40,349 nucleotides of DNA from a virus. A program made the translations under genes and the position numbers. This document shows, piece after piece, positions 1 to 40,349 of this stretch; the stretch's first letter is position 1, and the number at the start of each line of letters is the position of its first letter. The notes under the pieces were generated by a model. That model did no database searches and was not told the DNA's origin. It was given only the letters and a program-made list of their open reading frames with translations. Where the stretch lies: positions 1 to 40,349 of IMG/VR virus record IMGVR_UViG_3300046336_000236; one strand, given 5' to 3'.

Positions 1-242
1 CCTAGAAAGCTATGAAAAATAGCGTATATTTTATTTCAAAACCAATAACCAATAATAAATATGCACTCACTCACACTCATAGATCGTCGCATCCACGATA
101 TAGAAAACAAACTCACTCGTATTCGTAGCGGAGAATACAATCTCCGATGTACAGATCAGGTGAGAACGGCACTAGGGATAATCTTGGTACAGTTGGAGGA
201 AGAAAAGTATAATATAATGTATAACTAAAACACATATGCAAA
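1..242. repeat. 242-bp direct repeat R, copy 1 (contig start)
   Basis: Bases 1-242 are identical to 38734-38975, and the first 127 bases recur at 40223-40349. The repeat carries a complete 55-codon gene and the first codons of a membrane protein gene. Identity stops seven bases into that membrane gene, whose two copies then diverge. On the circle, copy 1 follows base 40222, so its first 22 bases finish the short gene that begins at 40164. In copy 2 the same bases read in another frame as the end of the gene at 38596. The intact gene there suggests copy 2 is the native context and copy 1 the duplicated one. Confidence 0.95.
61..228 (+). CDS. Small charged protein in repeat R, copy 1
   Basis: A 55-residue protein that lies wholly inside the repeat, so an identical copy exists at 38794. 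It begins MHSLTLIDRRIHDIENKLTR and is rich in Arg, Glu and Ile; the first 25 residues could form a coiled coil. No TGA codon is needed. The next gene starts 7 bp after the stop, suggesting co-transcription with the membrane protein that follows both copies. I do not recognise the family. Identity of the two copies could reflect recent duplication or gene conversion. Confidence 0.7.
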   Translation: MHSLTLIDRRIHDIENKLTRIRSGEYNLRCTDQVRTALGIILVQLEEEKYNIMYN

Positions 243-484
243 CAATCAAACGACCAGCTACCGCAATCAATATTGCTTTCTCACTTGTAATAACACTTGG
301 TGCTCTCATATTCATTAGTCTCTACGAGGTATCTCACGCCTCCGCCACGAGTTCATATTGTTATAGACAGCATAATCTATCTTTTACACAAAAACTCTTG
401 CCAGTAGCTCAGAAAAGATGCAAAAGTGAATTCAAACGAATCACTGACGAATGGATTACAGGATTATACACTAACTCAAAATAA
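236..484 (+). CDS. Membrane-anchored small protein, paralogue A
   Basis: An 82-residue protein with one hydrophobic segment at about residues 11-30 after a short basic start, typical of a signal anchor or signal peptide. A cysteine-containing exported part follows (SSYCYRQHNLSFTQKLLPVA). A related gene lies at 38969 behind the second copy of the repeat, and the two share the stretch SFTQKLLPVAQKRC. Function unknown; the place next to endolysin genes makes a role in lysis or in altering the cell surface possible. The next gene starts 2 bp after the stop. Confidence 0.75.
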   Translation: MQTIKRPATAINIAFSLVITLGALIFISLYEVSHASATSSYCYRQHNLSFTQKLLPVAQKRCKSEFKRITDEWITGLYTNSK

Positions 485-485
485 T

Positions 486-887
486 ATGCTCAAAAATCTC
501 TCATGGAAGTGGATCTTCCCGATTATTATCATCCCCACAATTATCGGCGGAATGATAAACCATAGCAGATGCGGATGACTCACTGGAAAAGATCTAGAAA
601 TTTGTCGAGCATATTATGAGAATATTCCTCCTTCTCCTACACAACCATCGTCGACTCCTGTATCTTGCTACTCAGATTGGAATGGAGTGCACAAAGAAGG
701 ACAAAAAGTACTCAAAGGACTTCTAAAAGACCCTACGAGTTACGAGTATACTGAAACTCTTGTTGGTGGTAATCTCGTAAAAATAAAATTCCTCGCTAAA
801 AACTCCTATTGAGCAAAATCTCGAAGTGAATTTACGTTCAAGACTGATTCTGCTTGTTCTGTAATGGACTATTCTCTAACTAAATAA
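486..887 (+). CDS. Membrane-anchored or exported protein
   Basis: 133 residues with two TGA-Gly codons. A hydrophobic segment at about residues 8-23 (WIFPIIIIPTIIGGM) is followed by a proline/serine linker and a small C-terminal domain with the pattern LLKDPTSYEY...NLVKIKFLAKNSYGAKSRSEFTF. Short beta-rich domains of this shape occur in many bacterial and phage envelope proteins, but I cannot name the family with confidence. The gene is packed between paralogue A and the next small gene, so it belongs to the same transcript. Confidence 0.7.
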
Positions 888-888
888 T

Positions 889-1035
889 ATGAACCTCATT
901 CCCATCTACATCTCACAAATCGACTCCCTCCCACCTCCTGAACGAGCTGACTATGCTCGATACGTAGCATTCGTACTCTCAGGAGATGAATATCCAGATT
1001 TTAATCCGTTACAATACCTAGAAACATGACACTAA
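889..1035 (+). CDS. Small hypothetical protein
   Basis: 48 residues ending in a TGA-Gly then His and TAA. It starts MNLIPIYISQIDSLPPPERA and is probably soluble. It begins 1 bp after the preceding stop and overlaps the next gene by 10 bp in another frame, the tight packing usual for this phage. No recognisable domain. Confidence 0.55.
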
Positions 1036-1187
1036 CAGAATCAACCGCTTACAAAAAGAACCTAGCTGAACTTGCACTAGTAAATGAGAAGATAGCAATA
1101 CTATGACCGAATCTCTGATCACTCAAGAAGAAAAGAAAAGAAATAAAAGAACGAATTCGCTCTCTTCGTAATCATTTTTGTAAATAA
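1026..1187 (+). CDS. Small basic helical protein
   Basis: 53 residues, two TGA-Gly codons. The C-terminal half is strongly basic and likely helical (SLKKKRKEIKERIRSLRNHF), which would suit nucleic-acid or anionic-surface binding; that is inference. The start overlaps the end of the previous gene. No family recognised. Confidence 0.55.
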
Positions 1188-1237
1188 AAACAAATAATCC
1201 GCCACGAGTCGCAGTTACTCGGAATAAAAATCTCACT

Positions 1238-2500
1238 ATGAAATATGCTATCTCTATTATCTCGCTTATTGCGATATCGTCCACTATTTACGCTTTTAAT
1301 ATCGAAACTGACCCACAGGTTCTCATCGAACGAGAGAATCGTGAAAAAGTCCTCGATTGCATGGAAAATGTACACTCCTCAACATGAACCGCAAGGGTAC
1401 TGCAGGAGCAGATAGAAAAATGTGCGAAGATTGGACTTCAAAGTATTATTGATGCGAAAGCCACGACTGGGAGTGTAATCCCAGTACCCGAACGCTCAGA
1501 TAGTGCAACCCTTTGAGATAATAACAGTGGGAAAATACTAGGAGAAATGCGTTGCCCTGAACTGTATATGTCAGGATCAGAAGTTTTTTCGCCTAGATAT
1601 TGAGTTACTTGGGAGTTCACTATAAAAGAAGCAAAAGAACTCTATCCAAAATGTAAAATATTAGATAATGCGAAAGCCACGACTGGGAGTGTAATCCCAG
1701 AGCCCCCCAAAAATAAAACAATTTCGCTAGAATGTGAATTTGGTGAACGATCTGGAAAAGTAGAATGAATTGAATTTCACTATACAGCTACGGATGATAC
1801 GACAACATTGCAATCGATTAAAAATAGTCATATAGCAAAGTGACAGGAACATATCGGATACCATTTTGTAATAAAAGCAAACTGAGAAGTCACAAATACT
1901 CGTGATGAAAGGTGTGTTGCTGGTGCAGATAAGTGGGCAAAGAATAACTATAGATTTATACAGATTGCTTTTGTATGAGATGATAAGCCCACATATGAAC
2001 AAACAGAGTCTATGGCAATTCTCACAAAAGATCTCCAAATAAAATATAAATTGCCTATTGACTCGATATCTGCTCACTCTGAATGGTGACCAAAGTCAAA
2101 AAAAGAATCTCTGGAGTATTGGTATGGTAGCAAGGCTGAATTTATAAAAAAAATCAGGTACTACTATGTAATATCAATCTATGGAGAATGAAGTGTGGAA
2201 CTCCAATATATGTGGCGAGCGTGGGGTGACAAGGACTTCATTGGTACGATCTTTCAGGAGTCTCGAATGAGCAATACCAGCGTATGAGATGGCGGACAGT
2301 CGATCGGGTACTGTCAGATTCACAAGGGATATCAACCCTGATGGTACGCTGAGTACAGCAAGCTACAGACTATGGAAGCTCGCCTGAACTATTGCCACGA
2401 GCTCTATGCATACTCCGCTACTCTCCCAGGTGGCGTATGATCTCGATTCCATGGATACAACGCTCGATCCGAGCATATCAATAATCTCTTTATCCAATAA
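1238..2500 (+). CDS. Exported endolysin: N-acetylmuramoyl-L-alanine amidase plus lytic transglycosylase-like domain
   Basis: 420 residues. A signal peptide (about 1-19, MKYAISIISLIAISSTIYA) precedes a spacer that carries AKATTGSVIP at residues 73 and 145. An Amidase_2 domain (about 170-305) follows, with the zinc-ligand pattern FHYTA and the late AHSEWGPK motif, as in T7-lysozyme-type amidases that cut the bond between muramic acid and the peptide stem. The last 90 residues look like a lysozyme-fold transglycosylase: FQESRMSN with the candidate catalytic Glu, then QSIGYCQIHKG. Several motif glycines are TGA. Export by the Sec pathway would make release less dependent on a holin. Domain calls come from motifs only. 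Confidence 0.85.
1452..1484. repeat. 33-bp direct repeat inside the endolysin gene, copy 1
   Basis: A perfect 33-bp repeat of 1668-1700, 216 bp apart and in frame. It encodes the linker AKATTGSVIP, once before and once after a small Cys-containing segment (about residues 83-143). Perfect DNA identity indicates recent duplication or recombination of the linker, which could allow exchange of the module between the copies. Confidence 0.95.
1668..1700. repeat. 33-bp direct repeat inside the endolysin gene, copy 2
   Basis: Second perfect copy of the repeat at 1452-1484. It encodes the same AKATTGSVIP linker immediately before the amidase domain. Recombination between the copies would delete 216 bp in frame. 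Confidence 0.95.
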
Positions 2501-2503
2501 AAT

Positions 2504-2827
2504 ATGAAAATTCACCCAGATCTAATATTACAAGTATCTCAACAGAAACTATCTGTAAGAGATATGTTCGTGTATACACTTAGGCATACTGATTACGACT
2601 TTAGAAAACTTGATAAGTATATAAAAGATAATTTGTGAGTGTGATCTAATGAACAATATTCTATGTTAGAAAATTCAAGAAAATTAGTACGGAAAAGAAA
2701 AGTATGAGTTATGCTATCGGATAGTGAAATGAAAGAAATAGAAAAGCATAATGTCACGTGTAAAAAGTTGATAGTTTTTCTTAAAAAAATGCTCAAAGAA
2801 TGATTCGATGAAAATTTATTACTATAA
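2504..2827 (+). CDS. Hypothetical soluble protein
   Basis: 107 residues with four TGA-Gly codons and many Lys and Glu residues. It is predicted mostly helical, has no membrane segment and no motif I recognise. It begins 3 bp after the endolysin stop, so it is co-transcribed with the lysis gene. Confidence 0.65.
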
Positions 2828-2830
2828 AAT

Positions 2831-2986
2831 ATGTACACTCTCATAGACTGTTGGTGAGAAAAATACTTCAACGATGATGGATCTGTAAATCTCGATTGTC
2901 ACTACTTCGATGGTGTGCATCCTGAAAACAAAAAAAAGATACTAGATTCTTACTTTTTACAAAATGGCAACAATAAATGACTATAA
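2831..2986 (+). CDS. Small hypothetical protein
   Basis: 51 residues, starting MYTLIDCWGEKYFNDDGSVN, with TGA-Gly at positions 9 and 50. It starts 3 bp after the preceding gene and overlaps the displaced HNH gene start at 2964. No family recognised. Confidence 0.55.
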
Positions 2987-3047
2987 ATGGCGAAAGCTAT
3001 TTAAGAAACAAGGCGGACGCTTATATCTTATAATTTACTTGAAATAA
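2964..3047 (+). pseudogene. Displaced 5' fragment of an HNH endonuclease gene
   Basis: 27 codons beginning MATINDYKWRKLFKKQGGR, ending at TAA after a few unrelated codons. It resembles the start of the complete HNH protein at 3690 (MSTINKYKYQKLLKRQ): M-T-I-N-YK-KL-K-Q are shared. Similarity ends just before the first zinc cysteine of the complete protein. I infer that this is the original gene start, cut off when the NUMOD4-HNH gene at 3146 was inserted. Its last codons contain the -35 box of the promoter that serves the inserted gene. Confidence 0.65.
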
Positions 3048-3066
3048 TTTTATATATTCATATAAT
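3039..3066 (+). promoter_or_regulatory. Sigma70-type promoter for the NUMOD4-HNH gene
   Basis: TTGAAA (3039-3044), 16-bp spacer, TATAAT (3061-3066). The expected start at about 3073 is the first base of the structured leader. The -10 box is perfect and the geometry matches the other promoters in this genome. Confidence 0.75.
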
Positions 3067-3072
3067 ACTTTC

Positions 3073-3140
3073 ACTAAAGAGCTTAAATTCGTACTAACCA
3101 AATCTCGGGGTGCTCTTTAGTACGAAGCCCCGAGATTTTT
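3073..3140 (+). promoter_or_regulatory. Interleaved pseudoknot leader with terminator-like end
   Basis: Three perfectly complementary pairs occur in the order A-B-C-A'-B'-C'. A CTAAAGAGC (3074-3082) pairs with 3112-3120. B TTCGTACTA (3088-3096) pairs with 3118-3126. C AAATCTCGGGG (3100-3110) pairs with 3128-3138. A' and B' overlap by three bases. C' runs into a T tract (3136-3141), so C-C' can act as an intrinsic terminator just before the ATG at 3146. Because the helices are mutually interleaved, they either form a knotted RNA or exclude one another as transcription proceeds. This suits attenuation of the endonuclease gene. Function is inferred. Confidence 0.7.
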
Positions 3141-3145
3141 TAATT

Positions 3146-3685
3146 ATGGAAATTTGGAAAGATATAGTTTGATATGATGGCTTGTATGAAGTCAGTAATT
3201 TTGGAAGGATTAAAAGCAAAATGTTCAAAAATTGAACTACATCATTTAAAAGAGATAAAATTTTAAAACAAAAAATACATTATTCATGATATGTATTTTG
3301 TGAATTAAAAAAAAGAAGATATTCATTACATCGGATAGTAGCAAATACTTTCATACAAAATCCAGAAGATAAAAGGACAGTTAATCATATAAACTGAATT
3401 AAAACAGATAATCGTGTTGAGAATTTGGAGTGGGCAACAGATAGTGAGAATATTAAACATTGCTATGATATATGATTAAGAAAGTGAATAAACTTAAATA
3501 AGTTTTGAAAAAATTGCACATCATCAAAAAAAGTATATCAATATAGTATGGATTGAAATCTTATAAGGGAGTGGGAATGTTGAATGCAAATAAAAAGAGA
3601 ATTATGATTTAGTAGATGAAATATATCTGCATGCTGAATTTGATTACAAAAAAGTGCTTATTGATTTATTTGGAAATATAACTAA
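3146..3685 (+). CDS. NUMOD4-HNH homing endonuclease with C-terminal DNA-binding repeat
   Basis: 179 residues. NUMOD4 domain at the start (IWKDIVGYDGLYEVSNFGRI), then the HNH core (LHRIVANTF ... VNHINGIKTDNRVENLEWAT), then a NUMOD1-like helix-turn-helix repeat at the C-terminus (VYQYSMDGNLIREWECGMQI). Many TGA-Gly codons are present, including the glycines of GYDGLY and HINGIK. Such proteins cut specific DNA sites and promote their own insertion. It has its own promoter and structured leader and ends 4 bp before the intact HNH gene at 3690, whose displaced start lies upstream. It is AT-rich compared with neighbours, which fits recent arrival. Confidence 0.9.
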
Positions 3686-3689
3686 TACT

Positions 3690-4052
3690 ATGTCAACAAT
3701 CAACAAATACAAGTATCAGAAGCTCCTAAAAAGACAGAATTATTTATGTTTCTACTGCTTGCAACCTTTTGCGACAAAACGAAATAGCGTGAATGCTCTC
3801 AGAAAGGCTACAGTAGATCATATTGTACCGAGATGCGAACTCCAGTGACTCACTCATATCGAGCAGAACACTAGGAACAATTGTCTCGCTTGTGTAGAGT
3901 GTAACCGCAGGAAAGCCAATATCTCCGCTGTGTTATTTTTGAAGTGATACGAGGCTCTGAATATATCAGAGTGGGATGTACAAAGTGAATATGTAGCAGT
4001 GAAAACGAGAGGGGCGAGGCGATGGTATCATAGATATTTTAACTGGAAATAG
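3690..4052 (+). CDS. HNH endonuclease (zinc-finger type)
   Basis: 120 residues with the classical CxxC...DHIVPR...N-CLACVECN arrangement: zinc pair CFYC (about 20-23), DHI at about 46-48, then CxxC in CVEC. Two TGA-Gly codons. The fold resembles McrA-like HNH proteins found in many phages, sometimes beside packaging genes and sometimes freestanding. A related truncated start lies upstream at 2964, separated by the NUMOD4-HNH gene. The next tiny gene begins 1 bp after the stop. Confidence 0.85.
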
Positions 4053-4053
4053 T

Positions 4054-4116
4054 ATGAAAAAATACAGAGCGCAAAGAGGCTCTGGAACTCCTATAATATT
4101 TGAACTTATAAAATAA
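4054..4116 (+). CDS. Possible 20-residue peptide
   Basis: Begins 1 bp after the HNH stop; its TAA overlaps the ATG of the next gene. The junctions look like translational coupling, but 20 residues (MKKYRAQRGSGTPIIFELIK) is too little to prove a gene. Function unknown. Confidence 0.35.
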   Translation: MKKYRAQRGSGTPIIFELIK

Positions 4117-4358
4117 TGAAATATAAATGACGAAAGAAATATACAGAAGCAGATGCGAAGTGACAAATAGAGTCTATAAATATGTCTATAGGGAATTATT
4201 CAGAGGAAATAATGTATGCTTCTACTCGATGAATTGACCCACTTATACTTGCATTATGTCACAAGACAAATGAAGAATGTATCGATGATGCTGAAAAACA
4301 AATAGAATACCTATTTTCTAAAAAACAATACCTAACACAATTTCTATGCAATACATAA
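4116..4358 (+). CDS. Small hypothetical protein
   Basis: 80 residues with TGA-Gly at positions 5, 16 and 39. Soluble and helical in appearance; two central cysteines (CHKTNEEC). It overlaps the previous stop by 1 bp and the next gene by 13 bp. No family recognised. Confidence 0.6.
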
Positions 4359-4507
4359 AACTCGATGAAGTAGAAAACAAAGTACGCTCTCTCATCAAAA
4401 ATGGAACGAGTCACTTTAAAAATCATATGCGAGATATGACAATGGAGGAAGAAGATAAATTTATTAGAGGATTTATTGCCTCGAACTTTACTATTTACGA
4501 TATATAA
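4346..4507 (+). CDS. Small hypothetical protein
   Basis: 53 residues, acidic centre (TMEEEDKFIRGF), no TGA codon and no membrane segment. It starts inside the end of the previous gene and is followed after 1 bp by the lysozyme-like gene. Function unknown. Confidence 0.55.
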   Translation: MQYIKLDEVENKVRSLIKNGTSHFKNHMRDMTMEEEDKFIRGFIASNFTIYDI

Positions 4508-4508
4508 T

Positions 4509-4922
4509 ATGTTTGATCCTGAGTTCTACCCTATTTTACTAGGTATTACGAATGCGGAAAGCTCACTATGACTAGACTTTGCTCGTGACAGAGTATGATG
4601 ATTCTGTAATTGACGAAATAATTGGTGAGGTACAAAATACCAAATTCATGACGACAACACTCGTACCTATTCTCGCTCTCTTAACTGATTCAACTACTGA
4701 CAAAAGTATTCATGACGATTTGTAGACCAATTCGGATGCAATCTATACCCTTTTGCATCAATAGAGGAATACTTCATTACAAAGGTAAATTGATTAAGGT
4801 TTTGATATAGACAATGTATTGATAGCACAACTCCTATTAGATGTCTTTCTGGAAGGTATGTTTGAGACCCAAATGTACAGGAAGAAAATTGGATAAAAAA
4901 TGTATCAGAATTTCTTGATTAA
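4509..4922 (+). CDS. Lysozyme-like peptidoglycan hydrolase (probable)
   Basis: 137 residues with many TGA-Gly codons. The N-terminal half has the layout of lysozyme-fold muramidases and glucosaminidases: NAESSLG with a candidate catalytic Glu at about residue 17, then a Cys and NNWGG at about 33-42. The C-terminal half (IEEYFITKVNGL ... RYVGDPNVQEENWIKNV) fits the later helices of that fold. There is no signal peptide, so it would need a holin or another export route unless it is a virion protein. The family call is inferred from the motif pattern and from the lysis genes nearby. Confidence 0.55.
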
Positions 4923-5014
4923 AAAAGTATATCTAATTCCCATCCCAATAGCAATATCGGTATCTCGGCGAAATCCGTCCACAGTTTCTATTTATTTTCC
5001 TATCTTTTTTACCT

Positions 5015-5263
5015 ATGCCAGAAGTATCAAATCTCCCAGACGGACTATCATTCGGACAGAAAGCAGTCTGACTCAGTTTTAATCCATCAGGAAATGATGA
5101 AGTAGCTCTTGCAAAACAAGAGTGTGCCAATCTCATCGACCATATGAATACTCTCCGACTCACTACGGAGAGTGGAGAAGCAAAACGACTCTGTTCTGTG
5201 GCTATCACTGAGTTACAGACCGCTCAGATGTGGGTAGTAAAAGCTCTCACATGGAAAGACTAA
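5015..5263 (+). CDS. Acb2/Tad1-type hairpin protein (probable anti-CBASS/anti-Thoeris sponge)
   Basis: 82 residues: a loop-rich start with GLSFNPSGND, then two helices joined by TTESGEAKRLC and ending AITELQTAQMWVVKALTW. This helical-hairpin pattern with a conserved S-x-A-x-T-x-x-x-x-A-x-M-W tail matches the Acb2/Tad1 family, whose members bind cyclic nucleotides or gcADPR and hide the signal of CBASS and Thoeris immunity. The Gly at position 19 is TGA. Expected to act in the host cytoplasm as an oligomer. The assignment is from remembered sequence pattern only; it could be a relative with another ligand. It lies just upstream of the split tRNA. Confidence 0.6.
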
Positions 5264-5269
5264 TCATAT

Positions 5270-5290
5270 CCGAGAGTCTCGAACTCTCGG
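5270..5290 (+). other. 7-bp hairpin just upstream of the tRNA
   Basis: CCGAGAG (5270-5276) and CTCTCGG (5284-5290) form a perfect stem with loop TCTCGAA. It resembles a tRNA T-arm but has no acceptor strand or CCA next to it. It lies 5 bp before the mature tRNA start and may aid processing or mark the end of the upstream transcript; no T tract follows. Confidence 0.45.
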
Positions 5291-5340
5291 TATACGCAGT
5301 GGTAACCCTAGTGGTAAGGGCGTGGTTTTCAAAACCACTA

Positions 5341-5368
5341 TTGATTTTTGAATCAATATAAATATAAT
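5341..5368 (+). promoter_or_regulatory. Promoter inside the tRNA insert
   Basis: TTGATT (5341-5346), 16-bp spacer, TATAAT (5363-5368). Six bases later comes the ATG of the HNH gene, so transcription would start on or next to the start codon and give a leaderless mRNA. The insert therefore brings its own promoter and does not need the tRNA promoter. Confidence 0.7.
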
Positions 5369-5374
5369 CATTTT

Positions 5375-5809
5375 ATGATTAAAAAATGTATTACCTGCGA
5401 AGTAGATAAAGATATTCTATTTTTTTCAAAAAGAAGAGTAAGAAAGGATTGAACTCAAATGTATAATTCAGTATGTAAATTATGTCATAGAGCTGAAGCT
5501 AGGGAAGCATATAGAAATAATAAAGATACATATCTTCCAAAAATACTTGCAAATAAAAAAAAGAATTATGCGATTTATAGAGAAGAAATGCTAGTCTTCT
5601 TAAAAACAAAATCTTGTTTTGATTGTTGAACAAAGGATTTTAGAGTACTAGAATTTGATCACTTAAGAGATAAGAAATATAATATCTCTGATAAAAAGTC
5701 ATCAAGATTATCATCTCTAATGGAAGAAATAAATAAATGTGATGTAGTATGCTGTAACTGTCACCGAATAAGAACAATGAAAAGAGCAAATTCATACAGA
5801 GTAAAATAA
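5375..5809 (+). CDS. HNH endonuclease inserted in the tRNA
   Basis: 144 residues with two TGA-Gly codons. Zinc-binding pairs CITC and CKLC near the start, CFDC in the centre, then LEFDHLRDKKYNIS and the closing CCNCHRIRTMKR, the layout of small phage HNH proteins of the WHH/HNH zinc-ribbon type. It sits between the anticodon stem and T stem of the UCA tRNA with only about 36 bp before and 22 bp after it, far too little for a group I or II ribozyme outside the ORF. It probably spreads by cutting uninterrupted tRNA genes. Confidence 0.85.
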
Positions 5810-5883
5810 TTTTTTCATATTTTTATATATCTATCCCGAGTTCGAACCTCGGTCACTGCTCCATTTTTTAACAACCAACTCTT

Positions 5884-6045
5884 ATGAAATTTATTCTACA
5901 AATTATCTCAATAATGTCATTCATACTATTTATAATGTATCTTGTCTCTGCTATGGGTAATGCTAATAATTGATCATTCTCAATGGCAATTATCAATCTG
6001 ACAGTATCGTTTTTTTCCTTTGCCTTTTGGAAAGCTATACCATAA
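5884..6045 (+). CDS. Small two-helix membrane protein (holin-like)
   Basis: 53 residues: helix 1 at about 2-23 (FILQIISIMSFILFIMYLVS), a short turn with a TGA-Gly, helix 2 at about 33-52 (MAIINLTVSFFSFAFW). Size and topology match class II holins, but many small phage membrane proteins look the same. The gene follows the tRNA and precedes a lipoprotein gene, so a lysis or superinfection-exclusion role is plausible. Confidence 0.6.
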
Positions 6046-6075
6046 CCCCTTATCTCCCCAATAACCCTATAGAAT

Positions 6076-6315
6076 ATGAAATACATCCTTCTCATCTCGA
6101 TTGTACTCCTCAGTGGGTGCAGTCAGTACCACTACGATGTTACCTATGAGAAGTGTAGCTGACAGACTGGGAGTGTATCTACTAGAATGGTTTGAGAATA
6201 TAAATTAGATGGCGCTAATCGACAAATATACGTAGTACATGACCTATGATGAAGAGAGTATATTGATATTAACAATGTCTGCGACTTCTCTTATACTCGT
6301 ACTGAAATCAAATAA
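6076..6315 (+). CDS. Small lipoprotein
   Basis: 79 residues with a classical lipoprotein signal: basic start, hydrophobic core and lipobox LLSGC (Cys15). The mature part has two more cysteines and several TGA-Gly codons. It would be lipid-anchored on the outer face of the membrane. The downstream genes at 6328 and 6538 share an identical 18-bp upstream stretch. Function unknown; superinfection exclusion is a common role for phage lipoproteins. Confidence 0.7.
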
Positions 6316-6327
6316 CCCCTTCCACCT

Positions 6328-6525
6328 ATGCTACAAGAACTTTTACAGGAAAGAAAGGAAATGCTTTCTCTGTTACAGCAACATATAAAGAATACGCAGC
6401 ATGCTTCACGAGATAATATGGTAAAGATAATATTAAATTTTGATGCGAATGTTTTATGAAAATATATAAATCAAAAAGAGGCACACTCACAACTATTAGA
6501 GGAACTTAAATTCTATGAAAAATAA
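6328..6525 (+). CDS. Small helical hypothetical protein
   Basis: 65 residues beginning MLQELLQERKEMLSLLQQHI, strongly coiled-coil in character, one TGA-Gly. No family recognised. Upstream of the ATG is AACCCCTTCCACCT, repeated exactly before the next gene, and no Shine-Dalgarno sequence. Confidence 0.6.
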
Positions 6526-6537
6526 CCCCTTCCACCT

Positions 6538-6834
6538 ATGAATAAAATAGACCAACAACTGTATGAGATGTTCTCAGATAAGACACTGAGTGAGTGATGC
6601 GTTGTAAAAAACAGAGAAATATGATTTTTCTATAATGTTCTCTACAAGACATATTGAGGATGGGCTGTACTCGCAGGCAATGCAATAGATATGCAAGAGG
6701 ACTTGTTGGAAGTAATCTGACACCCTATTGGATGCAAAATGATGTTGTTATATCTGGAGATAATCCACACCCCGCTATTTTCTCCAAGATTACATAATAA
6801 ATCCCTCTTCTGAGGGATTATTTTTTGCCTATAA
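6538..6834 (+). CDS. Hypothetical protein with probable frameshift near its end
   Basis: The open frame gives 98 residues with several TGA-Gly codons and the motif IGHPIG at about 61-66. After that point the frame runs through a terminator hairpin (from 6799), which is unnatural. Shifting frame just after IGHPIG gives QNDVVISGDNPHPAIFSKIT and a TAA at 6795-6797, directly before the hairpin. I therefore suspect a one- or two-base indel or programmed frameshift at about 6730-6740, and a true end at 6797. Function unknown. Confidence 0.5.
6799..6827 (+). terminator. Intrinsic terminator ending the left plus-strand operon
   Basis: AATCCCTC and GAGGGATT form an 8-bp stem around TTCT, followed by ATTTTTT. 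It lies where the plus-strand cluster meets the minus-strand cluster from the right, so it may stop transcription from both sides. Confidence 0.75.
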
Positions 6835-7022
6835 ATTGAGTCAGTGTGCGATCTCAGGAATCAGATAGTACCCTATCATTATATAAGAAATACGACTACA
6901 GGTAAACCCTAGTAAATAGCTTCCAATAAGGCTTGATATATAGCGTCTGTAGTGAGATGAATGGATGAGCTTGGAATAAATAGTTTTACTTTTGAAATAA
7001 ACTCTATCGCAATAGACTCCTA
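6835..7022. other. Convergent gap without a convincing gene
   Basis: About 190 bp between the plus-strand terminator and the last minus-strand gene. Minus-strand frames stay open in part (one encodes IEFISKVKLF after an in-frame stop, another ends MIGYYLIPEIAHGLNL), but none has both a proper start and a sensible length. I call no gene here. Confidence 0.5.
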
Positions 7023-7211
7023 TTATACTCCAATATTCTTTTTTGCAAGATTTCTTGCGAAGTAGGTGACAATCTCTTGGTTGTTCCAGCGACTCGGCAC
7101 CATCCAAATACTCTTGAGATACTCTACTTTCCCTGATCTGAGTATATCTGTGACAATCAGTCGCTTATTCGTCTCTGGATCATAAAAATGTGCCTGATAT
7201 TTTATTCTCAT
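7023..7211 (-). CDS. Small hypothetical protein
   Basis: 62 residues, beginning MRIKYQAHFYDPETNKRLIV; basic, soluble, no TGA codon. It looks like a small beta-rich domain. It is the last gene of the minus-strand cluster and overlaps the end of the zinc-finger-like gene at 7165. Function unknown. Confidence 0.6.
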   Translation of the reverse strand: MRIKYQAHFYDPETNKRLIVTDILRSGKVEYLKSIWMVPSRWNNQEIVTYFARNLAKKNIGV

Positions 7212-7305
7212 TGGTAGAAATTAGTTGGTAAATAGACTTATCGCTTTCTCAGCATATATGGTTGCGAGACTTGATCTGGTGAGAGCAGAGTTGGCAGTGA
7301 AACAT
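7165..7305 (-). CDS. Small Cys/His protein (zinc-finger-like)
   Basis: 46 residues with CQLCSHQIKSRNHICG near the start, a C-x2-C-x-H...H-x-C arrangement able to bind one zinc ion. TGA encodes two glycines. It starts 3 bp after the cysteine peptidase stop and overlaps the next gene by 47 bp. The small size and the overlap limit confidence. Confidence 0.5.
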
Positions 7306-7307
7306 AG

Positions 7308-7778
7308 CTAGATTATGAGTTTACAAAACTCTGTTACCTTGACGAGATCGTTTGCGTGGAGATTATAGAATCCTTTGTCTCCCCATTGATCACCCCAAGT
7401 GTTCTGGACTCTCAGGAGACGAGTATCTGGATTATATCATACTATCGTACAGTTGTGAGCCCCGATATGTTCATCGAATACTGCTCTATAGGGTGGCTTT
7501 CCTGTCAGATCCCAGTCTACCCCATTCACATTACAAATTAGAGGGATTCAACGGTTTAAAAGGGCTTTTGCCTGTAATCTCGGAACAGCTTCATATCCTT
7601 TGATAAAGCCACGAGCCTTGAAAAACTCGCCTGCCTTGCGATTAGTTAGCATTCCTGCTTTATCCTCATTTATTGCTGATATAACAGCATCACTATCTAT
7701 ATTAGGACTCATAATAGATAGAGCTGTGAGGAATCAGTACCCTTTGCACTCTGGATGTGTACCCTGATTGTAGATCAT
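7308..7778 (-). CDS. Papain-like cysteine peptidase
   Basis: 156 residues. Papain-type motifs appear in order: NQGTHPECKGYGF (oxyanion Gln then catalytic Cys, about residues 5-11), GAHNCTIVGYN (catalytic His), QNTWGDQWGDKGFYNL (catalytic Asn and the WG pair of C1A peptidases). TGA supplies glycines in GYGF and VGYN. There is no signal or propeptide. Lying in a lysis cassette it may cut peptidoglycan stem peptides or host surface proteins; that is inference. A displaced alternative start of the same gene lies at 8450-8518, beyond the NUMOD4-HNH gene. Confidence 0.8.
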
Positions 7779-7798
7779 ATGTTTAAATATTATTTATA

Positions 7799-7826
7799 TT
7801 GCTATTGTATCATATTTCTATATAAT
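7799..7826 (+). promoter_or_regulatory. Promoter for the second NUMOD4-HNH gene
   Basis: TTGCTA (7799-7804), 16-bp spacer, TATAAT (7821-7826), opposite in direction to the surrounding genes. The transcript would start near 7833, at the beginning of a leader related to that at 3073-3140. Confidence 0.7.
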
Positions 7827-7831
7827 GCAAA

Positions 7832-7908
7832 TAGTTATTCGTACTAACTAAGAAATTTTATTTATGCTACTCAGGTACGAACTGGGAAGCAGAAATAAGA
7901 TTTTTTTT
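7832..7908 (+). promoter_or_regulatory. Structured leader related to the one at 3073-3140
   Basis: It contains TTCGTACTAAC, as in the first HNH leader. TTCGTAC pairs with GTACGAA, which sits in the loop of a small hairpin (CTCAG/CTGGG). A second long-range helix pairs AAATTTTATTT with AAATAAGATTT (one G-U), and a T8 tract follows immediately before the ATG at 7909. Two interleaved helices plus a terminal T tract repeat the design of the first leader although most of the sequence differs. Confidence 0.6.
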
Positions 7909-8472
7909 ATGAATGAAATTTGGAAACCAATTTTAGGATACGAGTGATTGTATGAAGTAAGTAATTTATGAAAAGTAAAATCATTAAAATATAGATGAAC
8001 TAATAATGAAAAATTATTAAAATTAACAGCTTCATCTGTTTGATATTATATGATTAGACTTTGTAAAAACAAAATATGAATAAATACAAATGTTCATAGA
8101 ATCGTCGCGGAAAACTTTCTGATAAATTTAGAGCTAAAGAGAACCGTAAATCACAAAAACTGAATTAAAACAGATAACCGAGTAGAAAATCTTGAATGGT
8201 GTACACATAAGGAAAATACTAGGCACGCATTCTCATTATGATTACAAAAATGAATGTTTTGAAAAAATAATCCCAACTTTTGAAAATTTTGAAAGGATCA
8301 TAATAGATCAAAATCTGTTATACAATTTACTAGAGAGTGAGAATTTATACGAGAATGGTGATCTATTTCAGAATGTTCTTTACATCTTTGAATTAGCAGA
8401 ACACTAATAATAAATTGTTGTAAAACTAGACGACATATCTCATCTTGATCTACTTTTGTATATAAAGTTTAG
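7909..8472 (+). CDS. NUMOD4-HNH homing endonuclease
   Basis: 187 residues. NUMOD4 (IWKPILGYEGLYEVSNLGKV), HNH core (VHRIVAENFL ... [20 protein letters not shown]), a Gly/Asn linker and a NUMOD1-like C-terminal repeat (VIQFTREGEFIREWGSI). Many glycines are TGA. It is closely related in layout to the protein at 3146. It lies on the plus strand inside a minus-strand cassette. Its 3' end overlaps the displaced start of the cysteine peptidase gene by 23 bp. Confidence 0.9.
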
Positions 8473-8518
8473 TGCATTGCGATGTCTGTCACGTCTGTTT
8501 TTGATCTAGGATTATCAT
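8450..8518 (-). pseudogene. Displaced 5' fragment of the cysteine peptidase gene
   Basis: 22 codons beginning MIILDQKQTGQTSQCT, which has the Gln...Cys pattern of a papain active site (DQ...QCT), then a few unrelated codons and TAG. The ATG lies 1 bp after the stop of the M23 peptidase gene, the spacing expected for the original start. The intact peptidase at 7308-7778 begins MIYNQGTHPEC, a diverged version of the same segment. I infer that the HNH insertion cut the gene at its active-site codons and left a replacement start downstream. Confidence 0.55.
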
Positions 8519-8519
8519 A

Positions 8520-9158
8520 TTACTTGATTTTATTAATAATAATAGGTATTGCACGAAGGAATGCAATTTCAATTAGAGCCTTTATATTTTTTTCATCGAG
8601 TGATCAATCACCTGCGATAGATTGGAATATGCTGATTCATTCGTTTCCTGGTTTCGCCCTTTCTTCGGCGAGAGTTGCGATATAGTCTGTCATAAGTTGT
8701 ATAAGGTTAGTAGTCCAAAATGGGGTGGGGTCAATAGCTCCGCCGTATCCGTTTCACTTGTTTAGTGTTGCTCCTGTCTTCTGGTCTATCTCACGGATAT
8801 CGAGATGCAAATGAGGAGAGAAGGAGAACCCAGTGTTTCCAGTAAGTCCTATATATTCTCATCGTTTCACATGTCGATCTACTCAGACAAGTTGTGAGCA
8901 GTGTGCCAATATCATCTGATACTTTTTGCCACTTTCTTCCCAGAAGAATAGTATATGATTTCAATAGGCTTTTTTGCTCCATACGAACTTGCAATACCCA
9001 TCGCAAGGGGCATATAGCTCCTTCGGAGTCCTTGCACGATAGTCCTCTCAATTATGACCTTTCCAGCCATATCTTGCATACACCTCTGTACCATTTTGAA
9101 TGAGTTTATTTCAGAATGGTTGAGTCATGAAAACTTCTTTGAGTGGAAATGATAGCAT
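8520..9158 (-). CDS. M23-family (lysostaphin-like) peptidoglycan endopeptidase
   Basis: 212 residues. Zinc-site motifs of M23 peptidases: GHNGEDYRA (H-x3-D), later LAHCSQL and SPHLHLDI (HxH). These enzymes hydrolyse peptide cross-links in peptidoglycan. TGA supplies glycines in HNGED and elsewhere. About 65 further residues at the C-terminus have no known motif. No signal peptide is seen. It starts directly after the TAA of the holin-like gene at 9159, so the two are translationally coupled. It could serve in release or as a virion-associated enzyme. Confidence 0.85.
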
Positions 9159-9659
9159 TTATGCAATAGGATTAGGTTTTTTTTCTTCTTCAGGTGGGAC
9201 AAACGGAGTGTTGGATTGCTCGTCTTTTATCGTATCCATATCTTGTATTGCTTTCTTCTCGGAAGTCTTAAATAGTGCCTCAAATACCCTGTCTATCATA
9301 CCAAATAGCCCATCAGTGACCAGTACTCCAGACTTAAATAATCGCTCGAAGAACTTTTGTCAGATTGGTGCAAGAAGAAATATGAGCAACCAAGTATACG
9401 ACACATCTTGTAGAGTCGACGATAGGGCCTCTACAATGAATATCCCTATAAATGCTCATCATACAGCACCGAATAGTATTTTTGATATCAAATTAGAATC
9501 ATCGTCATGGATTATCGTGAACCAAGCACCGATCATCCCTGATATAATACCGAACAATATCCCCGTACCATATTCGTATACATTCACATTCTGACACAAT
9601 AGGTATTGTGTAAAACTACTATTGCAATCGGTGATGAGCTTTAATGTTTCTCCAGTCAT
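9159..9659 (-). CDS. Holin-like membrane protein
   Basis: 166 residues. Hydrophobic helices at about 33-49 (ILFGIISGMIGAWFTI), 59-77 (ILFGAVGGAFIGIFIV) and 87-100 (TWLLIFLLAPI), then a long soluble tail ending in an acidic, proline-rich stretch (FVPPEEEKKPNPIA). Topology and the position just before an M23 endopeptidase fit a phage holin, though the soluble tail is long. Two consecutive TGA-Gly codons lie in helix 2. Confidence 0.65.
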
Positions 9660-9670
9660 ATTTTTATAGA

Positions 9671-10840
9671 TTATAAGCGCACAAACGAAATGGTACTATT
9701 TCCCGTTGCTCAGTTCAAGATAGTCACGCTTCAGCTTGGTACACTTCTCCCGACGAAGTAATAGTTCTTATCCTCAGTTACAGTAACTACAGTCTCTGCA
9801 GATATCGACTCCCCAGCAGTGCTAGAACCTGCTCTACTCCTCTCTGTCCCTTCCACTACTATCCCTTGGTCGTCCACGATAGCAAACATAGAACCAGTAG
9901 GTGTAACTCCTGAACCATCCGTATAGATATCATATCTGATCTTCCAAGTTCCCTCTCACGGTAGTGAGAATACTCAGTTTGTAGAGCTCACGAATGATGA
10001 TGTATTGAATATCTGTTGGTTTAGTACTACACTTCCATTCACTGCAGGTAGTAGGAGAGTTTCGATTGTAGAGCCTTGTGAGGTGAGTTCTGTATCTATA
10101 GTAGCAACCTTACCCGAGAGTGTGTTGATAGCCCCTGAGAGGGTCGCTACGGTAGCCTTTGACTCGAGAGTATTCACGACTCCTGAGAGTGTATTGATCT
10201 TCGCTCCTTCTTGTGCTATATTACTTGATAGGGTATTGAAGTTATTTGATACGATAGCTTTTGATTCGAAGGTAGCTAGGAGAGTATTGAATGCAACGAG
10301 CTTCGAGTTCAGTTCTGAATTTATCTTTTCGATCTCTGCAAGTTGTTTCTTCGACTCTTCGGGTAGTGAGTTTTCTACCTTTTTAATACGATCTGTGATA
10401 TCCTTGAGGTCGAATGTAGCGCTACCACTATTACTAGGCGAAAGTTCAGATATGAGAGCCTTTGACTCAGGATTGTTGACTATCTCTGCAATCGCTCTGA
10501 TACCTTCAGTGTTCGTGAGTGCAGTGAGAAGGTCGGGATTTGTGGCGAGCTTCGTAACTGTATCTGATAGTGCTATTGCTGTACTCTCTGCACGAGCGAG
10601 CTTTGCCTTGTCGACTTCAGTCTGTACTATAACCTTTATGACACTCTCGAGTTGTTTTGTGTCTACTTTCTCGACAGATGCCTGTGCGGTTGAAGCAATC
10701 TGCATGGCGGAGCGAGTTTCATTTTTGATTTGTACGAGATCAAGATTTGTGATAGCCACCTTATATCAAACAAACGACATAACCCCTGATAGAATTACGA
10801 TATTTATTATAGTGAAAATTGTGTATTTTAGACCATTCAT
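9671..10840 (-). CDS. Membrane-anchored coiled-coil fibre-like protein
   Basis: 389 residues from an ATG that adds an N-terminal membrane segment (LKYTIFTIINIVILSGVMSF). Next come about 240 residues of coiled coil rich in Ala/Glu/Lys with repeats of the type NTLSG, then a beta-rich C-terminal domain (GTWKIRYDIYTDGSGV ... NYYFVGRSVPSGSV) like the tip of trimeric fibres. A TGA-Gly at the coiled-coil/tip boundary would end the protein under the standard code. An anchor plus stalk plus tip suggests a surface-displayed protein of the infected cell or a structural fibre; function unknown. Confidence 0.7.
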
Positions 10841-10932
10841 ATTATTAGTGTAAAAACCAGTCATCAAATATATCCAGAAATGAAACCGATAGCGAATCAG
10901 ATAATATGAGCGATGATTTTAGAAATTAGCAT
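10828..10932 (-). CDS. Tiny single-helix membrane protein
   Basis: 34 residues, almost entirely hydrophobic with glycine spacing (IIGFAIGFISGYIGGLVF), four TGA-Gly codons. Overlaps both neighbours (14 bp with the gene before and 13 bp with the fibre-like gene after). Possibly a holin or lysis accessory; assignment rests only on composition and context. Confidence 0.55.
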
Positions 10933-11023
10933 AAGCGAGAACTATACCAACTTGGTAAGATACTGAAGCGATTGTTCACACTATTACTCAGTATATGAAT
11001 GATTGTTTGATTATTTCGATCAT
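10919..11023 (-). CDS. Tiny single-helix membrane protein
   Basis: 34 residues with a hydrophobic helix (FIYGVIVGTIASVSYQVGIV), two TGA-Gly codons. The stop overlaps the next start region. With the genes at 10828 and 11033 it forms a run of three small membrane proteins between a fibre gene and the holin-like gene. Confidence 0.5.
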
Positions 11024-11032
11024 ATATAAATA

Positions 11033-11230
11033 TTAAAAGTCTCAAAGAGTTACATTATTCGTAGATTCTCCACTAGAGGTAGCGTTTACCTCGAGACTCT
11101 TCGAAATGCTCGTTGGTGCTGGCTCAGGTGTTGGCTCAAAAACTCACTTGATATCACTCATAAAAGTAGACAAAGTGGCTAGGAGTGCACCAAGGATTGA
11201 GACCAGTGCTGTGATCTGTTTGGTAGTCAT
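11033..11230 (-). CDS. Small membrane protein with proline-rich tail
   Basis: 65 residues: one hydrophobic helix at about 6-22 (ITALVSILGALLATLSTFM), then FEPTPEPAPTS and a Ser/Asn-rich tail. Two TGA-Gly codons. Likely a membrane protein of the lysis cluster; function unknown. Confidence 0.6.
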
Positions 11231-11241
11231 AAAAAATAGGG

Positions 11242-11598
11242 TTACTTAGAATAAATTGATACTGCGTAAGCATTTGCTTCACTTTCAGAAGTGAAACGCT
11301 TATCTCCTCGACTTTCGTCAAGTTTTATAGTTCCATTGTCTACATAGACAACTGCGGTCTTTTTCTTTTTCTTGATAGTGACTATGACAATATATATTTT
11401 AGGAAATATTTTTTGCATCATTAGTTCATTAGCTACGATTTGTGCTTTTTGGGTTTCTGATCCATCTAATGGTATAATCTGTCAGTTTTCTATGACAGGG
11501 AAATCAGTAATCTCGATATTTGTATATCTGATCTCGTCATATTCTACTCGTTCTGATCTTATGATTGCTCCATTGAGGAGATAAAGTTTTGTTGGCAT
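11242..11598 (-). CDS. Hypothetical protein downstream of the propeller fibre
   Basis: 118 residues, one TGA-Gly. Alternating polar/hydrophobic pattern, with a basic centre (VTIKKKKKTAVVYVD). It follows the propeller fibre gene by 13 bp and may be a fibre chaperone or accessory protein, as such genes often follow fibre genes; no motif proves it. Confidence 0.6.
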
Positions 11599-11611
11599 TT
11601 TTTATAAAAGA

Positions 11612-13255
11612 TTATGCAATATATATTCCCCACGGACTACTGAATGTTCATCAAGTGGAAGTGATAGAGAATGTAGACATATCCACTATGGATATCGTAT
11701 TCCCTCCAGCATTTGTGATATATCCAGTTGTACCATCAATAGAGAGATATACTGGATTATTAAATCAGGTCAATGTACCTGAAATAGTAGGAGTGGCAGT
11801 TGTAGGGTCTATTTTTAGAATATAGTTTGCACCGATCATCACTGCATATAGAAATCATCCGTACTCTATAAAACTATAAGCGTACCCTCCTGCTGCTACT
11901 GATCCAGTAGATACAAGTGTTGTAGAATTTAATCGATATATTTGATTAGATGCACTTGATGAAACAAATATGAAACCTCAATAGTAGTATATTGCTACTG
12001 TTCAGTTTGTTCAACCTAATACCACACTAGTTGAAGTAATAGACATTGACCCTGCTGGATTGACTTTGATAACAGTTCCTGGTGTACTATTTGATATATA
12101 GATACTAGTTCCATCTGTTGTAATCGATGAAGGCGTAGAAAACCCAGATAAAGTAGCAGTGACAGCAAATGTTGCTATGTCTATTTTTGATAGCGTATTC
12201 GCTCATCTATTTATACAATATAAATCCGTTCATATACGAGTTATTTCTGATGCTTGTGCACCAGTAGATATAGTGGTCACTGTACCTGTAGATATTTCTA
12301 TACGAGATACGCTTCACGCTGAAAAATTAGATGAGTATATAAATCAATTATATGAGTATAGTCCTCGAGGTCAAGATCATACGGTATATGTAGAAAATAC
12401 TGCATAGGTTGTTTTGTCTACTTTTACAACAGACGCAGATCCATTATTTGCAACAAAAATATAATTTTGGAGTGTCGAAAAACTCACACTCACTCCATTG
12501 CTTGTCCCGATTGCATTTGTTGCATACGGAGTAGCAATATATGCTGTATTTGCGGTGAGCCCTGTTGCTGTTGCAGTGATAGGAGATGTCAAAGTAGTAT
12601 CAGAGAATGTGGCCACTACTATTAAAGGGGCAGATGCAAGGGATAGATTCCACCCTGTTGCAGTGATTGTAGACCCGCCATCACTGGTATATGTACCAGA
12701 GAGAGTGACATATGATGATCATATATTTGATGTCGTAGATGTCCCAGCTCATCCCATAACAGGGGTTGTAGTACCTGAAACAGTGCTAGTGATGATATAT
12801 GGGTCAGCTGTAGTCCCTGTCCCTGTTACAGTTACATTTGTACCTGCTGTGACTTTCGTTTCTGATCCGTCATAAGTAGGAATACTTGGCTTATTAGAGA
12901 GATCATTATAATCACCTGTGGTTGCTACTGTTGCAAAAGTCGAAGGAGTATTTGCCAGTTTTGTTTTCTCTGTTGGACTCAAAAGCCCTGCATTTGTAGT
13001 ATCCGCAAGTAAGATAGTTGCATCACTACCTGTGTCAGATTGTACAATTATATCAGTTGGAGAATAGGTTGTGGATAGATTTGTAGATCCCGCAGTAGCA
13101 CCATATACCGTATCAAAATAATCCTCAAATCAGTCTCGTAGTGACTGTACGGTGCTATATCAAATAGCATCTGAGTTTGAGGTATCCGATACGAGTATGT
13201 TGTCGCTGAGTGCTGGTGTGACGAGAGGAACGCCAGTTGGAAAAATTATAGCCAT
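11612..13255 (-). CDS. Tail fibre/receptor-binding protein with YVTN-type beta-propeller
   Basis: 547 residues. N-terminal attachment region (about 1-130) with DLSNKPSIPTYDGSE, common in phage fibres. Then a fibronectin-III/Ig-like domain (about 170-260, GLTANTAYIATPYATNAIG). Then about 280 residues of propeller blades: FVANNGSASVVKVDKTT, FIYSSNFSAGSVSRIEIST, IYISNSTPGTVIKVNP, GYITNAGGNTISIVDMST. Each blade has the x-x-S-I-x-K-I-D type strand seen in YVTN/NHL propellers. Many blade glycines are TGA. Probably at the tail tip, contacting the host surface. The blade count is roughly six or seven by eye. Confidence 0.8.
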
Positions 13256-13259
13256 AGTT

Positions 13260-14129
13260 TTATTTTAGGATTTTTAATATTGTTGTTCATACAAGCCCAC
13301 CACTTCAAGTCACTCGTACATAAAATCATCCGTCAAAGAATCAAATATGTCTATAGTATGTTCATCCTGAACCATCCCATCCATAGGTTATCGTGTCAAC
13401 TGTAGTCCAGGTTGTATTGTCCCGAGATAACTGTATCGCATTAGTTTGTGCGCTTCCTGGATTAAATTGTGGATTGTAGGTGTAGGAGAGATTGGCTCGA
13501 CTAAAATATTGAGAAGATGAAGTGCTATTTGTTGTCGTTATATTTACAACTGTAAGGTCTTGCGTTCAATTTATCTTTGTTGCGAGGACTTTCTTATTAG
13601 ATACGCCATCATTGATAACATAGTACTCAGAACCGCTGATTGAAGTTGCCTCTGTCAGACTCGTGATATCTACTGTTGGATAAAATACTGTTGGCTTGTC
13701 GTCAGCATCAAATCCGACTACTTGCCCTTCGAGTCCCTCTAGGATACTCTCAGTCCCATCCTTTGCGATATATACTCAGTTCTCTGTACTTGTACGAGAG
13801 AGCTTGCTCAGGAACTCTCACGATACTACACACTCTAGGATATCATCAGCGGAGAATGGGAGAGGCTGTTGTACGAGTGCGTTCGTAGAGTCTGTCACTG
13901 GTACTGCCTCGAATGCTCGTATCACTCCTGTACAGGTTGTACCTGTTCTCGCTGTTATGTAGACATTCTCACGACCTGCGAGGACTCCGAGCGTATATTT
14001 GCTGAGTTTCGCTATAAAATTGCTCGTAGGGAGCGTTTCATAAGTTCCTCCGAGTATGATTGTCGTAGAGGATTCTGTGATCGCTGTTGCGAGTACCGCA
14101 TGTCAGTTGTTGGTTTGATTGTATGCCAT
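13260..14129 (-). CDS. Tail/baseplate structural protein
   Basis: 289 residues, Thr/Ser-rich and beta-rich, many TGA-Gly codons. The first half carries ATAITESSTTIILGGTYETL and VYIAKDGTESILEG; the C-terminal half has a beta-sandwich look (QLSRDNTTWTTVDTI ... GGFYVRVTGSGG). It lies between the hub-like protein and the propeller fibre, where siphophages place baseplate upper or fibre-connector proteins. The exact role is not recognisable. Confidence 0.65.
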
Positions 14130-14160
14130 AGTAGAATAATAAAAGTATAATGTGGTGTGT

Positions 14161-15210
14161 CTAGATAATTTTTCTAATTGCTCGTGCAAGTGATGGAAAA
14201 TCTCATATTGCGAGAGTTATTCCGTCCTTGCGCTTCTCTACACGAACTATCGACTTGCCAGTGATAGGAGTCCGAGTATTCAGGGTAGTTATGCGAACAA
14301 GTGGGGTGAAGTCGGCACTTCTCTGTGGTTTGAGTGATATCGCTGTCTCCTCCACTTCGTATCCATACTTCGTCATCAGCTCTGTAGACTTCGTCTGTGC
14401 TGTCGTAGAGTTCTGTATGTCAGAGTCTACCTCTCGTCACTCGTGAACGCCATAGAGAGCCTGTGAGATTGCATCCTGATACGATGATTCCGAGCTTCCA
14501 GTTATCTGATAGTATATCTTATTTCGCATCTCGTCAGTTTTGAGTTTCTTAGATATTGCGATGATCTCCCGATCGAATGTGATATATGTGATAGGCAAGT
14601 CAGTTTCCTTTTTCAGATAGAATATGCCGTCAGCACCAACGAACCATACAAAACCCGAGTTCTCTACTACCTTAGATATAGAGAATAGACAGGTCTCATA
14701 GTCAAACTCTATGCTTGCACTCGTCCCTGTTATGTCGATCGAGTCAGTTGTATAGCGGATGAGGTTGGTTGTGAGTACCTGAGTATCTGAGAGTGTCCCA
14801 TATACCGAGTTGAATGAGTCAATAATCCCCTTCACAATAACTCCAGGGGTCGCATTCTTGGTAAACTTTCGGCTTCCTCCGCTCGTATAGATAACAGAAG
14901 AGAGGCGTGTCGATACTCAGTATATCTCGAGAGCGAGGATATATGCGGTCTGGAACTCAGTGACTCATATACTCGTGATGATCCCCGAGTATGTAGGGGA
15001 TATCTGTCTGTTGTCAGTATTTACCTCACGGATCTCTACAATATCCGAAGGGGAATAATCAGCGAGGTCTCACACTACCGAGAGTGTCATATTCGACTGT
15101 CATCCGTTGATCTCCTCACTAAAAGATATATCAGATACGATATTCTTATTATTGATTTGACTCTTGAATACTCCGAGCCTTGTGTATGTTTTGATTTCGT
15201 AGTTTTTCAT
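14161..15210 (-). CDS. Tail hub/Tal-like protein
   Basis: 349 residues. Position directly after the Dit-like gene, and features such as ISFSEEINGGQSNMTLSV, DYSPSDIVEIREV and SVYGTLSD, fit the N-terminal hub domain of phage Tal or baseplate hub proteins (gp27-like fold), which close the tail tube. It lacks the long C-terminal enzymatic or fibre part of many Tal proteins. The start overlaps the Dit-like stop by one base. Assignment is from gene order plus general pattern. Confidence 0.65.
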
Positions 15211-16184
15211 TACAAGTATACAGGATTATAGACAAAATACGCCTCGAAGTTCGCAGTCCCAGTGAATTCGCACTCATAGACATTCAGCCCTATAGGGAGT
15301 GACATGAATACGCCTGAGAACGGGAGTTCTATGTTATTCTTGGTCACAGTCTTCTCCTCCCAGTTGAAATCTATAATATCTCACGCTACAACAGAGGTTG
15401 TGAGTGTTACATCATACGCCTCTGTATCTATTATAGAGCGAGTCCCTATGCGTATCACGGATACTGCGGTGGTATCTCCTGCGAGTAGGATAATACGAGG
15501 GAGACAATCGGTATCTCAGTCATTGGATATAACCTTGTCAATATTTCAGGTTATCGTATCTATTGTAGTGACTGCATCACCTGTCCAGAGAGGAGAAGTG
15601 ATGAGAAAATCTACTTGTATATTCTCGACAAAGTTATCCAGTTTAGAAAACCGAGGGACAGTGAATCGTGTGACGGTGGCTGTATAGGTTCGTTTTATTC
15701 CTCAGATCGTGAGTATGAAGTTCTTTTCGACTCACTGAGTTTCCTTTTTGAACTCTTGGATGCGAGCGATGAGATCACTATGAGACGAGCCTTGTATGTA
15801 GAACCCTGCTGTTACAGTCTTGTTGCCATATCGCTTGTCTATCACACCTCCACCGTTCGAGAGTGATGATTCCCACGACTCCACATTGATATTAGTAATA
15901 TCGAGAGAGTTCAGGGTCTGCAATCCTATACCTTCTCACTTCTTCTCTACAAGATAGGTCGTGAGTCGGTTGTATATCATCCCTATCTGTACGCTGTTGA
16001 CATCTACTATCTCTGCTGAGTCTACATCTATGAGGAGATTGTCTTCATAGGTGCTATAGGTCACATACTCATTGAGTGCACACAGGCTATTGAGGTCGTA
16101 TCAGTCAAAAGAAAAGTACGTTGCAGTTGTGACAAGGAGCGGATTTGATCCATTGAGTTGTGAGTTGAATTGAAAGTTGTTCAT
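15210..16184 (-). CDS. Distal tail (Dit-like) protein
   Basis: 324 residues placed right after the tape measure gene. The N-terminal half (DITNINVESWESSLSNGGGVIDKRYG ... VTAGFYIQGSSHSDL) and the C-terminal half (LPIGLNVYECEFTGTANFEAYF) match the two-domain pattern of siphophage Dit proteins: an N-terminal ring domain and a galectin-like C-terminal domain. Dit connects the tail tube to the receptor-binding apparatus. Several TGA-Gly codons. Confidence 0.75.
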
Positions 16185-16186
16185 GA

Positions 16187-19132
16187 TTAGTTGATACCCT
16201 TATTGGATAAAAGGAGTTGTCGTGAGAGTTCCTGCCCGATGTAGTTTACGTCTACATTCTGAGACACCTGAGCGTTCACATTCACGGTTGGTGCGTTCGT
16301 GACATTGTTGTTAGTAACGGGAGCTACTGGAGTCGGGATAGACATACCCGCCATCATACGGAGACGGATGAGGTCGTTTAGCTTCGCTTCTTCCCTCCTA
16401 TACTCAACCATACGCGCGTCTATATTCTGCTTTGTTGCATCTGTGATACCCTTTTCTATCATCTTCGTGATATCCTCGTATGCCTTGAGTTGTCGTTCGT
16501 TCTGACTCTTGCGAGTTTCGAGGAGTGCGAGTTCTTTTGTCGCCTCGTCTGCTTTCATACCAAGGCGTGCCTCTACTGCTATCTTCTCAGCCTTTAGGGC
16601 CTCCATCTCTGCAGTCTTCTTGAGTTCTATATCTGCAAGTGCCTCTTGAAAGTCGAACCGCTCTTGTCCAGTATCCGTGAGGCTTGCTCTCTGTTGTTCT
16701 TTTGCTTTTGTGTTCTGATCGAGGAGTCAGCTGGTCTCTATTTCTGCAATCTGAGAATTTATCTCATCAAGATTGTTTTGATACGCTGGGTCAAGTGTAT
16801 AGATCGACTGGTCTGTCGAGCGCTGGTGATCGAGGAGTTCCTGTTCGGCACTCTTCTTGCTCTCGAGGAGTGTTCTGTATCGTGAGGCTACTACATCCCC
16901 TGTCTGTCACTTTGCACCTGTAGTAAGGTCTTGCATCTTCTTCTCTATAGCCTCTATCTCCTTCACTCCATCCTTTAGCTTCTTGATCTCAGTATCGAGT
17001 GACTTGATATTCTCTTTTCGTTTGGATATTAGGTCAGAGTAGTACTTCTTTTGCTTATCGGCTGCTTCTTTTGCTGCATCTGATCACTTCTTGGATCCTT
17101 TTGCTATTGCATCGGCGACTCATCCATAGGATTTTGTCTGCAAATTGTTATTCTTCACTATTGCTGTTGTACTTTTTGTCTGCTTATCGAGCATCTGTTG
17201 TGTTTTTGCTTCTACTGCCTTTGAGACATTATTCCCGAGAGACTCGAGTCCTGATAGTATCTTGCCTCCTGCCTTTTGAAATACTCACTGCCCATCTCAT
17301 ACAGAGAAACTGGCTGTGATAAATTCGGTCTTTTTGAAACTTCATCATACAGAGTTCCCGAGATCCTTTAGCTTATTCAATCCTGCAATAGCTGCATTTA
17401 TTGGTACTAATATGAGATTGATTGTATTATTCACAATCCCAAGTACAGTATTCGCAATAGCACTTGCCGTCCCTATAAATAATCACTTCATTTTCTCAGT
17501 AGTGAAGTTTGTCTTGTCTCCGAAGTAGTCCATCATCGCTCAGAGTCACTGCCCGAGAGTTGTGAAAGTCCCTTGTATAAGTCAGATGAGATTGATCCAC
17601 GCAACAGTGATAAAAGCGGTAACATATTCCCAGTATCTAGCTTGTGCATCTGTCGATTCTTTTGCTGATCCAGTAATATCTGACATTGTCTGACTGAAGA
17701 AGTCTCAAAATTCTTTTGTGAGCTGTATTGCAGTATCGAGCATCGTGCTTATACTCGTTGCAATATCATCTATAACAGGCATAAAAGCCTTGAATAGATT
17801 ATACAGTCATTCAAAAGTAAAAGCAAGGACGGATACTGCTATCTTGAGTCCTGATATCGTATAGAGTAGCTCTCAAATCTTAGCAATAAAAGAATATACT
17901 GCACCTGCTCGCTCTCCAGTGAAGAACCCAAGGAGTGCAGACATTGCGGATATAATTCACTTCATCGCTGGCAAGAGTGCAGTTCCTATTGTCTCACCAG
18001 TGAGCGCCAATTGATCCCTGAAGTTCGACCACATACCACTCATAGTCTGTGATTGTTTTATCATCAGATTATTGAATTGCCCACCTTCTCCACTCATAGT
18101 CTGGAATGCCTTGACTACCTCATCAGCCGATATCTTCCCTGCCTCTACCATCTTATAGAACTCGCCAGCTGTTACGCCTAAAGTCTTGCTAATAGTAGCG
18201 ATGAGTGGGACACCTGCTTCCGTGAATTGCTTGAGCTCTCCACCCTGGAGCTTTCCCTTTGCGATAACCTGTCCGTATGCGAGTGCTAGTCTATCAAGTG
18301 GTACTGATAGTCCTGCCGAGACATCACCCAACGCTTTCATAGTAGGTATGAGGTCATCCGATGCGATACCCATTGCAAGGAGTTGTTTTGCGTTCTGTCG
18401 TATTCCTGTGAGTTCAAAAGGAGTCTTGCTAGCAAAAGCCGAGAGGTCAGCGAGGAGTTGTGTGGCCTTCTCTCCACTTCCAAGCATTGTAGAGAATGCA
18501 ATCTCATTTTGTTCGAGATTGTCAGCAAGAGTGAGTGATGCACTCCCTATGTTGTAAAGCCCTGATGCGATAGCACCGAATCATACAACCTTGCCTATAA
18601 GTCCGAGACTCAGTCATAGTGCACCAACACCATTGCTCGCTTCAATAGCACTCCCTCATACTGAGGAGAGACCCTTCGAAACAGATCAAGACAATACCTG
18701 AGTGATTCATGTGAGTTTCTGTCCTAGTCCTGAGTTTATATCTATTCCAAGCTTCTGAAAGTAGTAGCCGAGCTTCGATAGTTCTGTACTTCCAGTATTA
18801 GCAAAGTTATTTAGGTTCTGATTCTGCCTATTGATAACTTTCCCGAGCATATCCGCCTCTCACCGGAGTCATCCGAGTTGTGATCGGAGTTCTCCGATAC
18901 GAGCTGGATTTTGTATCTCCATCTTGAGCTGGAGTTTCAGTTCTTTTTGTAGATCACTGATCTGATTCAGTAACTCCGCCTTTGTCTGTTTGAGACTGCC
19001 GAGACGAGCTGAGAGCTCGACCGCAATGGGTGACTTGAGGCGTGCAAGGACAGCCTCGGATTCGAGTTCTAATTTCTTGAGTGACGCGGAATCACTGCTA
19101 TAGACTATACTAGCTTCGAGGACTTCTTTCAT
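16187..19132 (-). CDS. Tape measure protein
   Basis: 981 residues, one of the two largest genes. The N-terminal 85 residues are coiled coil (VLARLKSPIAVELSARLG). At about 215-390 comes the conserved tape-measure domain: LLADLSAFASKTPFELTGIR, ALGDVSAGLSVPLDRLALAY, KGKLQGGELKQFTEAGVPLI, AGKISADEVVKAFQTMSGEG. Hydrophobic helices occupy about 395-580, and a long coiled coil forms the C-terminal third. It sets tail length and enters the host membrane during DNA injection. Many TGA-Gly codons; otherwise a single uninterrupted frame. Confidence 0.9.
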
Positions 19133-19150
19133 ATTGTTGGTTGTTATAGA

Positions 19151-19708
19151 TTATAATTCTCCGAAGGCCTCTCTCGTTAACTTCGCCCTTTCCCTAGCTC
19201 AAATTTTATCTCTCGTAGCCCACTTGTTTTTACTTTTTCCTTCTTTTGTTTGCTCGTTCGATTTGTAGATGATACCGTCAATGAAAAAAGTAAACTGCTC
19301 GAGTGTATGATTTGCGAAGAGTTCAGAGGGTGAAAGGTTAAATTCAAGGCAAACAATAGACAATCACGCCGCAGGAAGGAATTTATTTTTATCATTATTC
19401 TCGAATATTGATTTTGAGGTGCGAAATCGGTTGATAGCGATGTTTTGTATGACGAGCGGTATATCTATACCTTTTTCGTACTGGAGTACCAAAGAATCGA
19501 AAAAGAAAAGACCGATTTTATCCAAGAGAGTCTTCGGTATTTGACTTCTCACGATTTGATACAGTGAATAGAACTTCTCTTCGTCTGAGAGTGCGAGATA
19601 TTCGTAATATTCTCAGATCGTAGCTTGTTCGTACTTAAGGGTGAATAAACCTTTTCAGTTTTCAGTGAGAAAGTCTTGCTCGTATTTTTTTTTCAGAGGA
19701 TAGTTCAT
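19151..19708 (-). CDS. Probable tail assembly chaperone
   Basis: 185 residues between the tail tube gene and the tape measure gene, the fixed place of tail assembly chaperones. Soluble, helical, three TGA-Gly codons. I see no clear slippery site leading to a second, frameshifted product as in lambda G/GT; this phage may use a single chaperone. Assignment rests on gene order. Confidence 0.6.
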
Positions 19709-19756
19709 GTAGATGATGATATTCACTCAAAAGGGCGAGTCAATATTTGCGAAATA

Positions 19757-19785
19757 AAAAATCCCCTGAGTAGGGGATTTTATAC
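19757..19785 (-). terminator. Intrinsic terminator after the tail tube gene
   Basis: AAATCCCC and GGGGATTT form an 8-bp stem with a 6-base loop, followed on the minus strand by a T-rich run. It lies just after the tail tube stop and before the chaperone gene. A partial stop here would let the abundant tube protein be made in excess of the tape measure protein. Confidence 0.75.
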
Positions 19786-20372
19786 TAAATATCTTTTGAG
19801 ATAAAAAAGTTTCAGCCTGACGCAATTTCGAACTCAAGCGTGACTCACTCGAAGTCCTCAGTCTTGAGGTTCGTCATCGGCATCTCGATATCACCCGTTC
19901 GAACACTCTTCACGAAGTAGAATGTAGTGCTCTTCGCATCACGTGGACAAGTTACAAACTTGAAAGTGAGATATGGTGTATCAGCGAGACTTCGGTTGAA
20001 TCCGATGATCTCTTTTCCTACTACTGTAGTATTGAGTTCAGCACCGAGGATAGTTGCGAGATTGCTCATCTCGAGGATTTCCTGTACATCTACTGAGAAT
20101 CCTCCTACCTTCTCTATCTTACGAATGATCTCTCATACGTCACAATAGTCTGTGTTAATGATACGCTCTTCTCCTGTTTTGATCATAGGAGAGAAGTTCT
20201 CGAAGTAACCCAAATCTGACCATGTAAGAGCATCAAGGATAGCGATAGACTCGTCCTCGTTTGTTCCGTCACCGTCTGGGAATGTTGTTCCCGCCCAATC
20301 TGTTGCAAGGTAGAGTTTACCTGTTCCGTTTTCGCCGAATAAGGCGTTTGAGTCAAAATCTAGTGTAGCCAT
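19785..20372 (-). CDS. Major tail tube protein
   Basis: 195 residues. Features of siphophage tube proteins: LGYFENFSPMIKTGEE, VGGFSVDVQEILEMSNLATI, ELNTTVVGKEIIGFNRSLAD. It is followed by a terminator and then the chaperone and tape measure genes, and it has its own promoter. Several TGA-Gly codons. The stop lies at the edge of the terminator hairpin. Confidence 0.75.
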
Positions 20373-20398
20373 GTGAAAAAAGTTAAAATTATAAATAG

Positions 20399-20426
20399 AA
20401 TATATATCGAAAAGGTGGCACGTCAA
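20399..20426 (-). promoter_or_regulatory. Promoter for the tail tube gene
   Basis: On the minus strand TTGACG, 16-bp spacer, TATATT. The -35 box touches the stop codon of the tail terminator gene. The sequence TTGAC-TGCCAC is shared with the promoter at 24466-24493, suggesting a class of structural-gene promoters. Confidence 0.7.
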
Positions 20427-20846
20427 CTATATCGCACGATATACAATATAGTATTCAGCGAGTATGTAAGGGTTTTGTTTACCATCCCTGATTATACCGC
20501 TTTGGTTTCCTTCCTCTATCGAGTATATATAGACACTTCCGATCGTCTCGCCTGCCTGTGTACCTTGTGATACGATAGCATTCGAGAGGTTGTCGAGCTC
20601 GTCATAGAGAGCTTTATCTGATATGTCCTTGTCACTTGCTACAATAGCAAAGTCAAGGGTTGCCTTCTTAATCTGATACAGTTTGTTGTCGTCCTGAGTT
20701 ATGGGAGTATTGCCGACAAGTTGAAAAAATCAATAGATAGATGCATCCTCAACAATAGGCTTGCCCGAGTATATCGGATAAGTGAGTCATTTTGAGGCTA
20801 TCCATGTGTAGAATGCTCCAAGTTGTGTTCAAAAATTTAAAATCAT
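20427..20846 (-). CDS. Tail terminator/completion protein (probable)
   Basis: 139 residues: LGAFYTWIASKGLTYPIYSG near the start and a strand-rich second half, resembling tail completion proteins that are typically encoded between the HK97-gp10-like protein and the tail tube gene. Three TGA-Gly codons. It overlaps the previous gene by 10 bp. Confidence 0.6.
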
Positions 20847-21175
20847 AGATTCTGTTTTATCTTAGCAATAGCCCGGGCGTATGTGTTCGCTCCCCTGTCG
20901 TGGTATATCGTACCATCTGACATGTGCCAGTTTACATTCCTCTTCCTGAATCCGTACTCTACACGCTCTGCATACTCTACCTCATTCCGAATAGTTCCCA
21001 CGAGCTTTCAGTCTACCTCTTTTATTCAGAGGTTTTCATGTCATCGTATGAATTTTCCTGACTTGACAGGGGACTTTGCTCTAATATCAAAATACAAGTC
21101 TTGCATGACGGATCATAGCGACTTTTTCGCAAGCTTCATGGCTTTCGCCTCGATGTTGAGTGAAAAAACTGTCAT
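20837..21175 (-). CDS. HK97 gp10-like head-tail joining protein
   Basis: 112 residues with the family pattern: SLGSVMQDLYFDIRAKSPVKSG (the K-S-P-V-x-S-G hallmark), then VGTIRNEVEYAERVEYGF. Proteins of this type join the connector to the tail. Several TGA-Gly codons. It lies between two other head-tail genes and overlaps the tail terminator gene by 10 bp. Confidence 0.75.
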
Positions 21176-21178
21176 GTA

Positions 21179-21508
21179 CTAATCATTTGTGGTGCGAGTT
21201 ACGAGAATTTGTAGATTATCGAGGATTCCCTTGTGCGTGTGGTGCTGTATAACATCAGTCACTACATACTGGATACTATCGACCTCTATTATATCCTGTA
21301 TAGATACAAGATACTCAGGTTCTAGGTTTATCTCGTATGCGTTCCCACTCGACTGAGTGGCAGTAGGTCAACCGAATTGCTCTTTTGCACGCCAAAAACC
21401 ACACGGAATAGCGGAATATATAAGGGTTTTACCCTGTATCTTAGATCCGTCTACTATTTGTGTGGAGAATTGGTACACATTGCATGTATAGTTGGCAAAA
21501 GTTCGCAT
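21179..21508 (-). CDS. Head-tail connector (head completion/stopper-like) protein
   Basis: 109 residues, beta-rich, with the late pattern VSIQDIIEVDSIQYVVTDVIQHHTHKG typical of small head-closure (gp16/HK97 gp7-like) proteins. One TGA-Gly. It starts within the stop of the adaptor gene and ends 3 bp before the gp10-like gene. Role inferred from order and fold pattern. Confidence 0.65.
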
Positions 21509-22092
21509 TACCAGTATTTGAGGTTAAGTGGAATATATGCCTGCAGTGATAGTGCGAGATTCCTCTGAGGAGTCATCCCGAGACTACCACTTCCATCATC
21601 AGTACCTATCCCTGCATACTGTACCTCACGAGGTCACATCTTCTCACGCAGAACTGCACCAGTAGTGGAAGCATTCAGCAATCCGAGCATAGAACCGCAA
21701 TATTTCGCAATAGCGAGTGTATAATCAGCGGGTTCTGTTGCATATCCTGCTGTGTAGACGACCTTGTATGATGAGAGTTCCGTATCAATGTATGATGAAA
21801 GGAAAGGGACTTCGATAGTTCCGTTTGAATTGATAAGATAGTCCACTCCTGCGACCTTTGTCGAGAAGTCTGTAGCATCTATCGAAATAAGAGCGGATAT
21901 ATTAGGATGACGACCATATATCTCGTTACAACGATTATATGATTTCTCCATATATATCTCCTTATCGCTTTGTGATATATCTATCATATTCTCAGCAATT
22001 ACGAGGGCAGAATCAAGAATACCCTGCAATTGTGTATCTTGCAGAGTATCAGTGATTCCAAGGATTTCTTTTACTTTGGAAAGAGTAGGCAT
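21508..22092 (-). CDS. Head-tail adaptor (gp6-like connector) protein
   Basis: 194 residues. The N-terminal helices (LSKVKEILGITDTLQDTQLQ ... ALVIAENMIDI) match phage head-tail adaptor proteins that bind under the portal. A TGA-Gly splits the protein under the standard code. The C-terminal part contains GTDDGSGSLG. Together with the next genes it forms the neck. Confidence 0.75.
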
Positions 22093-22102
22093 AGTGTGTG
22101 GG

Positions 22103-22336
22103 TTATTCTACAGGAGTTTCCTCCTTCTTCGCCTTCTTCGCCTTCTTCGGAGTTGCCCAAGACACATCGTCGTATGATATATCCTGCTCAGCAATAAGAG
22201 TGCAACCGAGACGGATGAGAGGGAGGTAGTCATTCCTAGAAACGACTACTTTGTCTCCCTCTACATATCCTTTTCTCTTCTCGCCTCCTATGCTAGTAGC
22301 AACGCTTCGAGTGAATTCTAGTGCGTATACTTTCAT
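22103..22336 (-). CDS. Small protein with Lys-rich tail, after the capsid gene
   Basis: 77 residues beginning MKVYALEFTRSVATSIGGEK and ending PKKAKKAKKEETPVE. The first part is a small beta-rich domain. Small genes at this place often encode head decoration or head-tail proteins, but nothing specific is visible. No TGA codon. Confidence 0.6.
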   Translation of the reverse strand: MKVYALEFTRSVATSIGGEKRKGYVEGDKVVVSRNDYLPLIRLGCTLIAEQDISYDDVSWATPKKAKKAKKEETPVE

Positions 22337-22341
22337 ATGGA

Positions 22342-23523
22342 TTAGATGTTATGGATAAGAACGACTGACTCTGTAGGCTGGAGAGTATTCTGTGTGTTGT
22401 CGATCGTGAGAGCGATACGAGCAGAACCTGTCACACCTGTTGTCTGCTCCTCAGCAAAGCGAGAAAGCTCTGTGTTGAGTTCACGGCGGATACCAACATG
22501 GACTGACTTCTTGTGAACAAGGATGATCTGTCCGAATGTGTTGTTTCCAGTAGTAGCAGAGATCTCACCAGTTGCTGTAGCACGACCGAGCTCTTCACGA
22601 GTCTTGATAGTGATTCCATCAATAGAGGCAATCTTTCCGTTAACAACTGTTGCAGAGCCTCCGAACTTCTCGATTGTTTCAACCTCTGAGAGATTGAGAA
22701 CCTCTGTATATGTTTCCATATCCATAATCATAAGGAGTTCCCCTGGATTCATACCCTTGAGACCCATAGCAGCTCGTGCAGAACGAATCTGTGTGAGGTC
22801 AAGGTTACCTCATGCGTCTACTATTGCAGCACGAGAGATTGCTGTCTTGCGGAGACCATCAGCGAGGAGTACTGAGTTCTTTACACCATCAGCGAGAGAT
22901 GCTACTGCACCATCGATAATGTTTACATTGGCAGATGCACCAGTCTCAGTGTCTCCGTTGAGAACGAGGTCGTGGAGAGTGTTCTCGTATGCAGTGTAGA
23001 TTTCTCCGAGTACATACTGAGCCATTCCGATGACTGAGTCTTCGAGGAGCTCATCAGAGTAGTAGATAGTGACAACTACAGTGTGTGCCTCGAGAGTGAT
23101 CTTCGCAGTTCCTGCCTTCTTCGCCTGTCCTGTTGGAGCAGTTCCGATTGGTTGGTCAGCAAGCTCTGTAGTAGATATCATACGGACACGAGCACCACGT
23201 ACTGGAATATCAATCTTGCGAGCATTCATTTGCTTGATAATAAAATCAGCAAGGAGAGAGTCTGAGTCCTTCAGGCGTTCGATAAGCTCAGCAGAGAGGA
23301 CAACCTCTTCTACAAATTCTTTACCAAAACCGACCATCTGAGTTGTCATATTCTCGTTCGCATTTGTGCGGAGAAAAGAGTTCACAGACATAGAGAGGAG
23401 CTGGTCAACTGTGTGAGTTTCACCAGAGTTTGTGAGCATTGACGTAAAGTCATTGAGCATCTCACCACCCTTGTTTTTAGCATGAGCGAGTGCGAGTGCG
23501 GAGTATAAAACTTCTTGTTTCAT
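22342..23523 (-). CDS. HK97-fold major capsid protein
   Basis: 393 residues. The N-terminal region (about 1-70) could be the scaffold-like delta domain. P-domain and A-domain patterns follow: IPVRGARVRMISTTELADQ, VTIYYSDELLEDSVIGMAQY, NGDTETG, GQIILVHKKSVHVGIRRELN, SARIALTID. One TGA-Gly near residue 239 would truncate it under the standard code. It follows the protease/scaffold gene, the usual head order. Confidence 0.85.
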
Positions 23524-23550
23524 AGAGAGAATAGATAGAAAAATAAAAAA

Positions 23551-24459
23551 TTAAACCTTGTACTTAGCGAGAATATCGCTTGTCGTCTTCACTTCGTTGG
23601 CTTGAACAATTGTGTTGTTCGTTACCATCTGGGCGAGAACCGCTCTTTTGTCTTCATTAGACGGAGAGACTTTGTTCGACTTGAGTTCGGCAACATCAGC
23701 GGAGAGAGTTTCTACAAGCTTCGTAAGATTTGCAATTGCATCATCTTGTGTAGGCTCTGTAACTTCTTCTACTGGTGTTGCTGGCTCTGTATCTACTGGT
23801 TCAATAACTGGAGTTTCCATAGAGTTAGTATGGTTAGGAATTAAAGAGTACACCTGTTTAGGGTCAATTGAGTTTCGGCGAGCGTATTCCTCGACCTTGT
23901 CGTTCTTCACTGTACTTCATCGGTTAGACCGAACGGATACGAATGAGAATTCTACTATTTCAGCTTTTGTTACTTTTTCCGTCCACTTATTCGAGAAGAT
24001 TTCCTCGATAGGGAGTTTCCAATAGTCTTCCATGCTTATCGTAGCACCATTCTCATCGGCCATCATACTTTCGTGTGTGTAGTGACCAGTGGAGAGACCC
24101 ATTACGAGTCAACGACCGATAGCGCCTTCGCTTGCCCTATCATCGAATACATATCAAGTGACATGTATTCGCCCATCATCCATCTTGGAGAAGGAGAGGG
24201 GACGACCGATAGGCTTGTCGGTGTCATGGTTCCAAAGGATAGAACCAGTGGCGAGAAAGTCATCGACATACTTGTTGTTCTCGAAGAACCAAGCATCTGA
24301 GGATATGATATATCCGTTGCGATTCTTCTCTCAGTCAGAGACATATCCTGAGAAGTATATCGCCCCATTCGGGACACGAGTCTTGATTGACTCATCCATT
24401 ATATTGTCTCGACTTATTATGGAGTTTGTGGAAAACTCGAGATTATTGAATTTATTCAT
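23551..24459 (-). CDS. Prohead serine protease fused to a scaffold-like C-terminus
   Basis: 302 residues. The N-terminal 180 residues match HK97-type prohead protease: GYVSDGEKNRNGYII, SILWNHDTDKPIGRPL (catalytic His), MGLSTGHYTHES (nucleophile Ser), EFSFVSVRSNRG. The rest is acidic and coiled-coil-like (VIEPVDTEPATPVEEVTEP, LTKLVETLSADVAELKSN), as expected for scaffold, so one gene may provide both. The standard code would cut it into three pieces at TGA codons. The ATG lies 6 bp after a promoter -10 box. Confidence 0.85.
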
Positions 24460-24465
24460 AGTGAG

Positions 24466-24493
24466 TTTATATACTGATAAAGTGGCAAGTCAA
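24466..24493 (-). promoter_or_regulatory. Promoter giving a leaderless protease mRNA
   Basis: On the minus strand TTGACT, 16-bp spacer, TATAAA. The ATG of the protease gene comes 6 bp after the -10 box, where transcription is expected to start. Confidence 0.7.
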
Positions 24494-25483
24494 CTATTCT
24501 TCTACAACGAGACTGAATTTCTTTTCAGCAATATCTCTTTTTACATCAGATATCTTTTGCCCAAGTTCTGAGATAGAGTTCTGTATGAGTCGCATATTCA
24601 GTTGTACATCAGCGGAGAGGAAGAGATTTGTAGATCCTTTTATCTCATTTATGTTCTTGTTGATATCTTCGTGTACATTGATCACTGTTCCTGTCACTTC
24701 ACGGATCCTGTCAGGGAAGGTATTGATAACCAAGAGACGAGCGTTCAGATGATCGAGACTCTTCGAGTATTGTGTGAGGGTGGTTTCTATCCCTGCAATA
24801 GATGCTATGAGACCGTTCTCGCTGATATTCTTGACTCCGCTATTGATATCCAATAGTTCTTTGCTCATCCCTGCGAATCACTCAGATATTGCTTTCATAG
24901 TATCTATCATATCGCTCTTGTTGTCGTCTTTTCCTATCTTACTGATAGAGTCGAGTATGAGACCTTGTGAGTTGTCGAGGAGTTCCTTCATCGCATTCAT
25001 CTCACTCTTCGGCATAGATTCACGGATTGCCTTAGTATCCTTGCCTATCTCATAGACCTTGCTATAGATCTCCTCTGCTTTCTTAGTGAGATCCTTCAGT
25101 GCGTTCTTGTCTATATCCTTTATCATAGAGACAATCTTGCCACCTCCTCCGCCTCCGCCTGTGCTTCCTGTCAGAACTATATCACTGACATTCTTGTCGA
25201 GCCTGTTGAGGCGCTTATCCACCCATCCTGAAGATATGACAGTGTTCGTATTATTCGGATTGATAAAATACTCATAGAGAGTATCGCCCATCCCTGAGTA
25301 GTAGTAACGATAGAACCCATTGCCTCCGTTGATACACGCTTGTGCGTTGACTGGAATAGATGAGGTTGTACCGTCTAGCTCGTTGATCTCGAGGATTGTG
25401 ATAGTAACCCCCGTGAGCGAGCTGAGTGGGAGTCCTGTTGTTGCATCGAGGAACTGAGTCGAGAATATTTTATCGAGTTGCAT
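24494..25483 (-). CDS. Coiled-coil virion appendage protein
   Basis: 329 residues. A beta-rich start (about 1-95, IFSTQFLDATTGLPLSSLTG ... FYRYYYSGMGDTLYEYFINP), then a glycine linker (GSTGGGGGGGK), then about 210 residues of coiled coil. This resembles a head fibre or trimeric tail-spike stalk. It is unusual for a fibre-type gene to sit between portal and protease genes, so a capsid-attached fibre or portal-associated protein is possible. One TGA-Gly inside the coiled coil. Confidence 0.65.
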
Positions 25484-25501
25484 TATTGAGAAGGTTAGAG
25501 A

Positions 25502-28081
25502 TTATTTTTGTCAGATAGCGACCCAAGAGTACACCTGTGTAGTGACAGTAGTGCTTGCTCTGTCAATATCAAATGTTGTTGTTGTTTTTGACTCTGTACA
25601 CAAGCTCCCCGCAGAGGTATTCGAGGTCGCTGTTACGGAATATCCAGTATTTGCGAATGATGCGGGGAGTGTCACTGTAGTCGTGTCAACATTCCCATCG
25701 TTATGAGTACCCCATTGTATACGCATATTGCCGATATCGAAGTATCCTGACGCTGACTGGTCGAGCGCTGGGAGTGTCCCTACTGTGTTCGAAGTAGAGC
25801 CTACTTGTATAATGCTGACATAGCTATTCGTTGCAGAGATGAGCTTGCCACCAACTGACGCTTGCACGAACTTGATACTTGTATTGACGAGAGGAGAATA
25901 TATGAAGTTCACATATCGTCCGTAGTTCGTTCCGCCATCTTCAATAAGTGTAGAGGCGAGCTTGATGAGGTTATTCGCTACATCTCGCACCTCGAGTATC
26001 CATCCTCCGTTCGAACATTGGACATATGCGCATATATTATACTTCTTGCCTGCAGTGAGAGTGAATACACCTGATGCGTGAGGGATATCTCCTGAATTGA
26101 TAGTCATCAGGATAGTAGTATTGTCATATGTACCTGCAACTGGGACAGCATCAACATAGTCTACTGTCTGTCCTGTGACTGGGAGGTTACCAGTTATCTG
26201 AGTCAATTGAAAGTATGAGCCTTGGTCAAACGCCACCGCTTCTGTAGAGTCTGGCTTGTAATAGAGGAATACAGGAAGTGAAGAGGCGAGCTGGATATCT
26301 ATGAATCCTGCGGATTGGTTTACACTTCCTGCTGAGTTATGCTGATTGAGATAGACACTTCCGATCGCAACACCGCCCTGCACTACATTCACTGTTGCGT
26401 TGAATGCTGTCTCGTCACTCCCTGCATTCAGATAGTAGTCGACCTTGTATCGTCCTGATACAGATGGGATAATCCCATTCGTACCTGAGAAGGTTGTACC
26501 GCTCGAGTATACAGTACCTGTGAAGTCTACTGACGACCCTATACCTGTGGATACGAATGACTTTGAGGTGAGATTGCCAACTGCGTTGACTCGTCCGTAT
26601 GTTATAGTGAGTTCCGATGCTGGATCGATACTGCTTGTGCTGTTTACCTGTCCTGTCTGAGTCAGTGTATAGGTAGTAGCATATCCACTCTTGATGCTGA
26701 CTTGTCCTGTGATAGTATTGCCTGCAAAAGGGGAGACGGTAATAGTTCCAGTCCCATTGTTCTTGATAGTGATCTGTTGTCCTAGGTTCGCGAGGAGAGC
26801 GTCCGGGAGAGTGAGAGTGATATCTGTCGTCCCTGCTGATATAACTGTACTATTCCACGCTGTCACGCTCCCTGTAACACTGAGAGTCTGGATAGTTTGT
26901 GCAGAGCTAGAGAGCGCTGTCCAGTTTGTCTTCTCGGTAGTGTTAAAAGATATACCTGAGATACCTGCTGTATTCCTCTGATATACTACTCCACTATCAA
27001 GTATCTGTTCTCCTTCGTAGTAATAAGTTGAAGAAGTAAAGGGGAGTATCTCTGTCTGACACACGAGTGTATACTTAGCCGCCTCTATGTTGTTGAATAA
27101 AGTTTCTGATAGACCACCTACTGAGCGTTTCACATATCTGTTATCGTTTAGAACAATCTCGTCAGTGTAGTAGTATATAAGTCCTGAGAATGAAACACCT
27201 GTGTGTGTTTTTGTGAGCTCGTCTAGGTTTCCTCTATCCGCATTCATATTGGTTGAGGTGTACGCAGTGTTTACCTTGTAGAGTCTGTTCTCTACTGTGA
27301 ATACATCATCCACTGCATAGGCAACACCTGGCGCCCAGTCTGTTATGCCTCCTGATGCTACACTTGCGAACTCTGTCTCTCCTGTCACTGGGTCAATGAG
27401 AGTGAGGACTTGATTCACTGTTGCTGTCCCTGCATTCACACCTGCTGTCACTGCGTGTATCTGTGGTACATTCAGATTCCCTCGCTCTACTCCTATAGAT
27501 GCGTGATCAGCACCTATATCAGATGAGAGAGTTGCCTCGTCAGATCGTGTGGTTATCTGAGAGTTCGAACCATCTGTTGTATCTGTCACTGTGACATCGT
27601 GACGATCGTGACTCGAGGTCTCTGTCGTAGTTGTAGTGGCTACACTGTCTGTATACACTTTAGCAAAATCCCCGAGATCGTTCCAAGTCTGTGAGAACTG
27701 GGAAAAGTCGTGCGTTCTATCCGATGTAGCGGTGAGGTCGGCTGTTACGATATTCTCTGATGAGCTACTACCGAGAGGATTCCACTCTGTGCCTGTCCAT
27801 ACAAAAGAGATACCAGTAGAACCTGCTACAAGGTCTTGTCCTTCTATTGTGAAGTCAGCTGTACCTGTATTGTTTACAGTGATGACTTTTCCAGCTGTCA
27901 CTACTGTGTCGACAGGGTCAGCAATAGTGAGAGTTTGTCCTGTTGTTGTCTGATTCACATTGAAATTCATGTATGCATCAGGATCTCATATATTCCCTCC
28001 TATTGGAAGATTAGCAACATCAATTGATGAGTAGGTTGCCTGAGAGGTTCGTATGATGGTCTGCTTGTTGGTTGAAGGCAT
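25502..28081 (-). CDS. Large fibre protein with gp53-like C-terminal domain
   Basis: 859 residues; the ATG at 28081 adds 37 residues before a second in-frame ATG because of a TGA-Gly. Thr/Ser-rich, beta-rich throughout. Repeated modules of the type TLTIADPVDTVVTAGKVITV occur near the start and TLTLPDALLANLGQQITIKN in the middle. A jelly-roll/C1q-like domain (SGRYKVDYYLNAGSDETAFN) follows, and the end (MRIQWGTHNDGNVD ... TVTLPASFANTGYSVTATSN) matches the C-terminal domain of tail fibre protein gp53. Its place between portal and appendage genes is atypical for a tail fibre and leaves open a head fibre. Confidence 0.75.
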
Positions 28082-28083
28082 AA

Positions 28084-29280
28084 TTATTTGATAGTTAGTT
28101 TCTGTTTCTTCGGCTCTACCTCTGCGGGTTTGGATTGGTAGTATTCATCCCCTCGCTTGAGGTCAGGTTCTAGGTTGGCAATCTCACGAGCCTCGTTGAG
28201 TTTTGCTACTCCAGACTGCCATGCTTCACCTGCTGTTTTAATATTGCGTACCTTGAGGGCTTGCTCGTCTATCTTGAAATCAAAAGCATATTCAATACCG
28301 AGGACTTCCCTGATTATACGAGTGAGAAAGTTTGAGATAGTATGCTTCTTGCCCTGTATCGTGTCGTCAAAGTTATTCCCTTGTGCATCTCCAACACTTC
28401 GATTGCTTGTCTCAGTATACCCGAGAATATCTTTTGGTACTTCGTAGACTCCACATACGAGGTCAAGTGTGAACTTGCGAAGGTCGAGGAACTCCATATC
28501 TGATATCTTATCTTGGATCTTCACAATCTCCTTGATTCCCTTTGCAAAGGCGGAGCGGTGATGGTTCTTGCCTCCTGTGTGTTTCCCTGTGTTGAACATC
28601 GACTTGAGCTCTGCCAATACCTTTGCTTTCTGTGTTTCATCCTTAAAGTCCACATCATCATCGAGGATTATTATCGAGGACGGCGTTTGGTTGTTTGTGA
28701 AAAACGCGAGATTGCTTTGACTTGCCTCCTCATCAGTCATCAGCTCTATCAGGAGAGTCTTCATCTTGCTTCGTCCAACTATCTCGTTGTCTATATCTGT
28801 ATCTGTCTTGAGGTGGTAGACTTCATCAGGGAGGAACACACGGATACCGTTGAGGTTCTGTACATAGCCTGCAACAGCTCCTGTAGTGGTAACAACAGGC
28901 TTTATATAGCGAGGGTCGAGGATCTGCATCCCTACGAATGTACCACCCTTAGTCTTAGCAAGATATATGTATACATTCCCTGTCACCTCGTAGTCCCGAA
29001 CCATTCGTTGGATAAAAGAGGTACCGTCTCCTCCTATTACCATTTCGTCAAACTTCCCATCTTGCTCCTTTTTATGTCTCTTGATCGTATATCCATCCTT
29101 GGTTGTGTATGTCATCAGTTTTCCTATTACCATTTGACAATAAGCATTCTTGTCATACATTTTATAATACTCTGATAACGAATAGTCGACAGATATCGAA
29201 ATTCACTGAAAACCTTCTACACCAACGAGTTTAGGAGTTTCTTTTTGTTGTTTTGTGTCGAAAAACGATAGAATTCACAT
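28084..29280 (-). CDS. Portal protein (HK97-like)
   Basis: 398 residues from an ATG whose second codon is TGA (MGILSFF), a typical portal start. Family patterns: GTSFIQRMVRDYEVTGNVYI, LDPRYIKPVV, VYHLKTDTDID, GRSKMKTLLIEL, FFTNNQTPSSIIILDD, VPKDILGYTETSNRS. The dodecameric portal ring is the DNA gate at the head vertex. A weaker internal ATG at 29160 would skip the first 40 residues. It has its own promoter inside the upstream gene. Confidence 0.85.
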
Positions 29281-29289
29281 ATTTCTTAG

Positions 29290-29661
29290 TTATTTTGAAA
29301 AATTATATCAGTTATTGGTGGGGTGGCAAGTTATTTCTTCATATATAATCCGATATTCAGTTTTGATGACGAAGAATAAGTAGTTAACACTCATATGAAG
29401 CTCATTCTCTAGGCTCACGCAAGCAGGAAATAGTTCGCGTACATTTATCTTTTCATCTACATATCTTTTTTCATCAGCTCTTCGCTTTCGGTAAAGTGAA
29501 TTCTTCACTGTCTCATATGCTGGAAGATCTCCATCCTTTGTTAACTTTGCACGTGCTTTGCCTAGGTATAGCATGAAGCCCATCTCAGAGAGCTTGTTGA
29601 GCCTTTGACGAGTACGAGTTGGTCTAGCTAAGGTGAGGTTTGAGTAAAATGACGAACTCAT
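29290..29661 (-). CDS. Hypothetical protein between terminase and portal
   Basis: 123 residues, strongly basic (ARPTRTRQRLNKLSEMGF, SLYRKRRADEKRYVDEKI), one TGA-Gly near the end. The pattern suggests nucleic-acid binding, but no known fold is recognised. Its 3' end holds the promoter for the portal gene. Confidence 0.6.
29302..29329 (-). promoter_or_regulatory. Promoter for the portal gene
   Basis: On the minus strand TTGCCA, 16-bp spacer, TATAAT (perfect -10). A start near 29295 would give a leader of about 15 nt before the portal ATG. Confidence 0.65.
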
Positions 29662-29678
29662 AGTTATAAAACAAAAAT

Positions 29679-31124
29679 TTACAATATAAACTCAAACTCT
29701 TTATGAGTCTTAGTATAATTCGATAATAATCAGGACATGAGGTCGACCATATCATCGTGTACTCCTTTGGTTGGAAACGCCAAGAGCTGATCACTCGCTA
29801 TTTGAATCATCGGGTTATTACTCGGTAAGTATACACGATTTGCTTTAAAATGCGGAAGGGTCGGTTCTAGGTGTGTGAATTTATCTGAGGCGAATTTTAA
29901 TTCTTGTAACGGTAGGGATAGTCCGTATTCCTCCTTTGCGAGCTTCCTGCACCAGTATCAGAAACCATTATTACTTTTTTCGTCGAAGGTTGCCTTGCGA
30001 ACCTTGCTTGCGAACTTTTGATACATGCCGATCATAACACGAGCTTGAATTTCAGGATCACACTTGCGGAGCACAAAATCGAGCAAGTAAAAATTCTTGT
30101 CACGCTTAGATTCTCAGATTACTCAGCAGGCAAAATAGTCTGAGGATTCCTTCCCCGTATGTGTGCAATCCATGTGCATATATACCGTATCAAACTCATC
30201 CAAATTCACGTTATCATAGTAGCGGAGGTCTTCCGCCTTTATGATCCCACCCGCGTATATATCCGTTGGTAGGAGCATGTAGTTCTGATTCCATGCCCTC
30301 TCGCCTTCCTTCGCTTTGATGCTCTCTATCATCTCAGTCGTAAAGAATGTCCACTGCACCTCGTCATCGACTATCAGGGGCTGTCTGTGTATGTCCCAGA
30401 TGCCTGTTTTATCTTTTCTGAACCGAGGGACGACACCGTCCATATTGATTGTATTCCCGAGAAATATAATCTTAGCATTCGTCTTCGACATTGCACCGAT
30501 AGTTTCTGAGGTGATCTTATCATAGTTCTTCTGTATAATATCAGGATTCTTCACGCTGTCTGTGATATCGATATCATCGAGTATGAGGAGTTCAGGTCGG
30601 GTGTTCTTCGATATAGCACCACGGATACGTTCTCAGAGTGATGCAGCGAGTACATGCACGCCGTTGCGTGTATCGAACTCGCCTACACTCTTCTTCTCGA
30701 GGTCTTCTGTACCACCTTTCAGTGAGAAGAGTATCCCGAAGTCTCTCTCTAGCTTCTTATTCATCAGTTTCAGTGCAATCTGGGTAGTATTGCGTGTAGA
30801 GCTTCATGACTCGTATGATTGGTATACTATGAACTTGTACTTCTTCAAAGCTATGAAGTAACAAGTGACTGCAAGTGTGATCGAGGTTTTGATGCTCCCA
30901 CGGAATCCCTCTATGAATACATCTCGTCAGGATACAAGGCTCTCTATCCAGTCGTAGTGAAACGGTGCGAGAGGAGTGATGAAGTCATCAGAGAAGTAGT
31001 AGAACCACCAAAGTAGGAACTTATCAGGCGTACAATCTCTAAAAAACTCGACCCTGTCTCTTGGTGAGAGAGAGTCGAGTCTATCTATTATTATTGCGAA
31101 GTTAGGAGTGGAGAGATTAATCAT
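29679..31124 (-). CDS. terL: Terminase large subunit
   Basis: 481 residues. ATPase: Walker A-like GFRGSIKT at about 71-78, Walker B LLILDDIDI at about 162-170, coupling motif IIFLGNTINMDG. Nuclease domain: HMDCTHTG (first Asp), then late acidic pair in GVHDDMVDLM. This enzyme drives and cuts DNA during packaging. Several TGA-Gly codons break it under the standard code. The start overlaps the small subunit stop by 8 bp. A TTG codon directly before the ATG is a less likely start. Confidence 0.9.
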
Positions 31125-31533
31125 CAAGAAGTGAGTTGAGTGAATCGATTGAACGCTTGTCTGTTATCTCGAGTGTTCATGTAGGTTTGCCTGTGAGTAG
31201 CTGTTTCCTGTCAAAGTTATTCTTTGCAATATCATTCAGCGCTTTTAAATCGTTTATACCGAGTGTTCAATCGTTCAGCTTATCTCGTATCGGCTTCATA
31301 CTCAAACGAGTCATGTCGGCTATTTCTGATATGATTTCGTCCATAGTTTCAATAATTTTTTCCCCCTTGTTAGAGTATGTTAGAAGCTCTGGTATATTTT
31401 CTATGATTTCTCAGACTGTTACATGATTCACACCAGTCTCTCTAGTTATGTCTCTTAGGCTCTTTTGCGGGTCAGTTATTTTTGCTATCCTTACCGCTTC
31501 CATGTCTTCATCACGAGTCTTTTTTCCTTGCAT
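31117..31533 (-). CDS. Terminase small subunit (probable)
   Basis: 138 residues: an N-terminal helix-turn-helix region (ITDPQKSLRDITRETGVNHVTVGEIIEN), then helices, as in small subunits that recognise packaging sites. Three TGA-Gly codons. It overlaps terL by 8 bp. Assigned from fold pattern and position. Confidence 0.75.
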
Positions 31534-31536
31534 AAT

Positions 31537-31677
31537 TTATAAAGTTACTGGTATCATCTTCAACTCTCTCTCAAAGCAACTCCTCTCATAAGCCCTATCG
31601 ATTCGCTCACCTGGTCTTTTTCCTTTTTCAGCGGATCTCATCCATAGATACCAGCATTGTTCCTTCGTATAGCTCAT
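31537..31677 (-). CDS. Small protein leading the late operon
   Basis: 46 residues beginning MSYTKEQCWYLWMRSAEKGK; basic, no TGA codon. The ATG lies 6 bp after the -10 box of the late promoter, so the mRNA is probably leaderless. It ends 3 bp before the terminase small subunit gene. No family recognised; a regulator or packaging accessory is possible. Confidence 0.55.
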   Translation of the reverse strand: MSYTKEQCWYLWMRSAEKGKRPGERIDRAYERSCFERELKMIPVTL

Positions 31678-31683
31678 ACCAAC

Positions 31684-31711
31684 ATCATATGAAAAAACTA
31701 AAGAATTGCAA
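31684..31711 (-). promoter_or_regulatory. Promoter for the packaging/structural operon
   Basis: On the minus strand TTGCAA, 16-bp spacer, TATGAT, with the first gene of the operon starting 6 bp later. It faces away from the plus-strand promoter at 32137, making this the divergent control region. Confidence 0.65.
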
Positions 31712-31721
31712 ATCTACATCA

Positions 31722-31735
31722 GTAATCCAGTCCCA
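31722..31735. repeat. Iteron GTAATCCAGTCCCA, copy 1
   Basis: Perfect 14-bp repeat, found again at 31829 and 31910, all in the same direction. It lies 11 bp upstream of the -35 box of the minus-strand late promoter, so it may also be an operator. Confidence 0.85.
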
Positions 31736-31828
31736 GACTCGAGCAGTTGCCCAAGTTATGTTTTGTAGAACAAACTTGATTGTATCAATTTTAATTTCTA
31801 ATGCAAATCTTTTTTAAATTTCATTCAT

Positions 31829-31842
31829 GTAATCCAGTCCCA
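31829..31842. repeat. Iteron GTAATCCAGTCCCA, copy 2
   Basis: Second perfect copy, 107 bp after the first. Likely binding site of a phage replication or regulatory protein. Confidence 0.85.
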
Positions 31843-31909
31843 TACCAGAAACAGTGAAAACTAGCAGTGCATGAATAAGCGCACTGGTAGTGCATAAAAA
31901 GTGTAATGA

Positions 31910-31923
31910 GTAATCCAGTCCCA
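31910..31923. repeat. Iteron GTAATCCAGTCCCA, copy 3
   Basis: Third perfect copy, 81 bp after the second, at the edge of the AT-rich stretch. Confidence 0.85.
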
Positions 31924-32086
31924 CATTGAAAAGTGCTAGTAGTGCATCTCTTTTATATATATATAGATAATATACATACTACATGCATACATACCCATAT
32001 TATCGTTATAGGGATTTATTAAATAATGCACTAAGCACTTTTTCCATTGTTCTCCGCATCCTATAGCGGAAAACTACAGACACTGC

Positions 32087-32128
32087 ATGACGCACTGAAA
32101 TAACAAAATGACGCACTGAAATAACAAA
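32087..32128. repeat. 21-bp tandem repeat, two copies
   Basis: Two perfect head-to-tail copies of a 21-bp unit that starts ATGACGCACTGAAATAAC, ending 8 bp before the -35 box of the replication promoter. The position suggests an activator or replication-protein site. Confidence 0.85.
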
Positions 32129-32136
32129 AGAAAAAC

Positions 32137-32164
32137 TTGCAATTCTATAGGAAATAGATATACT
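32137..32164 (+). promoter_or_regulatory. Promoter of the replication operon
   Basis: TTGCAA (32137-32142), 16-bp spacer, TATACT (32159-32164). It is followed by GCCTT, as at the promoter at 37403, then by a structured leader and terminator before the primase gene. Confidence 0.75.
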
Positions 32165-32170
32165 GCCTTT

Positions 32171-32288
32171 ACATTCTGTGTGTATCTATATCTTTTAGCT
32201 TAGTGAAGTTCGTTGAAAGATGTAGATACAAACACTATCACAGAAAGATAATCCTCCATGAACTTCACTTCAAATGGGGGATTTTTTA
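32171..32288 (+). promoter_or_regulatory. Attenuator-like leader of the primase-helicase gene
   Basis: TTCTGTG and TGTATCTA (32174-32188) pair with TAGATACA (32223-32230) and CACAGAA (32240-32246). The enclosed loop has AGTGAAGTTC (32202-32211). A terminator-like hairpin follows (32250-32258 with 32275-32283, nine pairs with one G-U) and a T tract at 32282-32287. Its 16-base loop contains GAACTTCACT (32260-32269), the perfect complement of the first loop. The loops can kiss through 10 bp, so folding could decide between termination and read-through. No ligand or protein is known. Confidence 0.65.
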
Positions 32289-32307
32289 TTTTTTACTTTA
32301 CTAACCT

Positions 32308-34410
32308 ATGTTCGAAGAAATAAACCAGTTGTATGTCCAGGATATACTCGATCGACTATGAATTCAGTATAAGAAACAATGACCTGAGTATCATCTCATC
32401 GAAGAATGAAAGATAACAGACGGATGGAGAGTGAATGAAGTAAAATGAGTTTTCAAGGATTTCTCATGAAAGAGAGCAGAATGAAATAGATTCACCTTTG
32501 TTCGATCCTACTTGAAACTTGATAACAAGGATGCGGTCCTGTGGTTCAAAAATAATTTCGATATCAGATCTGATGAAAAAGAGCATAAAATATCTAGGAA
32601 GCGTTCCGAGTATATCCAAAATCCACCAGTAGACGATCTAGTACTCCCTATACTGCGTAGATTCCTTGAATTCAGAGGATTCACCTACAAACAAATTGAT
32701 CTCTATAGAGAGAATATAGAATCTGTATGAAAGGAACTCTATGCTGAGAACTGATTCTTCATAGAAACAGATGTATTCAAGGACACCCTATTCTTCCCTA
32801 TGTATGATGCGGACCATAACAGAACCTGACTCAAGATGCGAACAGTGGATGGAACGGAATTTCCAACTACATGAAAATCATGAAATATAAAGGGCTGACA
32901 ATCCTGATGTATTTATGATAAAATTGATAAAGATCTTGTAATCATAGTAGAATGAGAGGTGGACTACATAACCTTAAAAACTCTCTGATTCACCTCTGTT
33001 ATTGGGAATCTTGGCTGAGTATCATCGTGTAAGGAAATATTGATCCAACTATGCAAACACACCGATCGAATCGTCCTTGCATACGATAATGACACGGCAG
33101 GTATCTCGACAAAAATAGACTTCTGAAGACCTTACGAAACTATGCAGTATCCAGATAACACAGATTGATGTGATATTAATGATCTCGTAAAACGATGATT
33201 CAATAAAAAAGACTTCGAAAAAATGTTCCATCCGACCAAGCAAGAGGCATACTTCGAACGATTCTTCTATGATTCGAAAAACCTCGAAATTTACGATATA
33301 CAAGAACGAAAATATGTCCAAAAACAAAAATTATCACAATTCGTCTTCCAAAGATCAGGAATTATAGAAAACAATTTCCAATTGCCTGAGTATAACTGAA
33401 TATGCTATCGCCAATGATGAAAAAAGGGCGCATACAACCTCTTCGATGAAGATTCCCTACTCACCCCCTCCAATACACCTGAACTCTCGCCTGAGATCGA
33501 TTTCCTCCTTAACAACCTCTGTAACTACGATGAAAAAAATATCGATTGGCTCCTCAGCGCTATCGCTTTCAAATATCGCAATATCAACGAGGTACGAATC
33601 CCTGCCGTACTATTCTTCTGACCATGATCAACAGGTAAGTGATTATTTGTTAAGCTACTCGAGCATATATTCTGAGAAGAAAATTGCCTAATAGGATTAA
33701 ATAGCTATGCGATCGATTGAAGGTTTTCCCCAGATACGAGTTGTAAGCTTATAGTAGAGTATAAAGAAATAGTAACAACAAGCACCAAAGATTGAAAGAA
33801 AGTTATGAATACATTGAAGTCGAAATTTATGGAAGAGAAAATATCAATCGAAAAGAAATGACAAGATATACAGATTGTTGATAACATCGCATGGAATATA
33901 ATGTCGTCAAATGAGCAACGAGCTCTCGTACTCGACTCTGCAGACTCATGAAACCGCCGATTTTCTATAATAAAAACTGGACAAGAAAAGATCAATCTTG
34001 ACGACTGATGAAAAATAGAGAAATCAATCTGAGATACGTGCCAAGACTTTCTTGCTTATATCTTAGAGAAGTATCCACCAGTAAACAATATAGAAGCACT
34101 CTACAATGAATCAAAAAATGATCTCGAATACCTCTCTCAATCATACTCTGAACGATTTTTCGATTGGTTTGAAAACAGATATCCATCGATAAATAGATTT
34201 TCTACACAAGAACGAAACATACTCATCTCTCAGTATGAAAAAGATGTTTGAGACTGATTTGATATCAAAGATGTTTCATTCTTTCGGAACTTCAACAACT
34301 GATTAACATTCCGCGTAACTACCAAGCGGACAAATGGTAAAACTATCTATATAATCAACAAACCCTGACGCCAATTCACTGACGAAGAATCCTTTAACCT
34401 TATAAAATAA
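32308..34410 (+). CDS. Primase-helicase: TOPRIM primase plus SF3/D5-like helicase
   Basis: 700 residues. TOPRIM part: IIVEGEVDYITLK (catalytic Glu at about 215), then LAYDNDTAGIS and CDINDLVKRG. Helicase part: Walker A FFGPGSTGKG at about 436-445, where three of the glycines (438, 440, 445) are TGA; Walker B-like CKLIVEYKEI; then MSSNEQRALVLDSADSGNRRF, the sensor/Arg-finger region of SF3 helicases. It should unwind DNA and make primers at the phage origin, which lies directly upstream. First gene of the replication operon, behind an attenuator-like leader. Confidence 0.9.
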
Positions 34411-34412
34411 TC

Positions 34413-35708
34413 ATGCTCAACAACCAACAACAACTCGCCTTCGATAAGATCCTCGCCCTCGACACGAACTACTTCCTCACATGATACGCAGGCACAGGGA
34501 AGAGCTACCTAGTTCACAGTATAATCGATGAGTGCAAGCAACTCTGAATAGAAATCGCTGTAGCCTCAACAACGTGATCATCCGCAGTCGATATCTGATG
34601 AACTACATATCACTCACTCTTCTGAGTATTTGGTATGTATACCGATGATATGGAAATACATGGACTAAAGAGAAATTTCTCCGAAATAGAATTGATCATC
34701 ATAGACGAGATCTCGATGATGTGACCTGATATGCTCGATCTCATAGACAAGAAGCTCCGATTCAACACATGACTTGATCTCCCCTTCGGAGGAATCAAGC
34801 TCCTCATAGTATGAGATGAGAAGCAACTCGGACCGATCTATCAAGATACTGATAGTAACAAAAATATTATTAAATTACTAAAAGACAAGTACTGAGTTCT
34901 CGAGTTTACCTCTGCCAAGATCTATTCCACGTTCGAGAAAATCGAACTCACTGAGATCATGCGATCAAAGGATGAGAAGTTCATATCGCTCCTCAATCGT
35001 GTCCGTGAGTGAGACAACACTCCGATCGCTGATTTTAAAAAAGAACGATTCGATAACCCCGACTCAGTACATATAGCGTTTAGAAACGATTGGGTGAATG
35101 CCTATAATAATGAAAAGCTGGATAGTATCGCTACAAGTGAATATGTCTATAGATGATATTACTTTTGAGATTTTAAAACAACAGATTGTACATCTCCTGA
35201 GGTCCTTGCTTTAAAGGTAGGAGCACGAGTAATGATAACAAAAAATCTTAATGAGCTTTGACTTACTAATGGTGATATAGGAACTATAACGGCTCTCACA
35301 GATACTAATATTGTATTCCTATCAGACAGACTTAATTGCGAATCCGACATTAAAATAGAAACATTTTACAAGCAAGACTATTCTGGGAAAGAGAGTCATG
35401 ACAAGAATAAAATTCTTTTAGATTTTGAGAAAAAATCCATTTTTGTAGATCGCTATAAATTTAATCTAGAAAAAGAATTATTCGAGGAAATTAAGTCAGA
35501 ATTTAAACTCTATCCAATTGTAACATGAAAATTTGTACAATTTCCAATGAAGTTGGCATACGCAATGTCTGTACATAAGAGTCAATGAAAGACCTTTGAA
35601 AAAATGACCCTTGTGCTAGGACGCTTTGACAAAAGCAATATTCGACAACTCTATGTCGGACTTTCCCGATGACAATCTTACGAAAACACCTATGTTAAAC
35701 ACATCTAA
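34413..35708 (+). CDS. SF1B helicase, Pif1/RecD/Dda-like
   Basis: 431 residues. Motif I GYAGTGKS (24-31, first Gly is TGA), motif Ia ASTTGSSAVDIGGTTYHSLF, Walker B IIIDEISMMGPDML, motif III LLIVGDEKQLGPI, late motifs LAYAMSVHKSQGKTFE (motif V) and RQLYVGLSRGQ (motif VI). A 5'-3' DNA helicase like T4 Dda, used in replication or recombination. It starts 2 bp after the primase-helicase stop. A beta-rich insertion lies between motifs IV and V. Confidence 0.9.
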
Positions 35709-35874
35709 AAAAACCATCCTCGACCGATGGCTGCTATGAGACAAGCAACCACTCATCGATCTTATCTGACCTGAGAGAGAAGCTCGGATCATGCCAAGAC
35801 TCAGAGAGGCCAATGACATTGTCGGGTTCTTAAACAGTATTGAAGATTATATTTTGACTCTTGAGAATAGATAA
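35692..35874 (+). CDS. Small protein between helicase genes
   Basis: 60 residues beginning MLNTSKKTILDRWLLGDKQP, helical, two TGA-Gly codons. Overlaps the end of the Pif1-like gene by 17 bp and precedes the SF2 helicase gene by 11 bp. No family recognised; possibly a helicase loader or accessory. Confidence 0.55.
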
Positions 35875-35885
35875 TAATCTAAACT

Positions 35886-37130
35886 ATGAACAAACAAGAA
35901 AAAAATTTCATGTTACGTGATTACCAAATCAAAATAGCACAGAAGTGTTATGAAACCATTAAGGAATATTGAATTTCTTTATTATTTGCAGAAATGCGTG
36001 TTTGAAAAACTCTAACATCATTAGAGATAGCCAAATTGTATTGAGCTAAAAATGTATTATTTGTTAGTAAATTGAAAGCACTATCTTCAATAAGATTAGA
36101 TTATGCTTATTATATAAGTCATTTTAATTGTACAGTTATAAACTATGAATCTGTAAAAAAAATACAATGAGATTTTGATTTTATTATTCTAGATGAGTGC
36201 CATACTTTATGATCTGCACCAAAGCCAAATAATAAAGCAAAAGACTTGAAAAGATTTTCCGATATACCAATGTTATTTTTAAGCTGAACTCCTTTCATAG
36301 AAAGCATAAATAAAGTATATCATACACTCTACATATCAAGGCGCTCTCCATTCTCTCACTACAAGAACTTCTACAAGTGGCATCATGAATACGGAATACC
36401 AAAGAAGATCTATACATCATACTGAGAGGCTCAAGACTATTCCTGTTGCCAAACAGATCGTATACTCTCAGATATCTCCCATCTCCTCATTACATTCACA
36501 CAGGAAGAGGCGTGATTCACAACACAGATCACCGAACATATCCTCCCTGTCCGTATGAAGGACTCCACGTACACGATCGCTGACACCCTACTCACTCACA
36601 AAGTAGTTCGAGGGAAGACGAACACAGTACTCTGAGACACCTGAGTGCGTCTACAGCTATCACTCCATCAGATCTACTCGGGGACTATCATCACAGAGTG
36701 AGGGGAAGCGATAATAATAGATGACTCGAAGGCTATTGCTATCCGTGACCACTTCCGTGGGCAGAAGATCGCTATCATGTACTGTTTCACGAAAGAACTC
36801 GAGCTCATCCAATCAGTCTTCGGAGACACGATCACCACGGATCTCGAGGAGTTCAATACAACGGACAAAAGCTACGTTGGGCAAGTAGTATCTACGAGAG
36901 AAGGAGTTAATCTCTCAATGGCCGAAGCACTCATCTTTTTCAATATCCCGTTTTCAGGAACCTCATACACCCAATGACGTGATCGTATGTCGACTCGTGA
37001 TCGCAAGGAGAACCACGTATGGTTCGTGTGTACGGAAGGTGGTATCGAGGAGAAGATACTGAAGTGTGTACGAGAGAAGAAAAACTATTCGGAGAAGATA
37101 TTCCAGAAGGATTACAAATACATTGTTTAA
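35886..37130 (+). CDS. SF2 (DEAD/SNF2-type) DNA helicase
   Basis: 414 residues. Q-like start MLRDYQIKIAQK, motif I EMRVGKT (36-42, the Gly is TGA), motif Ia LFVSKLKALSS, motif II DECHT, motif III LSGTP, motif V TREGVNLSMAEAL, motif VI QGRDRMSTRDR. This family acts as replication or recombination translocase in many small phages, often next to a VRR-NUC nuclease, as here. Several breaks under the standard code. Confidence 0.85.
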
Positions 37131-37142
37131 CCATCCCCTTTT

Positions 37143-37424
37143 ATGAGAGAATCCGCCATCCAAAAAAAGATAATCGACGACCTCACTCGTTGCTGATACA
37201 CCCCAGTCAAGACAATCAAGACGAATATTGTCGGTATCGCCGACATCATAGCTCTTCATCCTACTCGTCCAGCAATCTTAGTGGAGGTAAAACAAGAGAA
37301 AGGGAGAGAAAGCGAGATCCAACGATATCGAAGAGAAACCTTTACTGAGAAGTGAATGGTTTGGATCGTAGCATATTGATACGAGGATTATATGGAAAAA
37401 ATTTGACTTTATGAGAGAAAGTAA
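37143..37424 (+). CDS. VRR-NUC domain nuclease
   Basis: 93 residues: AIQKKIIDDLTRCGYTPVK, then the PD-(D/E)XK-type core GIADIIALHPTRPAILVEVKQEKG (Asp, then E-x-K), then WIVAYGYEDYMEKI. VRR-NUC proteins cut branched DNA and often occur beside a phage SF2 helicase. Four TGA-Gly codons. The next promoter lies inside its 3' end. Confidence 0.85.
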
Positions 37425-37430
37425 TATACT
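37403..37430 (+). promoter_or_regulatory. Promoter for the SSB-like gene
   Basis: TTGACT (37403-37408), 16-bp spacer, TATACT (37425-37430). The leader (about 37437-37479) carries GGGGA/TCCCC and AGCTC/GAGCT pairs that cannot both form fully, followed by a T-rich run, again suggesting leader control. Confidence 0.7.
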
Positions 37431-37479
37431 GCCTTAGCTCGTATATGGGGAGCTTTCCCCGCCATAACCATTTTCTTTT

Positions 37480-38040
37480 ATGACTCGTTCACTTTTTGCG
37501 CCAGCTACTGGCAAGACCTTCGAGAAACTTGCTCCTGACTCATACCCATGTCGTCTCTATTCCTTCATCGATCTCGGAACTCAACCTATAACGATCAAGG
37601 AAAATGGAGTCGACGAACTCAAAAAGATCTGGAAGATCAAACTTTGATTCGAATTCCCAACAGAACTTCGAGAAGATGGACAACCTTTCACTATCTCTCG
37701 TGACTTCACGTTCTCTCTTCACAAGAAATCATCACTCCTTCCATTCGTAGAGAGCATGATATGACAGAAGATCGAAGATACAAAGACATTCGATATCCTA
37801 TCACTCATGGGACAACCATACTTCGCTACATGCATCGAGAGTGCTGACGGAAAATACGTCAACATACAGAACGTCGTAAAACTCCCTAAGAGCATGGTAT
37901 GTCCTGAACCTATCAACGCAACACAGATCATACTCAAGGAAGACTGGCCAAATGCTTGGGACACACTTCCCGAATATATCAAAACAAGAATAATGGATTC
38001 TGATGAATACAATGGTGAATACGTAGACATACTCGGGTAA
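37480..38040 (+). CDS. Single-stranded DNA-binding-like protein (probable)
   Basis: 186 residues. The pattern YPCRLYSFIDLGTQ ... FTISRDFTFSLHKKSSLLPFVE ... LMGQPYFATCIESADGKYVNIQNVVKLPKS matches a phage OB-fold family that includes single-strand binding proteins encoded beside replication helicases. Two TGA-Gly codons only. It has its own strong promoter and terminator, fitting high expression of an SSB. The acidic tail (MDSDEYNGEYVDILG) resembles SSB C-termini that recruit partners. Confidence 0.6.
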
Positions 38041-38042
38041 AT

Positions 38043-38071
38043 AAAAAGAGACCGAATGGTCTCTTTTTATT
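38043..38071 (+). terminator. Strong intrinsic terminator ending the replication operon
   Basis: AAAAAGAGACC and GGTCTCTTTTT form an 11-bp perfect stem around GAAT, followed by further T residues. It starts 3 bp after the SSB-like stop. Confidence 0.9.
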
Positions 38072-38174
38072 AAACTAACAGGTTTTAGGATATTACGATC
38101 AAAATTTGTGTGCATCAGTAAACCTTTATAGCATTGAAAAAGAAAAGAAAATATAGAAAAAGTAGCATTATCTT
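38072..38174. other. Non-coding gap
   Basis: About 100 bp of A-rich sequence after the terminator, up to the next promoter. I see no gene or repeat in it. Confidence 0.5.
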
Positions 38175-38202
38175 TTGCATATACGATAAATAAGCGTATA
38201 CT
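38175..38202 (+). promoter_or_regulatory. Promoter upstream of a possible structured RNA
   Basis: TTGCAT (38175-38180), 16-bp spacer, TATACT (38197-38202). The nearest convincing gene starts 215 bp downstream, at 38418. Confidence 0.65.
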
Positions 38203-38208
38203 GTCTCT

Positions 38209-38334
38209 GTCAACAACACGTTGAACGAACGAGAGGCATCGAGAAAGCCCAAGCGACTGACTGCTATATGTCTGCGACACTGACCCTACTGACGTATAAG
38301 AGGGCAAATACTAAAAAAACTAAAAAGTATTTTC
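38209..38334 (+). ncRNA. Possible small structured RNA
   Basis: Sequence richer in G and C than its surroundings. GCCC (38247-38250) can pair with GGGC (38302-38305), enclosing TATATGTC (38265-38272) paired with GACGTATA (38291-38298). Three ACTGAC elements (38256, 38279, 38288) lie in and near the inner loop. A weak hairpin AAATACT/AGTATTT with following T residues could end it near 38334. An alternative is a short unrecognised peptide gene (a 23-codon ORF at 38268, or a TTG-start frame). No known RNA family recognised. Confidence 0.35.
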
Positions 38335-38417
38335 TATAATAGTAAGGTTCGCGAATAGTTCGCAAATGAATGCTGAAAATATAGAAGATACGAATTTAAT
38401 TTTATTTTTTCGCTAAT

Positions 38418-38594
38418 ATGTTTTCAGAAAATGATGGCTCATTGCCTTTTGGATTAGATAATCCTACACCTCAGCATCACGAGTTCTCAGTCGCTCCTGT
38501 CCACCTTACCTACTCACAAGATAAAAAAATCTATTGGGCAAAGTTCGGAGTTCGGCGAGCTTATATGTCTTTTTGTATTAATAACCCTATTTAA
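38418..38594 (+). CDS. Small hypothetical protein
   Basis: 58 residues beginning MFSENDGSLPFGLDNPTPQH, soluble, no TGA codon. It precedes the next gene by 1 bp. No family recognised. Confidence 0.55.
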   Translation: MFSENDGSLPFGLDNPTPQHHEFSVAPVHLTYSQDKKIYWAKFGVRRAYMSFCINNPI

Positions 38595-38595
38595 T

Positions 38596-38781
38596 ATGAC
38601 TACTTTTAGAGAATTTCTTATAGATTTGCATTTGATTGATAAAATAGAACAAGATTTTGATGATTGGGTTGAAAGTATATGAGCTGATACTCTTTGAGAG
38701 TTTTTTACTCAATATATTAGTAAAATAAAAGAACCTAGAAAGCTATGAAAAATAGCGTATATTTTATTTCAAAACCAATAA
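38596..38781 (+). CDS. Small hypothetical protein running into repeat R
   Basis: 61 residues, acidic helical protein with three TGA-Gly codons (ESIGADTLGEFF). Its last 15 codons and stop lie inside repeat R copy 2, so this is probably the native context of the repeat. Function unknown. Confidence 0.6.
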
Positions 38782-38975
38782 CCAATAATAAATATGCACT
38801 CACTCACACTCATAGATCGTCGCATCCACGATATAGAAAACAAACTCACTCGTATTCGTAGCGGAGAATACAATCTCCGATGTACAGATCAGGTGAGAAC
38901 GGCACTAGGGATAATCTTGGTACAGTTGGAGGAAGAAAAGTATAATATAATGTATAACTAAAACACATATGCAAA
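38734..38975. repeat. 242-bp direct repeat R, copy 2
   Basis: Identical to bases 1-242. The segment from this copy to the next (38734-40222, 1489 bp) is bounded by direct repeats, so recombination between the copies could delete it as a circle or amplify it. Confidence 0.95.
38794..38961 (+). CDS. Small charged protein in repeat R, copy 2
   Basis: Identical to the 55-residue product at 61-228. Followed after 7 bp by the second membrane-protein paralogue. Complete sequence identity while the following genes have diverged implies recent duplication or conversion limited to the repeat. Confidence 0.7.
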   Translation: MHSLTLIDRRIHDIENKLTRIRSGEYNLRCTDQVRTALGIILVQLEEEKYNIMYN

Positions 38976-39313
38976 AAACTATAAAAACACCTCTCATCGT
39001 CAATTTCATATTCATTTCGATCATAGCACTCGGTGCTATCGCATTTATTAGTGCCTATGAGGTATCTCACGCATCCACCACGAGCTCCTATTGCCAGAGA
39101 CAGTATAACTTGTCTTTTACTCAAAAACTCTTGCCAGTAGCTCAGAAAAGATGCTCTAGTGAATTTGAGAGGATTACGAGAGAGTGAACTCTCAGTCAAT
39201 CTGCTCATAAAAGAGTGAGACTACACAGAGATCGAAGCGGAACTACTCAGACAATGCAAACTCTCAGGAGATACAATAGATATTGTCATCTTTGGACTAG
39301 TAAAAGCAGATAA
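38969..39313 (+). CDS. Membrane-anchored small protein, paralogue B, with altered end
   Basis: The first 73 codons are homologous to paralogue A at 236: signal-anchor helix (IVNFIFISIIALGAIAFISA), then SSYCQRQYNLSFTQ and LLPVAQKRC. After ITRE a TGA-Gly is followed by about 40 codons of Arg-rich sequence that overlap the real frame of the next gene, so this tail is probably junk created by fusion with downstream DNA. It likely arose by duplication followed by deletion. Under the standard code it would end neatly at that TGA; with TGA = Gly it runs on to 39313. Confidence 0.5.
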
Positions 39314-39515
39314 TGAGGACGAGATAAAAAAAGCTCGTCAGGTGCTTGGACTCACAATGCAAGACTATTGTCGTACATTTCATTATATAGCAGACTCTAT
39401 AAATAATGCTTTGTATCAGAGATACTGAGTAAAATCACGATCTGATCTCACTCTTGCACAATTACAAGAAGAGATAGAAAGCTATAAAACAGCTATCCGA
39501 ACAGGTCAAAGCTAA
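39159..39515 (+). CDS. Hypothetical helical protein, start uncertain
   Basis: 118 residues from a GTG inside paralogue B. The convincing part begins near LRESELSVNLLIKEGDYTEI and continues through VIFGLVKADNEDEIKKARQV to LAQLQEEIESYKTAIRT. TGA-Gly codons are in frame. The proper start may have been lost when the paralogue was fused here. Function unknown. Confidence 0.55.
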
Positions 39516-39533
39516 TTATTAACAAAACAATTT

Positions 39534-40118
39534 ATGTCAAAATATATACTCACAGATGTCTCAATAGATTTTATGTGAAAAAAACTGTTTCAGATTAAAG
39601 CAACACAATCATTTTGAAATATCTCAGAATGAGAACTCGGTGGATATGTAGAGTCAGAGAAAAATCTCGCTCAGGTATTTTGAGACGCTTGGGTATTTTG
39701 AGACGCTCGGGTATTTTGAGACGCTCAGGTATTTTGAGACGCTTGGGTATTTTGAGACGCTTGGGTATTTTGAGACGCTTGGGTATTTTGAGACGCTTGG
39801 GTATTTTGAGACGCTCGGGTATCTTGAGACGCTCGGGTATCTTGAGACGCTCGGGTATCTTGAGACGCTCGGGTATTTTGAGACGCTTGGGTATCTGCAA
39901 AAAAATCCTTTACGAAATGATGGTTTATTGGTGGAGATGATACCGAAAAAATAACGAAACTTTCTCACGAAGAAGTTTGAAATACATATTGGAAATCTAA
40001 TTATGTCTTAGGTGATTATGAGATATTAGATATAGAAAAGGAAGAAGTACCAGATATCTCAGGCAAAGAAGTCACTATCACTATAGACGGAAAAGAATAC
40101 AAAGCAATAATCCAATAA
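39534..40118 (+). CDS. Left-handed beta-helix-like protein of glycine hexapeptide repeats
   Basis: 194 residues. After an N-terminal region ending ISEGELGGYVESEKNLA come twelve hexapeptides of the form [QWR]V[FS]GDA (about residues 47-118), then a globular C-terminus (GWFIGGDDTEKI ... DGKEYKAIIQ). Such repeats form a left-handed beta-helix in other proteins, and similar LGGYVE-plus-repeat proteins occur in phages with unknown function. The glycine of every unit is encoded by TGA, so the standard code gives only fragments. The 18-bp DNA units are nearly identical, so unit number can change by slippage or recombination. Confidence 0.75.
39672..39887. repeat. 18-bp tandem repeat, 12 units
   Basis: Twelve head-to-tail 18-bp units with consensus GGTATTTTGAGACGCTYG. 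They differ only at a few positions, mainly C/T, A/G before GGTA and TTT/TCT. In frame in the gene at 39534, each encodes one hexapeptide. Not a CRISPR: there are no spacers and the units are coding. Confidence 0.95.
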
Positions 40119-40163
40119 ATACCAATATCGCACGAGCCGACTGCTCGGAATAAATTAAAACAA

Positions 40164-40244
40164 ATGTATAATGCAAAATCTCTCCTCGTCTCAGGATTCA
40201 TCATTGCTCTCATCTCCTCTATCCTAGAAAGCTATGAAAAATAG
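40164..40244 (+). CDS. Short hydrophobic protein truncated by repeat R
   Basis: 26 residues, a single hydrophobic helix (LLVSGFIIALISSIL). The last 7 codons and the stop lie within repeat R (across the circular junction, bases 1-22). It looks like the start of a signal-anchored protein cut short when the repeat was copied here. Confidence 0.45.
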   Translation: MYNAKSLLVSGFIIALISSILESYEK

Positions 40245-40349
40245 CGTATATTTTATTTCAAAACCAATAACCAATAATAAATATGCACTCACTCACACTC
40301 ATAGATCGTCGCATCCACGATATAGAAAACAAACTCACTCGTATTCGTA
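40223..40349. repeat. 127-bp end overlap (circular closure)
   Basis: Identical to bases 1-127. 127 is a usual largest k-mer of short-read assemblers, so this is most simply the overlap of a circular assembly graph and not a third biological copy. It contains the first 22 codons of the 55-codon gene (ATG at 40283), cut by the window end. Confidence 0.9.

Follow-up and report, generated by a model that had tools for sequence, protein, structure and literature searches.

The 40,349-bp stretch of viral DNA analyzed here (positions 1 to 40,349 of IMG/VR record IMGVR_UViG_3300046336_000236; hereafter, the window) carries a tRNA-Gly(UCA) gene, expected to read TGA codons, that is interrupted precisely by an HNH endonuclease gene. 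This arrangement is one instance of a strategy that an entire HNH family appears to use repeatedly, directed at the anticodon arms of tRNA genes and normally accompanied by a rescue tRNA. We consider it likely that this is a family of free-standing homing endonucleases targeting anticodon arms, that the window copy broke the TGA-reading tRNA without bringing a rescue, and that the host covers the loss.

The interrupted gene spans 5296-5863 on the plus strand, with the insert placed between the anticodon arm and the T arm. Its 5' half (5296-5342) comprises the 5' strand of the acceptor stem, the D arm, the anticodon arm and the first four nucleotides of the variable loop; the anticodon arm, GTGGT-TTTCAAA-ACCAC (5322-5338), is perfect, with the anticodon TCA at 5329-5331. 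The 3' half (5835-5863) supplies the last base of the variable loop, followed from 5836 by a perfect T arm, CCGAG-TTCGAAC-CTCGG, the acceptor 3' strand TCACTGC, T73 (U73 in the tRNA) and an encoded CCA. The anticodon and T arms lie 497 nt apart, and the acceptor strands of the two halves pair at 7 of 7 positions. Under code 25, ARAGORN identified the fused halves as tRNA-Gly(tca). An uninterrupted copy was sought in related phages and is present in IMGVR_UViG_3300046313_000544 (L002/G001), where it sets the borders of the insert. The fused halves are identical to this empty site at 76 of 76 nucleotides, so they do not represent a chance match; nearby aligned segments of the two phages are 69-97% identical. 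The claim of the initial annotation that the tRNA for TGA is interrupted by an HNH gene was thus borne out by an exact insertion.

The criteria reported for a code-25 tRNA-Gly(UCA) are the UCA anticodon, G1:C72, C2:G71, G3:C70 and U73 (PMC8629427). The window tRNA has the UCA anticodon, G1:C72, C2:G71 and U73; G3:C70 is absent, with A3:U70 in both this tRNA and that of G001. ARAGORN and Rfam detected no intact tRNA in the 40,349-bp window, the sole RF00005 match at E<=10 (15.7 bits) was a chance match inside an HNH gene, and a scan for a T arm together with an anticodon arm revealed no second tRNA. The earlier observation that no other tRNA is visible therefore holds within the window; the record may be a fragment, with a second tRNA-Gly(UCA) possibly lying outside it. 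Shortly before the 5' end of the tRNA gene, an inverted T-arm-like hairpin, GAGAG-TTCGAGA-CTCTC, occurs on the minus strand (5272-5288), of which G001 retains only part.

Relative to the empty site, the insert occupies 5343-5834 in the variable loop (plus strand, 492 bp, ends ambiguous by 1 bp). It consists of an HNH open reading frame (5375-5809, plus strand, 144 aa), which contains two TGA(Gly) codons, and 57 nt of non-coding sequence, in agreement with the roughly 58 bp originally estimated to lie outside the reading frame. A promoter had also been read in the insert. A sigma-70-like consensus match, TTGATT-16-TATAAT, does exist at 5341-5368 on the plus strand, but it is not clearly above shuffled sequence. 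The left end of the insert also carries an AT-rich 8-bp hairpin (5339-5358, plus strand), and the left border lies in strong structure (fold z -3.4).

The HNH protein matched the phrog_2255 profile over residues 1-141 (E 1.6e-26), whereas Pfam returned no HNH match for the 144-aa protein. In an alignment of 15 HNH sequences, C5, C8, C34, C37, C81, C84, D95, H96, C122, C126 and H130 are invariant and N128 and C129 nearly so, indicating that the predicted catalytic and zinc-binding residues are intact. The AlphaFold model has a mean pLDDT of 85; Foldseek found no significant PDB match, and its weak top matches are HNH (beta-beta-alpha-Me) nucleases. The GIY-YIG domain is absent from the window endonuclease, which belongs to the HNH family instead.

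The gene that immediately precedes the split tRNA, and that probably shares its direction of transcription, is Acb2/Tad1-like (anti-CBASS-like): its product, encoded at 5015-5263 on the plus strand, matched the Acb2/Tad1 hairpin domain (PF24729) with 38.5 bits against a cut-off of 27. Small genes lie downstream of the split tRNA. Three further HNH genes (3146-3685, 3690-4052 and 7864-8472; two NUMOD4-HNH_3 and one HNH) are found within about 5.5 kb, so putative homing endonuclease genes are abundant in this phage. A papain-family (Peptidase_C1) cysteine protease gene is located at 7308-7778 on the minus strand.

The window genome uses code 25, in which TGA encodes glycine. Long open reading frames cover 0.64 of the sequence with TGA as glycine and 0.14 with TGA as stop (code 11), and the TGA codons of the large terminase gene (TerL) align mostly with glycine in relatives. 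G002, a relative that is about as long (41.8 kb) and whose TerL is 58% identical, also uses code 25 and contains zero tRNA genes, suggesting that a host tRNA probably suffices. TGA decoding for the phage is thus probably covered by a host tRNA-Gly(UCA). A genome scan for tRNA-Gly(UCA) with an overly narrow pattern that required T32 gave four chance matches, none of them a tRNA.

To place the window endonuclease in its family, we assembled 190 distinct loci from three IMG/VR collections of HNH relatives and part of a cultured-phage set. A complete tRNA is found no more than about 60 nt away in 94 of the 190 HNH loci, and the same is true of 76 of 117 full-length HNH genes. The tRNAs flanking HNH genes are overwhelmingly on the same strand (110, versus 5 on the opposite strand). 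In cultured phages (Felix O1, mycobacteriophages, Streptomyces, Pseudomonas, Erwinia and other phages), the relatives are mostly located between or beside same-strand tRNA genes. In Streptomyces phage PumpkinSpice (L289, 454-1190) and phage WhereRU (L208), a pair of tRNA-Pro(UGG) genes stands on either side of, or next to, the HNH gene, with orphan T arms nearby. A 17-mer match in another locus (L001) was rejected as chance.

Split tRNAs recur in this family. We searched for an orphan 5' half upstream and an orphan T arm downstream of the HNH gene, requiring 7 of 7 acceptor pairs, and found a split tRNA around the HNH gene in 11 of the 190 loci (the window, L042, L043, L055, L066, L077, L097, L141, L142, L183 and L275), where 0.43 were expected from halves re-paired between loci and 0.18 from pseudo-inserts within the same loci. 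The anticodon loop and the variable loop mark the two extremes of the insertion points, except in L275, where the break is in the D loop. The HNH genes of L055 and L066 end with a stop codon that falls within the T arm or at its border.

In 8 of the 11 split loci, the insert contains a complete tRNA with the anticodon of the broken one: Lys-UUU, Arg-ACG and Val-UAC twice each, and Arg-CCG and Trp-CCA once each; the tRNA-Val of L097 was missed by ARAGORN and identified by eye. L275 contains a tRNA-Pro(UGG) within a split tRNA that has a Pro-type acceptor and has lost its own anticodon. The inserted tRNAs, judging from their sequences, are not copies of the broken ones, with about 47-71% identity over the 5' 38 nt and different anticodon stems. 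The simplest reading is that each same-anticodon tRNA is a rescue copy that is itself not cut.

Only the window and L055 lack a rescue-type tRNA in the insert. L055 (1420-1929) holds a split tRNA-Arg(UCG) with all stems intact and the HNH stop codon inside the T stem, and the rest of this fragment, with about 40 tRNAs, contains no other tRNA-Arg(UCG). The anticodon stem is kept in both rescue-less loci (where all stems are intact) versus 2 of the 8 with a rescue (Fisher p about 0.13), a difference that gives some scope for the rescue-less split tRNAs being functional. L141 and L183 have the insertion beyond an intact anticodon stem, yet carry a same-anticodon tRNA. The same-anticodon tRNAs of most split loci argue that splitting usually inactivates a tRNA, even where this stem is preserved.

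The leaders of the HNH genes provide a further link to the anticodon loop. With complete tRNAs masked out, we searched upstream of the HNH reading frame in 92 loci for the six-nucleotide anticodon loop of the adjacent tRNA. A direct copy was present in 29 of the 92 leaders (7.9 expected), an inverted copy in 24 (9.0 expected), and both together in 18 (1.9 expected). None of 2,000 shuffles matched the observed counts, although a few of the loci are related to one another, which inflates the excess to some degree. Examples include CCCCTACGAAGTT-7-AACTTCGTAGGGG beside Arg-ACG in L010/L072, an arrangement present in the leader of the cultured Streptomyces phage JimJam, and TTCTGCAAAAT-8-ATTTTGCAGAA beside Cys-GCA in L273; direct and inverted repeats also occur in L042, L066, L141, L158, L159 and others. 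In the window, TTCAAAA (5328-5334) is followed after an 11-nt spacer by TTTTGAA (5346-5352, within the insert), forming an inverted repeat at 5328-5352 on the plus strand; it is weak alone (shuffle p=0.068), but the arrangement recurs in the HNH family. These repeats suggest that the HNH enzyme may recognize the anticodon loop of its target tRNA. By analogy with I-TevI, we conjecture that they could also serve as an autoregulatory operator.

Any restoration of the split tRNA by splicing has to be reconciled with the anatomy of the insert. HNH genes are common in group I and group II introns, and group I introns sit in the anticodon region of bacterial tRNA genes, sometimes with a homing endonuclease. 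This precedent favors a degenerate self-splicing intron carrying the HNH gene, and the placement in the anticodon region is the same; the window insert, in contrast, has no ribozyme or splice-site features. Rfam detected no intron in the window at the gathering cut-off or at E<=5, where only chance tmRNA and CRISPR fragments appeared, and ARAGORN in intron mode found none either. A group I intron was rejected, as only 57 non-coding nt are available with neither a catalytic core nor a terminal G; on the plus strand, there are zero G residues from the last HNH codons to the T stem, confirming the earlier remark that no G stands near the 3' border. A group II intron was likewise rejected for lack of a domain V and of an Rfam match, and the insert begins with GATTT and ends with CTAT where group II ends would read GUGYG...AY. 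The initial exclusion of a self-splicing intron therefore stands, and we regard such an intron as extremely improbable. An archaeal-type tRNA intron would have a bulge-helix-bulge (BHB) at both borders; on inspection, the minimum-energy fold showed separate hairpins and no obvious BHB. A new protein-dependent splicing system that removes the insert and ligates the halves would be permitted by the exact insert and intact halves, and the strong structure around the left border (z -3.4) would be in keeping with it. Against this, the 11 split loci share no border sequence or structure, the insertion points are not fixed, with the anticodon loop and the variable loop as extremes, and the HNH stop codons of L055 and L066 lie in or beside the T arm. 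The same-anticodon tRNAs in 8 of 11 inserts would be superfluous if splicing took place, which makes restoration of the split tRNA in this way hard to explain. The new kind of tRNA splicing raised in the initial annotation thus found no positive evidence, and we consider it very improbable; its alternative, that the endonuclease broke the tRNA of the phage while that of the host is enough, receives better support from these inserts and by the tRNA-less code-25 relative.

The split tRNA-Gly(UCA) might nevertheless still function, either as an unligated two-piece molecule with a nick in the variable loop or after an unfamiliar ligation, and we regard this as unlikely. In its unligated form, which we consider quite unlikely, ordinary RNases would cut at the insert borders and the halves would assemble as they are, in the manner of the divided NrdA of phage Aeh1, which functions as two separate polypeptides. 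Every stem is intact in both the window and L055, the unligated halves co-fold to a full cloverleaf (-28.2 kcal/mol), and they match the tRNA of the relative fully though nearby segments are only 69-97% identical. A recent insertion accounts equally well for such intact halves, however, and the same-anticodon tRNAs of L141 and L183, which keep the anticodon stem, speak against a working two-piece tRNA. If the split tRNA did function, a parasite-interrupted gene would supply an obligate codon-reassignment tRNA. A further reading, which we hold to be decidedly unlikely, is that the HNH enzyme is a weapon that cuts the tRNA-Gly(UCA) genes of rival phages or of the host while the split tRNA shields its own genome. 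The reuse of anticodon-loop sequence in the family leaders is consistent with the recognition this would require, and G001 has an uninterrupted and presumably cuttable copy; this reading is compatible with the homing explanation and would add to it. Because the contig is metagenomic, an assembly chimera or annotation artefact was also considered. One of the two TGA codons of the HNH gene encodes G85, the glycine of a C-x-x-C-G zinc motif. This glycine does not vary among 9 aligned sequences and hardly varies among 15, indicating that the insert is native to a genome in which TGA means glycine and that a chimera is therefore unlikely. Moreover, the insertion is exact to within a single base and ten further loci are organized in the same way, making an artefact highly improbable.

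In the homing explanation that we prefer, the phrog_2255 HNH relatives would recognize the anticodon arms of certain tRNA genes and, by DNA cleavage and homing, place their own gene immediately 3' of the anticodon, in the stretch that separates the anticodon loop from the variable loop. Often, a divergent tRNA sharing that anticodon would be carried along, so that the invaded phage keeps the function, in a manner resembling home-and-rescue. This rescue would apply to the relatives only. The window HNH gene would have entered the variable loop of tRNA-Gly(UCA) with no rescue tRNA, and the interrupted gene most likely yields no intact tRNA; a tRNA-Gly(UCA) of the code-25 host would then read the TGA codons of both the phage and the endonuclease. 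The initial annotation had envisaged a homing enzyme aimed at the very tRNA on which its own decoding relies. The targeting part of this idea is supported, but decoding of the enzyme can rely on the host tRNA.

Several known systems resemble parts of this explanation. SegB of T-even phages is a GIY-YIG endonuclease that cuts inside tRNA genes and spreads or amplifies the tRNA region (PMC13096335), and HNH genes are known in mycobacteriophage tRNA arrays (PMC5966550, PMC6409571). SegB-like genes and the window HNH gene are alike in being free-standing endonuclease genes tied to phage tRNA genes; SegB, however, is of the GIY-YIG type and located between tRNA genes, whereas the split loci of the window family have an HNH gene inside a tRNA gene, in most cases accompanied within the insert by a tRNA of identical anticodon. 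In phage Aeh1, nrdA is split by the HNH homing endonuclease MobE (PMC2988022). Both MobE and the window HNH gene are intronless and interrupt a gene with no splicing elements, but the target of MobE is a protein gene, while that of the window HNH is a tRNA gene, for which most split-locus relatives carry a replacement. The leader of I-TevI can hold a copy of the homing site that is used for autorepression (PMC2988022). The anticodon-loop repeats upstream of the HNH genes resemble this operator logic, although I-TevI is an intron-encoded GIY-YIG enzyme and the window HNH has no intron and only a putative autoregulation.

Engineered cleave-and-rescue and home-and-rescue drives disrupt a gene while supplying a recoded version of it. 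The HNH family differs in being natural and in that the rescue would be a divergent isoacceptor tRNA, with the window member lacking one. In the literature searched, we found no account of tRNA genes that contain an HNH gene together with a same-anticodon replacement, although an earlier partial description is possible, and none that combines a phage split tRNA with a homing endonuclease.

These results suggest a reason for the occurrence of HNH genes in phage tRNA arrays, which has been noticed for years without a clear explanation, and point to a natural counterpart of engineered home-and-rescue drives. Such invasion and replacement would help explain the diversification and turnover of phage tRNA repertoires. 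The window represents an extreme case, in which the tRNA for a reassigned stop codon was invaded with no rescue and the phage evidently tolerates this. It shows the extent to which a phage can rely on the code machinery of its host or, alternatively, points to a working two-piece tRNA.
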